Counted from the first letter of the stretch, positions 1 through 64,000 are shown. The stretch: DNA of 64,000 bases from Thiohalophilus sp. (GCF_034522235.1 NZ_JAXHLN010000003.1:496001-560000), one strand, 5' to 3'. A program made the numbers and translations. The notes: generated by a model not told the origin, from the sequence alone.

Positions 1-228
1 CATCATGAAAATAAACGCGGCACTGCCATAGACCTGGGCGACCACCAGTTCGGTGGCGCCGGGAGGCGATTCCAGGTTCTGCAACCGGGGCTGCAGGGTG
101 ATGAAATCGTTAAGCGAGGTCAAAAACAGATACGCCAGAATGAACTGCATCACCGCCAGAATCGACCAGGCCAGCGGGGACAGAAACAGCGTACGCAGTT
201 CGCGTTGCGCCAGAGTGAGCACCATCAT
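1..228 (-). CDS. ABC-2 type transporter permease (N-terminal part, runs off window)
   Basis: Only the first 76 codons are inside the window. The translation begins MMVLTLAQRELRTLFLSPLA and continues into a hydrophobic segment (about residues 15-40), the usual N-terminus of an ABC-2/GldF-type permease with a short cytoplasmic helix before TM1. Its ATG overlaps the stop of the upstream ATPase gene in an ATGA arrangement, so the two are translationally coupled and should form one exporter. The substrate cannot be told; gliding-type GldA/GldF homologues and generic ABC-2 exporters look alike at this level. Confidence 0.85.
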   Translation of the reverse strand, partial: MMVLTLAQRELRTLFLSPLAWSILAVMQFILAYLFLTSLNDFITLQPRLQNLESPPGATELVVAQVYGSAAFIFMM

Positions 229-1178
229 GCCGCCGCAATCTCCCCGTCGCTTTGTTCCGAGCTGGTGATTTCGACAAAAATCTGTTCCAGCGTCTTGTGC
301 TCCGGGGTCAGTTCGAACAGGCCCCAGCCCTGTTCGACGGCCTGCCGGGCGATCGCCTCGGCCGGGTTTGCCTCCGCCGCATACAGCAGGCGGAAGCGGT
401 GGTTATCCAGTGCCTGTACGTCGTTAATGTCGGGCAGGGTGCTCAGGATGTGTTGTGCCGGTGGCTGATGCAACCCGAGGATCAGGCTGGTCGACTGCAT
501 ACGACGATTCAGGTTGTCGACATGATCACTGAATACCAGCTGGCCGCGATTGATGATCTGCACCCGATCGCAGGTCATTTGCACTTCGGGCAGAATATGG
601 GTGGAGAGAATCACGCCGTGTTCTTTGCCCAGCTCCCGGATCAGTTCACGGATTTCGCGGATCTGGATCGGATCCAGCCCCACGGTCGGTTCATCCAGGA
701 CCACGATCGCCGGGGAATGGATAATTGCCTGGGCGATGCCCACCCGCTGCTGATACCCCCTGGAGAGATTATTGATCAGTCGCCGACCGACCTGTTCCAG
801 GCCACAGCGCTGCTTGGCGCGATCGACGGCCCGGCCGATGGTATCTCGCCGCAGACGATTAAGCCGGGCGCAAAAGCGCAGATACTCATCCACGGTCAGT
901 TCGCGGTACAGCGGCGGTTGTTCCGGCAGATAACCGATTTCGCCCTTGGCCTGCCTGGGGCGGTCGAGCAGATCGAGGCCGTTGATCAGAATGCGACCGC
1001 TGGTGGGCGCCAGATTGCCGGTAATAATCTGCATGGTGGTAGTCTTGCCGGCACCATTGGGGCCAAGAAAGCCGAGGACTTCGCCCCGTTGCAGCTCGAA
1101 GCTGACATCCCTGACGGCAACCAGACCGGCATAACGCCGGGAAAGATGTTCCACGCTGATCAGGTTGTCATTATGCAT
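225..1178 (-). CDS. ABC transporter ATP-binding protein (GldA/CcmA-like)
   Basis: Cytoplasmic ATPase of an ABC-2 type exporter, 317 residues. Walker A is GPNGAGKTT at residues 39-47. The signature motif is the variant LSRGYQQR, and Walker B with catalytic Glu is IVVLDEPT. After the nucleotide-binding domain (about 1-225) there is a C-terminal extension of roughly 90 residues, as in DUF4162-containing ATPases of the GldA group. It partners with the permease that starts inside its stop codon. Substrate unknown. The ATG is preferred because the protein then begins with the normal beta-strand ISVEHLSRRY just before the A-loop aromatic residue. Confidence 0.93.
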   Translation of the reverse strand: MHNDNLISVEHLSRRYAGLVAVRDVSFELQRGEVLGFLGPNGAGKTTTMQIITGNLAPTSGRILINGLDLLDRPRQAKGEIGYLPEQPPLYRELTVDEYLRFCARLNRLRRDTIGRAVDRAKQRCGLEQVGRRLINNLSRGYQQRVGIAQAIIHSPAIVVLDEPTVGLDPIQIREIRELIRELGKEHGVILSTHILPEVQMTCDRVQIINRGQLVFSDHVDNLNRRMQSTSLILGLHQPPAQHILSTLPDINDVQALDNHRFRLLYAAEANPAEAIARQAVEQGWGLFELTPEHKTLEQIFVEITSSEQSDGEIAAA

Positions 1179-1279
1179 GTCGGTTAACAGCGGCCGTGGT
1201 TATTATCAATGTCATGCCGGGGCGAAATTATAAGCTTCTGCGTCCGGGTGACAAGCCCGTAATGCCGTTTTGGCCAAGA

Positions 1280-1288
1280 TGATACAAT
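1280..1288 (+). promoter_or_regulatory. possible extended -10 promoter for the hydantoinase-like gene
   Basis: TGATACAAT fits an extended -10 (TGnTATAAT) element 31 bases upstream of the start codon. No good -35 is visible at 17 bases, which is tolerated for extended -10 promoters. Support is by pattern only. Confidence 0.35.
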
Positions 1289-1319
1289 CGATCGCGAATC
1301 CGGAAGGAATGGCTTACCC

Positions 1320-3293
1320 ATGAGTGTACTACTCGGCGTCGATACCGGCGGGACCTTTACCGATTTTGTCCTGTATCGGGAGGACGCGATCACCATGCAC
1401 AAAGTGCTGTCCACCCCGGCGGCGCCGGAGGCGGCGATCCTGCAAGGGGTGCGGGATCTGCAACTGGATCAGCTGGCGGAGGGGACGGCCTTTTATATTG
1501 TGCATGGCTCGACCGTGGCGACCAACGCGGTACTGGAAGGCAAGGGCGCGCGCACCGTCTTTATCACCAACCGCGGGCTGGGTGACATGCTGAGCATTGG
1601 CCGACAGACCCGGCGCGAGCTGTATAACCTGCAGCCGCGCACCCTGGCGCCACCGGTGCCACGGGATCATTGCCTGGAGACCGGCGGACGTCTGGCCGCG
1701 GACGGCAGTGTCATCGAGCCGCTCACCGGGGCCGATCTGCAGCAGCTACGCGAGGCGATTGCGCGCCTGCAGCCGGAAGCAGTGGCGATCAATTTGTTGT
1801 TCTCCTATCTGGATGACAGCTTCGAAAAGCAGATCGAGGCGGCCCTGCCGCCCGGGCTGTTTATCTCCCGTTCCTCCCGCGTCTTGCCCGAATATAAAGA
1901 GTATGAACGGGGCATGACCACCTGGCTCAACGCCTGCGTCGGACCGCGGGTCGAAGGCTATCTGCAGCGGCTGCAACAGGGGGTGCCGCAGGCGCATATC
2001 ACGGTGATGCAAAGTTCCGGCGGTACCATCGCCGCCCACCAGGCCAGGGAAGAGGCGGTACACATGTTGCTCTCGGGCCCGGCCGGGGGGCTGGCCGCGG
2101 CCCGGTATATCGGCGAGCAGGTTGGCTGCCGACGCCTGCTGACCTTCGATATGGGCGGCACGTCCACCGATGTGGCGCTGATCGACGGGGCGCTCAAGCT
2201 CACCAGTGAAGGGACCATCCGGGGGTATCCGGTTGCGGTGCCGATGGTCGACATGCACACCATCGGTGCCGGTGGTGGTTCACTGGCCAGCGTGGACGCC
2301 GGCGGGTTGTTGCAGGTAGGCCCCGAGTCGGCCGGCGCGGCACCCGGGCCGGCCTGTTACGCTCGGGGCGGCAAGCGGGCTACCGTGACCGATGCCAATC
2401 TGCTGCTGGGGCGCCTGCGCCCCGGCGCGTTTCTCGGCGGCAATATGACGCTGGATGGGGCGGCGGCAAAAGCGGCAGTGGACGAGATTGCCCGCCAGCT
2501 CAATCTGTCGCCCGAAGAGGCGGCCGAAGGGATCCTGCGTCTGGCCAACGAGCATATGGCCCACGCCCTGCGGGTCATGTCAGTGCAGCGGGGGATCGAT
2601 CCACGTCAGCTGGCGCTGGTCTCCTTTGGTGGGGCCGGCGGCCTGCACGTCTGTGCCCTGGCCGAGGCGCTGAACATGCAACGGGCCATCGTCCCGGTCT
2701 ACGCCGGGGTGTTGTCTGCGCTTGGCATGCTGGTGGCGCCGCGCGCCCGGCAACTGTCACGGACGCTGGGAGGGCTGTTACGCGATCGGGATAATGCAAC
2801 GATGGATCACGCATTTGCGGCGTTGATCGAACCGGGCCTCGAGGCCATGCAGCAGGAAGGTGTTGCGCGGGAGACGATCGAGGTGGCGCCCAGTGTCGAT
2901 CTGCGTTACCAGGGGCAGTCCTATTATCTCAATCTGCCCTGGCAGAATATCGACCAGGCCACGGCCGATTTTCATGCCCAACACGAACAACGCTACGGCC
3001 ATCAACTCGCGCTGCCGGTGGAGCTGGTCAATCTGCGTGTTGCCTTGCAGCGTCCCCCTCAGGAGATCGTGTTACAGGCCGTCAGCCAGGGCGATCCGGC
3101 TGAACCTTATGAATACGTTGACTTGCATGCAATCGAGACACCGGTGCCGGTCTACGCCAGGGAGGAACTGGTCGTCGGACAAACCCTTCGCGGGCCGGTA
3201 TTGATCACCGAAACCGTCTCCACCACCTACCTCGCACCGCACTGGCAGGCCCGGGTGCATGAGACAGGTTGTTTGTTATTAAACCGGCGATAA
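1320..3293 (+). CDS. hydantoinase/oxoprolinase family protein (HyuA-like)
   Basis: 657-residue protein of the HyuA/N-methylhydantoinase A family, ATP-dependent amidohydrolases of the actin-like ATPase fold. Visible hallmarks are the N-terminal phosphate loop GVDTGGTFTDF (residues 6-16), the second ATPase motif DMGGTSTDVALI near residue 280, a Gly-rich IGAGGGSLA segment near residue 315, and a C-terminal domain ending near 657, the normal length for a complete A subunit. No HyuB-type subunit follows, so the real substrate (hydantoin, oxoproline, acetophenone-like or other) is open. A GGAAGGAA Shine-Dalgarno stretch lies before the ATG. The next gene begins directly after its stop, implying co-transcription. 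Confidence 0.9.
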   Translation: MSVLLGVDTGGTFTDFVLYREDAITMHKVLSTPAAPEAAILQGVRDLQLDQLAEGTAFYIVHGSTVATNAVLEGKGARTVFITNRGLGDMLSIGRQTRRELYNLQPRTLAPPVPRDHCLETGGRLAADGSVIEPLTGADLQQLREAIARLQPEAVAINLLFSYLDDSFEKQIEAALPPGLFISRSSRVLPEYKEYERGMTTWLNACVGPRVEGYLQRLQQGVPQAHITVMQSSGGTIAAHQAREEAVHMLLSGPAGGLAAARYIGEQVGCRRLLTFDMGGTSTDVALIDGALKLTSEGTIRGYPVAVPMVDMHTIGAGGGSLASVDAGGLLQVGPESAGAAPGPACYARGGKRATVTDANLLLGRLRPGAFLGGNMTLDGAAAKAAVDEIARQLNLSPEEAAEGILRLANEHMAHALRVMSVQRGIDPRQLALVSFGGAGGLHVCALAEALNMQRAIVPVYAGVLSALGMLVAPRARQLSRTLGGLLRDRDNATMDHAFAALIEPGLEAMQQEGVARETIEVAPSVDLRYQGQSYYLNLPWQNIDQATADFHAQHEQRYGHQLALPVELVNLRVALQRPPQEIVLQAVSQGDPAEPYEYVDLHAIETPVPVYAREELVVGQTLRGPVLITETVSTTYLAPHWQARVHETGCLLLNRR

Positions 3294-3599
3294 TTGAAAT
3301 ATCGTCGGGCTCTGCTGCAAATTGACAAGGTGCTCGAGGATTTGGGGCAGAAGAAACTGAATATCGAAGTGGTTGCCTATGAAGACGGCATTCATGCACT
3401 GCTGGCCAATAACCCGCAAACCAACCAGCTGTTGATCAAGCTGGTCAATCGCGGTGTCGCCTTTAAGGTCTGTCGAATCAGCATGCGGGCCTGGGAGCTG
3501 GAAGAGGGGGATTTTCCCCTGGAAGTCGATTTTATCCCGGCCGGCGCGCCGCATGTCATTCAGCGACAGTTGCAAGGCTATAAATACTGGCGCCCGTGA
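3294..3599 (+). CDS. DsrE-like family protein
   Basis: 101-residue cytoplasmic protein of the DsrE/DsrF-like fold. It starts MKYRRALLQID, the usual N-terminal strand of the family, followed by the conserved VVAYEDGIHALL block and AFKVCRISMRAW, which carries the single Cys that many DsrE-like sulfur carriers keep. The start is an unusual TTG placed immediately after the TAA of the upstream gene, so it depends on translational coupling. Known relatives act in sulfur relay, but with no dsr or tus genes beside it the function here is undetermined. It ends just before a strong terminator. Confidence 0.8.
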   Translation: MKYRRALLQIDKVLEDLGQKKLNIEVVAYEDGIHALLANNPQTNQLLIKLVNRGVAFKVCRISMRAWELEEGDFPLEVDFIPAGAPHVIQRQLQGYKYWRP

Positions 3600-3624
3600 C
3601 GGGCGCCACCTCGCACGGCGGCAT

Positions 3625-3657
3625 AAAAAAACCCGCTGACGAGGCAGCGGGTTTTTT
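3625..3657. terminator. bidirectional Rho-independent terminator
   Basis: The stem AAAAAACCCGCTG / CAGCGGGTTTTTT with a short loop has an A-tract on one side and a T-tract on the other. It can therefore terminate both the rightward hydantoinase-DsrE transcript and the leftward transcript ending with rpmG. Confidence 0.92.
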
Positions 3658-3690
3658 GGGGTTCAGCGAGCGCACGTTGCGTCGAACGGT

Positions 3691-3846
3691 TTACTTGATC
3701 TTCGCTTCCTTGTAGGCCACGTGCTTGCGGACCACCGGATCGTACTTCTTCACTTCCATTTTTTCCGGCATGTTGCGCTTGTTTTTGGTCGTGGTGTAGA
3801 AGTGGCCGGTGCCGGCGCTGGAGACGAGTTTGATTTTGTCACGCAT
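3691..3846 (-). CDS. rpmG: 50S ribosomal protein L33
   Basis: 51 residues starting [20 protein letters not shown] and ending YKEAKIK, the standard length and sequence of proteobacterial L33. It lacks the zinc-binding Cys pairs, so it is the C-minus, zinc-independent form. It lies 12 bases downstream of rpmB, the usual rpmB-rpmG operon, and ends against the shared terminator. Confidence 0.97.
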
Positions 3847-3858
3847 GATATTGGCTCC

Positions 3859-4095
3859 TTACACCTTTTCGCCACGACGGCGCAGATCCTCGAGGACGAC
3901 CTCGATGCCTTTTTTGTCGATGATGCGCATGCCCTTGCTGCTGACACGCAGTTTCACCCAGCGGTTCTGCGATTCCACCCAGAAGCGGTGGTTATGCAGG
4001 TTGGGCAGAAAACGGCGACGGGTTTTGTTATGAGCGTGGGAGACGTTGTTCCCGCTCATCGGACGTTTGCCAGTCACTTGACAGACTCTGGCCAT
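3859..4095 (-). CDS. rpmB: 50S ribosomal protein L28
   Basis: 78 residues starting [20 protein letters not shown], the typical N-terminus of L28, with the [19 protein letters not shown] block. This ATG is preferred over a longer in-frame start because it gives the normal 77-78 residue length and has an AGAATAACC leader directly upstream. First gene of rpmBG; lies next to radC as in E. coli. Confidence 0.97.
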
Positions 4096-4239
4096 GGTTA
4101 TTCTCCAAAAATCGGCTGCACAATGCGTCAAAGAGCGCGAATTTTACGGATTTCCCGCCAGCCTTACAAGCCCAATTCCTCCTAAAGTGCCGTATCGCGC
4201 GGATTTCAGGCAAACTGTCGGCCGTGCCGGGTTTCCTCG

Positions 4240-4262
4240 TCACTCGTCACTCGTCCCTCGGC
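4240..4262. repeat. short CTCGTCC/CTCGTCA heptamer run
   Basis: Several imperfect tandem heptamers (ctcgtca, ctcgtca, ctcgtcc, ctcggcc) sit directly at the radC 3' end. This is one of many copies of the same 7-bp motif scattered through the window; see the large arrays near 31.5 and 34.9 kb. Confidence 0.8.
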
Positions 4263-4270
4263 CCTGTTTT

Positions 4271-4945
4271 TTATAGCCAGCCCCGCTCCGAAAAGGCCAC
4301 GCACTCGCCGTCGCCGACCACAATATGGTCCAGCACCCGCACGTCTACCAGCTCCAGCGCTTCGACCAGCCGGCCGGTCAGGTGGCGATCGGCGTGGCTG
4401 GGTTCGGCGATGCCTGAGGGGTGGTTGTGGGCGAAAATCAGCGCCGCGGCATTGTGTTGCAGGGTCTTTTTGACCACCTCGCGCGGATGCACGCTGGCGC
4501 CGTTGAGGGTACCGCGAAACAGCTCCTCGTAGCGGATCACCCGGTGCTGGCTGTCGAGAAACAGGCAGGCGAACACCTCGTGGGGCAGATCCCGCAGTCG
4601 GCTTTGCAGATAGCGTTTGGTATCCTCCGGGCTGTGCAGACCACTCTCCCGTTGCAGGGTCTCGCCCAGGTGGCGTTGGGCCAGCGCCAGCACGGCCTGC
4701 AACTGCACGTATTTGGCCTGGCCCAGCCCGGGTAGCTGGCAGAACTGTTCCTGGCTGGCGGTCAGCAGCCCACGCAGGCCGCCGAACTGGTGCAGCACCT
4801 CGCGGGCCAGATCCACGGCGGTTTTGCCGCGGGTGCCGGTGCGCAGAAAAATCGCCAGCAATTCGGCGTCGGAGAGGGCTTCGGGACCGCGGGCCAGGAG
4901 TTTTTCCCGCGGGCGCTCCGCCTGCGGCCAGTCGGTGAGGGGCAT
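4271..4945 (-). CDS. radC: RadC family protein (JAMM/MPN domain)
   Basis: 224 residues. The N-terminal helix-hairpin-helix-like region contains [20 protein letters not shown] and LPGLGQAKY. The C-terminal MPN/JAMM domain carries the metal-binding [15 protein letters not shown] motif (HxHPSG...D). E. coli radC mutants are not simply repair-defective, so the biochemical role remains uncertain although the family is named after DNA repair. The start [17 protein letters not shown] is chosen because AAGGAGG lies 5 bases upstream and because the longer reading has no family match. Confidence 0.93.
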
Positions 4946-5039
4946 GACGACCTCCTTGTCGTTTTCAGCAGATTGGGTAAACCGGCCAGCATTTCCGGCC
5001 GACCAGAGAGTGTTGTTCAATTATAGTCAGGAAAAGGGC

Positions 5040-5280
5040 CGAGTGACGAGGGACGAGTTACGAGGAAAACCAGAACCACGGAGCAGGTAGGCCCGATATG
5101 GCGCAGCGGTATCGGGCAATTCTCCGGCTGCCGGACACCGCGTTGCTATGTCCGGCCTACCCCTGTCTGCACCGCTATGACGGCCCAGGACAGAACGGTT
5201 CTTCCTTTGTGTCTTTGTGCCTTCGTGGTTGAAGATTTTCCTCGTCCCTCGGCCCTGTCCTTCGGAGTTTACTCCGAAGG
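5040..5280. repeat. intergenic repeat cluster between radC and coaBC
   Basis: The gap holds a reversed heptamer run (gagtgacgagggacgag, about 5040-5056) and a REP-like imperfect palindrome around 5087-5150 (GTAGGCCCGATA ... GTCCGGCCTAC). It then holds a CTTTGTGTCTTTGTGCCTTC tract at 5205-5224 related to repeats at 13070 and 14791, and a perfect 9-bp hairpin at 5259-5280 (CCTTCGGAG, loop TTTA, CTCCGAAGG). The last could act as a terminator or 5' leader hairpin but has no U-tract. Confidence 0.7.
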
Positions 5281-5309
5281 GCCCGGAAACTCTGATACAC
5301 TTTATATGT

Positions 5310-6584
5310 ATGACACAGCTGGCCAACAAACACATCCTGCTCGGGGTCACCGGCAGCATTGCCGCCTACAAGGCGGCCGATCTGGTGCGTCGCCTGCGCG
5401 AGGCGGGGGCCGAGGTGCGGGTGGTGATGACCGAGGGCGCCGGCGAGTTCGTCACGCCAATGACCTTTCAGGCGGTTTCCGGTCACCCGGTGCACCAGGA
5501 TTTGCTGGACGCCGATGCCGAGGCGGCGATGGGCCACATTGAGCTGGCGCGCTGGGCCGATGCCATTATTGTCGCCCCGGCCAGTGCTGATTTTCTGGCC
5601 CGCCTGGCCCAGGGTCGTGCAAGCGACTTACTTTCCACCGTTTGTCTGGCCGCCGAACGGCCGCTGGCGGTGGCCCCGGCCATGAACACCCATATGTGGA
5701 CCAATCCGGCCACTGTCGACAATGTCCGTTCCCTGCAGCAACGCGGCATCCTGCTGATCGGTCCCGACGAGGGCGAGCAGGCCTGCGGCGATGTCGGCGC
5801 CGGGCGTATGAGTCCGCCGGAGCAGATCGTTACCCGGTTGGCCGATCTGTTCAGCACCGGCAGCCTCACCGGCAAGACCGTGCTGATCACCGCCGGGCCG
5901 ACCCGGGAGGCGATTGACCCGGTGCGTTATCTCTCCAACCACAGCTCCGGCAAGATGGGTTTCAGTCTGGCCGAAGCGGCGGTGGAGGCCGGTGCCCGGG
6001 TGATTCTGGTCAGTGGTCCGGTCAATCTGGCCGCCCCGGCACACGTCGAGCGCCTCGAGGTGATCAGCGCACAACAGATGGCCGCGGCGGTGGCCTCGCG
6101 CATTGACGAAGCCGATATCTTTATCGCCACCGCGGCGGTGGCCGATTACCGGCCGTCCCGGGCCCGGCCGGAGAAGATCAAAAAAGACCAGTCGCATCTG
6201 ACCCTGGAGCTGGAGAAGAATCCCGACATTCTGGCCGGTGTCAAACAGCAGCATCCGGGCGTGTTTTGCGTCGGCTTTGCCGCCGAAACCACCGATCTGG
6301 AGCGCTATGCCCGTGCCAAACTGGAGGCCAAGCAGCTGGAAATGGTGGTGGCCAACCAGGTGGGGCCGGCCGCGACCGACACTGACGGGACCTTTGGCAG
6401 CGAGACCAACGCCCTGCAGGTCTTCTGGCCGGGCGGAGAAGCTCATCTACCGCTGGCCTCCAAGGCGCAACTGGCTCGCCAGTTGATACCGGTCATCGTC
6501 AGCCGTTATGAACAGCGTGATCGGACTGCCGCCGGCAAGGGTAAAATAGTAAAATTGAATCAGGCCAGCCGACCAAAAATATAA
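5310..6584 (+). CDS. coaBC: bifunctional phosphopantothenoylcysteine decarboxylase/phosphopantothenate-cysteine ligase
   Basis: Coenzyme A biosynthesis, 424 residues. The N-terminal FMN-dependent decarboxylase domain has GSIAAYKAADLVRRL and the PAMNTHMW active-site motif. The C-terminal ligase (CoaB) domain opens with LITAGPTREAIDPVRYLSN and contains EKIKKD. The start MTQLANKHILLGVTG matches the family; the upstream in-frame extension lies in repeat DNA and is rejected. Followed by dut, the classical dfp-dut pair. Confidence 0.96.
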   Translation: MTQLANKHILLGVTGSIAAYKAADLVRRLREAGAEVRVVMTEGAGEFVTPMTFQAVSGHPVHQDLLDADAEAAMGHIELARWADAIIVAPASADFLARLAQGRASDLLSTVCLAAERPLAVAPAMNTHMWTNPATVDNVRSLQQRGILLIGPDEGEQACGDVGAGRMSPPEQIVTRLADLFSTGSLTGKTVLITAGPTREAIDPVRYLSNHSSGKMGFSLAEAAVEAGARVILVSGPVNLAAPAHVERLEVISAQQMAAAVASRIDEADIFIATAAVADYRPSRARPEKIKKDQSHLTLELEKNPDILAGVKQQHPGVFCVGFAAETTDLERYARAKLEAKQLEMVVANQVGPAATDTDGTFGSETNALQVFWPGGEAHLPLASKAQLARQLIPVIVSRYEQRDRTAAGKGKIVKLNQASRPKI

Positions 6585-6665
6585 AACAGGCCTTGGGTCG
6601 GCCCGGCTCGATGCCGACACCAACCAGAATAAACACTCACCAACTTACAGGCGAGCTCTGTCCCT

Positions 6666-7121
6666 ATGACACGTATCAAACTCAAACTGCTCGATGATCG
6701 TCTCGGCAAGGATATTCCCCTGCCGCACTATGCCACCGACGGTTCCGCCGGACTGGACTTGCGCGCCTGTCTGCCAGAACCACTGGCGCTGAACCCGGGC
6801 GAAACCCAACTGATTCCGACGGGGCTGTCGATTCATATCGGCGATCCGTCGCTGGCGGCGGTGATTCTGCCGCGTTCCGGGCTGGGGCATAAACACGGTA
6901 TCGTGCTGGGCAACCTGGTCGGCCTGATCGATTCAGACTACCAGGGTCAGTTATTCGTCTCCTGTTGGAATCGCGGCAGCGATTCTTTTACTATCGAGAT
7001 TGGTGAGCGTATCGCCCAACTGGTGTTGGTGCCGGTGGTTCAGGCACAGTTCGAACTCGTGGAGAATTTCGAACCAAGTGTCCGGGCCGAAGGCGGGTTT
7101 GGGCACACCGGCAGTGCATAA
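6666..7121 (+). CDS. dut: dUTP diphosphatase
   Basis: Trimeric dUTPase, 151 residues, hydrolysing dUTP to dUMP and pyrophosphate. All five motifs are visible: [10 protein letters not shown] (1), [15 protein letters not shown] (2-3, with the GxxD region GLIDSDYQG), GERIAQLV (4) and [11 protein letters not shown] (5, the flexible P-loop-like tail). Normal length for the family. It lies between coaBC and algC, as in Pseudomonas. Confidence 0.97.
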
Positions 7122-7154
7122 CCTGAATAATAACCCGTAACAGGGAGAAGCAGC

Positions 7155-9737
7155 GTGGCCCGTCGTCGCAAACGCAAAAGCAAGCACCAGCAACAACAGA
7201 TCAGTTCCGGTGGCGTTACCCTGACCACGGTGAGCCTGATCGCCTTTTTCCTGTTCAGCGCCATTTTGACCGTGGCCGTGTTTACCGGCCAGATGACGCC
7301 GCTGCTCGCCCTGCAGACCCAGGAAAATGCGGTGCTGGAAAACGAGGCCCGGCGCACGGCCACGGGTATCAGCGAGGCGGTGGCCGATTACGCCCAGGGC
7401 CTGCACAGCGTGGCAAAGGATCCGCAGACTCGTGAGCTGTTGAGAAGCGGTAATCGGGCGGCAATCGCCGAGCGCGAACATGAATTGCAGTCGATGTTTA
7501 ATAACGCCCTGCAAGTGCGTCTGCTGCAGCCGAAAATCTATTCCCCGGATAAAAGCAGCGAGCCGCATCTCGGGTTTGCCTGTCTGGATCAGCAGCGTCA
7601 GGCCGAGGAGTTACGAAGCCGCCCGCCGGTCGAGGTTCATGCGCTGGATACCCCGCAGCAACATATCGATATCGTCGAGCCGGTCCTGAATCGGGCTGGG
7701 GACGAGGTGATTGGCCATGTGCAGCTGGCGCTCGATGCCGGCCTGCTGGATCAGTGGATGCAGCAGGCCGCCGGCAAGGGTTATGTCGAGCTGAAGCAGA
7801 AAATCACCGAACAAAATTCGGTCCTGCTGGGCAAGGCGGGAGATCCTGCCTATCAGACCCGGGCCGAGTCGACCCATGTGGATATTCCCAATACCGCCTG
7901 GCAGCTGTCGGCCTGGATGCCGCAGGTGGTCCGGGTTTCGGCGTTTAATGTGAACCTGCTGACCATTCTGGTTATCAGCATCGTGCTGATAGGAATCTCG
8001 GTGCTGTTGTTGTACCAGGCGATGAGTCGTTCCATCCGCAATGATCTGGAAAACTTCATGCTGCTTGAGGCCAGTCTGCTGCGCGGGAACAAGCGTCATG
8101 AGTATTTCATGAAAATGAAAGAGTTCAAGCAGATGGCGAAACGGCTGGACGATCTGACTGTGGCTCCGGTTGTGCAACGCGAGCATGATGATGACAGTCA
8201 CTCGTTCAACACCCCGATGGGGGCGACGAGCAGCGATCGGCTGTTTGCGGACAGCAGCATCTCAGTCGAAGAACTGGACAGCGACGAGAATCAGGCACGT
8301 TTTCAAAACAGGGAGCCCGAACCGCCAAAAAAGCCTGAACCGGCGCCGACAGCGGCGTTGCCCGCTATGCCGCCGGCGGAGATTTTCAAGGCGTATGACA
8401 TTCGCGGCATCGTCGGGCGTACCCTGAGTGCCCAGCACGCCATGTTGATCGGCCAGGCGCTGGGCAGTGAAGCCAGCCGCCGCGGGCTGACGAAAATGGC
8501 CTTTGCCCGCGATGGGCGCAAGTCCGGTCCGGAACTGGGCGGTGCGCTGGTGCGCGGTCTGCAATCAACCGGTTTGCAGGTAATCGATGTCGGCATGGTA
8601 CCGACACCGGTGCTTTATTATGCGGCGCATGAAATGGCCGAGGGCTCCGGTGTCATGCTGACCGGCAGCCATAACCCGCCCGATTATAATGGTTTCAAGA
8701 TGATGCTGGGTGGAGAGACACTCTCCGGGGACGTGATCCAGGATCTGCGTCGGCGTATCGAGAACAAGGATTTTGTGCAGGGCAAGGGCAGTTATGCCAC
8801 GCACAAGGTGACCAACGACTACCTCAAGCGCATCGTTTCCGATATCAAGATCACCCGGCCCTTAAAGGTCGTGATCGATTGCGGTAACGGGGTGGCCGGC
8901 GCGGTGGCGCCGGCACTGTTTCGCGCGCTCGGTGTCGAGGTGATCGACATTTACAGCGAGGTGGATGGCAGCTTTCCCAACCACCATCCCGATCCCAGTC
9001 AGCCGGAGAACCTGCGCGATGTGATCGAACTGGTGCGCGCCCAGGGTGCCGATCTGGGTATTGCCTTTGACGGTGATGGCGATCGCCTCGGTGTGGTTAG
9101 CAGCGACGGTAATATCATCTGGCCGGATCGGCTGATGATGCTGTATGCCGCCGATATCCTGTCGCGCAATCATGGCGCGCAGATTATTTACGACATCAAA
9201 TGCTCCAGTAACCTGACCCGGGTGATCTGGGAAAAAGGCGGCGAGCCGATCATGTGGAAAACAGGTCATTCATTGATCAAGGCCAAAATGAAACAGTCCG
9301 GCGCACTGCTGGCCGGTGAAATGAGCGGACACATTTTCTTTCAGGAGCGTTGGTACGGTTTCGATGATGCCCTGTATGCCGCCGCGCGTCTGCTGGAACT
9401 TCTGGCTAATGACAAACGAAGTCCGCGGGAAGTGTTTGCCGCCCTGCCGGATGCCATCAATACGCCCGAACTACGTATTGAACTGGCAGAAGGTGAACCG
9501 CATCAGGTTATGGAAGCGTTAATGAACCAGGTCGATTTCGAGGATGCCAGCGTGCTCATGATCGACGGTGTGCGCGCCGATTTCGAGGACGGCTGGGGCC
9601 TGGTACGCGCTTCAAATACCACGCCGAGTCTGATCTTGCGCTTTGAAGCCAAAGACAAGGAGGCGCTACAACGGATTCAGCAGAAATTCCGCGAGTTGTT
9701 GCAGACGGTCAAGCCGGATCTGGCGATGCCATTTTAA
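7155..9737 (+). CDS. algC: phosphomannomutase/phosphoglucomutase with membrane-anchored N-terminal extension
   Basis: 860 residues. The C-terminal part (about 410-860) is a complete alpha-D-phosphohexomutase: the phosphoserine loop TGSHNPPDYNGFK, the metal loop DGDGDR, the sugar-binding GEMSGH and the phosphate-binding RASNTTPSL. It interconverts hexose 1- and 6-phosphates for LPS or exopolysaccharide precursors. The N-terminal 400 residues begin with a basic cytoplasmic patch (ARRRKRKSKHQQQQ), TM1 near 22-44, a likely periplasmic sensor-like domain, TM2 near 266-288 and an acidic/Pro-rich linker. Long AlgC forms with this layout are annotated in Pseudomonas. The start is GTG, with GGGAG upstream. 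Confidence 0.92.
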   Translation: MARRRKRKSKHQQQQISSGGVTLTTVSLIAFFLFSAILTVAVFTGQMTPLLALQTQENAVLENEARRTATGISEAVADYAQGLHSVAKDPQTRELLRSGNRAAIAEREHELQSMFNNALQVRLLQPKIYSPDKSSEPHLGFACLDQQRQAEELRSRPPVEVHALDTPQQHIDIVEPVLNRAGDEVIGHVQLALDAGLLDQWMQQAAGKGYVELKQKITEQNSVLLGKAGDPAYQTRAESTHVDIPNTAWQLSAWMPQVVRVSAFNVNLLTILVISIVLIGISVLLLYQAMSRSIRNDLENFMLLEASLLRGNKRHEYFMKMKEFKQMAKRLDDLTVAPVVQREHDDDSHSFNTPMGATSSDRLFADSSISVEELDSDENQARFQNREPEPPKKPEPAPTAALPAMPPAEIFKAYDIRGIVGRTLSAQHAMLIGQALGSEASRRGLTKMAFARDGRKSGPELGGALVRGLQSTGLQVIDVGMVPTPVLYYAAHEMAEGSGVMLTGSHNPPDYNGFKMMLGGETLSGDVIQDLRRRIENKDFVQGKGSYATHKVTNDYLKRIVSDIKITRPLKVVIDCGNGVAGAVAPALFRALGVEVIDIYSEVDGSFPNHHPDPSQPENLRDVIELVRAQGADLGIAFDGDGDRLGVVSSDGNIIWPDRLMMLYAADILSRNHGAQIIYDIKCSSNLTRVIWEKGGEPIMWKTGHSLIKAKMKQSGALLAGEMSGHIFFQERWYGFDDALYAAARLLELLANDKRSPREVFAALPDAINTPELRIELAEGEPHQVMEALMNQVDFEDASVLMIDGVRADFEDGWGLVRASNTTPSLILRFEAKDKEALQRIQQKFRELLQTVKPDLAMPF

Positions 9738-9740
9738 TAA

Positions 9741-10682
<942 letters not shown>

Positions 10683-10691
10683 TGTATTTAC

Positions 10692-11294
10692 ATGGACCAG
10701 CATAAAACCAACAAACTGTCGCGCCGCCAGCAGATCCTCGAGGTTCTGGCAAGCGAACTGGAAAAAAGTCCCGGTGAGCGGATTACCACCGCGGGCCTGG
10801 CCCGCGCGGTCGGGGTTTCCGAGGCGGCCCTTTACCGACATTTTCCGAGCAAGGCCCGGATGTTCGAAGGGCTCATCGAATTTATCGAAGAGTCGATCTT
10901 CGGTCTCATCAACCGGATACTCGAGGATCAAAAATCCGCGCTCACGCGTAGCGAACATATCATGGCGCTGGTACTTGGCTTTGCCGGCAAGAACGCCGGA
11001 ATTACCCGTCTGCTGGCCGGGGACGTACTGGTGGGCGAAACGGAACGCCTGCGTAGCCGTATCGACCAGTTTTATGATCGTTTGGAGACCCAGTTCAAGC
11101 AGGTATTGCGTGAGGGCGAGATGAACGGCGAATTGCCGCCGGATATGCCGGTGGGTCCGGCGGCCAATCTGTTACTGGCAGTGGTGGAAGGCCGGATCAA
11201 TCAGTATGTACGTACTGGCTTTCGTCGCCCGCCGCTGGAGATGTGGGAGGATCAGTGGAGCCTGCTGGTGGGTCTGCTGCAAAGTCGGCAGTAA
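10692..11294 (+). CDS. slmA: nucleoid occlusion factor SlmA (TetR family)
   Basis: 200 residues. The N-terminal TetR-type HTH (about 20-65) contains ITTAGLARAVGVSEAALYRHFPSKA. The C-terminal helical domain matches SlmA (LAGDVLVGETERLRSRIDQF; VEGRINQYVRTGFRRPP). SlmA binds dispersed DNA sites and blocks FtsZ assembly over the nucleoid. Its place between dut/argB and pyrE agrees with the E. coli dut-slmA-pyrE order. The ATG lies 10 bases after the argB stop. Confidence 0.9.
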   Translation: MDQHKTNKLSRRQQILEVLASELEKSPGERITTAGLARAVGVSEAALYRHFPSKARMFEGLIEFIEESIFGLINRILEDQKSALTRSEHIMALVLGFAGKNAGITRLLAGDVLVGETERLRSRIDQFYDRLETQFKQVLREGEMNGELPPDMPVGPAANLLLAVVEGRINQYVRTGFRRPPLEMWEDQWSLLVGLLQSRQ

Positions 11295-11301
11295 ACCGTT
11301 G

Positions 11302-11940
11302 CTAACGTGAGCTGGTCGAATTGAGCTCACGAAATCGCTTTAGCTTCGTCTCATATTCAGCATCCAGTTGTTCCAGCTCCTGTTGCTTATCCGCGATGAA
11401 TTTCTCGTTATTGGCTATTTGCCGCTTGAGCTGTTCCATTTCCTTCAGGAGAGTCTCGGGGAGTGACTCGCCGCGACGATCCAGGTTGGCGGCCCGCTTT
11501 TGCAGTTCATTCAGTTTTTCCTGGCGGGACTGGTTACTGGAGCGGGTAATGTCGATCAGCCTCTGAATGGAGTTGCCTTTATCCTGGTAATACATCCTCA
11601 GATCACGCTCGGTGGTAAAGGTGCTCAACAGAATGTGATCCTGACGGCGTTTTTCCTCCTCTTCCTCCTGCTCCAGTTTACGCTGTTCGGCGGTGCGCTT
11701 TTCCTGCTCCAGTTCTTCCTGGGTCCTGGCCGCCTCCTCGACCTCAATGACCACGCCCTGCTGGTTGAGAATTTCAATGCGTTGCTGGGAATATTCGGGT
11801 GGGACACTCTGGCCACATTCGCGAACCCCGTCTTCATTAGTCCAGCATTTGTAGGTGCCGGCAAACGCAGCGGGGGCAAAACCGCCGAGTAGCAGAGCCA
11901 GCAGACAAAGACGGATTGGCAGACGGCATTCGGGTATCAT
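11302..11940 (-). CDS. DUF4124-like exported coiled-coil protein
   Basis: 212 residues, periplasmic by prediction. A Sec signal peptide (MIPECRLPIRLCLLALLLGG ... AFA) is followed by a DUF4124-like start GTYKCWTNEDGVRECGQSVPP. From about residue 65 on there is a long charged coiled coil rich in Glu/Gln/Lys (EQEEEEEKRRQD). The ATG chosen gives a clean signal peptide; the longer reading lacks one. It faces slmA convergently. The function of the family is not known to me; structurally it resembles envelope spacer or peptidoglycan-associated coiled-coil proteins. Confidence 0.75.
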   Translation of the reverse strand: MIPECRLPIRLCLLALLLGGFAPAAFAGTYKCWTNEDGVRECGQSVPPEYSQQRIEILNQQGVVIEVEEAARTQEELEQEKRTAEQRKLEQEEEEEKRRQDHILLSTFTTERDLRMYYQDKGNSIQRLIDITRSSNQSRQEKLNELQKRAANLDRRGESLPETLLKEMEQLKRQIANNEKFIADKQQELEQLDAEYETKLKRFRELNSTSSR

Positions 11941-11992
11941 TTTATGTAAGGTCCTCGGGTCCAGGATCTCAATTGTAGGGAATTTTGCGCGC

Positions 11993-12742
11993 ATGTTGGA
12001 GTACATCCTGTTATTTGTTGTGTCCCTGGTGGCCAATGCGTTTTCCGCCTTTGCCGGCGGAGGTGCCGGGCTGCTGCAGTTGCCGGCGTTGATCTTTCTC
12101 GGCCTGCCTTTCAGTGTCGCCCTGGCAACCCACAAACTGGCCAGTGTTGCGTTGGGTATCGGCGCCTCGGCCCGCCACTTTAGAGAAAGGAACCTCGACT
12201 GGCAATTCGCGCTGTTGATGCTGTTGACCGGCGTGCCGGGCGTGGTCCTGGGTGCCGGCGTGATTCTCAGCGTGCCGGACCGCTGGGCGGAACTGGCGCT
12301 GGGATTGTTGACTGTCGGGCTGGGTATCTACTCCTGGGCCAGCCCGGGGCTCGGGCAGGTCGATACGCGAACCCATCGCGACCGGGCCGGATGGCTGATC
12401 GGCGGGGCCGTATTGTTCGGCATCGGGTTTCTCAATGGCTCGCTGACCTCCGGAACCGGCTTGTTCGTTACCCTGTGGCTGGTGCGCTGGTTTGGTCTCG
12501 ACTACAAGCGCGCCGTCGCCCATACACTGGTCATGGTCGGCCTGTTCTGGAACAGCAGCGGCGCCCTGACCCTGGGACTGCTGGGGTCGATCAAGTGGGA
12601 CTGGGTGCCGGTTCTGCTGCTCGGCTCATTACTGGGCGGCTACCTCGGTGCCCACTATTCCATCATCAAGGGCAACCGGGCGATCAAGCGTGTATTCGAG
12701 ATCGTGACTATCCTGGTGGGAATCAAGCTGATCATTGGGTAA
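11993..12742 (+). CDS. TauE/SafE family integral membrane transporter
   Basis: 249 residues with about eight hydrophobic segments. The duplicated family signatures are SAFAGGGAGLLQLPALIFLG near the N-terminus and LNGSLTSGTGLFVTLWLV at about two-thirds. The family exports or imports sulfur-containing organic anions (sulfite, sulfoacetate, taurine-related) or other small anions; the substrate here is not inferable. It is divergent from the DUF4124-like gene, with only a 52-bp spacer. A downstream palindromic repeat region begins 8 bases after the stop. Confidence 0.85.
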   Translation: MLEYILLFVVSLVANAFSAFAGGGAGLLQLPALIFLGLPFSVALATHKLASVALGIGASARHFRERNLDWQFALLMLLTGVPGVVLGAGVILSVPDRWAELALGLLTVGLGIYSWASPGLGQVDTRTHRDRAGWLIGGAVLFGIGFLNGSLTSGTGLFVTLWLVRWFGLDYKRAVAHTLVMVGLFWNSSGALTLGLLGSIKWDWVPVLLLGSLLGGYLGAHYSIIKGNRAIKRVFEIVTILVGIKLIIG

Positions 12743-12750
12743 AAATATTT

Positions 12751-13096
12751 ACCACCAAGACACAAAGGCACCAAGAAAAGATAGTTTTAATATCGAATTG
12801 GCCGGATATAGTCAGTAACTAAATAAGCGTTCCGAATACCAGTCCAGAGAGATTGCTTCGTCACGTTGTTCCTCGCAATGACATCATTATTTTCGGTCAT
12901 TGCGAGCGAAGCGAAGCAATCTTTTGAACAAAGTGATCGGGTATTCGGAACGCTTATTTAGAATCTGACGAAGCAGGTTTAGAAATTCCAGGGTGGCACA
13001 CCACCCAGGGCATTTATACATGTTGGGTCCATACCGAGTTTCCAGGTAAATTGTATTGTAATTATTTTACTTGGTGCCTTTGTGTCTTGGTGGTGA
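12751..13096. repeat. inverted repeat pair bounding the TauE-ExoIII intergenic region
   Basis: ACCACCAAGACACAAAGGCA (12751-12770) continues to 12779. Its inverse, reading TTGGTGCCTTTGTGTCTTGG, begins at 13071. The arms enclose about 290 bp with no gene, including the palindromic element at 12819-12961. The same pair of arms, slightly diverged, bounds the pyrE downstream gap (14641-14820), so this is a dispersed intergenic repeat family. Confidence 0.85.
12819..12961. mobile_element. 143-bp nested palindrome, MITE-like
   Basis: Perfect 22-bp terminal inverted repeats (12819-12840 and 12940-12961, outer end CTAAATAAGCGTTCCGAATA) enclose a second imperfect palindrome. In it GATTGCTTCG pairs with CGAAGCAATC and TCGCAATGAC with GTCATTGCGA. 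The inner sequence is of the widely dispersed TCATTGCGAGCGAAGCGAAG type. A further GTCAG/CTGAC pair lies just outside (12811-12815 and 12964-12968). Terminal inverted repeats without coding capacity suggest a miniature non-autonomous element; no clear target duplication is seen. Confidence 0.6.
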
Positions 13097-13117
13097 GAAA
13101 TACGCACTGAAACGGGA

Positions 13118-13894
13118 CTATACAGTGATGTCATAGTCGATGGTCAGCGGGGCGTGGTCGGAGAACCACTTGTTTTTATATACCGAGGCTTTTTTAACGG
13201 TGCCTTTGAGGCCCGGTGTGATGATCTGATAGTCGATACGCCAGCCGACGTTGTTCTCGCGGGCATTGCCGCGGTTTGACCACCAGGTGTACTGATCGGG
13301 TTTTTTGTTGATCTCGCGAAACGCATCGATGAAGCCGATGTTGTCGAACAGATTATCCAGCCAGGCGCGTTCCACCGGGGTGACGCCGGAGGTTTTCTGG
13401 TTGGATTTCCAGTTCTTGATGTCGATCTCCTTGTGCACGGTATTGAAGTCGCCGCAGATGATGTAATCGCGGCGTCGGCGGCGCATGGCCTTGAGATCCC
13501 CGGCGAAGCGGTCCATGAAGATCAGCTTGTTATTATGGCGCTGTTCGCTGGAGGAGCCGGAGGGGAGATAGAGCGAGGCGACGGTGAGCTTGCCGATCTC
13601 GATTTCGATCCAGCGCCCTTCGGTATCGACATGATCCCAGCCCAGCCCGATGGAGACCTTGTCCGGCCGGTGGCGACTCATGATCGCCACGCCGCTGTAG
13701 CCTTTTTTCTGGGCGTCGAAATAATAGGTGTGATAGCCCTTCGGGTAGAAAATATTGTTATCCAGCTGGTGCTCCTGCGCCTTGGTCTCCTGGATGCAGA
13801 TCACATCCGCCTTCTGGCGTTTCATCCATTCGAAGAACCCCTTGCGCTGGGCAGCGCGAATGCCGTTGAGATTGGCGGTAATCACTCTGAACAT
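13118..13894 (-). CDS. exodeoxyribonuclease III / Crc-family protein with intact catalytic residues
   Basis: 258 residues of the exonuclease-endonuclease-phosphatase fold. Catalytic signatures of ExoIII are all present: ITANLNGIRAA, IQETKA (catalytic Glu), the ICGDFNTVH Asp-Asn pair and the terminal SDHAPLTIDYD Asp-His pair. The rest (RRRRRDYIICGD, DIKNWKSNQ, PVERAWLDNLFDNIGF, GWRIDYQIITPGLK) resembles Pseudomonas Crc, which as I remember has lost these residues. Like crc it is divergent from pyrE. A real nuclease is therefore expected; a Crc-like Hfq-partner role is possible but unproven. The start MFRVITANLNG fits both families. Confidence 0.88.
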   Translation of the reverse strand: MFRVITANLNGIRAAQRKGFFEWMKRQKADVICIQETKAQEHQLDNNIFYPKGYHTYYFDAQKKGYSGVAIMSRHRPDKVSIGLGWDHVDTEGRWIEIEIGKLTVASLYLPSGSSSEQRHNNKLIFMDRFAGDLKAMRRRRRDYIICGDFNTVHKEIDIKNWKSNQKTSGVTPVERAWLDNLFDNIGFIDAFREINKKPDQYTWWSNRGNARENNVGWRIDYQIITPGLKGTVKKASVYKNKWFSDHAPLTIDYDITV

Positions 13895-13979
13895 CACACT
13901 TATCCGGTTACGAGCAAAAGGTGTATGATACACAACCTGAACAACGAAATCCCCAGCCCCACAATCCGGAATTTGTCGC

Positions 13980-14624
13980 ATGCGTGATTATCAACAGGAA
14001 TTTATCGAGTTCGCCCTGCAGCGCGAGGTATTGCGCTTTGGTGAATTTACCCTCAAGTCGGGGCGGGTCAGTCCCTATTTTTTCAATGCCGGGCTGTTCA
14101 ACAGTGGCAAGTCGCTGGCGCGACTGGGGCGCTATTACGCGCAGACCATCGTTGATGCCGGTGTGCAGTTCGATGTGCTGTTCGGCCCCGCCTACAAGGG
14201 CATTCCGCTGGCCGCCGCCACAGCCGTGGCCCTGGCCGAGCAGCATGATCGGGACGTGCCCTATGCTTTCAACCGCAAGGAAGCCAAGGCCCACGGCGAG
14301 GGGGGCAACATCGTCGGCGCGCCGCTGCAGGGCAAGGTGCTGATCATCGATGATGTGATTACCGCCGGCACCGCCATCGGCGAGGCGATGGAAATTATCG
14401 AGGCCAACGGTGCCAGCCCGGCGGGCGTGGTGATCGCGCTGGACCGTCAGGAGAAGGGCAAGGGCGAACTCTCCGCTATCCAGGAAGTCGAGAACAATTA
14501 CGGCATCCCGGTGCACAGCATTATCCAGCTTGAGCTGCTCATCGAATACCTGTCAAAACAGCCCGGGATGGATGACAAGCTCGAAGCGGTCAAGGCCTAC
14601 CGTAACCAGTACGGCATCGAGTGA
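13980..14624 (+). CDS. pyrE: orotate phosphoribosyltransferase
   Basis: Converts orotate and PRPP to OMP in pyrimidine synthesis; 214 residues. The PRPP-binding motif is [14 protein letters not shown], the flexible loop region is [15 protein letters not shown], and the N-terminal [16 protein letters not shown] is the orotate-binding part. Divergent from the ExoIII/Crc-family gene with an 85-bp spacer. No attenuator-like T-tract is seen in the spacer. Confidence 0.97.
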
Positions 14625-14640
14625 AATAGTCAAAAGATAA

Positions 14641-14820
14641 ACCACCAAGACGCCAAGGCACCAAGAATAATTTATTGATTAATCAAGGTCGCGTTAGCTT
14701 CTGATTATGTGATGGTTGTATAGGGAGTTCCTGATCTGAACACAGGGACTCCCGGTTATCTTGATACCGGTATTACAAAAAAATAATCTTTCTTGGTGCC
14801 TTCGTGTCTTGGTGGTGAGT
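14641..14820. repeat. second copy of the ACCACCAAGA inverted repeat pair
   Basis: ACCACCAAGACGCCAAGGCA begins at 14641 and the inverse, TCTTGGTGCCTTCGTGTCTT, at 14791. They enclose about 120 bp of gene-free DNA that itself contains GGGAGT ... ACTCCC arms. The layout parallels 12751-13096, but the inner sequence is unrelated. Confidence 0.8.
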
Positions 14821-14822
14821 TT

Positions 14823-15500
14823 TTATTCTGTCCCCCCGAAGTTTGGCATATCCTGCTGTATCCACTTGCGGAATGCCTCGCGTTCGGCTTCATCCGCCAT
14901 CAGCCACCAGAACTTGAGCCGTTTGACGGCGTCTTCATTGACAGCCTGACTGGCAGTGGGCAGCGAGCCGCCGCTTTGTGCCGACGGTGTCGAGGCGGGC
15001 GTTTCGCGGACCACCGGTTCGGCGTTGGTAAATCCTGACGGATATTCATCCGATGCGGTGGCGGCGACGCGCCTGCCGCTGCCGGCTTCCACCAGCGTGG
15101 CCTGAAAGTCACTGGCCAGGCTGAAGGCCTCGCTTTCGTTGCGGGGCTCGTCATAACGCAGTTCATACACCCGGTCGGCACTGAACTCGGCCTGTATTGT
15201 GGTCGGTTTGGATTTGAGCAGCATGCCGGCGTCGGCCGCACCCCAGTAGAGCTCGTATTTGAAGGTCAGGGTGTGTCGGCCGGGCAGCAGGTGCAGTGCG
15301 TAAAAGCCTTCCTCCTGAGACGGCACGCGGACTTCGCGACCGTCGATACGGGTGACGGTGATCGGGCCGGGGACCCTGACCGTCGCGATTTCATGCTTCG
15401 GTTTGTCCGTGCCGGAATAAAACTTGACCGGACCGGTCGGCGCGCAGGCCGCCAGCAACAGGGTGGCCAATAAAAGAGCTGTCAGTGTTCGCCAGTTCAT
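14823..15500 (-). CDS. predicted lipoprotein, function unknown
   Basis: 225 residues. MNWRTLTALLLATLLLAAC is a lipoprotein signal peptide with lipobox LLAAC and Ala at +2, suggesting outer-membrane sorting. The middle (about 30-140) is beta-rich, with a PEGA-like or carbohydrate-module-like pattern (GFYALHLLPGRHTLTFKYEL). The C-terminus ends in a conserved-looking amphipathic tail (FRKWIQQDMPNFGG). The ATG has GAGGA upstream. It lies immediately downstream of the decayed MacAB-type locus and may once have belonged to it. I do not recognise the family. Confidence 0.7.
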   Translation of the reverse strand: MNWRTLTALLLATLLLAACAPTGPVKFYSGTDKPKHEIATVRVPGPITVTRIDGREVRVPSQEEGFYALHLLPGRHTLTFKYELYWGAADAGMLLKSKPTTIQAEFSADRVYELRYDEPRNESEAFSLASDFQATLVEAGSGRRVAATASDEYPSGFTNAEPVVRETPASTPSAQSGGSLPTASQAVNEDAVKRLKFWWLMADEAEREAFRKWIQQDMPNFGGTE

Positions 15501-15516
15501 CGTATTCCTCATTATG

Positions 15517-17368
15517 TTATTCCGCTCTCAGCGCCTCGACCGGATCCAGTCGGGCCGCGCGTTGGGCCGGCAGCACGCCGGCCAGCAGGCCGATGATTAT
15601 TGCGATCGACTCGGCCAATATCACGAACCCCCAGGTGGGCTGCACCGGCAGTACGGGTAACATCAGTTGCAGCAATTGCCCGCTGCCGATGCCCCGCACC
15701 AGCCCGCCGAGGGCCGACAGCACCACCGCCTCGCCCAGAAACAGCATCAGAATCTGGCCGCGCCGCGCGCCCAGTCCCCGTAACAGATCGATCTCCGGGG
15801 GGGCGTTCGCTGACACTGATAGTCATGATGGTCACGATACCGATACCCCCGGCCAGCAGCGAGATCCCGCCGATGGCGCCGACGGCCCAGGTCAGCACAT
15901 TGAGGATCGAACCGAGCACGTCAAGCATCTGTGCCTGGGTGGTAATGGTGAAATCCTCGCGCCCGTGCCGGGCGATCAGGATACGCTTGATCCCCTCGAC
16001 CACCGGTTCCACCGGCACGCTTTCATGATACAGCACATCGATCTCCATCAGCGAATCGCGATTGAACAAATCCAGAGCGCGGGCCGCGGGAATATACGCC
16101 GTGTCGTCCATATCAAAGCCGAGTATCTGTCCCCGGGACGCCATGCTGCCGATGACCCGGTAGCGGTCGCCACCGATGCGGATCCGCTGGCCGAGCGGGT
16201 TCTGCTGGCCGAACAGCTCCTGGCGCACCTTGTGGCCAAGCACCGCAAAGGCCCGCGGGGCAATGGGATCGTCGGCGGGCAGGAAGCGGCCGCTGGCCAC
16301 GGGCATGTTGAAGGCGCCCAGCGAAGTGAGCATTAACACCGAGGCGACGCCGATGGTCATCGCCAGCAGCACCGCCGGCGCGTTGATGGTGGCGCGGGCG
16401 ATGGCGACCCGCCGGCGTTGCCCGCCGGAGAGCTGCTCCGGTTTGTGGTGGGCGCGATCGCCCGGTTTGACCCGCACGCCGTCAGCCAGCCCTTCGCGAT
16501 CGATGGAGAGCACGATCTGCTGGCCCGCCTGCAGGCCGTCGAGAATTTCGGTGTGCTGCCAGTTGCTCAGGCCGGTCTTCACCGCCCGGGCGCTGATGGT
16601 GCCGCTGGTGGCGTCGTAGACATAGACCCGCAACCCCTCGAGCAGGGTTTCGGTGGGGATGCGCAGGGTGTCGGGATGGCGCGCCAGGATCACTTCGATG
16701 TCGGCGCTGTAGCCGGGCAGCAGGACCAGGTCCTGGTATTTATCGACGTCGGTGAAGTTGACCTCCACATCGACGGTACGGGCCTGTTTCTCGGTATCCA
16801 GCACATAAGGGGCGACCCGGCGCACCTCGCCGCTGAAGAAGGTTTTGCTGAAGGCGTCGAGCAGGATGCGCGCCGGCATGCCGGGGCGGATCGCCGGCGT
16901 GTCCACCTCGTCGATGGGCGCGGAGACATACAGGCAGGTGGTGTCGATCAGATCGACCGCCGGCGGGGTGGGGATGCCGATGGGCGAGGGGGTGACAAAC
17001 TCGCCCACCTCGCCGTTAACCTCGGCCACCGTGCCGGCGAAGGGCGCCTGCAGGCGGGTGCGGGCCAGTGCCGCCTCGGCCACACCCAGTTGCGAGCGGG
17101 CCAGGCTTTCGGCCTGATCGGCGCTTTCCTCGGAGGTGAGCCCCTGCTTGTGCAGGCGGGTCAGACGCGCGGCCTCGCGTTTGGCGGAGGCGGCCTGTTC
17201 GCGGGCCTGGTTGGCGCGGATCTGGCTTTGCGCGAGATCGCGCTGGGCTTGCAGATCGTCGTTCCAGATTTCGAACAATCACTGGCCGGCCTCGACCGTA
17301 TCGCCCTCGGTGACCGGCAGGTTGGCGATCTGCCCGCCGATTAGCAGCGCGCGTTGACGTCCCGACAC
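15517..17368 (-). pseudogene. decayed MacA-MacB-type exporter: adaptor fused to ATPase and permease remnants
   Basis: One reading frame strings together three normally separate pieces. First is an HlyD/MacA-like periplasmic adaptor with coiled-coil hairpin (QARDLAQSQ-type helices), lipoyl and barrel regions. Then comes a short ABC-ATPase scrap around the signature motif (PEQLSGGQRRRVAIARA) with no Walker A or B. Last is a MacB/FtsX-type permease starting TIGVASVLMLTSLG. An in-frame TGA (17279-17281) interrupts the adaptor N-terminus after EGDTVEAGQ. A frameshift near 15,815 moves the last permease half (PPEIDLLRGLGARRGQIL to the C-terminus) into another frame. Missing ATPase halves, nonsense codon and frameshift show a dead locus. 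Confidence 0.85.
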
Positions 17369-17455
17369 GGATAAATCTCCTTGGCAGGCATCGATTATGC
17401 GGCCTTCCGGCGCCGCGGCCAGGGCTTATCATGCTAGAGTAACCGCGTTTGTTTT

Positions 17456-19027
17456 TTGACCCATCACAAGACGGAACCCGATTTGTCCCTACCTTCCCTG
17501 GCGAGCTGGCGTAACGCGCTGGAGGTGTATCGAAAACCTCAGGCGATTGCCATGTTGTTTCTCGGCTTCTCCGCCGGCTTGCCGCTGTTGCTGATCTTTT
17601 CGTCGCTGTCATTGTGGTTGCGCGAGGCCGGTGTGGAACGCGGCGCGGTCACCTATTTCAGCTGGGCGGCACTGGCCTATTCGTTCAAGTTTGTCTGGGC
17701 GCCGTTGATCGACAAGTTGCCGCTGCCCGGCCTGTATACGTTGCTCGGCCGACGACGCAGCTGGTTACTGGTAGCGCAACTGCTGATCATGACCTCGATC
17801 ATCCTGATGGGCATGACCGATCCGATCGATAATCTGCCAATGATGGCGTTGGCCACGGTGCTGCTGGGTTTGTCGGCGGCCAGTCAGGATATTGTGATCG
17901 ATGCCTACCGTATCGAGTCGGCCGGGGACAGGCTGCAGGCGGCGCTGGCGGCCATGTATATTGCCGGTTACCGGGTCGGCATGCTTGCCTCCGGGGCGGG
18001 CGCATTGTACCTGGCGACCTGGTTTGGCAGTGATGAGACCTACAGTTACGCGGCGTGGCGCCTGACCTACCTGTGTATGGCAATGTTGATGCTGGTCGGC
18101 GTGATTACCACCCTGGTGATCAAGGAGCCGGTGCCCAATCAGCAACGCGAAGCGTATCTGCACAGCAGTTTCGATTACCTGCGTTTCGTGCTGCTGTTTA
18201 TGATCGTGACAGCGGTGTTTATTCTGGCGTTTTTACAACTGGGCGTGGCCGAGATGGTGAAGTCGTCGTTGCGCGAAGGGCTCGGTTTCAACGGAGTGCT
18301 GGCCGCCTTTTTCGGGCAGACCGTGCAGATTGCGGTATCCATCACGTTGGCGGCGCTGACCGCCCGCGGACTGATCCTGGTCCATGCGGTCAATCGTGAC
18401 ATGGTACGCTCGACCTATGTCGATCCGGTAGTCGATTTCTTTCGCCGTTATGCGAAGCTGGCGTTGTGGATTCTATTGCTGGTCGGTTTTTATCGCATCT
18501 CGGATATCGTGCTCGGGGTGATCTCCAACGTCTTTTATTTTGACATGGGTTACACCAAGGAGCAGATCGCTTCGATCAACAAGGTACTGGGCCTGATCAT
18601 GGCCTTGCTGGGCGGCTTTGTCGGTGGGTTGCTGACCACCCGTTTTGGCATCATGCGCATGTTGTTAACCGGCGCGATCCTGGCGGCCGCGACCAACCTG
18701 CTGTTTATGTGGCTGGCGACCATGGAGCCGAACGTGCCGATGCTGGCGCTGGTGATCGCGGCCGACAACCTGTGCGCCGGGCTGGCCAGCGCGGCATTCA
18801 TCGCCTATCTCTCCAGCCTGACCAGTATCTCGTTTACCGCCGTACAGTATGCGATCTTCAGTTCGCTGATGACCCTGTTCCCCAAAGTCCTGGGCGGCTA
18901 TTCCGGCGGCATGGTCGAGAGCCTGGGGTATCCCGGTTTCTTTTTGTTGACAGCATTACTGGGTGTGCCGGTGATCGGATTGATCCTGTATCTGATGCGT
19001 CGTGAAGCGACCCGGGTAAGCGGCTAG
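17456..19027 (+). CDS. ampG: AmpG-like MFS permease
   Basis: 523 residues, 12-14 predicted membrane helices. The start of the transporter core, IAMLFLGFSAGLPLLLIFSS, and LGRRRSWLLVAQLL plus AASQDIVIDAYRIE are characteristic of AmpG, the inner-membrane importer of anhydromuropeptides for cell-wall recycling. The loop after TM8 is longer than I expect. The TTG start is uncertain: no Shine-Dalgarno is visible, but it places about 30 polar residues before TM1 as in Pseudomonas AmpG. Followed after 3 bases by a second membrane gene. Confidence 0.85.
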   Translation: MTHHKTEPDLSLPSLASWRNALEVYRKPQAIAMLFLGFSAGLPLLLIFSSLSLWLREAGVERGAVTYFSWAALAYSFKFVWAPLIDKLPLPGLYTLLGRRRSWLLVAQLLIMTSIILMGMTDPIDNLPMMALATVLLGLSAASQDIVIDAYRIESAGDRLQAALAAMYIAGYRVGMLASGAGALYLATWFGSDETYSYAAWRLTYLCMAMLMLVGVITTLVIKEPVPNQQREAYLHSSFDYLRFVLLFMIVTAVFILAFLQLGVAEMVKSSLREGLGFNGVLAAFFGQTVQIAVSITLAALTARGLILVHAVNRDMVRSTYVDPVVDFFRRYAKLALWILLLVGFYRISDIVLGVISNVFYFDMGYTKEQIASINKVLGLIMALLGGFVGGLLTTRFGIMRMLLTGAILAAATNLLFMWLATMEPNVPMLALVIAADNLCAGLASAAFIAYLSSLTSISFTAVQYAIFSSLMTLFPKVLGGYSGGMVESLGYPGFFLLTALLGVPVIGLILYLMRREATRVSG

Positions 19028-19030
19028 GCG

Positions 19031-19720
19031 ATGAGCGCGGAACTCTCCTTACTGGCGGCTTTTTTGGTCGGCCTGATGGGCGGGGTGCATTGTGTCGGCA
19101 TGTGCGGCGGCATCGTCGGCGCGCTGACCTTCGGTGTGCCGCAACCGCAGTCGCGAGCCCGCCTGTTCGGTTTTCAGCTGAGCTACAACCTCGGACGGAT
19201 CGCCAGTTACACCCTGGGCGGCGTGCTGCTGGGCGGGCTCAGCGGCCTGGCCGACAATCTGTTGGTGATTCATCAGTACCAGAGTATCCTGCAGGTGATT
19301 GCCGGGCTGTTCATGCTGGCGATGGGCCTGTATATCGCCGGCTGGTGGACGGGACTGCGGCATGTCGAAAGCGGCGGGCGCGTGGTGTGGCGCTATATCG
19401 AGCCGCTGGGCCGGCGGTTGATGCCGGTGACCCGGCCGGGGCAGGCGTTGTTGCTGGGGATGCTGTGGGGCTGGCTGCCCTGTGGGCTGGTTTACAGCGT
19501 GCTGATCTGGTCCATCTCCACCGGCAGCGCGCTGGAAGGCGGTTTACTGATGTTGAGTTTCGGCCTGGGCACGCTGCCCAATCTGTTGCTGATGGGCATG
19601 TTCGCGGCGACGTTGCAGAAGTTTGTCCGCTATCCGCCGGTCCGCCATGGCGCCGGCGGGCTGGTCATGCTGTTCGGCGTGGTCACCCTGTATCTGGCCT
19701 GGCAACCGCTGCCCGCCTGA
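19031..19720 (+). CDS. DsbD_2/TauE-like membrane protein with HCVGMCGG motif
   Basis: 229 residues, six to seven hydrophobic helices. The N-terminal motif GGVHCVGMCGGIVGAL and the LWGWLPCGLVYSVL motif are those of the cytochrome-biogenesis/heavy-metal-linked family often annotated as sulfite exporter TauE/SafE or UreH-like (DsbD_2 domain). Paired cysteines across two helices suggest redox or metal handling. In many Proteobacteria this gene neighbours cco/fix oxidase genes, but not here. Co-transcribed with ampG by position. Confidence 0.75.
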   Translation: MSAELSLLAAFLVGLMGGVHCVGMCGGIVGALTFGVPQPQSRARLFGFQLSYNLGRIASYTLGGVLLGGLSGLADNLLVIHQYQSILQVIAGLFMLAMGLYIAGWWTGLRHVESGGRVVWRYIEPLGRRLMPVTRPGQALLLGMLWGWLPCGLVYSVLIWSISTGSALEGGLLMLSFGLGTLPNLLLMGMFAATLQKFVRYPPVRHGAGGLVMLFGVVTLYLAWQPLPA

Positions 19721-19769
19721 CGATCCGTCGGGCATGATTGTTCCTCTGTCACGTCCTTGTGATCGAGGC

Positions 19770-20210
19770 TTATTCGGTAAAGAACTGTTCCTGGAACGCG
19801 ATCGTGTGCGTTTTGCGACTGCCTTCGGGTTTAACGCGGAGGGTGAATTTCAGGGTGTCGCGGTGGGCGACCGGAAAGTCACTGATATAGTATACGGCAT
19901 CCCCTTCTCGGATCTCGCGGGTCTCCAGGGTCTGTTTGTGGCCGGTCAGCATGCCGCTGGTCGCGGTGACTTGTGCCTGGATCCCTTTGCCGTCAGACGC
20001 CCGGATAACAGAAACGTTTAGCATCGCCCGGCTTTTGCTGCGCCGGATACCGTATTCACGGGCCACGGCGGGGTTCAGTGTATCGGTATTTAATGTGTTG
20101 TAGTGAATCACGTAATCACCAAAGCGCTTGGACTGCTCGGCCACGGCCGGCGTCAGATGGAGGCTGAATACCAGCAGGGCGGTGGTTGACCATTTCAGCA
20201 GTGACTTCAT
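19770..20210 (-). CDS. DUF4426 family periplasmic protein
   Basis: 146 residues with a cleavable signal peptide (MKSLLKWSTTALLVFSLHLT, cleavage near AVA-EQ). The body matches the DUF4426 pattern as I remember it: FGDYVIHYNTLNTDTLNPAVA, RRSKSRAMLNVSV, ISDFPVAHRDTLKF. Function unknown; in gammaproteobacteria it commonly lies near metW/metX and proC, as here. The ATG giving the signal peptide is preferred over an upstream one. Confidence 0.8.
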   Translation of the reverse strand: MKSLLKWSTTALLVFSLHLTPAVAEQSKRFGDYVIHYNTLNTDTLNPAVAREYGIRRSKSRAMLNVSVIRASDGKGIQAQVTATSGMLTGHKQTLETREIREGDAVYYISDFPVAHRDTLKFTLRVKPEGSRKTHTIAFQEQFFTE

Positions 20211-20321
20211 GGTACGGCTCCTCGTGCTATCTATTGTCATTCTTAGGATCAACTATAGACGACAAAATCGCGTTTAACCCGGTTGACAGGGCGGTTTCTT
20301 CGGCTTCTGTCGTCGGCGGCC

Positions 20322-20921
20322 TTACTGGCGTTGCAGCCGGTAGAGGGCGATCTCCCCCATCAGATTGGGCAGCAGCCAGGCCGTGGCACTGGGCTTGTGA
20401 TCCCGGTCGACCACAATGCGCTGCAGCACGGTGAGGCTCATATCCTCGCACAACTGCTCGAAATCGCGGATGGTGCACAAATGGATATTGGGGGTGTTGT
20501 ACCAGGTGTTGGGCAATGAGGGAGTGACCGGCATACGCCCGTAAAACAGCTCCATGCGACAGCGCCAGTGACCGAAGTTGGGGAAGGTAATAATGGCTTC
20601 GGCACCGATGCGCAACATTTCATCGATCAGTTTGTCCGGATAGCGTACCGCCTGCAGGGTTTCGCTCATAATCACATAGTCGAATGACCCGGATTCGATC
20701 TCCGACAGACCGGCATCCAGGTCGGTCTGGATGACATTGATGTTGTTCTCGATGGCCTTGACGATCTTCTCCTGATCGATTTCCATCCCGTAGCCGGTAA
20801 CCTGACGTTCTTCGTGCAGATAGCGTAACAGGGTGCCGTCACCGCAACCCAGATCCAGCACGTGGGAACCGGGGCGAATCCAGTCGGAAATCATGCGCAG
20901 TTCCGAGCGTAACAGACTCAT
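20322..20921 (-). CDS. metW: methionine biosynthesis protein MetW
   Basis: 199 residues of a class I SAM-dependent methyltransferase-like fold: [15 protein letters not shown] is the SAM-binding loop, and the family-specific [21 protein letters not shown] follows. MetW works with MetX in the acyl-homoserine branch of methionine synthesis; its exact activity is debated. Its ATG overlaps the metX stop (ATGA), the usual metXW coupling. Confidence 0.95.
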
Positions 20922-22066
20922 CGTGCGCCTCCCTGCGCCACCCGGTCCATGTAGGTTCGCAGCGCATCCATATAGTCCTGGATCGGCATCAGGAAGGCAT
21001 CATGGCCGTGATGCGCGGTGATCTCCGAGTAACTGACATTCTTGCGTCCCTTGACCAGGGCCTTGACGATCTCCCGCGAGCGTTGTGGCGCAAAGCGCCA
21101 GTCACCGGTGAAGGCGGCGACAAAAAATTCCGCCCGGGTATCCTTCAGTGCGGCGGAGAGATCGTCGTCGTACTCCTTGGCCGGATCGAAATAATCCAGC
21201 ACCTTGGTCATCAGCAGATAGGTGTTGGCATCGAATTTCTCGACGAAGGATTTGCCCTGATAGCGCAGATAGCTTTCCACCTGAAATTCGACATCAAAGC
21301 CGAAGTTGATCTTGCCCTCGCGCAGCTCGCGGCCGAACTTGGCGCGCATGGAGAGATCGGATAAATAGGTGATATGGCCCAGCATGCGGGCGATCATCAA
21401 ACCGCGTCGCGGAATGGTGTGGTAATCGTAATAGTGCCCTTCGTGGAAGTCCGGATCAGACATGATGGCCTGACGAGCGATCTCGTTAAAGCCGATGTTT
21501 TGTGCCGAGAGCCTGGGCGCGCCGGCGATCACGATGCTGTGGCGCAGCCGATCGGGGTAGTCGATGGCCCATTGCAGCGCCTGCATGCCGCCCAGGCTGC
21601 CGCCGGCGACGGCCGCCCACTGCTCGATACCGAGATGATCGGCCAATAAGGCCTGGCTGCGGACCCAGTCGCTGACCGTTACAATGGGAAAATCGGGGCC
21701 GTAGGCCTTGCCGGTCTCGGGGTTGGTGCTCATGGGGCCGGTGGTGCCCTTGCAGCCGCCAAGGTTGTTGGGCGCAACGACGAAAAAGCGGTTGGTATCG
21801 ATTGGCTTGCCCGGGCCGATGCAGGTATCCCACCAGCCCGGTTTGCGATCTTCCATGCTGTGATAACCGGCGGCATGGTGATCGCCGCTCAGGGCGTGAC
21901 AGATCAGGATCGCATTGTCTTTGCGTGTATTGAGCTGCCCGTAGGTTTCATACACCATTTCGAAGCCGGGCAGTGAACGACCGCAATCCAGATCGATAGG
22001 CGCGTCGTGTGCCAGCTTTTGCGGGGTTACCAGACCGACGGAATCGGCGGGGATTGTCTCGGGCAT
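20918..22066 (-). CDS. metX: homoserine O-acyltransferase MetX
   Basis: 382 residues, alpha/beta-hydrolase fold. Nucleophile elbow [13 protein letters not shown] (Ser), FTGDWRFAP (catalytic Asp region) and [12 protein letters not shown] (catalytic His). Catalyses acylation of homoserine. MetX proteins paired with MetW in gammaproteobacteria are often succinyltransferases (MetXS) despite the historical acetyl annotation; the acyl specificity is not decided from sequence alone. First gene of metXW. Confidence 0.95.
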
Positions 22067-22155
22067 CGGATAACTGTCGTCGTGACCTGATTGATCAACA
22101 AGACAACAAGTCTAAGTGACAGGTCACTCCCGGCGCAAGCGGGGGGGGGCGGGTC

Positions 22156-24102
22156 TCAGGCGACCCGGGCCGTATTCTGCTCGATAAAGGATTCCAGCGG
22201 TCGATTCAGGGTTTCCATCAGCATGTTGATATCGGCCAGCTGGGCATTGAGCGTTTCTGCGGTTTTTTCCAGTTCCTGAAGGCGGTTTTGCAGGGTATCG
22301 CGCGATTCATTGATTTTGCGCAGGCTTTCCAGCCGTTTTTCCATCTGGTTCTTGTGCTCCTTGATCTGCACCACCAGCGGCGCCATGGCGCGTTTGCCCC
22401 AGCTTTCCACGTCCTGATGGGCCTGGAACAGAATATTGCGTGCATGGCTGACCATGGAGATGAAGAACTTTTTCACCACGAAAGCCTGTTCGGTGACGGT
22501 CAGCTTGGCGCTGTTGCGGTAGGCTTCCGCCTCGTGATACAGGCGGTCCAGTTCGCGCTTGTACTTGCCCATGCTGAGCAGCCGGGGTTTGACGTCACTC
22601 AGACCGTGCTCCTTGTTAAACTGGCGGTAAATGGTCTGCAACATCATATTGAGCTGATCGGTCTGCTTGCTGGCCGTATTCATGGTCTCCTGGGTGATGT
22701 CAAAGAACTCCTTCATCGCCCCTTTCAGGGTCATGGTGAACTTGCTGCCGGACATTTCCTTGCGGGTCCTGGACATCAGTTTGTCCAGGCGGCTCAGGCT
22801 GAGGGTACTCAGCAGTTCGTCATGTTTTTCGTTGAAGGCTTTGCGATTGGCCTGAAAACTTTCCACGCTTTTGTGATAAGTGGACTGCTCCTCGCGGGTC
22901 TTTTTCATCAGATGCGTGATGACATCTTCGTTCTTGCCGCTGAGGCTTTTCAGTTCGGTCAGCTGTTTGTTGACATCGGCCAGACGCGAGGCGATCAGAT
23001 CGCGGGACTGCTGGGCCATGCCGCCGATCTCGCCGACGATACTGTCACGTACCAGATGCTGCTTGCGGGGCAGGATATCCTGCGCCAGCAGGGATTCCAG
23101 CGCCAGAATGTTGCTGCGCTTGAGCAGTTCCTCGTCGGTGCGGATTTTTGCCAGCAGGCCCTTCTGGGCCGAGACCGGAAAGACGTTGGCCGCTTCGATA
23201 CCCAGCATCTTGGCCGCGCTCTTGCACTGGTTGGCGATACTGACCCCGATTTCCTCGTCGTTTTTGAGTTCATCCCAGAGCGTATCGACCTTGTTCAGGA
23301 CGATGATGCGCCCGTGAGCCGCGTCACCGCCCAGCGGTTTGACGTGCTGGTTCCACATCTGCATGTCGGATCGGGTCACCCCGGTGTCGGCCGCCAGCAC
23401 GAAGACCACCGCCTGGGCGTTGGGCAGCATGTTGAGGGTCAGTTCCGGCTCGTTGCCGATGGCGTTGAGCCCCGGGGTATCCAGAATGGTCAGCCCTTCC
23501 TTGAGCAGGGGATGCGGAAAACTGATCAGGCCGTGGCGCCACTTGGGGATCTCGACCATGTCGGTCTCGGCATGCACCTCCGGATCCACCAGGCCCAGCC
23601 GTTCGGCGACCGGGGCCGGAACCCGCTTGGTGCGGACGACTTCATGGAATGCCTCGGCCATTTTTTCCGAGGAGTTGGTATCCAGCTCGATGGTGGTCCA
23701 GTTGATGGGGTCTTTCTTGTGCTCCTGGATGCTCGTCTCTTCCAGCCGGGTTTCGATGGGCAGCAGACGGATGTAGCTCATGTCGGCTTCGAAGTCATAG
23801 AACAGTTCGGTGGGGCACATAGTAGTGCGCCCGGCGTCCGAGGGGAGCAGGCGACGATCGTACTCGGAAAAGAAAATGGCGTTGATCAGTTCGGTTTTGC
23901 CGCGCGCGAACTCGGCGACGAAGGCGATGGTCAGACGGTCCGATTTGAGCGCCTCGAGCAGCTCGAAGATCCGCAATTCGGTCTCCGGATTGCTCATATT
24001 GTTGGCATTCAGCCAGCGTTGATACTTTTCGATCGCGCTGTTGAGGTCGCTGCGCCAGCGCCCGTAAGCCTGCATCTGATCGGTGAAACGGTCTGTCGCC
24101 AT
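22156..24102 (-). CDS. bacterial dynamin-like GTPase
   Basis: 648 residues. GTPase domain: the P-loop variant FVAEFARGKTELINAI (about 70-85), switch II LTILDTPGLNAIG and the NKVD specificity motif. The C-terminal 300 residues are mostly long helices with coiled coil (NQMEKRLESLRKINESRD; LQNRLQELEKTAETLNAQLA), the stalk-like region of dynamin relatives, without an obvious membrane paddle. Role unknown; bacterial dynamins act in membrane protection or remodelling. The start MATDRFTDQMQAYGRW removes 28 unlikely N-terminal residues. A run of ten G lies just after its stop. Confidence 0.85.
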   Translation of the reverse strand: MATDRFTDQMQAYGRWRSDLNSAIEKYQRWLNANNMSNPETELRIFELLEALKSDRLTIAFVAEFARGKTELINAIFFSEYDRRLLPSDAGRTTMCPTELFYDFEADMSYIRLLPIETRLEETSIQEHKKDPINWTTIELDTNSSEKMAEAFHEVVRTKRVPAPVAERLGLVDPEVHAETDMVEIPKWRHGLISFPHPLLKEGLTILDTPGLNAIGNEPELTLNMLPNAQAVVFVLAADTGVTRSDMQMWNQHVKPLGGDAAHGRIIVLNKVDTLWDELKNDEEIGVSIANQCKSAAKMLGIEAANVFPVSAQKGLLAKIRTDEELLKRSNILALESLLAQDILPRKQHLVRDSIVGEIGGMAQQSRDLIASRLADVNKQLTELKSLSGKNEDVITHLMKKTREEQSTYHKSVESFQANRKAFNEKHDELLSTLSLSRLDKLMSRTRKEMSGSKFTMTLKGAMKEFFDITQETMNTASKQTDQLNMMLQTIYRQFNKEHGLSDVKPRLLSMGKYKRELDRLYHEAEAYRNSAKLTVTEQAFVVKKFFISMVSHARNILFQAHQDVESWGKRAMAPLVVQIKEHKNQMEKRLESLRKINESRDTLQNRLQELEKTAETLNAQLADINMLMETLNRPLESFIEQNTARVA

Positions 24103-24322
24103 GGGAAATCCGGTTACTGGTTGTGGTCGGAAAAAGTCACTTACTGTGCAATATAGCCGTACATATTTCGCTGTCACAATCGACAAACTGTGAATTGCGA
24201 CACATTTCTCGCCCCCTTAGGGCCTGTTCCGGCGAAAAGGTTAACGGCTCGTCGAGGAATAAGTTTAACAATGTCTTCTAACTATAGCGAAATCCGTAAA
24301 AAAAACCGTCCGCTCTGGCCGG

Positions 24323-24613
24323 TCATTGGGCGGGTTCAATCAGTGCCGGCAGCCGGCGGGGCCGGTGAATGCGCCACAGCTTGATACGGCTGCCGTGGCC
24401 TTTTTCCAGCGTCACCCGGGTGGGTGGCACCCTGAACTGATCGGCCAGGAAGGCGCGCAGCTTGCGGTTGGCTTTGCCTTCGACCGGCGGAGCGGTGACC
24501 CGGATCTTGAGCGCCTCGCCGTGGGGACCGACGATTTCGTCCATGCTGGCGCGGGGTTGCAGATAGATCCGCAGTAACAGATCGCCGTTTTGCCAGCTAT
24601 AGAAGCCGGGCAC
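24323..24613 (-). CDS. yggU: DUF167 (YggU) family protein
   Basis: 96 residues with the DUF167 core: LLLRIYLQPRASMDEIVGPH, LKIRVTAPPVEGKANRKLRA and a C-terminal GSRIKLWRIH. Small basic cytoplasmic protein of unknown function. Its start overlaps the end of the yggT-like gene by 17 bases, and the order proC-yggT-yggU is widespread. Confidence 0.92.
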   Translation of the reverse strand: MPGFYSWQNGDLLLRIYLQPRASMDEIVGPHGEALKIRVTAPPVEGKANRKLRAFLADQFRVPPTRVTLEKGHGSRIKLWRIHRPRRLPALIEPAQ

Positions 24614-25205
24614 GGCAGTAGGTGCTGTTGAACAGGCTCAGGCTGCAGATGGCGTCCTGCAACGGAGCGATGAACAGCAACATCACCAGCCACAGGGCAA
24701 TCAGCGCGATCAGCGGGGTCAGATCCAGTCCGCCCATCGGCGGCAGCAGGCGGCGGAAGGGGCGCAGCACCGGTTCGGTGAGCTGGTGCAACAGGGCCGC
24801 CACCGGATTATAGGTCCCCGGCGAGACCCAGCTGAGTACCGCCATGATGATAATGCCGAAGATATAGACATTGATCAGCAGCCTGAGCAGCTCGACCACG
24901 GCCAGCGCCAGGGCGCCGCCGATGGCCAGGGTGGGAAACTCGGGGAACAGGCTGATCAGCGTGATCTCGACCAGCTTGAGGATCAGCAGCAACACCACGG
25001 CGGCAAAGTCGATGCCGCCATAGCCGGGGACGAAGCGGCGCAGCGGACGCAGCGGGAGGGATGTGGCCTTGACCAGAAACTGGGAGATGGGATTGTAGAA
25101 ATCGGCCCGCGTTACCTGCAGCAGCAGTCGCAGCATCACGATCAGCGCATACAGCCCGAAGATCGTCTGGATCAAAAAGACGCCGGCATTACTGACATAG
25201 TTCAT
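24597..25205 (-). CDS. yggT: YggT family membrane protein
   Basis: 202 residues with two repeats of the YggT module. Each has a membrane helix, an amphipathic loop (NPISQFLVKATSLPLRPLRR; NPVAALLHQLTEPVLRPFRR) and a second helix with GGIDFAAVV or GGLDLTPLI. Proposed in the literature to act in osmotic tolerance or membrane protein placement; not settled. Lies 3 bases after proC and overlaps the DUF167 gene, so one operon. Confidence 0.93.
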   Translation of the reverse strand: MNYVSNAGVFLIQTIFGLYALIVMLRLLLQVTRADFYNPISQFLVKATSLPLRPLRRFVPGYGGIDFAAVVLLLILKLVEITLISLFPEFPTLAIGGALALAVVELLRLLINVYIFGIIIMAVLSWVSPGTYNPVAALLHQLTEPVLRPFRRLLPPMGGLDLTPLIALIALWLVMLLFIAPLQDAICSLSLFNSTYCRARLL

Positions 25206-25208
25206 GGC

Positions 25209-26030
25209 TTATTGTCCCAGTTCATCGGCCAGTTCGCGGGCCCGGTCGTGGGCGGCCTGCAAGGCCTGTTCAAACATCTGCTGAATGTCGTGATCCTGCA
25301 GGGCCCGAATCGCCTGTTCGGTGGTGCCGCCCGGCGAGGTGACATTGCGCCGCAGTTGCGCCGGATCTTCCTCGATCTCCAGTGCCAGCCTGGCCGCGCC
25401 GAAGGCAGTCTGCAGGGTTAGCAGGCGGGCGGTGTCCGTGGGCAGCCCCAGTTTGACCGCGGCCTGTTCCATCATCTCCATCACCATAAAAAAGTAGGCC
25501 GGGCCGCTGCCCGACAGCGCGGTGACCGCATCCATCTGTGCCTCTTCCGTCACCCAGACGGTCAACCCGACCGCGCGCAGAATCGACTCGGCCAGATCTT
25601 TTTGCTGGTTCGTAACATAGTTGTTGGCATACAGGCCGGTGGCGCCGGATTGCACCAGTGCCGGGGTGTTGGGCATGGCGCGCACGATGGCCCGCTCCCC
25701 GCCCAGCCACTGTTGCAGGGAATCGGTGCGGATCCCGGCGGCGATGGTCAGATAGAGTTTGCCGTCATCGGCGCGGGTCTGCAGCGTGGTGATCACATCC
25801 TTGAGCCGCTGCGGCTTGACCGCCAGCACCACCACCTCGCAGGCGTCGACCACCGTCTGGTTGTCACCGTGCACACTGATGCCAAAATCGTCATGCAGCG
25901 CCTGGCGCCGGGTGTCATCCGGTTCGGAAACATGCAAAGAGGCCGGCGGCAGCCCGCTCTGACAGAGCCCGCCGACAAGACTGCGGGCCATGTTGCCGCC
26001 GCCGATAAAACCGATCGTTGTGTTTTTCAT
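25209..26030 (-). CDS. proC: pyrroline-5-carboxylate reductase
   Basis: Last step of proline synthesis, 273 residues. Rossmann nucleotide loop GFIGGGNMARSLVGGL, central VVLAVKPQRL, and the family signature of the dimerization domain, TALSGSGPAYFFMVMEMME. Normal length. It follows yggS leftward with a 316-bp repeat-filled gap. Confidence 0.97.
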   Translation of the reverse strand: MKNTTIGFIGGGNMARSLVGGLCQSGLPPASLHVSEPDDTRRQALHDDFGISVHGDNQTVVDACEVVVLAVKPQRLKDVITTLQTRADDGKLYLTIAAGIRTDSLQQWLGGERAIVRAMPNTPALVQSGATGLYANNYVTNQQKDLAESILRAVGLTVWVTEEAQMDAVTALSGSGPAYFFMVMEMMEQAAVKLGLPTDTARLLTLQTAFGAARLALEIEEDPAQLRRNVTSPGGTTEQAIRALQDHDIQQMFEQALQAAHDRARELADELGQ

Positions 26031-26346
26031 AGCGTCATACGTTACCTGTACGGGGTCGTAAGCTCAAGATTTGCGAGACTCTAAAGCGTGCTTTCGCGAT
26101 ACGGCGTGCGTTCGTCGAGATTCCCAGGAACGAGGGACGAGTGACGAGTGACGAGGTGGGATTGTCAGGGCTGACATTTTATCACCCCTCCCTTCGTCGC
26201 TCACGGCGTCCATGCCTCCCGCGACATTAGTACATCCTGTACGTCACCCTCCCCTTGAAGGGGAGGGGACAGTGTTTGCTAATTGCAAGGATTTGTTCCC
26301 CCTCCCACAGGGAGGGGGCCAGGGGGAGGGGATATAAACAACCTCG
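26031..26346. repeat. gene-free gap of heptamer and G/C-tract repeats
   Basis: Between proC and yggS there is no gene. The gap contains gggacgagtgacgagtgacg (from 26125), CT-rich palindromes (CCCTCCCCTT / AAGGGGAGGGG near 26250), a second GGGAGGGGG tract near 26310, and a heptamer run (ctcgtcactcgtccctcgtc) that leads directly into the yggS stop codon. No promoter is clear. Confidence 0.75.
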
Positions 26347-27060
26347 TCACTCGTCCCTCGTCCCTCGTCCCTTATTTGGCGCGCGAGCGCCAAATACCGC
26401 GGTGCCGATGCGCACGATGGTGCTGCCTTCGGCGATGGCGGCTTCCATGTCGCCGGTCATGCCCATCGACAGGGTATCCAGTGCCAGGCCGGCGGCGTTG
26501 AGTTGCTCGAACAGTTCGCGCAATCGGCGAAAGGGCTGGCGCTGCTGCTCGAAGTCATCGGCCGGGGCGGGGATGGTCATCAATCCGCGCAGGCGCAGGT
26601 GGGGCAGGTCGGCAACGGCTCGCGCCAGTGCCGGGGCGTCGCCCGGCGCGGCGCCCGCTTTGCTGGCCTCGCCGGAGGTGTTGATTTGCAGGCAAACATT
26701 GAGCGGCGGCAGGTCGGCGGGGTGCTGTTCGCTCAGGCGCCGGGCGATTTTGAGTCGCTCCACGCTGTGCACCCAGGCAAAATGTTCGGCGATCTCGCGG
26801 GTCTTGTTGGACTGGACGGGGCCGATGAAATGCCATTCGATGGCCTCGTCCGCCAGCGCGGCGATCTTGGGCCGGGCATCCTGCAGGTAACTCTCGCCGA
26901 AGCGGGTCTGCCCGGCGGCCCGTGCCGCGCGCAAATCCGCGACCGGGCGGGTCTTGCTCACCGCCAGCAGTTGCACCGAACCGGGCGGGCGGCCGGCCTG
27001 TTTTTCGGCATGTGTGATACGTTCCCGAACGATTTCGAGTCGTTGCACTATGCTGTTCAT
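26347..27060 (-). CDS. yggS: YggS-type PLP homeostasis protein
   Basis: 237 residues, single-domain PLP-binding barrel. The PLP lysine motif is LLAVSKTRPV, with FGESYLQDA, EWHFIGPVQSNKT and the phosphate-binding SMGMTGDMEAAI near the C-terminus. Buffers free pyridoxal phosphate and affects amino-acid metabolism. Odd feature: the last nine residues, NKGRGTRDE, and the TGA stop are encoded by the GGGACGA heptamer repeat, so the native C-terminus (FGAR) has been replaced or extended by repeat DNA. Divergent from pilT, as in Pseudomonas. Confidence 0.94.
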   Translation of the reverse strand: MNSIVQRLEIVRERITHAEKQAGRPPGSVQLLAVSKTRPVADLRAARAAGQTRFGESYLQDARPKIAALADEAIEWHFIGPVQSNKTREIAEHFAWVHSVERLKIARRLSEQHPADLPPLNVCLQINTSGEASKAGAAPGDAPALARAVADLPHLRLRGLMTIPAPADDFEQQRQPFRRLRELFEQLNAAGLALDTLSMGMTGDMEAAIAEGSTIVRIGTAVFGARAPNKGRGTRDE

Positions 27061-27188
27061 CTTGCCTCACGGGCGTTGCGGCGGTAGGTTAGTTGCAATC
27101 AAGAAATCGGACGACCTACCGATAACCGAAGGTGTCTGCGATCCAGACCTGTATCATAACAACGATCTAAATAAAGAGTGATTATCTG

Positions 27189-28226
27189 ATGGATATTACC
27201 GAATTACTGGCCTTTGGCGTCAAAAACGGCGCCTCTGACCTCCACCTGTCCGCCGGATTGCCGCCGATGATTCGTGTCGACGGGGACGTGCGGCGCATCA
27301 ATATCCCGGCGATGGAACACAAGACCGTGCACTCGCTGGTGTACGACATCATGAACGACAAGCAGCGCAAGGATTTCGAGGAGTTTCTGGAGACCGACTT
27401 TTCCTTCGAAATCCAGGGGCTGGCCCGCTTTCGTGTCAACGCCTTCAATCACAACCGCGGCGCGGCGGCGGTGTTCAGGACCATCCCCTCCAAGATCATG
27501 ACCCTGGAGGATCTCAACTGTCCGCCCGTGTTCAAGGAGGTGTCCGACAACGCGCGCGGGATCGTGCTGGTCACCGGCCCGACCGGCTCGGGCAAGTCCA
27601 CCACCCTGGCGGCCATGGTCGACTACAAGAACGAGAACGACTATGGTCATATTCTGACCATCGAGGATCCGATCGAGTTCGTCCACGAGTCCAAGAAGTG
27701 CCTGGTCAACCAGCGCGAGGTGCATCGTGACACCCTCGGCTTCAGCGAGGCGTTGCGCTCGGCGCTGCGTGAGGATCCGGACATCATCCTGGTGGGTGAG
27801 TTGCGCGATCTGGAGACCATTCGCCTGGCCCTGACCGCGGCGGAAACCGGCCATCTGGTATTCGGCACCCTGCATACCAGCTCCGCGGCCAAGACCATCG
27901 ACCGTATCGTCGACGTGTTCCCGGCGGCGGAAAAGGGCATGGTGCGTTCCATGCTCTCCGAGTCGCTGCGCGCGGTCATCGCCCAGACCCTGCTGAAGAA
28001 GGTCGGCGGCGGCCGGGTGGCGGCCCACGAGATCATGATCGGCACCTCGGCCATCCGTAACCTGATTCGCGAGGACAAGGTGGCGCAGATGTACTCGGCC
28101 ATTCAGACCGGGCAACAGTACGGCATGCAGACCCTGGATCAGAACCTGCATGATCTGGTGCAGCGCGGCATGGTCAGCAAACAGGAGGCGCGGGTCAAGG
28201 CGTCCAGCAAGGACACGTTCGAGTAA
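27189..28226 (+). CDS. pilT: type IV pilus retraction ATPase PilT
   Basis: 345 residues, hexameric secretion-type ATPase powering pilus retraction. N-terminal PAS-like domain, then Walker A GPTGSGKSTT, Asp box TIEDPIEFVH, Walker B IILVGELRDLETI and His box GHLVFGTLHTSSAA. The C-terminal AIRNLIREDKVAQMYSAIQT is the PilT-specific AIRNLIRE motif needed for twitching. 45 bases before pilU; divergent from yggS. Confidence 0.97.
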   Translation: MDITELLAFGVKNGASDLHLSAGLPPMIRVDGDVRRINIPAMEHKTVHSLVYDIMNDKQRKDFEEFLETDFSFEIQGLARFRVNAFNHNRGAAAVFRTIPSKIMTLEDLNCPPVFKEVSDNARGIVLVTGPTGSGKSTTLAAMVDYKNENDYGHILTIEDPIEFVHESKKCLVNQREVHRDTLGFSEALRSALREDPDIILVGELRDLETIRLALTAAETGHLVFGTLHTSSAAKTIDRIVDVFPAAEKGMVRSMLSESLRAVIAQTLLKKVGGGRVAAHEIMIGTSAIRNLIREDKVAQMYSAIQTGQQYGMQTLDQNLHDLVQRGMVSKQEARVKASSKDTFE

Positions 28227-28271
28227 TCTGTCAGACCGGCAAATGCCGGTCGCTGACTTGAGGTTAATGTC

Positions 28272-29396
28272 ATGGATTTTGAATCATTACTGAAATTGAT
28301 GGTGCACAAGAACGCCTCGGATCTGTTTATTACCGCCGGGGTGGCGCCGAGCATGAAGGTCAACGGCAAGATCATGCCCGTGACCCAGGCGACTCTGACC
28401 CCGGGACAGGCCGAGGAGCTGGTCAAGGGCATCATGAGCCCGGCCCAGAAAAAGGAATTCGAAGAACACAGCGAGTGCAACTTCGCCATCTCCGCCTCGG
28501 GTATCGGCCGCTTTCGTGTCAGCGCCTTTCGTCAGCGCAACAATGCCGGCATGGTCCTGCGCAAGATCGAGGTCAAGATTCCCAACTTCGAGGAGCTGAA
28601 GCTGCCGCCGGTGTTGCGCGACATCGCCATGACCAAGCGCGGCCTGGTGATCTTCGTCGGCGGCACCGGTTCGGGTAAATCGAGCTCGCTGGCGGCCATG
28701 GTCGGTCATCGCAACAAGAACAGCACCGGCCACATCATCACCATCGAGGATCCGATCGAGTTCATTCATCACCATCAGGGCTGCATCGTCACCCAGCGCG
28801 AGGTGGGCCTGGATACCGAAAGCTTCGAAGTGGCGCTGAAGAACACCCTGCGTCAGGCGCCGGACGTGATTCTGATCGGTGAGATCCGCTCGCGCGAAAC
28901 CATGGAACACGCCATCGCCTTCGCCGAAACCGGCCATCTGTGTCTGGCGACCCTGCATGCCAACAACGCCAACCAGGCGCTGGATCGTATCGTCAACTTC
29001 TTCCCGGAAGATCGCTTCAATCAGTTGTACATGGATCTGTCGCTCAATCTCAAGGCGATGATCGCCCAGCAACTGATCCCCACGCCCGACGGCGAGGGTC
29101 GGGTGCTGTGTGCCGAGATCCTGATCAACACGCCGTTGATGTCGGATCACATCCGCAAGGGCGAAATCTCCAAGATGAAGGAGTTGATGGCCAAGTCGAC
29201 CCAGGCCGGGATGCAGACCTTCGACCAGGCCCTGTTCAGACTCTACAGCGAAGGCAGCATCACCTACGAAGACGCCATCAACTACGCCGACTCCGCCAAC
29301 GAACTGCGCCTGATGATCAAACTCGGCGAGACCAAGGGCGAGGACGTGGATGCGATGACCGGGGCGCTGGACGGGATTACCATTCAGGAAACCTGA
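28272..29396 (+). CDS. pilU: PilT-like retraction ATPase PilU
   Basis: 374 residues. Walker A GGTGSGKSSS, TIEDPIEFIH, IILIGEIRSRETM-type Walker B and GHLCLATLHANNANQALDR. The C-terminal tail, longer than PilT and lacking the AIRNLIRE motif, is PilU-like. PilU assists PilT-dependent retraction. GAGGTTA lies upstream of the ATG. Last core gene before the accessory region. Confidence 0.96.
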   Translation: MDFESLLKLMVHKNASDLFITAGVAPSMKVNGKIMPVTQATLTPGQAEELVKGIMSPAQKKEFEEHSECNFAISASGIGRFRVSAFRQRNNAGMVLRKIEVKIPNFEELKLPPVLRDIAMTKRGLVIFVGGTGSGKSSSLAAMVGHRNKNSTGHIITIEDPIEFIHHHQGCIVTQREVGLDTESFEVALKNTLRQAPDVILIGEIRSRETMEHAIAFAETGHLCLATLHANNANQALDRIVNFFPEDRFNQLYMDLSLNLKAMIAQQLIPTPDGEGRVLCAEILINTPLMSDHIRKGEISKMKELMAKSTQAGMQTFDQALFRLYSEGSITYEDAINYADSANELRLMIKLGETKGEDVDAMTGALDGITIQET

Positions 29397-29449
29397 TGTT
29401 ATTCCCTCCCCTTCCAGGGGGGGGGATGATCAAGCATCCGGTTTCTTCA

Positions 29450-29873
29450 AAATGTTCTGTGGGAGCGCCCCACGGGCGCGATACTCTTGCTGAGAGATAC
29501 GCCTGGATCTAAATGATCGCCCTCCGGGCGGGCTGAATGTTGAAAGCGGGCTCTCGCGCCCGCGCGGCGAGTTCATTTCTTTGTCACGCGACGAAAGAAA
29601 CGAACCAAAGAAAACGCGCCCGAAGACTCGCCCGATACGCAATTGATAAATTGCGTATCGGGTTCCCTGCGCTTCTCGCTCCAGTCGGAGCTCGCCAGAC
29701 GGCACATCCGTGTGCCGGCTGTCGAGTGGCGGCATCCCTGCCGCCACCCTTCGGGCTGTTCCTCCTTCCACTGCGATGCTCGGCGTCGTCTCACGGGGTG
29801 GAAAACAGACAAGCGATAGGGTGCGTCCCACGCACCGACCACTCTGGGTGACATCAAGGGAATCCTGATAGCC
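29450..29873. repeat. structured repeat element, diverged copy 1
   Basis: No credible gene. The stretch contains a series of palindromes: GC-rich CGCCCTCCGGGCG and GCGGGCTCTCGCGCCCGC, an imperfect TTCATTTCTTTGTC/GACGAAAGAAACGAA hairpin, and a perfect 14-bp hairpin at 29631-29644/29649-29662 (CCCGATACGCAATT). The fixed flank TTCCCTGCGCTTCTCGCTCC follows. It then runs through CCACCCTTCGGGCTGTTCCT into ATGCTCGGCGTCGTCTCACG. The same order of blocks recurs at 30.7 and 34.1 kb. An attC-like site follows. Confidence 0.75.
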
Positions 29874-29938
29874 GGCCACAGGCCCATTACTCGCCTCGAA
29901 AAACCCGGAATCTGTTGCCAGTATTTAAGGTGACTGAG

Positions 29939-30014
29939 ATTTAACAATAATTTTGATAGGCCAGAATCTGCCTGATCCCGAAAATTACAGATTCTGTCTA
30001 AATCGCTGTTATGT
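29939..30014 (+). other. integron attC-like recombination site 1
   Basis: ATTTAAC (R''-type box, RYYYAAC) starts the site and GTTATGT ends it, 76 bp overall. The inner arms CAGAATCTG and CAGATTCTG are complementary, and the outer arms pair imperfectly with unpaired bases, as in attC hairpins. The terminal GTT is present, but the base two after it is T rather than a purine, a deviation from GTTRRRY. It nearly matches the two other sites in the region. The cassette brnT/brnA follows. Confidence 0.65.
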
Positions 30015-30044
30015 GTATGAAAAATCAGTAAAATTTCCACTAAC

Positions 30045-30072
30045 TTGACTGTAAGTACATTGTAGTTATACT
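30045..30072 (+). promoter_or_regulatory. sigma-70 promoter of brnT-brnA
   Basis: TTGACT (30045-30050), a 16-bp spacer and TATACT (30067-30072). The inverted arms AAGTA (30053-30057) and TACTT (30069-30073) overlap the spacer and -10, a good place for BrnA autorepression. The -10 ends six bases before the brnT ATG, so the transcript would be leaderless or nearly so. Confidence 0.65.
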
Positions 30073-30078
30073 TGTTCA

Positions 30079-30378
30079 ATGGATGGGTTGGAATTTACAT
30101 GGGATGAAAGGAAGAATCTCAACAATCAGGAGAAGCACTCGGTTTCCTTTGGAGAAGCGCAAACTGTGTTCTATGACGAATTTGCCCGCTTAATCCATGA
30201 CCCCGAACATTCGGAAGATGAAGATCGGTTTATCCTCCTGGGGTTTAGCAACCAAATTCGAATGCTCGTCGTTTGCCACTGCTACAGGGAAGAAGAGCAA
30301 CTCATACGAATTATTTCAGCCCGAAAGGCCACCAAATCCGAGCAAAAAATGTATGAAGGTTTTCGCGATGAAAGATAA
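30079..30378 (+). CDS. brnT: BrnT family toxin (type II toxin-antitoxin)
   Basis: 99 residues of the BrnT RNase-toxin family, RelE-like fold. Family features: EFTWDERKNLNNQEKHSVSF, FYDEFARLIHDPEHSEDEDRF, and the C-terminal IRIISARKATKSEQKMYE holding the basic residues used for RNA cleavage. It is the first gene of the pair, with the antitoxin starting inside its 3' end, the standard brnT-brnA order. A nearby TTG at 30088 is an alternative start. Low GC compared with neighbours and position between attC-like sites indicate a cassette gene. Confidence 0.9.
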   Translation: MDGLEFTWDERKNLNNQEKHSVSFGEAQTVFYDEFARLIHDPEHSEDEDRFILLGFSNQIRMLVVCHCYREEEQLIRIISARKATKSEQKMYEGFRDER

Positions 30379-30583
30379 TTACGATTTTTCGAATTCAGTG
30401 CAGAATCCCTATGCAAAACGTTTGAAAAAACAGATCACGATTCGTATTGATGAAGATACGATTCAGTACTTTAAAAAATTAGCCGAAGAAAAAGGTATAC
30501 CTTATCAAAGTCTGATAAATCTCTATCTAAGGGATTGTGCAGAAACGCACTGTAAACCGAATGTGAAGTGGAATAACACATAA
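30368..30583 (+). CDS. brnA: BrnA family antitoxin
   Basis: 71 residues with a C-terminal ribbon-helix-helix: KKQITIRIDEDTIQYFKKLA, then GIPYQSLINLYLRDCA. BrnA neutralises BrnT and represses the operon. The ATG overlaps the last 11 bases of brnT, giving translational coupling. It ends just before the repeat element. Confidence 0.88.
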   Translation: MKDNYDFSNSVQNPYAKRLKKQITIRIDEDTIQYFKKLAEEKGIPYQSLINLYLRDCAETHCKPNVKWNNT

Positions 30584-30604
30584 CAGGGAAATTCACCTGC
30601 AAAT

Positions 30605-31677
30605 GGGGTGGTGACAAACGAGAAGCATTTGCATTTGCATTAGCATTTGTCACCGACCCCACTCCTGTGGAAGAGGCTGTTCCAAATCTACTCCCAACCA
30701 TCCTCGCCCGGATATCAGTTTTTTGTGGGAGCGACTTGTGGGAGGCGCTTTCAGCGGCGACTCTTCGTCGGAGCACCTTACTTATCAAAATGTTCGCCCT
30801 GCGGGCGAGCTGAATCTTGAAAGCGGGCTCTCGCGCCCGCGCGGCGAGTGACTTTTCTTACTCGTCTAAGAAAAGTCACCAAAAGAAGGACGCCCGAAGA
30901 CTCGCCGGTTCAGCCATTTACAATGGCTGAACCGGTTCCCTGCGCTTCTCGCTCCAGTCGGAGCTCGCCAGAAGGGCCATCCTGGCCCTCTGGCGAGTGC
31001 GCACGTGTCTCATAGAACCCCTTCGGGTTTCATTATGTTGTCTCGCAGAACCCTCCGGGTTCATTGCGAGTACCCTACGCTTCCAGCGTCAGGGCAACCC
31101 TACCCATCTCCGATGGGTCAGGGCACCCTGCCGCCACCCTTCGGGCTGTTCCTCCTTCCACTGCGATGCTCGGCGTCGTCTGACGGGATGAAAAAAAATA
31201 CTCGCGATAAGGTGCGTCCAATACATCGTCAACCATTTCTGTATGCCCAGGGTAAACACAGGGGTTGCAGAGTTTGCAGAGAAAATCATCCTCAACCTCG
31301 TCCCTCGGCACTGTGTTTATGATGCTCGGCGTCGTCTCACGGGATGAAAAAAATACTCGCGATAAGGTGCGTCCAATACATCGTCAATCATTTCTGTATG
31401 CCCAGGGTAAACACAGGGGTTGCAGAGTTTGCAGAGAAAATCATCCTCAACCTCGTCCCTCGTCCCTCGTCCCTCGTCCCTCGTCCCTCGTCCCTCGTCC
31501 CTCGTCCCTCGTCCCTCGTCCCTCGTCCCTCGGCACTGTGTTTATGATGCTCGGCGTCGTCTCACGGGGCTCAAATCACGCTAGCCAGATCTAAGGGATA
31601 ACCCTGATGTCAGACGATGTCGCCCGGATGCGCCTCGAAAAACCCGGAATCAGTTGCTAATATTTAAAGAGAATTGA
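30605..31677. repeat. structured repeat element, copy 2
   Basis: No gene. It begins with GGGGTGGTGACAAACGAGAA, whose inverse TTTGTCACCGACCCC follows at 30646-30660. Then come a perfect 13-bp hairpin (30848-30860/30867-30879), a perfect 14-bp hairpin (30905-30918/30922-30935), further CCCTTCGGG-type hairpins near 31020-31070, and two tandem units of about 155 bp that start at 31166 and 31322. Each unit ends in a variable CTCGTCC run. From 30661 to about 31330 it appears identical to 34076-34745, 3,415 bp away. Confidence 0.9.
31452..31528. repeat. perfect tandem array of 11 CTCGTCC heptamers
   Basis: Eleven uninterrupted copies of the 7-bp unit ctcgtcc (77 bp) lie inside the second ~155-bp tandem unit of copy 2. 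The equivalent position in other units of the window carries 1, 1, 5 and 2 copies, so the array length varies by whole heptamers. Confidence 0.97.
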
Positions 31678-31753
31678 ATTTAACAATAATTTTGATAGAC
31701 AGAATCCGCCTGAATCCCGAAAAATACAGATTCTGTCTAAATCACTGTTATGT
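31678..31753 (+). other. integron attC-like recombination site 2
   Basis: Starts ATTTAAC and ends GTTATGT, 76 bp. The inner arms AGACAGAATC and GATTCTGTCT form a perfect 10-bp stem; outer parts TTTAACAATAATTTTGAT and AAATCACTGTTATG pair imperfectly with extra-helical bases on one side. The first 24 bases are the same as in sites 1 and 3. The next cassette begins within the GTT. Confidence 0.7.
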
Positions 31754-31771
31754 CGAAAAGGAAAAACGGCA

Positions 31772-32005
31772 GTGAAGACAACGAAATACTTCTAAGCGAC
31801 CCGGATCAGACCGGATCGAGAGATAATCAAGGACGAATGGATTCAGCATGTTATCCAGTACCCTGAAATAGAGCACATACAGGCAGACGGTCGAATAAGA
31901 CGATGGGCTAGAATTGAAGAAATGAAAAACCGGTATCTGCGGGTAATCCTGTTGCCGGATGGAGAAACGGTGCATACAGCATTTTTTGATAGAGGATGGA
32001 TATAA
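31772..32005 (+). pseudogene. broken small gene upstream of the DUF2283 gene
   Basis: Reading from a GTG the frame gives KTTKYF, a TAA (31793-31795), then ATRIRPDREIIKDEWIQHVI and on to the end, LLPDGETVHTAFFDRGWI. This is the small protein that commonly precedes DUF2283 genes (a DxW...RYLRV...ETVHNAFFDR pattern); I am not certain of the family name. The in-frame stop after residue 7 would abolish the full product, and no good internal start exists. If the stop is a sequencing error the gene is intact. Confidence 0.65.
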
Positions 32006-32008
32006 GCC

Positions 32009-32206
32009 ATGAAAGTCAGCTACTTTGAAGACACTGACACGCTCTACATTGAGTTCCGCGACAGTGGCATAGCGGAGTCTAAAGACCTGGATGAAAACAC
32101 CATTCTTGACGTGGATGCCAAGGGTAATGTCTGCGCAATCACGTTCGATCACGCAAGCCAGCGCACTGACGTAAGCCATCTGATTGTTGAAGGTGTTGCG
32201 GCATAA
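32009..32206 (+). CDS. DUF2283 family protein
   Basis: 65 residues: MKVSYFEDTDTLYIEFRDSG ... LDENTILDVDAKGNVCAITFDHAS, the standard single-domain DUF2283 pattern. It starts 3 bases after the preceding broken gene. The pair is common in cassettes and mobile regions of many bacteria; the role is unknown, and a toxin-antitoxin-like function has only been guessed at. Confidence 0.88.
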   Translation: MKVSYFEDTDTLYIEFRDSGIAESKDLDENTILDVDAKGNVCAITFDHASQRTDVSHLIVEGVAA

Positions 32207-32280
32207 CCAGCCCATCCGGCCGACGCCAAAAAACGGAGCGGGTGGTGGGCAACGTTAGTTTATCTATAGCCGGAGATACC

Positions 32281-33960
32281 ATGAAGATAGATGACATCTT
32301 TGACTGGATTGAAAAGCACCGCTTCCAGGTAAAACTGTTTCTTATACCGACCATCATTTTCATGATTGCAGTGGTATATATGTTTGTGATTGTGACGGGT
32401 GGAACCAAGAATGTGTTTTCCCACACGATGTATTTACCGATTGCGTTGGCCGCTTTCGCTTTTGGGGCAAAGGGTGGGGTACTGACCGCGCTGGTGGGTG
32501 GCCTGTTGCTTGGGCCCTTCATGCCGATCGATACCCTCACCAGCGAACAGCAGGACACCATAAGCTGGCTGTACCGAATCAGTTATTTTGTGCTTATCGG
32601 TTTTCTTATGGGGGCAACCAGAGACATTGCTGGCATCTATCTGAACAGAATAAAATGGAATGCCAGTCATGACAGTATGACTGGGCTACCCAACACCTTT
32701 GCGTTGGAAAGGGTTATCAAGGAACTACTGGATTCAAACGGAGATGAGAGCAAAACCTATTATCTACTGATCGCCCGGCTGGGAAATCAGGCACAGATTG
32801 AAGCCAGCTTTGGCGTACAGTGCGTTAACGGCATTATTGTGCAGCTGGCGGATACCATTCGGAATCAATTACCGGATCCTGCTGAAGTTTACCGGGTCGG
32901 TACCGAGGGCCTGGGCTTTGTGCGTCCAGCGGAAGATGAGTACGCTGTAAAAAATCTGGGGAAAAAGCTGGGGCACACGTTCACTAAACCCGTTGAGTTC
33001 GACAAAATTAAGATTCATGCCGATGTTTATCAGGGAATTGTTGCTCTGGATGGTAAAGCCAGGGATCCACAATTGTACATCCTGAGAGCCAACCATGCCA
33101 CGCGTGAAGCGAGCAACAACAGGCAGCGGAATGGGATACTGACAGGCATCGATGACGAGATCAAGATAAAGGAAAATCTGAAAGTTCTCGGCGAGTTGAG
33201 CGATGCGTTGGAATGCGGCCAGGTGTTCATGCATTATCAACCCAAGGTAGTAACGAGCACGGGGGTCATTGATGGGGTTGAAGCCCTGATGCGCTGGCAG
33301 CACCCTGTTCGCGGCAATATTCCACCAGGCAACTTCATTCCTTATGCCGAGAACAGCACACTCATTGACCAGATCACCTATTTTGCCCTTAATCAGTCAC
33401 TCGCGCAGTTGGCAGAATGGGATAAAAATGGCCTGAAGAATATTCATGTGGCAGTGAATATCTCAATCAGAAACCTGTTGAATCCGGATTTTTTCAAGAC
33501 CGTTATGCAGCTTCTGGAAACGCACGGTGTGAATGCGGAAAGGCTGGAATTAGAGGTCACAGAAAGTTCGGTCGTAGAGGATATGGAAACCGCTATCTTG
33601 GAGTTAGCCAAGCTCAGCAAAGCCAATATTATTATATCGATCGATGATTTTGGAACCGGGTATTCATCTTTGCAATATCTGGGGAAAATGCCGGTATCAA
33701 TTATCAAAATCGATCAAAGCTTCATTACGTCATTACTAAACAAGCCAGGTTCGCAAAAGATAGTGAGCGCTGCAATTGGGCTGGCGCATAATCTTGGATT
33801 AAAAGTTGTTGCGGAAGGAGTCGAAAACCGAGACACCTATGATTTTCTGCTGGATGCCGGTTGTGACCTGATTCAAGGCTATTATGTTAGTCGTCCGTTA
33901 CAGGCCAGTGAATTGGAGAAAACCTGCAAGGCCTCAAAAGGGCGGCCAGTTCATGTGTAA
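32281..33960 (+). CDS. membrane protein with degenerate GGDEF and intact EAL domain
   Basis: 559 residues. Three to four N-terminal membrane helices (about 17-40, 48-80, 95-115) form a MASE-like sensor, followed by a GGDEF-type domain (about 125-290). There the active loop reads GTEGLGF, so no diguanylate cyclase activity is expected. The EAL domain (about 300-550) keeps GVEALMRWQHP, NISIRNL, ESSVVED, IDDFGTGYSS and VAEGVE, consistent with a working cyclic-di-GMP phosphodiesterase. CGGAG lies upstream of the ATG. Base composition is clearly more AT-rich than the core genes. At 1.7 kb it is large for a cassette gene. It lies between attC-like sites 2 and 3. Confidence 0.9.
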   Translation: MKIDDIFDWIEKHRFQVKLFLIPTIIFMIAVVYMFVIVTGGTKNVFSHTMYLPIALAAFAFGAKGGVLTALVGGLLLGPFMPIDTLTSEQQDTISWLYRISYFVLIGFLMGATRDIAGIYLNRIKWNASHDSMTGLPNTFALERVIKELLDSNGDESKTYYLLIARLGNQAQIEASFGVQCVNGIIVQLADTIRNQLPDPAEVYRVGTEGLGFVRPAEDEYAVKNLGKKLGHTFTKPVEFDKIKIHADVYQGIVALDGKARDPQLYILRANHATREASNNRQRNGILTGIDDEIKIKENLKVLGELSDALECGQVFMHYQPKVVTSTGVIDGVEALMRWQHPVRGNIPPGNFIPYAENSTLIDQITYFALNQSLAQLAEWDKNGLKNIHVAVNISIRNLLNPDFFKTVMQLLETHGVNAERLELEVTESSVVEDMETAILELAKLSKANIIISIDDFGTGYSSLQYLGKMPVSIIKIDQSFITSLLNKPGSQKIVSAAIGLAHNLGLKVVAEGVENRDTYDFLLDAGCDLIQGYYVSRPLQASELEKTCKASKGRPVHV

Positions 33961-34024
33961 TGCCTTGTCATGTTCGCATAAATATCCCGTAATCAGGGAT
34001 AAAGCTAACATTCACATGTGAAAC

Positions 34025-35212
34025 GGGGTCGGTGAAAAATAAGAAGCATTTGCATTAGCATTTGTCACCGACCCCACTCCTGTGGAAGAGGCTGTTCCAA
34101 ATCTACTCCCAACCATCCTCGCCCGGATATCAGTTTTTTGTGGGAGCGACTTGTGGGAGGCGCTTTCAGCGGCGACTCTTCGTCGGAGCACCTTACTTAT
34201 CAAAATGTTCGCCCTGCGGGCGAGCTGAATCTTGAAAGCGGGCTCTCGCGCCCGCGCGGCGAGTGACTTTTCTTACTCGTCTAAGAAAAGTCACCAAAAG
34301 AAGGACGCCCGAAGACTCGCCGGTTCAGCCATTTACAATGGCTGAACCGGTTCCCTGCGCTTCTCGCTCCAGTCGGAGCTCGCCAGAAGGGCCATCCTGG
34401 CCCTCTGGCGAGTGCGCACGTGTCTCATAGAACCCCTTCGGGTTTCATTATGTTGTCTCGCAGAACCCTCCGGGTTCATTGCGAGTACCCTACGCTTCCA
34501 GCGTCAGGGCAACCCTACCCATCTCCGATGGGTCAGGGCACCCTGCCGCCACCCTTCGGGCTGTTCCTCCTTCCACTGCGATGCTCGGCGTCGTCTGACG
34601 GGATGAAAAAAAATACTCGCGATAAGGTGCGTCCAATACATCGTCAACCATTTCTGTATGCCCAGGGTAAACACAGGGGTTGCAGAGTTTGCAGAGAAAA
34701 TCATCCTCAACCTCGTCCCTCGGCACTGTGTTTATGATGCTCGGCGTCGTCTCACGGGATGAAAAAAATACTCGCGATAAGGTGCGTCCAATACATCGTC
34801 AATCATTTCTGTATGCCCAGGGTAAACACAGGGGTTGCAGAGTTTGCAGAGAAAATCATCCTCAACCTCGTCCCTCGTCCCTCGTCCCTCGTCCCTCGTC
34901 CCTCGGCACTGTGTTTATGATGCTCGGCGTCGTCTCACGGGATGAAAAAAATACTCGCGATAAGGTGCGTCCAATACATCGTCAACCATTTCTGTATGCC
35001 CAGGGTAAACACAGGGGTTGCAGAGTTTGCAGAGAAAATCATCCTCAACCTCGTCCCTCGTCCCTCGGCACTGTGTTTATGATGCTCGGCGTCGTCTCAC
35101 GGGGCTCAAATCACGCTAGCCAGATCTAAGGGATAACCCTGATGTCAGACGATGTCGCCCGGATGCGCCTCGAAAAACCCGGAATCAGTTGCTAATATTT
35201 AAAGAGAATTGA
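34025..35212. repeat. structured repeat element, copy 3
   Basis: Near-identical to copy 2 at an offset of 3,415 bp; short reading frames within it translate identically. It differs in the first 50 bp and in holding three instead of two ~155-bp tandem units (starts at 34581, 34737, 34920, with the truncated next unit at 35082). Heptamer runs at the unit ends have 1, 5 (34867-34901) and 2 copies. The hairpins fall at 34263-34294 and 34320-34350. No gene. Confidence 0.9.
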
Positions 35213-35262
35213 ATTTAACAATAATTTTGATAGGCAGACATCTGTCTAATACACTGTTAGAT
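35213..35262 (+). other. integron attC-like recombination site 3
   Basis: 50-bp site from ATTTAAC to GTTAGAT, fully matching RYYYAAC and GTTRRRY. The inner AGGCAGA/TCTGTCT arms and outer TTTAACA.../...TGTTAGA arms form an asymmetric hairpin. The terminal GTTAGATG is the same core end as I remember for the aadA7 attC. It is shorter than sites 1 and 2 because the inner loop is missing. Confidence 0.75.
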
Positions 35263-35280
35263 GAAAAGAAATGGATAATA

Positions 35281-35451
35281 ATGGCAGACGGAACCATAAT
35301 GAATAGAACAGTCGCATTTTTTGATGTGCTGGGTTTTAAGGAGTTAATTGCTTCTATGCCGCTGGCCGATTTGGCTGACAAATACGAGTCCATGATCAAG
35401 TCGACAGAAGCTATGAATAGGCGATTTAAAGAAAAAGGGGGGGGTCGGTGA
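35281..35451 (+). pseudogene. truncated cassette ORF
   Basis: Starts MADGTIMNRTVAFFDVLGFK, an N-terminus like those of small hypothetical or cyclase-like proteins with a FFDxLGFK motif. It runs into the GGGGTCGGTGACAAACGAGA repeat at 35441, where the frame stops. About 56 codons remain. The rest of the gene appears to have been replaced by the repeat and an IS66 remnant. Confidence 0.6.
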
Positions 35452-35466
35452 CAAACGAGAATCATT
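35441..35466. repeat. 26-bp boundary repeat, left copy
   Basis: GGGGTCGGTGACAAACGAGA followed by ATCATT. It matches 22 of 26 positions of the stretch at 41802-41827. Related copies begin the two large repeats at 30605 and 34025. It marks the junction between the truncated cassette ORF and the IS66 remnant. Confidence 0.7.
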
Positions 35467-35620
35467 CTACTCGCTGATCGAGACGGCCAAGGCCAACGGT
35501 CTTGAACCGGCAGCCTACATCGACTACGTATTGGCGCGCATCGCCGAGGCCGATACGGTCGATAAGCTCGAAGCGTTGCTGCCGTGGAATGCCACGCTTA
35601 AGGCAAGTGCGTCGATTTAA
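35465..35620 (+). pseudogene. IS66-family transposase, C-terminal remnant
   Basis: 52 codons reading YSLIETAKANGLEPAAYIDY ... LEALLPWNAT and a stop: the C-terminal tail typical of IS66 transposase (TnpC). No upstream transposase body is present, and the 5' end abuts the GGGGTCGGTGACAAACG repeat. A footprint of a deleted insertion sequence at the left edge of the kai block. Confidence 0.75.
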
Positions 35621-35687
35621 CGGCACTTACGTCGAAAACATTCTACATGTACACTGCAACTAAGTATTCCGTCCCACGGAGATGGCT

Positions 35688-37196
35688 ATGGCAACAAAGC
35701 AAGACACTGAATCGGGCAAGACCGGCCTGCCGGATATCCGTGACCACACTGCGACTCCCCGCATCGACTCGCCGGTCTCCGCGACCGGCATTGAAGGCTT
35801 CGACTTCATCATGCGCGGCGGCCTGCTCGCCGCCCGCCCCACCCTGCTGCGCGGCGGACCCGGCACCGGCAAGACGGTCATCAGCCTGAGTTTTCTGTGT
35901 CATGGCCTGGACACCGGCGAACCCGGCGTGATGGTCACCTTCGATGAATCGCCGCAGGCCCTGATCCGGCACGCCGATGCTTTGGGCCTGAACCTGAGCG
36001 CGCATATCGAGGCCGGCCGGGCACGCATTCTGGACATGCGCCCCGATCACGATGAAATAATGACCGGCGAATCGCTGGAATTGAGCGCCATCCTGGCCCG
36101 CATCGGCCATGCCATTGAACAGACCGGGGCCCGGAGACTGGTGATCGACGCCATCGACGGCCTGGAAGTCGCCTTCAGCGGCGCCGGGGACAGCCTGCAG
36201 TTTGAATTGCGCCGCGTCTTCGACTGGATCCGCGAGAGCGAAACCACAACCGTGATTACCATCGGTGAGTACGGTGACTTCAGTCAACGCCACGGTATCG
36301 AGGACTACATCGCCGACTGCGTCATCGCCCTCAAGCAGGAGATCACCGAACGCCTCATGATCCGCCTGCTGCGGGTGGTCAAGCGCCGCGGCGGCGGCCA
36401 CGGCACCAGTGAGTTCCCCTATCTCATCGACCGTGAAGGTATCTTCGTCCTGCCGCTGACCGGTTCGCGCCTGCACGCCAGTTCCACCACGGAGCGGATA
36501 TCCACCGGCGTCGCCGGCCTTGACGACATGCTCGCCGGGGAAGGCATTTACCGGGGCGTGACGGCCATGTATTCCGGCCAGTCCGGCACCGGCAAGACCA
36601 CATTCGCCGCTTCCTTCGCCCGTGCCGCCTGCGAGCGCGGCGAGGATGTCCTGTACCTCTCCTTCGAGGAAGGGGACGATGAACTCATGCGCAATCAGCA
36701 CAGCGTCGGCATCGACCTGAGAGCTCATCTCGACACACCCCGGGGCAGGGGGCGGCTGGTGCTGGAGCCCATGCTGGCGGCGGAGACGGGCTGGGAGGAG
36801 CATTTGTTGCGGATACTGCGAGCGGTACGTCAGCACCGGCCCGCCGTCGTGGTTCTGGACCCGCTCAGCGCCCTGAGCCACAAGCTGGCCGGCACCAACA
36901 GCAAGGCCATGGTGCTGCGCCTGCTGTCGCTGCTGAAGGTCGAGGGTGTGACGACGGTGGCCACGGAACTGCTGACGGACAACAGCGGTGGTGAGAGCAC
37001 GCTCAACATCTCCTCGGCCATCGACATGTGGATCAAACTGCGCCGCGAGGAACGCGACTATACGCTGCACCGGCTGCTGACAGTCGTCAAATCGCGCGGC
37101 ATGCCCACCGCGGATTACGTCAACGAATACACTCTCAGCGACCAGGGAGTAATCACCCGTGGCCGTCCGGAAGCAACGGGGGGTAATGAACAATGA
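35688..37196 (+). CDS. kaiC: KaiC-like double-domain RecA ATPase/kinase
   Basis: 502 residues with tandem KaiC domains. CI: Walker A GGPGTGKT (56-63), VTFDESPQ (DE where cyanobacterial KaiC has EE), LVIDAIDGLE. CII: Walker A SGQSGTGKT (296-304), YLSFEEGDDE with the paired Glu (327-328), VVVLDPLSAL. The phospho-acceptor region STLNISSAIDMW aligns with the cyanobacterial Ser431-Thr432 segment and has Ser-Ser (37011-37016). Slightly shorter than S. elongatus KaiC (519). ATG at 35688 is preferred over 35682 because GGAG lies six bases upstream of it. kaiB starts inside its stop. No kaiA is present. Confidence 0.92.
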   Translation: MATKQDTESGKTGLPDIRDHTATPRIDSPVSATGIEGFDFIMRGGLLAARPTLLRGGPGTGKTVISLSFLCHGLDTGEPGVMVTFDESPQALIRHADALGLNLSAHIEAGRARILDMRPDHDEIMTGESLELSAILARIGHAIEQTGARRLVIDAIDGLEVAFSGAGDSLQFELRRVFDWIRESETTTVITIGEYGDFSQRHGIEDYIADCVIALKQEITERLMIRLLRVVKRRGGGHGTSEFPYLIDREGIFVLPLTGSRLHASSTTERISTGVAGLDDMLAGEGIYRGVTAMYSGQSGTGKTTFAASFARAACERGEDVLYLSFEEGDDELMRNQHSVGIDLRAHLDTPRGRGRLVLEPMLAAETGWEEHLLRILRAVRQHRPAVVVLDPLSALSHKLAGTNSKAMVLRLLSLLKVEGVTTVATELLTDNSGGESTLNISSAIDMWIKLRREERDYTLHRLLTVVKSRGMPTADYVNEYTLSDQGVITRGRPEATGGNEQ

Positions 37197-37474
37197 CGAC
37201 CATCGTTCTGCGTCTCTACATCGCCGGCAAGACAGCCACGGCCGAACGCGCCATCGAAAATCTACGCAGGATCATCGCCGAACTGGAAGAAACCGATCAA
37301 CAGGTGGATGTGGAAGTCGTCGACATCCTGGAACAGCCGCAACTGGCCGAGGACGAGCGCATCCTGGCCACGCCCGTGGTCATCAAGAAGCTGCCGGTGC
37401 CGTTACGGCGCATTGTCGGCGACCTCTCGGAGCTGGACAAGGTGCTCATCGGCCTCGATCTCAAGGAACATTGA
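37193..37474 (+). CDS. kaiB: KaiB-like protein
   Basis: 93 residues, thioredoxin-like KaiB fold: LRLYIAGKTATAERAIENLR, VDVEVVDILEQPQLAEDERI, ILATPVVIKKLPVPLRRIVG DLS. These blocks match cyanobacterial KaiB (102 residues) apart from the shorter tail. KaiB binds the KaiC CI ring after fold switching. ATGA overlap with kaiC, and its TGA overlaps the next ATG by one base, so the stoichiometry is coupled. Confidence 0.92.
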   Translation: MTTIVLRLYIAGKTATAERAIENLRRIIAELEETDQQVDVEVVDILEQPQLAEDERILATPVVIKKLPVPLRRIVGDLSELDKVLIGLDLKEH

Positions 37475-38664
37475 TGCACCCGGACGAGGCGGCATTCCGG
37501 TCTCTGGTCGAACAGTCCGGCGACACCGTTCTCCTTCTCGATCCCGCCGGTACTGTTGCTTATGCCAATCCCGCCGCCGAGCAACTTTTCGGCCGTCCCC
37601 TGGCCAATCTGATTGGAGAGGACTTCGGCGGTATCTCCACGGCCGAGGAACAGTCCGATATCTATATCCCCCATCCCAAAAGGGGAAACGTGGCGACCAA
37701 TGCCCGCAGCACGACCATCCGGCTTGACGGTATACCCTATACCGCCGTCTATCTGCGCGATATCAGCGAGCGCGCCCAGGCGGAGGAACGGCTGCGGCAA
37801 TCCTCCGTCGCCCTGGACGCCATCGATCAGGGCCTGATGATCACCCGGCCGGATACCACCATCGTCGCCGTCAACCCGGCCTTCACCACCATCACCGGTT
37901 ACACGGAACAGGAGGTTCTGGGCGGTACCCCGGACCTGCTGCTGACGGGGGAGCAGGAAGATGAAGAGAGCTATACGGAGATGAGACGCACCCTGGAGCG
38001 CGAGGGACACTGGACGGGCGTGCTGCGGCAGCGCCGCAAGAACGGCGAGATCTACCATGAATGGCTGAACGTCAGCCCCGTCCGCCGCGATAACGGCGAT
38101 TTGATGTATTACGTCGCTATCTTTTCGGACATGACCGACATCAACAAGCTGCGACAGCTTGCCCACCACGACTATCTCACCGGTCTCTTCAACCGTGCCG
38201 CCCTGCAACAGCATCTGGATGAGGAAATGCGTCGTATTGCGCGCTATGGTGGCGTGTTTTCCCTCATCATGTTCGATCTCGATCACTTCAAGGCGGTCAA
38301 CGACAACTACGGACACGACACGGGAGACCGGGTTCTGCAGCAGGTGGCCGAGTTGACCCTGAACGAAGTACGTGATACCGATGTAATGGCGCGCTGGGGC
38401 GGCGAGGAATTCATGATCCTGCTGCCCGCGACGGACGGCGACCGGGCATGGATCCTGGCCGAACGTATACGAAAGCGAACCGCCCGCACTTCGTTTTTGG
38501 AGTCGGGATACATTACTATCAGTCTGGGTGTGGCCGAAATGCATGCGGGCGAACCACAGCAGGATTCACTCATACGCGTGGACCAGGCCCTCTACCGGGC
38601 CAAGGAAACCCGCAACCGCTCTGAAATGGCCCGGAAACCCGGGCCCCGGGAAGCTTCCAGATGA
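37474..38664 (+). CDS. PAS-PAS-GGDEF diguanylate cyclase in the kai operon
   Basis: 396 residues, no membrane segment. PAS 1 (about 8-100, LVEQSGDTVLLLDPAGTVAY ... YLRDISER), PAS 2 (about 110-222, with TGYTEQEVLGGTP and PAC-like GEIYHEWLNVSPVRR), then GGDEF (about 228-390). The active site is RWGGEEF (309-313), with inhibitory I-site RDTD (300-303) exactly five residues before it. An active, product-inhibited cyclic-di-GMP synthase is expected. The longer upstream in-frame start lies over kaiB and is rejected. Confidence 0.92.
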   Translation: MHPDEAAFRSLVEQSGDTVLLLDPAGTVAYANPAAEQLFGRPLANLIGEDFGGISTAEEQSDIYIPHPKRGNVATNARSTTIRLDGIPYTAVYLRDISERAQAEERLRQSSVALDAIDQGLMITRPDTTIVAVNPAFTTITGYTEQEVLGGTPDLLLTGEQEDEESYTEMRRTLEREGHWTGVLRQRRKNGEIYHEWLNVSPVRRDNGDLMYYVAIFSDMTDINKLRQLAHHDYLTGLFNRAALQQHLDEEMRRIARYGGVFSLIMFDLDHFKAVNDNYGHDTGDRVLQQVAELTLNEVRDTDVMARWGGEEFMILLPATDGDRAWILAERIRKRTARTSFLESGYITISLGVAEMHAGEPQQDSLIRVDQALYRAKETRNRSEMARKPGPREASR

Positions 38665-41252
38665 AACCGGGCGCCGCAACTTTCCGGCATCTGGTGGAAG
38701 ATGCCAGCGATACCGTGCTCGTGCTCGACGCCGACGGCATCATCGTCTATGCCAACCCCGCTGCTGAATTATTATTCGGACGGCCTGTTGCTGAATTGCC
38801 GGGGCAATCATTCGGACACGTCATCACGACCGACAATCCCGCCGAAATCCAGATCATCCATCCCCGGCGGGGCACGATCACCGCCGATGTCCGCAGTTCC
38901 CGGACCACTTTGTCGAAGCAAGTCTACGATATTGTTTATCTGCGCGACGTCACCGAGCGCAAGCTTAATGAACTGGCTCTGCTGGAAACGTCGCAAAGAT
39001 TGCGAGAACGGATCAAGGAACAGACCTGCGTCCGTACGGTTGCCGAAATACTGCTTAATGCCGAAGATGCGCTGGAGGAAATGCTGCAGAGCGTGGCCGA
39101 TGTTCTTCCTCCCGCCTGGCAGTATCCGGAAATCGCGGCGGCAAGAATCACCTTTGACGGCCGCGCCTATACCAGCAAGGGCTTTCGCCAATCCGCCTGG
39201 CAACAGCGGGAAGATATCATCGTCAGCGGCCGTAACGCGGGCACGGTCGAAATCTTCTATCTCGATGAACGTCCCGAAGCGGATGAAGGCCCGTTTCTCA
39301 AGGAAGAACGGGAGCTCCTGAAGCAGGTCGCCCTTAAAGTCGGCGAGGCCATTGAACGGAAACGGGCGAAAGAGGCATTGCTCAGGCTCAACCGTGCGCT
39401 GCGGTTGCAAAGCGCCGGGAATTCGGAGCTCATCCATGCAAAAGAGGAATCCGCGTTGCTTGATGCGATCTGCCGGTTGTGCGTGGAGTTGGGCGGTTAT
39501 CGCATGGCCTGGGTGGGGTTCGCGCAACACAACGAGGCAAAGAGCGTGCAGCCGGTGGCGCAGGCCGGGTTTGAAGCCGGCTATCTGGAAAGTGTCCGCA
39601 TCAGCTGGTCGGAAGAAGGGCGCGGCCTCGGACCCACCGGGCGGGCGATCCGTACCGGTGAGCCTCAAATCAGCCAGAACATTCTCACTGATCCGAGCAT
39701 GACACCGTGGCGCGACGAGGCGTGTCGGCGCGGCTACCAGTCTTCAATCGCGCTGCCGCTCAAGGATTCGGCAGGTATTGCATTCGGGGCGCTGATGATT
39801 TATGCCAACGAACCGGACGCCTTCGATGACGAAGAACTTCGTTTATTGACGGAACTGGCCGGCGATCTTGCCTTCGGCATTGTCACCCTGCGCGCACAGG
39901 CACAACACAAACTCGCCGAGGAGCGCATCGAGTATCTCGCCTATTTCGATGAACTGACCGATCTGTCCAACAGTAACCGGCTGATGGAAACACTGAAGCG
40001 AACCGTCGATGCATTGCCTGCCGGGAAACAGTGCGCCCTCCTGACCCTGAACGTGACCCGCTTCGGCGAAATCCAGGCCGGCATCGGGGTGCGACAGGCG
40101 AACGAACTGCTGCGGCAGATCGCGAGTCGCCTCCGTGACGCCCTGCGTGAAGGCGAGATGCCGGCGCGGATCGGCGGCGACGAATTCGCGGTTTTACTGA
40201 GCGAAGGCGGCCTCGATAATGCGCGGGATTGTGTACGGCGTATCGAGCGGTTATTGGGCGAACCCTTCCAGCAGGCGGGTATCCCCATCAGCATCCAGAT
40301 GCGCGTCGGTGTGGCGCTGGCGCCCGATCACGGACTGGACCCCGAGGCCCTGATGCTGCGCAGCGCTATGGCGATGCGGCACGCAAAACGAAGCGGAACA
40401 GTATTTGAACTGTACAGCGGGCCGACGGAATCGGAAAGTCCGCGTTACCTGACGCTTATCTCGGAACTGCACACGGCCATCGTGGAAAACCAGTTCGTGC
40501 TGCATTACCAGCCCCGGGTGGATATCGGTACGGGCAGGATCTCCGGTGTCGAAGCACTGGTCCGCTGGCGGCATCCCGAACAGGGCTTGATGCCCCCGGC
40601 CGAATTCATCCCCATCGCGGAACAAACCGGGCTCATCGACCCGCTGACCTACCTGGTTCTGGATGCCGCCGTGCAGCAGTGCCGACTGTGGAGCGATCAG
40701 GGCTTCGACATGCCGGTGGCGGTGAATATTTCCGTGAACAGTCTCCACGATCCCGATTTCCTGGACCGGATCGACGCGATGCTGGACGCCTGGAAGGTCA
40801 ACCCGGAGTTATTGCAGCTGGAGATCACCGAATCCACGCTGATGAAGGAGCCGGCCAAGGTCGAGGAGCTGATCAACCGGCTCAAGGAACGCGGCATCGT
40901 GGTCGCCATCGATGACTTCGGTACCGGCTATTCGTCCCTGAGTTACGTGGCGAGCCTGCCCATTCATTCGCTGAAGATCGACCGTTCCTTCGTCATCCGG
41001 ATGCTGGAATCCCCGCGCACGCGCAGCGTGGTGGCGGCGACCATCTTCCTGGCGCACTCCCTCGGTATCAGGACCGTGGCCGAAGGCGTCGACGCCGGTG
41101 AACAGATCGAAGCGCTGCATGAGATGGGCTGCACGGAAATCCAGGGCTACTATTTCTCCCGGCCGGTTGAAGCGGAGCAACTGCGCCGCTGGGCGGAAGC
41201 CTTCTCGCTGGAGAATTATGCGTTAAAGCTCTCCGCCATGGAGAAAAGGTGA
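38661..41252 (+). CDS. PAS-GAF-GGDEF-EAL cyclic-di-GMP enzyme in the kai operon
   Basis: 863 residues, soluble. PAS (about 7-100) is closely similar to PAS 1 of the preceding protein. Then a helical plus sensor-like region (110-240), a GAF domain (about 245-410), GGDEF (about 420-585) with intact IGGDEFAVL (505-509) but REGE in place of the I-site RxxD, and EAL (about 595-850) with intact VEALVRWRHP (631-633), ITESTLMKE, IDDFGTGYSS, KIDRSF and VAEGVD. Both catalytic halves look functional, so direction of turnover may be switched by the sensors. 4-bp overlap with the previous gene; last of the operon. Confidence 0.92.
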   Translation: MKPGAATFRHLVEDASDTVLVLDADGIIVYANPAAELLFGRPVAELPGQSFGHVITTDNPAEIQIIHPRRGTITADVRSSRTTLSKQVYDIVYLRDVTERKLNELALLETSQRLRERIKEQTCVRTVAEILLNAEDALEEMLQSVADVLPPAWQYPEIAAARITFDGRAYTSKGFRQSAWQQREDIIVSGRNAGTVEIFYLDERPEADEGPFLKEERELLKQVALKVGEAIERKRAKEALLRLNRALRLQSAGNSELIHAKEESALLDAICRLCVELGGYRMAWVGFAQHNEAKSVQPVAQAGFEAGYLESVRISWSEEGRGLGPTGRAIRTGEPQISQNILTDPSMTPWRDEACRRGYQSSIALPLKDSAGIAFGALMIYANEPDAFDDEELRLLTELAGDLAFGIVTLRAQAQHKLAEERIEYLAYFDELTDLSNSNRLMETLKRTVDALPAGKQCALLTLNVTRFGEIQAGIGVRQANELLRQIASRLRDALREGEMPARIGGDEFAVLLSEGGLDNARDCVRRIERLLGEPFQQAGIPISIQMRVGVALAPDHGLDPEALMLRSAMAMRHAKRSGTVFELYSGPTESESPRYLTLISELHTAIVENQFVLHYQPRVDIGTGRISGVEALVRWRHPEQGLMPPAEFIPIAEQTGLIDPLTYLVLDAAVQQCRLWSDQGFDMPVAVNISVNSLHDPDFLDRIDAMLDAWKVNPELLQLEITESTLMKEPAKVEELINRLKERGIVVAIDDFGTGYSSLSYVASLPIHSLKIDRSFVIRMLESPRTRSVVAATIFLAHSLGIRTVAEGVDAGEQIEALHEMGCTEIQGYYFSRPVEAEQLRRWAEAFSLENYALKLSAMEKR

Positions 41253-41349
41253 CAGATTTATTTTCGGCTGATGATCAGGTGAGTTGGTTAACCTGCATCG
41301 GAATGTAAATTTTACGTGATCGCGATGATGGCATCGTGAAGGACAGGAC

Positions 41350-41799
41350 ATGGACGAGATAGAGTATGCCGGTTTCTGGATCAGGGTTGGGGCGGCGTTG
41401 ATTGATACGGTGCTGGTGATGATTGTCATTGTGCCGATTTTGAACGCTGTTTATGGCCCCGGTTACTGGATGAGCGAGAAGCTGGTGCATGGTGGCTGGG
41501 ATGTGTTGTTGAATTATATCTTCCCGGCGGTCGCCGTGATTGTTTTCTGGGTCTACAAGTCCGCGACACCGGGGAAGATGGTGCTGAAGTTGAAGATTGT
41601 CGATGCCAGGACGGGCGGGAAGCCGACGACGGGGCAGTTTATCGGGCGCTATCTGGGCTATTACGTTTCGACCGTCCCTTTGTTCCTCGGGCTGATCTGG
41701 GTGGGGATTGACCGGCGCAAGCAGGGCTGGCATGACAAGCTGGCCGGGACGGTGGTGATCCGGGACAACAGGAAAGAGCCGGTTGTGTTCGATCAATGA
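41350..41799 (+). CDS. RDD family membrane protein
   Basis: 149 residues: YAGFWIRVGAALIDTVLVMI opens with the Arg-Asp pattern of the RDD family (R and D in TM1), TM2 near 58-72, then the typical KSATPGKMVLKLKIVDARTG and RRKQGWHDKLAGTVVI segments. Function of the family largely unknown. AAGGACAG precedes the ATG. It sits 97 bp after the kai operon and may or may not share its transcript. Confidence 0.9.
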   Translation: MDEIEYAGFWIRVGAALIDTVLVMIVIVPILNAVYGPGYWMSEKLVHGGWDVLLNYIFPAVAVIVFWVYKSATPGKMVLKLKIVDARTGGKPTTGQFIGRYLGYYVSTVPLFLGLIWVGIDRRKQGWHDKLAGTVVIRDNRKEPVVFDQ

Positions 41800-41801
41800 A
41801 T

Positions 41802-41827
41802 GGGATCGGAGACAAACGGTAATCATT
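41802..41827. repeat. 26-bp boundary repeat, right copy
   Basis: GGGATCGGAGACAAACGGTA followed by ATCATT; 22 of 26 bases match 35441-35466 in the same orientation. The two copies bracket the IS66 remnant, the kai operon and the RDD gene (about 6.4 kb). They may be REP-like repeats rather than a transposition mark. Confidence 0.65.
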
Positions 41828-41921
41828 CGTGTTGATTCTGTGTTGTGAATTGGCCGATCAAAGGGTCCGGGCACTTGACGTCCTTGACCCTTTAAACGGC
41901 ACTGATAATTCCGGATAGAAG

Positions 41922-42593
41922 TTATTCAGTAATGGGAACCAGTGAAAGCTCGACGCGACGGTTCAGGCTGCGGCCTTCCGGGGTTGCGTTGTCGGCGATC
42001 GGGTTGCGTTCTCCAAAACCGACGATTTCAAATCGAGCCGGGTTTATTTCTTTTGATTTCAGGTAGTCTGCCACGGACTGGGCGCGTCTTTCTGACAGGG
42101 ACTGATTATAAGAGTCTGAGCCTCGTGAGTCGGTATAACCGGCGGAGACGATGATTGTCTTTTCATATTCTTCAAGCACCAGTGTGACTGAATCAAGGAC
42201 CGAATAAAAATCAGTCCGCAGGTCGCTACCGTCTGTCGGGAAGGTGATGTTGCCGGGCATGATTAGATTGATGTTGTCTCCATCACGCTGAACACTGACC
42301 CCGGTGCCACGCAGTTGCTTGCGCAATTTAGCTTCCTGGGTGTCCATGTAATAACCCACGCCGCCGCCGACAATGGCGCCAATACCTGCATCACGCAACA
42401 TACGTTTTTTGCGCTCGCTGCTGGATTTGTCCTTGTTGGCGAGATAGGAGATAACCAGCGCTGTGCCCGCGCCTATTCCTGCCCCCTTGGCGGTATTGCT
42501 GGTCTTTTCTTCACCGGTATAGGGATCAAAGGTCGTACACCCGGTCAGTGCCAGCGTTGTCGACAGGCCTACAGCTAAAATCAGGTTGTTCAT
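41922..42593 (-). CDS. OmpA-family lipoprotein (YiaD-like)
   Basis: 223 residues. Lipoprotein signal MNNLILAVGLSTTLALTGC, Gly-rich hydrophobic stretches (GAGIGAGTALVISYLA and GIGAIVGGGVGYYMD, glycine-zipper type), then the OmpA-like peptidoglycan-binding domain with SAGYTDSRGSDSYNQSLSER and GFGERNPIADNATPEGRSLN. Anchors the outer membrane to the cell wall. The start chosen is the one giving the lipobox. Ends before a gap that holds a copy of the ACAAACG repeat. Confidence 0.92.
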   Translation of the reverse strand: MNNLILAVGLSTTLALTGCTTFDPYTGEEKTSNTAKGAGIGAGTALVISYLANKDKSSSERKKRMLRDAGIGAIVGGGVGYYMDTQEAKLRKQLRGTGVSVQRDGDNINLIMPGNITFPTDGSDLRTDFYSVLDSVTLVLEEYEKTIIVSAGYTDSRGSDSYNQSLSERRAQSVADYLKSKEINPARFEIVGFGERNPIADNATPEGRSLNRRVELSLVPITE

Positions 42594-42695
42594 ATTTTCA
42601 ACTCCTGCTTGTTGTAAACAGGGTGTATAACCGCCCTGTTCATGGAAAACTACGTAAAAAGGGGTCAAATTGAAACTCACCGACCCTTCCCTTCT

Positions 42696-42726
42696 GGAAA
42701 AAGACCCGCCGTAGCGGGTCTTTTCC
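42696..42726. terminator. Rho-independent terminator, usable in both directions
   Basis: GGAAAAAGACCCGC and GCGGGTCTTTTCC form a strong stem with a CGTA-type loop. An A-run and a T-run on the two sides allow termination of the leftward DUF3494 gene transcript (ending at 42789) before the OmpA-type gene. Confidence 0.85.
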
Positions 42727-42788
42727 TGTTGCCGGGAGTCGCACTTGCTATCCCGTATTATGATGACGCTGTCATATCGAACTCGGCC

Positions 42789-44267
42789 TTATGGAGCAGG
42801 TTGAGTGACGTCATTTTGCTGCAAGGTTACTTCTGTCTGTGACAACAACCTGCCATCTACCGATGTCCCTGTTGCCAGAGTAATCGCTTTTTCGGCCAGG
42901 AGGATGCCTGAGACATGGGCGTCTGTGTTAATGATTGCACCAGAGGAACCGCCAATCTGCCAGAAGATGTTCTTGGCTTCCGCACCGCCTGCCAGAGTCA
43001 TGCTTGCACCGCTTGCAACAGTAAGGTCGCCCGCAACCTGCAATATCCAGACATCGTTGGGATCACCGTCGAATGTCATATCCGTGGAGATCAAAACACC
43101 CGTTCCCCATTTGTAAAGTCCTGGCTCAAGAGTCTGGCCACTGAGATCGCCGGCATGCAACTCGGTAAAATCAGGTGATGACCGCCCGGCGGCGTCTGTA
43201 TAGGCAATGCCCATATCAAGCACCGCATTGTCAACCCGTGTATTGGCCGCAGAATCACCCAGGAAGCAACTTGTATCACCGCTGCCTGTGTAGGCGTTAT
43301 CAGCTCCATAGATAGTGTCGGTCATTTCCGCACAAGTGACGTCGTCCATGGCGGCAGCAGTAATCGGACTGGCTCCGATATTCCCTGTGATAGGCGAAGG
43401 CGGTACATTAGTGATCCCTGTCTTGGTGAGGATCACGAAATCCCCGGCGGTTCCCAGCAGAACCGGGTCAGGGCCGGCTCTTTCGCTCGTGCCGGTTATA
43501 AAGCTCCACACATAGTCGCTTGCCAGTGCGTTGGGGGGGACGGCCGTGTCAGTCACGCCAGTTGTCACAGTTGCAGTGTAGTCAGTGTCGGTGTTGAGAT
43601 TGTTCGCTGGCTGCAATTTCGCGGTAGTGCCGGTAGCATTAAGGCTGACTGTTCCCTCAACCATCGCTGTCAGATCCGAGCTGGGCGCCAGCATGAATGT
43701 ATCGGTGTTGACGCTTGTAGGATCCATGTTTTCAGAGAAGGTTACGCTAACCTTGCTATTAATTGCGATATCCGTCGAAGCATCGGCCGGATTTGTCGAA
43801 ATGACTTCTGGTGCTGTGGAGTCCGTCTCCGTTCCGGTGGTAAAGACCCATGTGTAATCGCTGTCCAGGGGAACACCGTTTGAACTTTCCGCTGCGGTGG
43901 TCACCGTGGCGGTGTATATTGTTTTCGATGTAAAATGACTGTTGGGGGTAAAGGTTGCGGTATTGGTTTCAGCATCCAGCGTTACCGCGCCGATCAGAGC
44001 CGGTTCATCGGCACCGACTGCGGTAAAACTGACGTCATCGATGGTTGCCGGATCCATTGGCTCACTGAAAGTGGCGGTGATTTTGTGATTCACCGGCACA
44101 TCCGTTGCGTTATTAATAGGATAGGTGGAACTGACTGTAGGCGTGCTCCTGTCGAAAAAACTGCCATCGCCATCGTTATCGTTGCTGCAAGACGTTGCGG
44201 CAAAGGGCAGAAGCATTACTGCCGCCAAAATTAAACCTCGCCTGGGGAAATCTCTTGAAATGTTCAT
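42789..44267 (-). CDS. lipoprotein with two Ig-like (Big_5) domains and an ice-binding-type DUF3494 domain
   Basis: 492 residues. The signal is MNISRDFPRRGLILAAVMLL with lipobox AATSC. Two SbsA-type Ig repeats follow (about 40-145 and 150-255), each with a PxxxStxP...(A/V)(T/S)FSE(P/N)MDP start and DYTWVFTTG or DYVWSFITG end. The C-terminal 220 residues are a DUF3494 beta-helix: FVILTKTGITNVPPSPITGN, LEPGLYKWGTGVLISTDMTF, IFWQIGGSSGAIINTDAHV. DUF3494 proteins bind ice or act as adhesins. Surface or periplasmic side exposure is expected. Ice binding cannot be told from sequence; an adhesive role is equally likely. Confidence 0.88.
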   Translation of the reverse strand: MNISRDFPRRGLILAAVMLLPFAATSCSNDNDGDGSFFDRSTPTVSSTYPINNATDVPVNHKITATFSEPMDPATIDDVSFTAVGADEPALIGAVTLDAETNTATFTPNSHFTSKTIYTATVTTAAESSNGVPLDSDYTWVFTTGTETDSTAPEVISTNPADASTDIAINSKVSVTFSENMDPTSVNTDTFMLAPSSDLTAMVEGTVSLNATGTTAKLQPANNLNTDTDYTATVTTGVTDTAVPPNALASDYVWSFITGTSERAGPDPVLLGTAGDFVILTKTGITNVPPSPITGNIGASPITAAAMDDVTCAEMTDTIYGADNAYTGSGDTSCFLGDSAANTRVDNAVLDMGIAYTDAAGRSSPDFTELHAGDLSGQTLEPGLYKWGTGVLISTDMTFDGDPNDVWILQVAGDLTVASGASMTLAGGAEAKNIFWQIGGSSGAIINTDAHVSGILLAEKAITLATGTSVDGRLLSQTEVTLQQNDVTQPAP

Positions 44268-44511
44268 GCATTTATCTCCTGTGAAGTGCAGTACCGGGTA
44301 CGCTACCAGCAAGTATCAACACGGTCTGTTCGGTACCACGCTTATGAATAGGCAGTCGAACGTAAGGTTTATCGGCGTGCTCCATGCCGTGGACGAGGCG
44401 GCTGCAACAACTGAAATGCTCACCATTAAGCGCATGGAGTTCATGAAGGGAAGCTGCCTGTTTTGATGCCCTTTCGCCGCATGGGTCGAATGAAGTGGGC
44501 AAAGCCGTAGA

Positions 44512-45228
44512 TCACCAGCTTCCGGCCATTGTCCCGCTATAGATGGCGTTGTCGTCCGCATAGCAACTACATGCGATCGTCTTGAGGCCGCGGCGATCAA
44601 GAATCGTAAGGTCGCCGCGGCGATAACGAATCAGCCCGCGATCTTGCAGCGCTGAAGCGGCCGCGTTGACTGCTGGACGGCGCACGCCCAGTACCCGTGC
44701 GAGCGCCTGCTGGGTGACGTGAAACATGTCCGAGTGCGTACGATCCTGCGTCATCAGGAGTCGGCGCGCGAGGCGCTGTTCCGCCTGGTGGAACCGGTTG
44801 CAGAAGGAAGCCTGCGCAAGCTGGCTGACCAGCACGTAGCAGTAGCGATTCAAGACTTGCCGTAGCCCGGGGTTGGCAACGAGCTGGCGGCGAAAGACTG
44901 TTGTCTCCATGCATAGCGCCGCACCTCCCCCGAGCACCGTGGCGTTCAACGGTGATACGTCGATACCGAGAGTAGTAAAGCTGCCCAGCATACCCTCGTC
45001 GCCGATCAGCGCGATGCCCAGCCAGGCGACGCCATCGACCGGCGCCGTCAGGGAAATGTAGCCCCGCGTCGGAAAATAGACGTGTCGCAGGGGCTTGCCG
45101 GAGGTGGCCAGCACTTTCCCGCTGTCCAGGACAACCAGCGTGCAGTCTGCGAGGAATCGGCGCTGCACGGATGGAGACAGAATGCCTAGCAAGGCGTTGC
45201 CGGAATGGACATGATTGTTGCCTGGCAT
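44512..45228 (-). CDS. Crp/Fnr-type transcriptional regulator
   Basis: 238 residues. N-terminal cupin (about 20-135) with LRHVYFPTRGYISLTAPVDG and GDEGMLG, then a dimer helix and a Crp-type winged HTH (TQQALARVLGVRRPAVNAAA, residues about 170-190). No Cys cluster for an FeS centre, and the cAMP-binding PRER-type motif is absent, so the ligand is unknown. Paralogous in style to the divergent gene at 45517. Confidence 0.85.
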   Translation of the reverse strand: MPGNNHVHSGNALLGILSPSVQRRFLADCTLVVLDSGKVLATSGKPLRHVYFPTRGYISLTAPVDGVAWLGIALIGDEGMLGSFTTLGIDVSPLNATVLGGGAALCMETTVFRRQLVANPGLRQVLNRYCYVLVSQLAQASFCNRFHQAEQRLARRLLMTQDRTHSDMFHVTQQALARVLGVRRPAVNAAASALQDRGLIRYRRGDLTILDRRGLKTIACSCYADDNAIYSGTMAGSW

Positions 45229-45516
45229 ACGCGGCCCTTGTTCTGGATGGGGGGGTGCCGGTATCAGTCAGCCCTGTGGGCCACCATACCGACTTGTTAC
45301 AAGCAGGGTGTCGCACTCCAGGCAAGCCTGTCCGGACGGTAGCACACACAGTGACCGGTCCGTGGCCATGTTGCCGGCGCTGGCGTGGGGGGGGATGTGT
45401 CGTCTATATTACATAAGGACAGGGTGTTGGCGCAGACCTTGCCCATTATTCCCGCACTATTGGTCGGGTTGCACGCCAGGCCACTTGTGTGACTCACAAC
45501 GTATTCGGAGCAGAAA

Positions 45517-46236
45517 ATGAACACCTCTGACCAGGCTCGCCAGAATCTCCTGCTCGCGGCGCTTCCGGAAGACATCTGGAAGCACCTTGAACCGTACATG
45601 GAACTGACGGAGATGCCGCTCGGCCGGGTGCTGTATGAATCCGGCACCGCGTTGTCGCACGTGTACTTTCCGACGAATTCGATCGTGTCACTACTCTATG
45701 TGATGGAGGACGGTCACTCGGCCGAGATCGGTATCGTCGGCAATGAGGGCATGGTCGGGGTTGCGTTGTTCATGGGTGGCGAGACAACACCAAGCCGGGC
45801 AGTCGTACAAAGTGGGGGCATAGCCTATCGTTTGCATAGCCGGTATCTAAAGCAAGAGTTCAACCAGGGGGGGGCGATGCAGCGACTGCTGCTGCGCTAT
45901 ACACAGGCGTTGATCACCCAGATGGCGCAGACGGCCGTGTGCAATCGCCATCACTCCATCAATGAGCAACTCTCGCGCTGGCTGCTGATGAGTATGGACC
46001 GGCTACCTTCGAACGAGCTGGTGATGACCCAGGAATTGATTGCCAACATGCTCGGCGTGCGTCGTGAGGGAGTCACCGATGCGGCGGGCAAGCTGCAGAA
46101 ACTCGGGCTGATCACCTACAAGCGGGGTCGAATCACTGTCGTGGATCGTCCTGCGCTGGAAGCGTATGCCTGCGAATGCTACGCGGTGGTCAAACGTGAG
46201 TTCGAGCGCCTGCTGCCAAACGGGCGTGCGGTGTAG
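45517..46236 (+). CDS. Crp/Fnr-type transcriptional regulator
   Basis: 239 residues, same subfamily as its divergent neighbour: LSHVYFPTNSIVSLLYVMED, IGIVGNEGMVGVALFMGG in the cupin and MTQELIANMLGVRREGVTDA in the HTH, with RITVVDRPALEAYACECY near the C-terminus as in the neighbour's LTILDRRGLKTIACSCY. AGCAGAAA lies before the ATG. Such regulators often sit beside stress genes; the downstream small membrane proteins are plausible targets. Confidence 0.88.
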   Translation: MNTSDQARQNLLLAALPEDIWKHLEPYMELTEMPLGRVLYESGTALSHVYFPTNSIVSLLYVMEDGHSAEIGIVGNEGMVGVALFMGGETTPSRAVVQSGGIAYRLHSRYLKQEFNQGGAMQRLLLRYTQALITQMAQTAVCNRHHSINEQLSRWLLMSMDRLPSNELVMTQELIANMLGVRREGVTDAAGKLQKLGLITYKRGRITVVDRPALEAYACECYAVVKREFERLLPNGRAV

Positions 46237-46384
46237 TCGACATGCGCATGTTCGCCGGTCGGACCAACACAACTCTTTGATAATCTTTCATTATCTGGCT
46301 GAAATAAGGCCGTAAATTCACTTAACGCAGGGTTTTCGAGGCCAAAATCCGCACATTTAGCGGACGACAGGCTCTCGGCCACGT

Positions 46385-46642
46385 ATGCCGTCTTGTTATG
46401 CTTGCACAGAGCGATTTTCCGATAAAATCATTTTTCAAGCTCTCTGTATTGAGCGTGTTGTGGCAAAAATTATCTGTATTCAATCGGTTGCGCTGGAGGT
46501 TGACGAGCAGAGCGGGATGGTGATTACTGGCGAGGCGTACTCGCTCAGGATGAACTTGACCCCGGCGGTGGAGGGTGAAAAGGTACGCTGGTCTTGCCGT
46601 GGCGAACCCGCGGCGGCAGTGACCAGGCTATGCAAACCGTAA
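46385..46642 (+). CDS. possible type IV pilin C-terminal fragment
   Basis: 85 codons, unrecognised as a whole. The C-terminal half, AYSLRMNLTPAVEGEKVRWS C RGEP ... TRLCKP, resembles the disulfide-loop end of type IV pilins, in which a W-x-C follows a beta-strand and a second Cys lies near the C-terminus. The N-terminal half shows no prepilin leader or hydrophobic helix. It may be a decayed pilin or chance coding; no Shine-Dalgarno is visible. Confidence 0.35.
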   Translation: MPSCYACTERFSDKIIFQALCIERVVAKIICIQSVALEVDEQSGMVITGEAYSLRMNLTPAVEGEKVRWSCRGEPAAAVTRLCKP

Positions 46643-46670
46643 TGACTACAATAACTATCAGGAGATGACC

Positions 46671-46886
46671 ATGGCAAAGGGTTCGACGTCGACAGGCAAG
46701 ATTCTGGGGCTGGCGCTGATTGTGGTGGGTATCGGGCTGGCGATCTGGGGTTATCAGTTATCACAATCCGTCGGTTCGCAGATCACTGAGGCGCTGACCG
46801 GGGCGGAACGTGACAGGGTGATGATGTTTTATATCGGTGGCGTGGCCAGTTTTGTGGTTGGCGTCTATCTGGCCATTAAAAAATAA
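46671..46886 (+). CDS. DUF3185-like small membrane protein
   Basis: 71 residues, two helices: TGKILGLALIVVGIGLAIWG and MFYIGGVASFVVGVYLAIKK, joined by a polar QITEALTGAERDRV loop. This is the layout I associate with DUF3185. The ATG at 46671 has AGGAG six bases upstream; the ATG at 46665 touches the AGGAG and is rejected. First of three consecutive membrane-protein genes. Confidence 0.8.
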   Translation: MAKGSTSTGKILGLALIVVGIGLAIWGYQLSQSVGSQITEALTGAERDRVMMFYIGGVASFVVGVYLAIKK

Positions 46887-46901
46887 TTCCCGGAGGGATA
46901 C

Positions 46902-47153
46902 GTGGATATAACCGGTCTGATTATCTTTTTACTCATCGGCGCGCTGGCCGGGTGGATCGCCGGCAAGGTCATCACGGGACGCGGCTTTGGCGTGCTCGGG
47001 AATATGGTGGTCGGGATCGTCGGTGCGGTGCTCGGGGGCGTGATGTTCCGGGTGATCGGCCTGACCGCCACCGGGTTGATCGGCGAGATCATTACCGCGA
47101 CGGTGGGGGCGATCGTGTTGCTGTATATTGTCCTGCTGATCAAAAAAGTCTGA
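46902..47153 (+). CDS. GlsB/YeaQ/YmgE family membrane protein
   Basis: 83 residues, three helices. The signatures GLIIFLLIGALAGWIAGKV and GFGVLGNMVVGIVGAVLGG are those of the transglycosylase-associated (GlsB/YeaQ) family, usually stress-induced. GTG start with CGGAGGGA upstream. Located between the DUF3185-like gene and tspO with short gaps, so one operon is likely. Confidence 0.92.
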   Translation: MDITGLIIFLLIGALAGWIAGKVITGRGFGVLGNMVVGIVGAVLGGVMFRVIGLTATGLIGEIITATVGAIVLLYIVLLIKKV

Positions 47154-47160
47154 ACGGATC

Positions 47161-47655
47161 ATGTCAGCGCCGCCCGTGCGCCGGCAGTTCGCCGGTCTGG
47201 TTCTCTGGCTGTTGCTGACCTTTGTGGCGGCGGCGCTGGGCGCCTGGGTCTCGCTCGACGCCGGGTCGTTTTATCTTCAACTGCAACGCCCGTCCTGGGC
47301 ACCGCCCGGGTCGGTGTTCTCTCCCGTCTGGACAACCCTGTTTTTGCTGATGGCCATTGCCGCCTGGTTGGTGTGGCGCGTCAGGGGCTTTGCCGACGCG
47401 CGCATTGCGCTGCTGTTGTATCTGGTTCAGCTGGTCTTTAACGTGTTGTGGAGCTGGCTGTTCTTTGGCTGGCATCTTGGTGGGCCGGCATTTGTCGATG
47501 TGATTGTGTTGTGGTGTCTGATCCTCGCCACGTTGATCGCGTTCTGGCGCATCAGTCGCCTGGCGGGGGTGTTACTGGTGCCTTATCTGCTGTGGGTCGG
47601 TTTTGCCGTGGTATTGAATTACACGGTCTGGCAGCTCAATCCGCGGCTGCTGTAA
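47161..47655 (+). CDS. tspO: TspO/MBR family protein
   Basis: 164 residues, five membrane helices. Family motifs: YLQLQRPSWAPPGSVFSPVW between TM1 and TM2, and VFNVLWSWLFFGWHLGGPAF with the Trp-rich ligand pocket. Bacterial TspO binds porphyrins and helps adapt to oxidative or other stress. Starts 7 bases after the GlsB-type gene. Confidence 0.94.
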   Translation: MSAPPVRRQFAGLVLWLLLTFVAAALGAWVSLDAGSFYLQLQRPSWAPPGSVFSPVWTTLFLLMAIAAWLVWRVRGFADARIALLLYLVQLVFNVLWSWLFFGWHLGGPAFVDVIVLWCLILATLIAFWRISRLAGVLLVPYLLWVGFAVVLNYTVWQLNPRLL

Positions 47656-47757
47656 ACGCTTGCGGTTTTATTGATCCGAAGTCCCTGTGCGGGCTGGTCG
47701 CCCGCCAGTTCGCCCGGCCCGGCGCGATCCCGCATTGCCCCTGGCAGGGCCAGCGGG

Positions 47758-48111
47758 CTACTGGGTGGTGTAAATCCGGTTGGGCTCGATATAGCGCAGC
47801 GTGGCGGTATCGTGCGCCAGTCGGGCCATGGCCTCGGGGCCGGGGTCGGACTGCAGGTGCACCACGTAGGTGTCCTTGCGCAGGTGACGCCACTGGCTGA
47901 CGCCGTAGTCGGCGAACAGCGCCCGTGCCGCCCCGGGATCGGCACCGGCGACGAGGCTCACCAGGTATTCGCCGGGCACGCGGTTCTCCTGCGGCGCGGA
48001 CTGTTCGGCCACGGGCTGACGCCGTTCGGTATTATCGGCCTGCGGCTGCATGCAGGCCGCGAGGCCCAGCGCGAGCAACACCGCCAGGGACAACGGATAC
48101 CATCGCTTCAT
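47758..48111 (-). CDS. free-standing subtilase prodomain-like lipoprotein
   Basis: 117 residues. Lipoprotein signal MKRWYPLSLAVLLALGLAAC, a short spacer, then a single inhibitor-I9/fervidolysin-like prodomain: NRVPGEYLVSLVAGADPGAA ... LRYIEPNRIYTTQ. The same framework is found in the prodomain of the subtilase just upstream (VPGELLVKF ... IEYAEPNYIYYTQ). With no protease domain, it could be a periplasmic inhibitor or folding chaperone for that protease. Starts 17 bases after the subtilase stop. Confidence 0.8.
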   Translation of the reverse strand: MKRWYPLSLAVLLALGLAACMQPQADNTERRQPVAEQSAPQENRVPGEYLVSLVAGADPGAARALFADYGVSQWRHLRKDTYVVHLQSDPGPEAMARLAHDTATLRYIEPNRIYTTQ

Positions 48112-48128
48112 CGGGATGCCTCATCGAT

Positions 48129-49958
48129 TTATTGAACGCTGGCGCTGACCCCGGTCGGCGCCTGGATGTATTTCAATGCCTCGAAGGCATCCACTGCGCG
48201 GCCGCTGGTGGTCGTGCCGTCCAGCGCGGCAACCGCGTCGCCGCTGTTGACGACCGAGCCGAGCACATCCGCGTAGGTATAGTCCGGGTTGTAGGACCAG
48301 ACCAGCGCCGCGAGCCCCGCGACGTGCGGGGTGGCCATGGAGGTGCCGTTTAAGAGCGTATAGGTGTCGGCACCGTCGAGGGTGGTGTTGATATGAAATC
48401 CGAATACCCTGGCACCCCAGTCCGTGCCGCTGTCGTCAGACTGCAAGCGAAAGCCGATGGAACAGTTCGCTGTCAGGCAATCGCTTTTGGTCAAGTCATA
48501 GGCATATGCCTCAACGTCTGACGTAGTGTTACCTGAATAGCCGGAAAACTGCCTGATCGGTGTGCTGCCATCGAAAGGATTGCCGCCATCCCGTTTTGCA
48601 TCGAAATCAAGCGTATCGTCATCGAGCAGATAATACACGGTGTAGGCGTTAACCCCCGCGCCAATTATGGGCGTCGCAAGATTAAATTCCTTATATGCCA
48701 CGTCAGCCGCGTTGGTCGCATAGGCGTCATTGCCATCACAATAAGTAGACGGATTGACCAGTGATGGCACGGTGGGGCATAGGTTAGTTACTGCAGTTTG
48801 CACGCCCCAGTCGCCGCCAGTTGGATTCAGAGTCCAGCTGGAAAAATCGTCCGTGATGACACCACCGGCCACGGCGCTTTGTATATTGACCCCTGGCGCA
48901 CCCACATCGACGCTCTCTGCCCCGTAGTTGGAAAAACTGGCCAGATCATAGGCCTGATCCAGCGCGGCCACGCATATGAGGTTGTCGTTGGCATAGTTGC
49001 AGGGATAGGTGGGGGTAGTTTCGTTATCGTTGCCTTGATTGCCGGCGGCGACCACGACCAGGACGCCGGCTGTGCCGGCGTCCGTGATGGCGTTCGATAG
49101 GGTTATACTTCCAGGGCCACCCAGACTCATATTGATGATCCTGGCGCCCTGGGCCACGGCAAAATCGATTCCTGCCGCAACGTCGGCCAGCGTCCCCGAG
49201 CCGCCGGAGCCCAGAGCGCGCACACTCATGATGCTTGCCTGCCAGCAGACGCCGGTGGTCCCCGTGTCGTTGTTGCCGACGGCGCCGATGGTCCCGGCCA
49301 CGTGGGTGCCGTGGGTTGCGCCGCCACTGGGGATAGGGTCATCGTCATTATCGACGAAGTCCTTGCCATGGTTGGGATAGCCTGTTGCATCGTCGTCCCA
49401 CATGTTGCCGACCAGATCCTTGTGCGTGTAATTGATGCCGGTATCGATCACCGCCACCACCGTACTGCTGCAATCGGTCAGCTCGTCCCAGGCCGTCTCG
49501 GCGTCCATGTCACTACCGTCTGTACTCGGCGGATTATTGGTGTCATAAACGGAAGGGCTAATCTTCTGGCCGGTGTTGTTCAGCCCCCAGAGCTTGCTGT
49601 AATCGGTGTCATCCGGTACGGCCTGGGTATAGTAAATGTAGTTGGGCTCGGCGTATTCGATGCGCGGGTCATCGGCATAGAGGCTCGCCATCGCTTTGGC
49701 GTCGGCCCCGCGGGGCAGCCTGATCAGGTGCACCCGATCGAGGGGGAGCGTTCGATGGTCGCGGGCGTTAAGTTCGGCCATGAAGCTGCCCTGGACCGCG
49801 GCATCGGTCTGCGCCCTGAACTTGACCAGCAGTTCCCCCGGCACATGGTCGGGTCGGCTTTCGGGCGCGGGCAATCCGTCGGGCGATCGGGGTGCCGCGG
49901 ACAGGGCGAAACTCAGCACGAAGGCCAGCGGAATCCAGAGATAATGTTGATTGTTCAT
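48129..49958 (-). CDS. secreted subtilisin-like serine protease (S8 family)
   Basis: 609 residues. Signal peptide MNNQHYLWIPLAFVLSFALS, prodomain (about 38-112), and a catalytic domain with Asp172 in VAVIDTGIN, His216 in GGATHGTHVAG and Ser540 in GTSMATPHVAG. A large insert of about 160 residues between AAGNQGND and the Ser motif contains a beta-rich region (YTVYYLLDDDTLDFDAKRDG). No C-terminal sorting domain; the protein ends soon after KYIQAPTGVSASVQ. The upstream fnIII lipoprotein gene stops 22 bases before it. Confidence 0.93.
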   Translation of the reverse strand: MNNQHYLWIPLAFVLSFALSAAPRSPDGLPAPESRPDHVPGELLVKFRAQTDAAVQGSFMAELNARDHRTLPLDRVHLIRLPRGADAKAMASLYADDPRIEYAEPNYIYYTQAVPDDTDYSKLWGLNNTGQKISPSVYDTNNPPSTDGSDMDAETAWDELTDCSSTVVAVIDTGINYTHKDLVGNMWDDDATGYPNHGKDFVDNDDDPIPSGGATHGTHVAGTIGAVGNNDTGTTGVCWQASIMSVRALGSGGSGTLADVAAGIDFAVAQGARIINMSLGGPGSITLSNAITDAGTAGVLVVVAAGNQGNDNETTPTYPCNYANDNLICVAALDQAYDLASFSNYGAESVDVGAPGVNIQSAVAGGVITDDFSSWTLNPTGGDWGVQTAVTNLCPTVPSLVNPSTYCDGNDAYATNAADVAYKEFNLATPIIGAGVNAYTVYYLLDDDTLDFDAKRDGGNPFDGSTPIRQFSGYSGNTTSDVEAYAYDLTKSDCLTANCSIGFRLQSDDSGTDWGARVFGFHINTTLDGADTYTLLNGTSMATPHVAGLAALVWSYNPDYTYADVLGSVVNSGDAVAALDGTTTSGRAVDAFEALKYIQAPTGVSASVQ

Positions 49959-49980
49959 GCGGATCTTATCCCCTGTCGGA

Positions 49981-50358
49981 TTACCAAAATAGCTTGTTAA
50001 CGGCAATCTCTTCCGATGCCGCGCTGCCTTGCGGATTGAGCGCCGAGTAGGCCACGACCTTGATGTAATGCGTCTGTGAAGGGAGCGTCAGGGTAGTGGA
50101 GGTGGGCGCCGTGTCCCCCGACTCATAGGGAACATCGACAAAATCGGCGCTGTCGATATCGAAGCCCGCTGTGGTGCTGTAATAAACCCGGTATCCTCCG
50201 GCCGTGGTGTTGACGCCCGACTCGCGGTTGGCGTCCCAGTTGACGACCACGGTTGACGTGGAATTGCTGCCCCCGCCACTATCATTACTGCATCCGGCAA
50301 TTAGCAGTGCCAGTAATATTAGAAGAATCCGTAAGGGGTGTGTGCTCAATGGGGGCAT
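49981..50358 (-). CDS. fibronectin type III-like lipoprotein
   Basis: 125 residues. MPPLSTHPLRILLILLALLI then AGC lipobox, a low-complexity Gly/Ser linker, and one fibronectin-III-like domain (VVVNWDANRESGVNTTAGGY RVYYST ... THYIKVVAYSALNPQGSAAS). First gene of a leftward set with the subtilase and the prodomain lipoprotein. It may hold the protease or its target at the membrane; that is inference. Start chosen for the lipobox. Confidence 0.82.
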   Translation of the reverse strand: MPPLSTHPLRILLILLALLIAGCSNDSGGGSNSTSTVVVNWDANRESGVNTTAGGYRVYYSTTAGFDIDSADFVDVPYESGDTAPTSTTLTLPSQTHYIKVVAYSALNPQGSAASEEIAVNKLFW

Positions 50359-50643
50359 AATTGCTACCTTGTCCGGATACCGGGTTGCGCGACGTTGGAT
50401 ATTTTTAATTTTAGGCGCTTCGGGAGTCAATAGATATCCCCGGTGGTGTCATTATTGTCAAATCGTGTTTTATGCCGCATTTTTTAGTTGATGTTGCACT
50501 GTATCGGTAATATCGGAATATTGATTCGCCGTTCGGCGTTATTCCTGTAAAAAAAATGCAGCATTGCGGTTACCGGGCAGGCAGGTTACATAGTCAACCT
50601 GGTGCCGTCATGCAGGGCGGTTGAATTTGCCAGGAGGGAAGTT

Positions 50644-51051
50644 ATGCAGCATCCCGAGATATTACTGGTCTATGACAAGGAATGCCCGCTCTGTCATGCG
50701 TATTGTCAGCTGGTCAGGATTCGCGAAAGCGTGGGTGACTTGAGGATCGTCGATGCGCGGCAAAACAGCGAGATCCTTCGCGAGATTACCGACAACCGGC
50801 TCGATATCGATCAGGGCATGGTGCTGAAGATGGGAGACAAACTCTATTACGGTGCGGATGCCATCCATATGCTGGCGCTGATCAGTCAGCGCTCCGGTGT
50901 ATTCAACCGGTTCAATTACTGGCTGTTCAGTTCAAAAAGGCTCTCCCAGGTGTTGTATCCGGTATTTCGGTTTTTTCGTAATCTGCTGCTGAAAGCACTG
51001 GGCAAAACAAAGATAAACAATCTCGACATCCCGGGTAACGAAAAGTTCTGA
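50644..51051 (+). CDS. DCC/DUF393-like thiol-disulfide family protein
   Basis: 135 residues. The N-terminal LLVYDKECPLCHAYCQLVRI carries the DxxCxxC motif of the DUF393 (DCC) thioredoxin-like family. Helical C-terminus with FNYWLFSSKRLSQVLYPVFR. Redox role inferred only. AGGAGGGAAGTT precedes the ATG. Isolated between the subtilase operon and a relic region. Confidence 0.8.
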   Translation: MQHPEILLVYDKECPLCHAYCQLVRIRESVGDLRIVDARQNSEILREITDNRLDIDQGMVLKMGDKLYYGADAIHMLALISQRSGVFNRFNYWLFSSKRLSQVLYPVFRFFRNLLLKALGKTKINNLDIPGNEKF

Positions 51052-51109
51052 GCGGCGATATCACAAATGCAACGTCTGTGAAGGAAAGCGGAAATTTTTG
51101 ATGGATGGT

Positions 51110-51379
51110 TTTGTTCCGCGCTCTGGGAAATAAACGCAAAGGACGCAAAGGCGCGGAGAACGCAGAGTTGAATAATTCTGTACAGGCAGTTGATTATGTG
51201 GCGCAGTCTTTCTTTGACAGGTAACGCCCAATACCGCTGCCCTATACCGGGCCTGCAGAGCGCAGCTGGAGTCTGGATTCCGGCATTCGCTGGAATGACG
51301 AAATAATTTTTACTTTGCGTTCTTCATCGGACAGGGCACCGAGCCAGTGGCGGGCGAGATCGGTGACGTAGCCGTCATG
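51110..51379. repeat. diverged duplicate of the pyrK 3' end and its downstream region
   Basis: This stretch parallels 52318-53005 with an internal deletion. Shared blocks are CTCTGGGAA...AACGC, GCGGAGAACGCAGAGTTGAA, the TGTACAGGCAGTT...TATGTGGCG block, TGGAGTCTGGATTCCGGCAT and, at the right end, a roughly 70-bp piece of pyrK coding sequence (CCAGTGGCGGGCGAGATCGG onward). Read leftward the last part still gives CHDGYVTDLARHWLGALSDE, as in PyrK. It is cut off at about 51,375. Confidence 0.8.
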
Positions 51380-51698
51380 GCAGTCGGGATTCTGATCGGC
51401 CCGACGGTGCTGGGCATTTTTCATTTTAATCCCCTGAAGCAATCCGCCCTGCTGGAGGTGATCACCGAAATCGCGGTGTTGCTGTCGCTGTTCACCGCCG
51501 GCATGAAACTGCCAACGCCCGCCTCGCTGGTTGGAGCTGATCCACATCACCCTGATCGTGATCACCCTGTCGATCCTGCTGCACGGCGTCAGTATCAAAC
51601 CGCTGTTTGCCAGACACGGCTACTGCAGTCCGCGTAAGGAGGATACGGAACTGCGTCAACCTGCAGGGCAAGGGTCGTCGTTTTATTCAGAAGGATAA
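51380..51698 (+). pseudogene. cation/proton antiporter remnant
   Basis: A membrane segment GILIGPTVLGIFHFNPLKQS ... LLSLFTAGMKLPTPASL looks like the N-terminal region of a CPA-type (NhaP/KefB-like) antiporter. It then jumps in another frame to LELIHITLIVITLSILLHGV SIKPLF..., the C-terminal end of such a protein, and stops. About 300 residues in the middle are missing and the 5' end is fused to the pyrK duplicate. Dead gene. Confidence 0.75.
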
Positions 51699-51751
51699 GT
51701 CCGATGGGCGAGCATTCTGGCGTCGCAATCATGGTGTGACGTCTTGACGTC

Positions 51752-51780
51752 TTGACGTTATAACGTTATGATGCTGTAAT
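51752..51780 (+). promoter_or_regulatory. promoter with palindromic operator for the relB/relE-type pair
   Basis: TTGACG (51752-51757), 17-bp spacer, TGTAAT (51775-51780). The perfect 12-bp palindrome ACGTTATAACGT (51755-51766) overlaps the -35, and two more TTGACGT-like repeats precede it (cttgacgtcttgacgt). Antitoxin autorepression at this site is expected. Confidence 0.65.
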
Positions 51781-51807
51781 GTCCCTGCTTGATTGAGGAG
51801 GTGTGCC

Positions 51808-52041
51808 ATGGCGGAGCTTTCCAAACGTTCGACCATCTATTTCGATCCCCGGATTCATTCGGCGCTGCGGCTGAAGGCGGCGCACAGCCACCGCTCGGTG
51901 TCAGAGATTGTGAACGAGGCGGTGCGGGCCGCGCTGGCCGAGGATCAAGACGATCTGGCGGCGTTCGATGAGCGGGTGTCTGAACCGACCATGAGCTATG
52001 AGGCGTTACTCAAAGACCTCAAGGCCCATGGCAAGCTATAA
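51808..52041 (+). CDS. ribbon-helix-helix antitoxin (CopG/RelB-like)
   Basis: 77 residues. N-terminal RHH: KRSTIYFDPRIHSALRLKAA then HRSVSEIVNEAVRAAL; the acidic C-terminus (EDQDDLAAFDERVSEPTMSY) would wrap the toxin. GAGGAGG lies before the ATG, which is preferred over an upstream ATG at 51793. The toxin gene starts inside its last 14 bases. Confidence 0.88.
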   Translation: MAELSKRSTIYFDPRIHSALRLKAAHSHRSVSEIVNEAVRAALAEDQDDLAAFDERVSEPTMSYEALLKDLKAHGKL

Positions 52042-52291
52042 ACTGGTCGTTAAAAAATCCGTCGCAAAAGATCTGCGTCTCCTGCCCAAAAAAGACGTTG
52101 CGCGAATTCTTCGCTGCTTCGAATCGCTGAAGCGCAATCCCCGGCCGCCCGGTTGCGAGAAACTCTCCGGGCAGGCGCGCTATCGTCTGCGTCAGGGCGT
52201 ATACCGGATTATTTATGAAGTGATGGATACAAAACTGGTTGTCATAGTGGTCAAGGTCGGCCATCGCAAGGCGGTTTACAAGCGGGGTTAG
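52028..52291 (+). CDS. RelE/ParE-family toxin
   Basis: 87 residues: MASYKLVVKKSVAKDLRLLP, GCEKLSGQARYRLRQGVYRI and IYEVMDTKLVVIVVKVGHRK, the RelE-type core with conserved Arg residues and a C-terminal HRKxVY motif. Likely an mRNA interferase; a gyrase-poisoning ParE is the alternative. Overlaps the antitoxin gene by 14 bases. Confidence 0.88.
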   Translation: MASYKLVVKKSVAKDLRLLPKKDVARILRCFESLKRNPRPPGCEKLSGQARYRLRQGVYRIIYEVMDTKLVVIVVKVGHRKAVYKRG

Positions 52292-52708
52292 TGAGCTGGT
52301 ACTGGTACTTTTCTTTCGTTCTCTGGGAATTAACGCGGAGGGTCGCTCCCGGCGCACTGTAGAACCCCTTCGGGTTTCATTCAGCACTTCTTCGCTTTGC
52401 TCAGGTCGTCCTGCCTCCCGCGACACTTGTACATCCCTGTACATCGCGCAAAAAAGTTTATGCCCATTGTGTAGGCGCGGAGAACGCAGAGTTGAATAAT
52501 TATGTACAGGCAGTTAATTATGTGGCGTGGTCTTTGACAGGTAACGCCCGATACCGCGGAGTTTATGCCCGCAGGGTGCTATATCGGGCCTACGGAGCGT
52601 GGCTGGAGTCTGGATTCCGGCATTCGCCGGAATGACGAAACAGTTTTTACTCTGCGATCCTCTGCACCCAAACAACGGGCATAAACGCCTCTGCGTTGAA
52701 GCCTTTTA
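52292..52708. repeat. gene-free repeat tract between the toxin gene and pyrK
   Basis: Contains a CCCCTTCGGGTTTC hairpin also present in the repeat elements near 31.0 and 34.4 kb, TGCCTCCCGCGACACTTGTA (also near 26.2 kb, slightly different), the GCGGAGAACGCAGAGTTGAA block and a GCCCGATACCGC...ATATCGGGC REP-like palindrome (about 52546-52586). A TGGAGTCTGGATTCCGGCAT block follows. It is the fuller version of the duplicate at 51110. No gene or clear terminator. Confidence 0.7.
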
Positions 52709-53584
52709 TCAAAAAACAGCGTAAGCATCGAATACCGGCCCGTCCACGCAGACCCGTTTCATCGCCGGGCCGGTGTCGGTGTTGACCTGCAGCACGCAGC
52801 CGGCGCAGCCGCCGACGGCACAGGCCATGAACTCTTCCAGCGAGACCTGGCAGGGCAGGTCGTACTCTTTGGCCAGTCTGGCCACGGCTTCCAGCATGGG
52901 ATGGGGGCCGCAGCTGAAGATTTCCACTTCACTGCGTTCTTCGCCGCTCAGGGCATCGAGCCAGTGGCGGGCGAGATCGGTGACGTAGCCGTCATGGCAA
53001 CCGGGATACCCCTTTGTGCTGGTCAATCGCGAGGGGATGTTCCATTGCTCGGCCAGCGGCATGGCCGCGATGACCCCCTCGGGCATGCCGGGAATGATAA
53101 ATTCCGATGGCCGGCTTTCGAACGGGAACGGGACTTCCGATCCCAGGATCATGAACGGTTGATAGGTTTTATCGTTGCGCAGGGCGTCGGCGCAGAAGAT
53201 CATCGGCGGCATGCCGACCCCGCCGCCGATCAAAAGCGGCCGGGTCTTGTCTTGATGAAACTCGAACGGCTTGCCGATGGGGCCCATCAGGTTCAGCGTG
53301 TCGCCGTTTTCATGTTGCGCTAACAGCGCGGTGCCTTCGCCGAAGACTTTATACAGCAGATCGACGTAGCCCTTTTGCGCATCGACCCGCATGATGGAGA
53401 TGGGCCGGCGCATGGGGCGCAGGGCGTTGACGCTCAGGTGCACGAAGCTGCCGGGCAGGGCATGGGCGGCAATCTGCGGCGCCTGCAGGCGCAGGGTGTA
53501 TTGATCGCCGGCGTGGGCGTCGTGTTCGAGGATCTCGGCTTCTTCGACAAAAATGGTATCGCGATGGGCTCGGGCGGCGTTCAC
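52709..53584 (-). CDS. pyrK: dihydroorotate dehydrogenase electron transfer subunit (PyrK-like)
   Basis: 291 residues, ferredoxin-reductase-like. FAD-binding RRPISIMRVDAQKG and GEGTALLA, NAD-binding LLIGGGVGMPPMIFCADALR and IFSCGPHPMLEAVARLA, then a 2Fe-2S cluster CAVGGCAGCVLQV ... VC near the C-terminus. PyrK normally pairs with a class 1B PyrD, which is not in this window; the protein may serve another oxidoreductase. 4-bp overlap with pyrC'. Last gene of the long leftward operon. Confidence 0.88.
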   Translation of the reverse strand: MNAARAHRDTIFVEEAEILEHDAHAGDQYTLRLQAPQIAAHALPGSFVHLSVNALRPMRRPISIMRVDAQKGYVDLLYKVFGEGTALLAQHENGDTLNLMGPIGKPFEFHQDKTRPLLIGGGVGMPPMIFCADALRNDKTYQPFMILGSEVPFPFESRPSEFIIPGMPEGVIAAMPLAEQWNIPSRLTSTKGYPGCHDGYVTDLARHWLDALSGEERSEVEIFSCGPHPMLEAVARLAKEYDLPCQVSLEEFMACAVGGCAGCVLQVNTDTGPAMKRVCVDGPVFDAYAVF

Positions 53585-54864
53585 AGGTTCACCTGATAAA
53601 CGGACTGGCCGGCCAGCAGGGTGTGGCTGACCCGGCCCTGCATTTCCCAGCCGAGAAACGGGGTGTTTTTTCCGCAGCTGGCGAGCGTGTTGTAATCCAC
53701 GGTCCAGCGCTCCTGCGGATCGAAGATGCAGACATCGGCGCGGTCGCCGACGCCCAGGCGCCCGCCGTCGATACCGAGAATCCGGGCCGGCTCGCTGGTG
53801 ATGCGGGCGATGGCCTCGGACAGGGACAGGACCTTTTCCCCGGCCAGGCGCAGGGTCAGCGGCAGCAGGGTCTCCAGCGCCGAGATGCCCGGATCGGTTT
53901 CACAAAACGGCGCCAGCTTGGCGTCGGCATCGTGCGGCTGATGACAGGAGCTGATGGCGTTGATGGTGCCGCTGCCCAGCCCGGCGCGCAGCCCGTCTTT
54001 ATCCCGCTGGGTGCGCAGCGGCGGGATGACGTGACAGGCGCTGTTGAAATCGCCGATGTCCATCTCGGTGAGATAGAGCTGGTGCGCGGCCACATCGATG
54101 GAGACCGGCAGGTTGTCATGCCGGGCGCGGGCGATCTTCTGAATCGATTGGGCGCAGCTCAAATGCATGAAGTGCGCGCGCACGCCGGTCTGCTCGATCA
54201 GCATCAGATCCCGGGCCACCGCCACGGTCTCGGCCGACTCGGGAATGCCGGGCAGGCCCAGGCGGGTGCTGATCGCCCCTTCATGGGCGCAGCCTTTGTT
54301 GCTCAGCCAGGGATCGTTGGCGTAGATGAACACCGTCAGATTGAAGTTGGCGGCATATTCGAGCGCGCGGCGATAGACCAGGGTGTTGTTCAGGGGCTGC
54401 AGGGCGTTGCTGACCGCGATGCAGCCGCCCTCGCGCATCAGCTCTTCCATCTCGCTCAGATGCTCGCCCTGTAACTGCACGGTCAGGGCGCCCAGGGTGA
54501 CCACCCGGGCGTAGCCGGCCTGGCGGGCGCGGTGATGGATCAGCTCAGAGACCGCGGGGGTGTCGATAATGGGATCGGTATCCGGCTGCACGCACAAGGT
54601 GGTGATGCCGCCGGCGGCGGCCGCGCGAGTTTCGCTGGCGATGGTGGCCTTGTGCTCCTGGCCCGGTTCGCGCAGGCGGGCATTGAGATCCACCAGCCCG
54701 GGGATGACGATCTGATCCGTGGCGTCGATTACCTGATCGGCGCTAAAGCCGTCCGGGGCCTGATCGATGGCGACTACCTGACCGTCGGCGATGTACAGAT
54801 CGTGGCGACCGTCGAGACCGTTGGCCGGGTCGATGAGGCGGCCGCCTTTGATATGAATGCGCAT
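53581..54864 (-). CDS. pyrX: dihydroorotase-like PyrC' (probably non-catalytic)
   Basis: 427 residues, amidohydrolase fold. The metal-binding HxH of active dihydroorotases is replaced: IPGLVDLNARLREPGQE has Asn and Arg where DLHVHLREPG is expected. The DHAPH-type Asp motif is also altered (SSCHQPHDADA), although other His residues (FMHLSC; VAAHQLYL) remain. This is the hallmark of PyrC', the structural partner needed for ATCase assembly in Pseudomonas. The catalytic dihydroorotase must be elsewhere in the genome. It overlaps pyrB by one base. Confidence 0.92.
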   Translation of the reverse strand: MRIHIKGGRLIDPANGLDGRHDLYIADGQVVAIDQAPDGFSADQVIDATDQIVIPGLVDLNARLREPGQEHKATIASETRAAAAGGITTLCVQPDTDPIIDTPAVSELIHHRARQAGYARVVTLGALTVQLQGEHLSEMEELMREGGCIAVSNALQPLNNTLVYRRALEYAANFNLTVFIYANDPWLSNKGCAHEGAISTRLGLPGIPESAETVAVARDLMLIEQTGVRAHFMHLSCAQSIQKIARARHDNLPVSIDVAAHQLYLTEMDIGDFNSACHVIPPLRTQRDKDGLRAGLGSGTINAISSCHQPHDADAKLAPFCETDPGISALETLLPLTLRLAGEKVLSLSEAIARITSEPARILGIDGGRLGVGDRADVCIFDPQERWTVDYNTLASCGKNTPFLGWEMQGRVSHTLLAGQSVYQVNL

Positions 54865-55844
54865 CAGGCTTCCCCCTCCTCGCCGGATGGTTTACGGCCC
54901 AGCACCACCGACATGACCGCCATGCGCACCGCGATGCCGTTGCTGACCTGTTCCAGGATCACCGATTGCGGACCGTCGGCGACGCTGGATTCGATCTCCA
55001 CGCCGCGATTGATGGGACCGGGATGCATGACGATGGCGTCGGGTTTGGCCAGCGCCAGTTTCTCCTGGGTCAGGCCGTAGGTCTGAAAGTATTCGAGCTC
55101 ACTGGGCAGCAGCGCGCCGTCCATGCGCTCACGTTGCAGGCGCAGCATGATCACCACGTCCACGTCCTTCAGTCCCTCGCGCACATCGTTGTAGACGTGC
55201 ACGCCCATCTGCTGCAGATAGGGCGGGATCAGGGTGCACGGGCCGATGGCGCGGACCTCCGGTACGCCCAGGGTGTTGAGCGCGTGGATCTGCGAGCGGG
55301 CCACCCGCGAGTGCATCAGATCGCCGACGATGGCCACCCGCAGCGCGGTGAAGTCGGGCTTGTGCCGGCGAATGGTGAACACATCCAGCATCGCCTGGGT
55401 CGGGTGCGCATGGCGCCCGTCGCCGGCGTTGATAATACTGATATGCGGCGCCACGTGCTGGGCGATGAAGTGCGCCGCGCCGCTTTGTTCGTGGCGCACC
55501 ACGAACATGTCGCAGTGCATCGCCTCCAGGTTATGCAACATATCCAGCAGGCTTTCGCCCTTGCTGGTGGAGGAGGTGCTGATGTTGACGTTGAGCACAT
55601 CAGCCGAGAGACGCTTGGCGGCCAGCTCGAAAGTGGTGCGGGTGCGGGTGCTGGATTCGAAGAACAGGTTGACGATGGTCTTGCCGCGCAACAGCGGGAC
55701 TTTTTTGACCGGCTGGTTGCCGACAGTGATAAAATTTTCGGCGGTATCGAGGATCTGGGTGAGGGTCTCGCGTTTGTGCCCTTCAATGGTCAGAAAATGG
55801 CGCAACTGGCCCTGACTGTCGCATTGAATATCCTGCCGCTTCAT
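54864..55844 (-). CDS. pyrB: aspartate carbamoyltransferase catalytic subunit
   Basis: First committed step of pyrimidine synthesis, 326 residues. Carbamoyl phosphate motif [27 protein letters not shown] region ([11 protein letters not shown]) and aspartate-domain MLRLQRERM. No pyrI is present. The adjacent PyrC' implies a Pseudomonas-type PyrB-PyrC' dodecamer. 4-bp overlap with pyrR. Confidence 0.96.
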
Positions 55845-56347
55845 TTGCTCTCCTGTATCAACAGCACCAGCGGGTCCGGTCCGGTCAGCTTCACATGCTG
55901 GTGTGCGGCCAGGTTCAGGCGCTCGCCGGCCACCTCCGCGCAGACAGGCAGTTCGCGACCGCTGCGCTCGACCAGCACTGCCAGGATGATCGAGGCGGGC
56001 CGGCCGTAGTCGAAAATTTCGTTCATGGCGGCGCGGATGGTGCGCCCGGTGTGCAGCACATCGTCGACCAGGACAATATGCCGGTCATCGACCGAAAACG
56101 GCAGGTTGGACGGCTCCACCTGCGGGTGCAGACCAATGCGGGTGAAATCGTCGCGATAGAAAGTAATGTTGAGTGTGCCCAGCGGTTGTTCGGGCCTGAG
56201 CTGCTGATGGATCTGCTCGGCGATCCAGGCGCCACCGGTGTGGATGCCGATGATGGCGGGATCGCTGATATGCCGTGAGTCGAGCAGGGATTGCAGATTG
56301 CCGGCCATCTGGCTCAGCAGGGTCTGGACATCACGGGTTTCGCTCAT
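55841..56347 (-). CDS. pyrR: PyrR bifunctional regulator/uracil phosphoribosyltransferase
   Basis: 168 residues, type I PRTase fold with the PRPP loop [17 protein letters not shown]. PyrR of Gram-positives attenuates pyr mRNA; in pseudomonads the homologue's role differs. No PyrR-binding leader is recognised here because the gene is internal to the operon. Overlaps ruvX by 17 bases. Confidence 0.94.
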
Positions 56348-56807
56348 GTTGTTCCGTCGGTTGCTGGTCGAACCAGCTTTGCAGTATCAGTTGCGCGGCC
56401 ACCTGATCGATATCTTCGGGATCATTGCGGCCGGCTCCATTGTGCGAGCGTTCTTCGAGCAGTTGTTCGGCCTCGTAGGAGGTGAGCCGCTCGTCCACCA
56501 GCTCGACGGGCAGATTGTAACGCCCTTTGAGCTGATTACCAAAGCGTCTTGCGCGCCGGGTCATGTCCTGGTCTTCCCCCTCCAGGGTCAGGGGCAGGCC
56601 GACAACGAGCAAATCGGGCTGCCACTCGGCGATGAGCCGGGTAATGGCGTCCCAGTCGGGTTTGTCGGTCTTGCGACTGAGGGTGGTGAGCGGGGCGACG
56701 CTGCGGGTGACTTCCTGACCGACCGCCACACCGATGCGCCGGGTGCCGTAGTCGAACCCCAGCAGGGTTCTTGGTCGGTTACGGGGCCGGTTTATGGGCC
56801 GGCTCAC
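56331..56807 (-). CDS. ruvX: Holliday junction resolvase-like RuvX (YqgF)
   Basis: 158 residues, RNase H-like: LLGFDYGTRRIGVAVGQEVT, DLLVVGLPLTLEGED, LVDERLTSYEAEQLL and DIDQVAAQLILQSWF. Thought to process pre-16S rRNA. GTG start overlaps the yqgE stop (GTGA), giving a normal length; the longer reading runs over yqgE. Confidence 0.94.
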   Translation of the reverse strand: MSRPINRPRNRPRTLLGFDYGTRRIGVAVGQEVTRSVAPLTTLSRKTDKPDWDAITRLIAEWQPDLLVVGLPLTLEGEDQDMTRRARRFGNQLKGRYNLPVELVDERLTSYEAEQLLEERSHNGAGRNDPEDIDQVAAQLILQSWFDQQPTEQHERNP

Positions 56808-57367
56808 GCGTGGCCCACGTCCGTCGACAGGGTGGTGATGTCCACGCCGAGTCCCGCCGCGGCGGCGCTCCAGCGTTTTTCTACCGGGTAGTCGAAAATG
56901 ATCCGGCTGTCGGCCGGGCCGTTCAGCCAACTGTTGCTCCCCAGCTCTTCTTCCAGCTGGCCCTCGCCCCAGCCGGCATAGCCCAGGGCGATCAGAAACT
57001 GCTGCGGCCCCACGCCGCCGGCGATGGCATCGATGATGTCCTGGGACATGGTCAGTCCCACCTCGGGGGTGACTTCCAGGGTGCTGTCCCATTCACCCAG
57101 CGGGGTGTGCAGCACAAAGCCGCGCTCCAGCTGGACCGGACCGCCCTGATAGATCGGCGTGTCGGCCAGCTCCGGCTCGGTCACCTCGATGCTGAGCTGT
57201 TCGGCCAGATCGGTGAGGGTCAGATCGGTGGACCGGTTGATAATGATGCCCAGCGCGCCCTGCGGGTTGTGCTCGCACAGATAGGTGACCGTGTGCTCAA
57301 AGTTGGGATCCGCCAGGCTCGGCATGGCGATGAGAAAGTGGTTACTCAGTTGGGCGATGTAACTCAT
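56804..57367 (-). CDS. yqgE: YqgE/AlgH family protein (UPF0301)
   Basis: 187 residues: NHFLIAMPSLADPNFEHTVT, LGIIINRSTDLTLTDLAEQL, LYGGPVQ-type segment (IYQGGPVQLERGFVLH) and LIALGYAGWGEGQLEEEL, all standard. Function unresolved; AlgH affects alginate output in Pseudomonas. Conserved neighbour of ruvX. Confidence 0.95.
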   Translation of the reverse strand: MSYIAQLSNHFLIAMPSLADPNFEHTVTYLCEHNPQGALGIIINRSTDLTLTDLAEQLSIEVTEPELADTPIYQGGPVQLERGFVLHTPLGEWDSTLEVTPEVGLTMSQDIIDAIAGGVGPQQFLIALGYAGWGEGQLEEELGSNSWLNGPADSRIIFDYPVEKRWSAAAAGLGVDITTLSTDVGHA

Positions 57368-57409
57368 GGTTCAAGTATCGGGCAGGATGGCGATACAGAC
57401 AAGTTGCAT

Positions 57410-58312
57410 CTAGCGCGTTAACCCCAGCATTGATCCGCTTTTAAATTGCCAGATCCGCGGAATGTGCAGCACGTCGGTGTCCTCCAGGATCGCCTCGGTC
57501 AACGGCGGAAACGGCGCGGCCAGGCGCACGATATTCTCCGCCGCCTCATCCAGTACCTCATGGCCGGACGAGCGCAACACGCGTACCGACTTGAGCGTCC
57601 CGTCCGGGTTGATGGCGACATCCAGCAGCAGATCGCCGGTGATGTCGTTACGCACTGCTTCCTCGGGGTAGTTGAGATTGCCGATCCGTTCGACCTTGGC
57701 GCGCCAGGCATCGAGATAGGCGGCAAAGCGGTGTTCGCGGGCCTTGGCGCCGCGCACGTAGGTCTCGCGCGGGGTGATCTGATAGGCCTTTTTCATGTCG
57801 TCGATCTCGGCGCTGATCTCGGCAATCTGCCGGCTGCGCTCATACAGCTGGGCGGCGGTGACGTCCGTCGGCCGGGGCGGCTCCTCGATCTGTTGCGGCT
57901 CGCTGTCGACCTTGTCCGGCGCCTGTTTGGCGCTCATCACTTCCTGCCGGGATTCCTGTTCCGGCATGGGGGGCGGTGCGAGGGCCCGGCGGCTGTCGGG
58001 GGCCATACCGCTCTCCTCGGTCGGCAGCGGGTTGGAGAACGGGCTGCTGTCGCGGACCTTTTCCTGCACGTTGCCGCCGCCTTCCTGGTTGGCCTGGGCC
58101 AGATATTCGGCGTCCTCCGGATCCGTCTTCGATTCGTTATGCACCAGGGTGACTTCCATGGTGGTCAGGGCGTCATTGGCATCGGGATCGGTCAGATCGA
58201 AGCCCACCCCGAGAATGAGAATCGCGTGCACCGCCAGCGCCAGGAACAGGGTCATCCCGAACCGATCGCCATGGGTTACCGTGCTTGAATTGTCGCGTAC
58301 CACTTCAGTCAT
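57410..58312 (-). CDS. tonB: TonB-like energy transducer
   Basis: 300 residues. One N-terminal membrane anchor (GMTLFLALAVHAILILGVGF, about 19-38), a long Glu/Pro/Gln-rich periplasmic linker, and a C-terminal TonB domain (about 215-290): IGNLNYPEEAVRNDITGDLL, INPDGTLKSVRVLRSSGHEV. Equivalent in place to tonB3 of P. aeruginosa, which has been tied to type IV pilus assembly and twitching. No exbBD beside it. Confidence 0.92.
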   Translation of the reverse strand: MTEVVRDNSSTVTHGDRFGMTLFLALAVHAILILGVGFDLTDPDANDALTTMEVTLVHNESKTDPEDAEYLAQANQEGGGNVQEKVRDSSPFSNPLPTEESGMAPDSRRALAPPPMPEQESRQEVMSAKQAPDKVDSEPQQIEEPPRPTDVTAAQLYERSRQIAEISAEIDDMKKAYQITPRETYVRGAKAREHRFAAYLDAWRAKVERIGNLNYPEEAVRNDITGDLLLDVAINPDGTLKSVRVLRSSGHEVLDEAAENIVRLAAPFPPLTEAILEDTDVLHIPRIWQFKSGSMLGLTR

Positions 58313-58814
58313 GCAGACGTTTTACCACCTTCTGGGTAATTATACCGTTGACCAGTCCCACCAGCACGGCAAAGGTCAGCAAAACCGGAAACAGTCTCCA
58401 GATCCCCGCATGCGGGACAAACCACCCCCAGGCGAGCAGGAACTGACCGCTGATATGGGCCATGGCCGCGGCCAGGCTGTACCCGACCGGCCCGAAACCG
58501 GTGCCGGGCAGGCGGGTCATGGGCCAGAGGATCAGCAACGAGGCCAGCGCGCCGGCCAGCGACAGCATGAAAGTGGGTGATAAAAAGGTGCCCAGCAACA
58601 GGCTGCCCACCAACACCCGCAGCAGACTGATCCAGGCCGCCGTCGACCAGCCGTACAGGCACAGCACGCAGATGGTAATAATATTGGCAAAGCCTGGCTT
58701 GAAACCGGGCAGCGGACTGGGCAACAGCGCCTCCAGAATATGGATCGACACCGCCGCCGCCGCCAGCCAGGCAATACGGTGATCTTCGGCAGTGGGCTTT
58801 AACTCGAGTTTCAA
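58305..58814 (-). CDS. Gx family membrane protein (HepI-like ECF-type)
   Basis: 169 residues, five to six helices. Annotated in other genomes as Gx transporter or heptaprenyl diphosphate synthase component I; the PSPLPGFKPGFANIITICVL motif is characteristic. Such genes cluster with apbE and NusG_II-domain genes in flavinylation/electron-transfer loci, as here. Overlaps tonB by 8 bases. Confidence 0.85.
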   Translation of the reverse strand: MKLELKPTAEDHRIAWLAAAAVSIHILEALLPSPLPGFKPGFANIITICVLCLYGWSTAAWISLLRVLVGSLLLGTFLSPTFMLSLAGALASLLILWPMTRLPGTGFGPVGYSLAAAMAHISGQFLLAWGWFVPHAGIWRLFPVLLTFAVLVGLVNGIITQKVVKRLHD

Positions 58815-59038
58815 TGTTGAGGTTACGGGGTAACTGAAAAAAAGAGCTTAACGCAGAGACAGGGGGAATGTTGAGTTTTTAATGTTGAATGTTGAATGTT
58901 GAATGTTGAATTAATAGTTCACCGCACCAGTGGCCTGATAAATTTGCTTGATGTTTCCGTATTCCCCGGCATAAAAATTCAAAACTTACAATTCAACATT
59001 CAAAATTGCTTTTCGTCTCTCTGCGGTGAAAAATGTTT
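58815..59038. repeat. ATGTTGA heptamer array and inverted copies
   Basis: Four perfect tandem ATGTTGA units (58882-58909) follow an imperfect one, and an inverse AATTCAACATTCAAAA lies near 58990. Just outside are CGCAGAGAC (58852) and GTCTCTCTGCGGTG (59018) arms. A second, unrelated 7-bp repeat family, placed inside what is otherwise a continuous operon. Confidence 0.85.
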
Positions 59039-59398
59039 TCAAAAGGCAATCGCGTCGAAGCGGCCCTGGCCGCCCTGGATCTGGATATGGATGCCGTTGG
59101 GCAGACAGGCGATGACGTCGTCGGCCTGCTGCATCCAGCCGGCATGGATGCAGAACTTGCCGGTACAGGGCGAGGATTGAAAACGGGCCCGCCCCTGGTC
59201 GATCTCGATTATGCTGTCGCCCAGCTTGCCCGGCACGCTCAGGGTGGCCGGTTCATCCAGTGCATGGCGTTCATAGAGTGTATTGTCCCGGTAGATTTCC
59301 ACCAGGGTGCCGGGCGCGGACGGTTGCCAGGCCAGGTAATAACTGAGCCCGGCCGCCAGCAAGGCCATGACTACCACGGCCTTGTCGGCCAGGGTCAT
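59039..59398 (-). CDS. NusG domain II-containing protein
   Basis: 119 residues with one N-terminal membrane helix (AVVVMALLAAGLSYYLA) and a NusG_II beta-domain outside: VEIYRDNTLYERHALDEPAT ... SSPCTGKFCIHAGWMQQADD VIACLPN. The three Cys and the CxxxxC pattern are typical of the extracytoplasmic NusG_II proteins found next to apbE. 4-bp overlap with apbE. Confidence 0.9.
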   Translation of the reverse strand: MTLADKAVVVMALLAAGLSYYLAWQPSAPGTLVEIYRDNTLYERHALDEPATLSVPGKLGDSIIEIDQGRARFQSSPCTGKFCIHAGWMQQADDVIACLPNGIHIQIQGGQGRFDAIAF

Positions 59399-60474
59399 GG
59401 CAACGCCTGAATCACGGTGTCGAGCCCATCATCCTGCAGCTCGATACGTTCAGCCATCGACGGGGTCATGTATACCCGGCCCTGTTTGTCGATCAACATC
59501 ACCTGTTCGATGCCCATGTCCCGGGCGATTTGCGGCCACTGCCCGGGCCCGGCGATAAACAGCGCCGTGGCGGCGGCGTCGGCGGTGGCGCCGTCGTGGT
59601 GAATGACGGTCACGGAGGTGGTCTGATCCGCCGGATAGCCGGTGCGCGGGTCGAGGATATGGTGGTAACGTTTGCCGCCATATTCGAAATAGCGTTCATA
59701 ATCGCCCGAGGTAAAGACGGCTTCGTTATGTCGCACGTCGAGCCGGGCGATGATGCACTCGGCCTGGTTCTTTTCCTGACATTGCGTGAGTGGATCGCGC
59801 ACGCCGATGTGCCAGGGGCGATCGCCGTGACGGCCGATGGCCTTGAGATCGCCGCCGGCGTTGACCATGGCATGTTCGATGCCGATGGACTGCAGATAGT
59901 CGATACTGCGTTCCACCGCCTCGCCCTTGGCAATGGCCCCCAGGTCGAGACGTACGGCGGGGTTATCGTTACTGATGCGTACGTCGTCGATCTTGATGTC
60001 GCTGACCTGCGGGTTCTGTGCCAGCAGTTCGTCGATCTCTTCCTGGCGCGGCGGGAAGTTGGCGAACAGATCCTCCTGGTGGAAACCCCACAGGGCGATC
60101 AGTTTCCCCATGGCCGGGTTAAACAGGCCGTGGCTCTTGCGACTCAATTCCCGGGATTTTTCGATTAGCGGCAAGACCGAGATGTTGCCGGTAAACTCAC
60201 CGGTCATTCCCAGCAACTGGTTGGTGCGGCCCATGGGGCCGGGGCGCCAGGGATGCCAGGCCTCGTGCATGAAGCTCAGATCCTCGGCCACGGCGTCGAT
60301 CGCCGCGTTGGCTTTTTCCTCTTCCACGTCCCACAGGGTGATGGTGACCAGGGTGCCGAACACCATCATGGTGGTCTTGTGTGCTTCGGGTTCGGGTTGT
60401 TGCTGGCAGGCGGCCAGCAGGAAAACGAAAATAAAACTGCTAAACAGGGCTTTACAACGGATCATGATGTTCAC
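59395..60474 (-). CDS. apbE: FMN transferase ApbE, lipoprotein
   Basis: 359 residues. Lipobox FLLAAC after an N-terminal signal, then ApbE: MVFGTLVTITLW, GLFNPAMGKLIALWGF, LDLGAIAKGEAVERSIDYL, VNAGGDLKAIG, HHILDPRTGYPA and the Mg-binding TADAAATALFIAGP. It attaches FMN covalently to Thr/Ser of redox proteins in the periplasm. The GTG start overlaps the gshB stop (GTGA); an ATG nine bases in is the alternative. Confidence 0.93.
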   Translation of the reverse strand: MNIMIRCKALFSSFIFVFLLAACQQQPEPEAHKTTMMVFGTLVTITLWDVEEEKANAAIDAVAEDLSFMHEAWHPWRPGPMGRTNQLLGMTGEFTGNISVLPLIEKSRELSRKSHGLFNPAMGKLIALWGFHQEDLFANFPPRQEEIDELLAQNPQVSDIKIDDVRISNDNPAVRLDLGAIAKGEAVERSIDYLQSIGIEHAMVNAGGDLKAIGRHGDRPWHIGVRDPLTQCQEKNQAECIIARLDVRHNEAVFTSGDYERYFEYGGKRYHHILDPRTGYPADQTTSVTVIHHDGATADAAATALFIAGPGQWPQIARDMGIEQVMLIDKQGRVYMTPSMAERIELQDDGLDTVIQALP

Positions 60475-61424
60475 TGTGAGGATAAATGTTGTTCGATAGA
60501 CTGCATTAACTGATCGGCGATATTCAGCTGATAAAGTTCATCCAGTTCGCGAATACAGGTGGGCGAGGTGACGTTGATTTCGGTCAGATAGTCACCGATG
60601 ACATCGAGCCCGACGAACAGCAACCCCTTGTCGCGCAGTACCGGCGCCACCTGTTCGCAGATCTGATAGTCCCGTTCGCTCAGCGGCACCCCGCTGCCGC
60701 GGCCGCCTGCCGCCAGATTGGCGCGGGTCTCGCCGGCGGCCGGGATCCGCGCCAGGGCATAGGGTACCGGCTCGCCGTCGATTAGCAGGATGCGCTTGTC
60801 GCCCTCGCGGATTTCGGGCACAAAGCGCTGGGCCATGATCAGCCGTTTGCCGTGTTGGGTCATGGTCTCCAGAATGACGCCGGTATTGAGTCCCTCGCGC
60901 TGCAGCCGGAACACCATGCTGCCGCCCATGCTGTCCAGCGGTTTGACAATGATATCCTCGTGGCGGTTCAGAAACTCACGAATCCGGGCCGGCTGGCTGC
61001 TGACCCGGGTCGGCGGCATGCAGTCGGGGAACCAGGTGGTAAACAGTTTTTCATTGGCATCGCGCAGGCTTTGCGGTTTATTGACCACCAGTGCGCCACC
61101 GGCTTCGGCCAGCTCCAGAATGTGGGTGCTGTAGAGATAATCGAGATCAAAAGGGGGATCCTTGCGCATCAGGATCACATCCAGCGCGTCCAGGGACTGT
61201 TCCTGCGCGGGGCCCAGTTCGTACCAGTGATCCGGATCGGCGTACACCTGCAGCGCCCGGCTGCGGGCGCGGGGCCGGCTGCCGTCGAGATAGAGATCGG
61301 GCTGTTCCATATACTGCAGTTGCCAGCCGCGTCGGGCGGCGGCCAGCAGCATGGCCAGGGTCGAGTCTTTTTTATAATTAATGGATCCGATGGGATCCAT
61401 CACCACGCCCAGTTGAATCGTCAT
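60471..61424 (-). CDS. gshB: glutathione synthetase
   Basis: 317 residues, ATP-grasp: GVVMDPIGSINYKKDSTLAM at the N-terminus, VLMRKDPPFDLDYLYSTHIL, the ATP lid DIIVKPLDSMGGSMVFRL and LLIDGEPVPYALARIPA, INVTSPTCIRELDELY. Joins gamma-glutamylcysteine with glycine. Five bases after gshA. Confidence 0.97.
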   Translation of the reverse strand: MTIQLGVVMDPIGSINYKKDSTLAMLLAAARRGWQLQYMEQPDLYLDGSRPRARSRALQVYADPDHWYELGPAQEQSLDALDVILMRKDPPFDLDYLYSTHILELAEAGGALVVNKPQSLRDANEKLFTTWFPDCMPPTRVSSQPARIREFLNRHEDIIVKPLDSMGGSMVFRLQREGLNTGVILETMTQHGKRLIMAQRFVPEIREGDKRILLIDGEPVPYALARIPAAGETRANLAAGGRGSGVPLSERDYQICEQVAPVLRDKGLLFVGLDVIGDYLTEINVTSPTCIRELDELYQLNIADQLMQSIEQHLSSQ

Positions 61425-61429
61425 GGAAG

Positions 61430-62728
61430 TTACGGATGCTCGGCGTATTCGCGGGCGGCGGCCAGCAGGGCCAGGCGGGCGATGACGCCATAGGCATAGA
61501 AGCGGTTCGGATTGGCGTCCGGCGCCTTGCTCTCGTCCGGGGCGTTACAGGTTTCGGCAAAGGCGAGCGGTTCGAAATGCATGCCCGGGGCGTTGAGGTT
61601 TTCATTGCTGCCGCGTTCCTTGTGAACGCGATAAAAGCCGCCCACCACGAAGTGGTCCAGCATATAGACCACCGGCTCGGCGACCGCCTGCTGATCGCCC
61701 CAGGTTTCGAAGGTGTAGACTCCCTCCTGCATGATCACCTGGGTCACGGCCTGGCCGCCCTTGCTCCTGGACATCCTGGTGCGTTGTTTGCGGTTCAGTT
61801 CCAGCGCCTCCTCGGCGGACTGGACGGCCATGATGCCCATGCCGTAGGTGCCGGCGTCGGCCTTGATAATGACATAGGGCGCTTTGTCGATGTTGTATTC
61901 GTCATATTTTTGCTGAATGTCACCGAGCAGGCGAGTGACATTTTTGTGCAGGCACTCTTCGCCTTCGCGCTTCATGAAGTTGATCTCGCCGCAATTGCGA
62001 AACAGCGGATCGATAAACCACGGATCGATCTCGGCCATGCGGGCGAATTCCCGGGCAACCGAACGATAGTGGGCAAAGTGCTCCGATTTGAGGCGGTCGG
62101 CCCAGCCCAGATTCAGCGGCGGGATCACCTTTTGATCCAGGTCCTCGAGGATGTCCGGGCGGCCGCCGGAGAGGTCGTTATTGAGCAGGACCACACAGGG
62201 GTCAAAGTCGTCGCCGAGGATCAGGCGCTTGTCCCGGCGTTCGGTTTTTTCCAGCAGCACGGTACGGCCCGAGTCCAGTTCGATCGTCTGCGGCAGAGGC
62301 AGCTCCTCGTTCAAACTGGCGATTCGGACTTCAAAGCCGCCTTTACGAATGATCTCGGTCAGGGTCGCCACGCTCTCCAGGTAATAGGGATTACGGGTGT
62401 GGCTTTCGGGGATAATCAGGACCTTGGCGGCATCGGGGCAGACCCGTTCGATGGCCCCCTGCGCGGCCTGAATGCACAGGGGCATGAAGGCTTCGTTGAG
62501 ATTATTGAAACCGGCCGGGAACAGGTTGGTGTCCACCGGGGCCAGCTTGAAACCGGCATTGCGCAGATCGACCGACGCGTAAAACGGTGCCGGGGTCTTG
62601 ACCCATTCGCTGCGGAACCAGGCCTCGATGTGGGCCTGATGAGCCAGGAAATGGGACTCGATATCGTGCAGCGGACCCGACAGGGCGGTGGTCAGATGGG
62701 GGACTGCATGCAGGTGCTCAACGCTCAT
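61430..62728 (-). CDS. gshA: glutamate-cysteine ligase, ferrooxidans-type
   Basis: 432 residues of the GshA group first defined in Acidithiobacillus ferrooxidans, unrelated in sequence to E. coli GshA. Visible blocks: WVKTPAPFYASVDLRNAGFK, PVDTNLFPAGFNNLNEAF, VIIKADAGTYGMGIM (ATP-grasp-like loop) and VHKERGSNENLNAPGMHFEP. Start MSVEHLHAVPHLTTAL chosen as family-like. First gene of the long leftward operon. Confidence 0.93.
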   Translation of the reverse strand: MSVEHLHAVPHLTTALSGPLHDIESHFLAHQAHIEAWFRSEWVKTPAPFYASVDLRNAGFKLAPVDTNLFPAGFNNLNEAFMPLCIQAAQGAIERVCPDAAKVLIIPESHTRNPYYLESVATLTEIIRKGGFEVRIASLNEELPLPQTIELDSGRTVLLEKTERRDKRLILGDDFDPCVVLLNNDLSGGRPDILEDLDQKVIPPLNLGWADRLKSEHFAHYRSVAREFARMAEIDPWFIDPLFRNCGEINFMKREGEECLHKNVTRLLGDIQQKYDEYNIDKAPYVIIKADAGTYGMGIMAVQSAEEALELNRKQRTRMSRSKGGQAVTQVIMQEGVYTFETWGDQQAVAEPVVYMLDHFVVGGFYRVHKERGSNENLNAPGMHFEPLAFAETCNAPDESKAPDANPNRFYAYGVIARLALLAAAREYAEHP

Positions 62729-62790
62729 GGATTTTCTCGCTGGCTTTTCAGGTATCAAATATAGTGAAATACTACCCCAAGATGGCTCGA

Positions 62791-62838
62791 GTGTCCTGTC
62801 ACACGTCTGATGGCGTCATCAGACGTGTGACAGGACAC
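62791..62838. repeat. perfect 22-bp inverted repeat hairpin between gshA and pilG
   Basis: Left arm 62791-62812 begins GTGTCCTGTCACACGTCTGA; loop GCGT; right arm 62817-62838 is its exact complement. There is no T-tract on either side, so a factor-independent terminator is unlikely. It lies in a 404-bp divergent gap between gshA and pilG that otherwise shows only the pilG promoter region. Confidence 0.85.
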
Positions 62839-63046
62839 CAGCGCAGGCCATATCCGCCATCGAGTGTTCGATGAGAAAAATAAAGTATCGTTACGACCTG
62901 CCGTTATAGCAGGAGTACGCCGACAAGGCCGGCATTCTCCTGACCCGGCGCCCGGGCCGCCGTCACACGGAAACGAAATAATCGAGAAAATCTACGGACT
63001 TATGGATTGTTTCTCAAATCTGTGTTAAATATCGGCGACACTGGGC

Positions 63047-63052
63047 TATACT
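63047..63052 (+). promoter_or_regulatory. possible -10 box of the pilGHI operon
   Basis: TATACT, 81 bases upstream of the pilG ATG, with a weak GTTAAA at 63024-63029 giving a 17-bp spacer. The only convincing -10-like site in the gap. Confidence 0.4.
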
Positions 63053-63132
63053 GGGTTTAATGAGAATGAGAATAATTTCCAGTCGGTCTTGATTTTCAAC
63101 GCAGGTGCACACGGGTGTTGGCAGAGCAAGCA

Positions 63133-63516
63133 ATGACAGACAGTTACGAAGGTCTCAAGGTCCTGGTGATCGATGACAGTAAAACCATCCGCCGGACCGC
63201 GGAGACCCTGTTGAAAAAAGTGGGTTGTGAGGTGATTACCGCCGAGGACGGGTTCGAGGCCCTTTCCAAGATTGCGGATACCCATCCGGACATCATTTTC
63301 GTCGATATCATGATGCCGCGGCTCGATGGTTACCAGACGACTGCCTTGATCAAGAATAACAAGGTCTTCCGGGAAACCCCGGTAGTCATGCTCTCCAGCA
63401 AGGACGGGCTGTTTGATCGGGCGCGAGGGCGGATCGTGGGCTCGGAGCAATATCTGACCAAACCCTTCACCAAGGAAGAGTTGCTCGGGGCGATCAAGAG
63501 TCTGGTGCTGGAATAA
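63133..63516 (+). CDS. pilG: twitching motility response regulator PilG
   Basis: 127 residues, stand-alone receiver. VLVIDDSKTIRRTAETLLKK and IIFVDIMMPRLDGYQT hold the acidic triad and phospho-Asp; VVMLSSKDGLFDRARGRIVG and YLTKPFTKEEL complete it. The sequence is close to P. aeruginosa PilG, the CheY-like output controlling pilus extension. Start by similarity (MTDSYEGLKVLVIDD); no strong Shine-Dalgarno. Confidence 0.95.
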   Translation: MTDSYEGLKVLVIDDSKTIRRTAETLLKKVGCEVITAEDGFEALSKIADTHPDIIFVDIMMPRLDGYQTTALIKNNKVFRETPVVMLSSKDGLFDRARGRIVGSEQYLTKPFTKEELLGAIKSLVLE

Positions 63517-63585
63517 ATCTGACAACAACCCGTCACGTGACGACACGATTCTGTTCAGTTCAGTGTTAGGAGGAGGTTTAACTAA

Positions 63586-63951
63586 ATGGCGCGCATATTG
63601 ATTGTCGACGATTCCCCGACCGAGACCCACGTGCTCAAGGGAATGCTGGAGAAAAACGGCCACCAGGTCGATGCCGCGGATAATGCCGAAGGTGGTATTG
63701 CTCGTACCAGGGAAACCCGTCCGGATCTGGTGTTGATGGATGTGGTGATGCCGGGGATGAACGGCTTTCAGGCGACCCGGGCTCTGGCCAAAGATCCCGA
63801 TACCCAGAATATCCCGATTATTATCGTGACTACCAAGGATCAGGAGACGGATCGGGTCTGGGGGATGCGTCAGGGCGCCAAGGATTATATTACCAAACCG
63901 GTCGATGAGACGGATCTCAATAACAAAATCAACGCGGTACTGGGCGGCTGA
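63586..63951 (+). CDS. pilH: twitching motility response regulator PilH
   Basis: 121 residues, receiver: MARILIVDDSPTETHVLKGM, LVLMDVVMPGMNGFQATRAL, IPIIIVTTKDQETDRVWGMR, DYITKPVDE. PilH is the second CheY-like regulator of the Pil-Chp system, promoting retraction or acting as phosphate sink. AGGAGGAGG eleven bases upstream. Confidence 0.95.
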   Translation: MARILIVDDSPTETHVLKGMLEKNGHQVDAADNAEGGIARTRETRPDLVLMDVVMPGMNGFQATRALAKDPDTQNIPIIIVTTKDQETDRVWGMRQGAKDYITKPVDETDLNNKINAVLGG

Positions 63952-63956
63952 GGGAT

Positions 63957-64000
63957 ATGTCGGCAGTCCGGAGCCAGGAGCCGTTTGCGCTGCTGCGGGA
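63957..64000 (+). CDS. pilI: start of PilI-like CheW adaptor (partial)
   Basis: Fourteen codons remain: MSAVRSQEPFALLR, as at the start of CheW-like PilI. It begins five bases after pilH, the conserved pilGHI order. AGGG lies upstream. Confidence 0.6.
   Translation, partial: MSAVRSQEPFALLR

Follow-up and report, generated by a model that had tools for sequence, protein, structure and literature searches.

A kaiC–kaiB operon with two c-di-GMP enzymes in Thiohalophilus sp. and a shared short PAS domain as a candidate Kai contact

KaiBC systems and the Thiohalophilus operon

Outside the cyanobacteria, almost all kaiC–kaiB clusters have a gene for a histidine kinase or a GGDEF/EAL protein directly downstream (PMC3164672, PLoS One 2011), and the arrangement in R. 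palustris and Rhodobacter is kaiC–kaiB–PAS/HK (PMC4794148). The Rhodobacter KaiBC pair is a KaiA-less hourglass set by ATP/ADP; its KaiC dodecamer is held by a coiled coil, and Rhodobacter KaiC without the coil is disassembled by KaiB binding (PMC10076222). The present study concerns a 64,000-nucleotide stretch of DNA from Thiohalophilus sp. (the window), in which a kaiC–kaiB pair is followed by two genes of c-di-GMP metabolism.

The four genes lie on the plus strand: kaiC (35688..37196), encoding a double-domain, KaiC2-like protein of 502 aa; kaiB (37193..37474; 93 aa); a gene for a diguanylate cyclase of 396 aa (37474..38664); and a gene for a probable c-di-GMP phosphodiesterase of 863 aa (38661..41252). 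Pfam and NCBIfam assign PAS, PAS, and GGDEF domains to the third gene and PAS, GAF, GGDEF, and EAL domains to the fourth; the first PAS of each is a compact form that we call PASk, and the GGDEF domain of the fourth is degenerate. Reading of the junctions, which are ATGA between kaiC and kaiB (37193-37196), TGATG between kaiB and the cyclase gene (37472-37476), and ATGA between the cyclase and phosphodiesterase genes (38661-38664), bears out the overlaps of 4, 1, and 4 bases given in the initial annotation. Purine runs resembling Shine–Dalgarno sequences stand 5′ of all four starts, with the kaiC ATG at 35688 the best placed for GGAG. The cyclase start is put at 37474, and not in a longer GTG frame, because this start gives an N-terminus parallel to that of the phosphodiesterase (MHPDEAAFRSLVE / MKPGAATFRHLVE). 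Immediately upstream of kaiC is a remnant of an IS66 transposase C-terminus. The best explanation of the arrangement is that the four genes form a single signalling unit.

Comparison with described systems places the operon within a known class and sets apart several of its details. The clusters of PMC3164672 (Fig. 4, Fig. S6) likewise have kaiC–kaiB with a kinase or a protein of PAS-GGDEF-EAL type encoded after it, and ST or SS phosphosites, whereas the window has a canonical cyclase and a separate phosphodiesterase with a dead-looking GGDEF domain, each bearing its own PASk. The Rhodobacter sphaeroides KaiBC hourglass (PMC10076222; 8db3, 8dba, 8fwi, 8fwj) is also KaiA-less, with a KaiC2-like SS pair; unlike it, the window KaiC is without the dodecamer-holding coiled coil, and the outputs are c-di-GMP enzymes rather than PAS/HK. 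Loci of Halorhodospira abdelmalekii and Thioalkalivibrio (L052, L060) share the gene order, the N-terminal PASk on the enzyme, and a tail-less KaiC that is 51-57% identical to the window KaiC, but encode one GGDEF-EAL protein, in which the GGDEF domain is less degenerate. With the cyanobacterial KaiABC–SasA–RpaA system the window shares homologues of KaiB and KaiC, and it lacks KaiA, a SasA-type kinase, and the KaiA-binding tail of KaiC.

A survey of kaiB neighbourhoods shows that the pairing with c-di-GMP enzymes is widespread. The locus set comprised the best 80 of at least 554 confirmed relatives from a KaiB alignment scan of genome contigs, together with loci from whole-genome searches of the class and phylum, and neighbours were scored by profiles. 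A same-strand GGDEF/EAL gene within ~4.5 kb was found at 29 of 96 non-cyanobacterial kaiB loci (window included) and a histidine kinase gene at 51 (43 with a kinase only, 8 with both), while 24 loci, some ending at a contig edge, had neither; these loci are not independent and include near-duplicates, and the counts thus describe a class and not an exact frequency. None of the 23 cyanobacterial loci had a GGDEF/EAL or histidine kinase neighbour. The arrangement therefore extends well beyond this genome, and the earlier suggestion that a direct operon of kai and GGDEF/EAL genes was undescribed does not hold: the survey and the publication of the pairing in 2011 (PMC3164672) led us to reject a novel gene order. 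What is new here is the detail, namely the split into cyclase and phosphodiesterase, the PASk on each, and the tail-less KaiC, in a context known since 2011.

Kai proteins and c-di-GMP enzymes

KaiC matches PF06745 over two stretches (E 9e-86) and scores 462.8 bits against NF006799, for which the cut-off is 408. The Walker A motifs are intact in CI and CII (GGPGTGKT, GQSGTGKT); the catalytic glutamates are EE in CII, with DE in place of EE in CI. Two serines occupy the CII phosphosites, the segment NISSAID aligning with S413/S414 of Rhodobacter KaiC, and CII is thus predicted to carry paired phosphorylatable residues; two serines at these positions are a KaiC2 trait (PMC5520375). By sequence the nearest solved relative is Rhodobacter KaiC (8db3/8dba), and in the tree the window KaiC clusters with Ectothiorhodospiraceae KaiCs with full support. 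It is the single KaiC of its type in the genome (3.06 Mb, 3 contigs). Its tail extends only 13 aa past the last conserved segment, as against 35-42 residues in the sampled cyanobacterial KaiCs, at least 93 in coil-tailed KaiC2-like proteins, and 93 in the Ectothiorhodospira relatives; both the KaiA-binding tail, or A-loop, and the Rhodobacter-type C-terminal coiled coil (~50 residues) are absent. A quick tree places at least four losses of the tail. Loss shows a raw association with a linked EAL protein (6/10 versus 8/80; Fisher p = 7e-4), which, with only four independent contrasts on the tree, is no more than a lead.

KaiB matches PF07689 (E 4e-23; 81.2 bits against a cut-off of 27) and falls below the stricter equivalog thresholds that NCBI sets for circadian KaiB. 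Because the operon kaiB encodes the sole KaiB-domain protein of the whole genome, there is no SasA-type kinase with a KaiB-like N-terminal domain at E<=1e-3; nor does the genome have a match to PF07688 for KaiA. The absence of kaiA and of a sasA-type kinase, noted initially for the operon, thus holds in domain searches genome-wide, which returned no SasA- or KaiA-like partner at any other locus. Viral carriage of KaiB was also rejected, the viral contigs having no KaiB relatives.

The cyclase has a complete, PleD-like active site (FDLDHFKAVND, GHDTGD, RDTDVMARWGGEEF) with an intact GGEEF motif and an RxxD inhibitory site (I-site; RDTD), and its model superposes on PleD with Z 26.2 over 160 residues and an rmsd of 1.3. 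In the GGDEF half of the second enzyme, LNVTRFGEIQA stands for FDLDHFKAVND and GVRQAN for GHDTGD, sites of the metal and base ligands; the metal-binding aspartate and adjacent residues are gone, yet the GGDEF letters are kept, and REGE is found at the RxxD position. The EAL motifs are complete (EALVRW, NISVNSL, ITEST, DDFGTGYSSL, KIDRSF, QGYYFSRP). Loss of the GGDEF metal site makes the initial description of this protein as dual GGDEF-EAL doubtful; judging from its motifs, the enzyme is probably not dual. Because the second GGDEF site is degenerate and the EAL motifs are intact, the two enzymes of the operon appear to be a cyclase and a phosphodiesterase.

A short PAS domain shared by the two enzymes

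PASk forms the N-terminus of the cyclase (37495..37794) and of the phosphodiesterase (38682..38975), and the two copies are 50% identical. At ~100 residues it is ~17 shorter than ordinary PAS matches (~117). AlphaFold2 models, from which one alignment was excluded whose members had a domain order unlike that of the window protein, show PASk without the E and F helices, which shut off the ligand pocket and are present in the neighbouring PAS of the cyclase. Because these pocket-closing helices are missing from the model, the structure prediction favours protein contact over cofactor sensing for PASk. A sequence comparison with solved structures gave heme PAS domains (DosP, FixL) as the best matches, over the N-terminal half only, and a fold search gave an ordinary PAS relationship, with LOV and FixL at Z 12-13 and targets that were longer in the alignment. 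On these grounds, the half-length heme-PAS match and the ordinary fold relationship, a cofactor was rejected.

In kai loci PASk is borne by histidine kinases, cyclases, and GGDEF-EAL proteins, and it occurs in Pseudomonadota, Nitrospirota, Planctomycetota, Thermodesulfobacteriota, Chloroflexota, Gemmatimonadota, and other phyla. Within the window genome the two operon domains score 124 and 117 bits, both being in the profile, and the next match 42. Across 369 genomes of the class there were 17 places at or above ~70 bits: 10 beside kai genes, 2 elsewhere in KaiB genomes, and 5 in KaiB-less genomes. Counted by genome, PASk was present in 7/20 KaiB genomes versus 6/349 others (p = 6e-7), the latter including a genome with a weak, truncated KaiB match (G395). 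Three of the seven supplied sequences to the profile, which, built mostly from kai-linked sequences, is biased towards kai-linked copies. The strongest test was out of sample: in Ectothiorhodospira mobilis, E. shaposhnikovii, E. haloalkaliphila, and one further genome (G359), kaiCB has no enzyme neighbour, and each has a PASk-GGDEF-EAL protein elsewhere in the genome; no such protein was found in seven cyanobacterial genomes. Both window domains and the PASk of Ectothiorhodospira/G359, Halorhodospira, and Thiocapsa form one supported clade. Not every linked enzyme uses PASk, because in a congener (G038) a KaiC of another clade adjoins a GGDEF-EAL protein below the PASk threshold.

PASk is a good candidate for the link between the Kai proteins and their output, and the PASk enzymes are likely to be functional partners of KaiBC. 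Because PASk carries a histidine kinase in other lineages, the output appears to be exchangeable behind one linker domain. The searched literature contained no description of PASk, although one may exist elsewhere.

Direction and nature of the Kai–c-di-GMP link

We lean, with modest confidence, towards a timer or switch made of KaiB and KaiC, independent of KaiA and sensing ATP, that signals its state via PASk to c-di-GMP turnover. The phosphorylation cycle, the binding of PASk, and the direction of control are inferred as follows. KaiC would be a KaiC2-like ATPase and autokinase that passes between an unphosphorylated and a Ser-Ser-phosphorylated form as the ATP/ADP ratio and the time elapsed dictate; KaiB would dock on the CI ring of one KaiC state and bring about dephosphorylation, making the pair an hourglass timer or energy switch and not a free-running clock. 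The short, pocket-poor PASk of both enzymes may then dock on KaiC or on the KaiB–KaiC complex in a state-dependent manner, such that the Kai state would set the balance between c-di-GMP synthesis by the PASk-PAS-GGDEF protein and breakdown by the PASk-GAF-GGDEF-EAL protein. The initial reading of the locus as a Kai module with a c-di-GMP output thus remains the best one, backed by recurrence and by retention of unlinked PASk enzymes in related genomes; the claim that it was undescribed falls away.

The relationship could run the other way, with the PAS and GAF domains as sensors that tune KaiC through c-di-GMP or by contact and the Kai pair as receiver. The canonical second PAS of the cyclase and the GAF of the phosphodiesterase are typical sensor domains, co-transcription is compatible with either direction, and the histidine kinase of the Rhodobacter kaiBC operon has been suggested to relay a redox signal to KaiBC (PMC5520375). 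However, the catalytic domains here are C-terminal, as in ordinary effectors; a common PASk with varying outputs (HK, GGDEF, EAL) is easier to understand as a single point of contact with Kai to which different outputs can be attached; and c-di-GMP had no consistent effect on the Kai oscillator of S. elongatus in vitro (PMC13001216). We consider control in this direction unlikely. The S. elongatus experiment also counts against the docking model, although it used a different KaiC and addresses the direction opposite to that proposed here; so do the KaiB-less genomes with PASk (5/17 strong matches), the bias of the profile, and the linked enzyme of G038 below the PASk threshold.

Quite unlikely, too, is co-expression from a shared promoter under the same condition, with the Kai proteins serving stress or energy homeostasis and no direct contact between the products. 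The tie of KaiC2-type systems to the Legionella stress response, as cited in PMC5520375, and the location of the Ectothiorhodospira PASk enzyme outside the kai operon are what such co-expression would lead one to expect, but it explains poorly why PASk occurs on kai-linked proteins in many phyla with three kinds of output and is kept, unlinked, in kai genomes. That the neighbourhood reflects chance or hitchhiking, perhaps with a mobile fragment, in a genome rich in c-di-GMP proteins is highly improbable. The genome does carry ~36 GGDEF proteins, the IS66 remnant is directly upstream of kaiC, and KaiB is missing from 38/39 other sampled genomes of the order; set against these are the overlaps of start and stop codons, the independent reappearance of the arrangement in other lineages, and the association with PASk. 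One GGDEF neighbour would be no surprise (chance ~1%); two consecutive ones behind kaiB would arise by chance in ~1 in 6,000 cases, for an estimated gene total of ~2,900. Recurrence is the stronger evidence of the two.

Returning to the Kai-driven output that we prefer, a more specific proposal, which we advance tentatively as somewhat short of an even chance, is that PASk is an unrecognised Kai-docking domain without a closed pocket, by which KaiBC timers in several bacterial phyla are connected to interchangeable outputs (histidine kinase, cyclase, phosphodiesterase), in a role like that of the KaiB-like SasA domain in cyanobacteria, and that in this operon an opposed pair of enzymes is driven from a tail-less KaiC. 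KaiA-less KaiBC pairs outside the cyanobacteria lack SasA, and a partner through which they pass on their state is seldom known. PASk, common to kai-linked proteins with different outputs, offers one concrete docking candidate, and the operon is a minimal case of it, with opposite c-di-GMP enzymes and a product that can be measured directly. Of the leads from this locus, the most valuable is PASk, a candidate domain for contact with the Kai proteins.

Sequence environment upstream of kaiC

The remnant of an IS66 transposase C-terminus (PF13817) occupies positions 35440–35620 and ends directly upstream of kaiC, which starts at 35688, and of the 39 further genomes sampled from the order, 38 lack KaiB. 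Together, these two observations hint at horizontal arrival or rearrangement at the kai locus. Further upstream, a GGDEF-EAL gene (32242–33960) lies between the two copies of a direct repeat of ~1.2 kb (30600–31700 and 34020–35240), whose identity to each other is largely 98–100%, in pieces; the sequence GGTGACAAACGAGAA, related to this repeat, is present again at ~35446. The flanking genes include a BrnT-type toxin of a type II toxin–antitoxin pair (30079–30378), for which the ORF that follows could be the antitoxin, and, on the other side of the operon, a gene for a protein with Ig-like and ice-binding-like domains (42789–44312).

A second kai locus within the genus

The only other genome with KaiB in the order sample is that of a congener (G038), where the gene order is kaiC-kaiB-PAS-GGDEF-EAL (locus L034). 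Its KaiC is likewise tail-less, belongs to a different clade and is 38% identical to the KaiC of the window. Apparently, the same kind of arrangement was acquired separately within one genus.

PASk domains and kai clusters elsewhere

PASk, the compact N-terminal PAS domain recurrent on kai-linked signalling proteins, has counterparts at five loci (L154–L158, in G132, G071, G215, G321, and G326) of genomes that lack a KaiB match; there, PASk-like domains are carried by GGDEF-EAL proteins or large kinases, with neither kaiC nor kaiB nearby. In a Thiocapsa MAG (L053), a PASk-GGDEF-EAL gene and kaiB overlap, and kaiC was not found within the locus. The Magnetococcales-type clusters (L033, L068, L074, and others) contain kaiB or kaiC in two copies, and their PASk-GGDEF gene adjoins at least one PASk–histidine kinase gene; each is a single kai cluster with several outputs.
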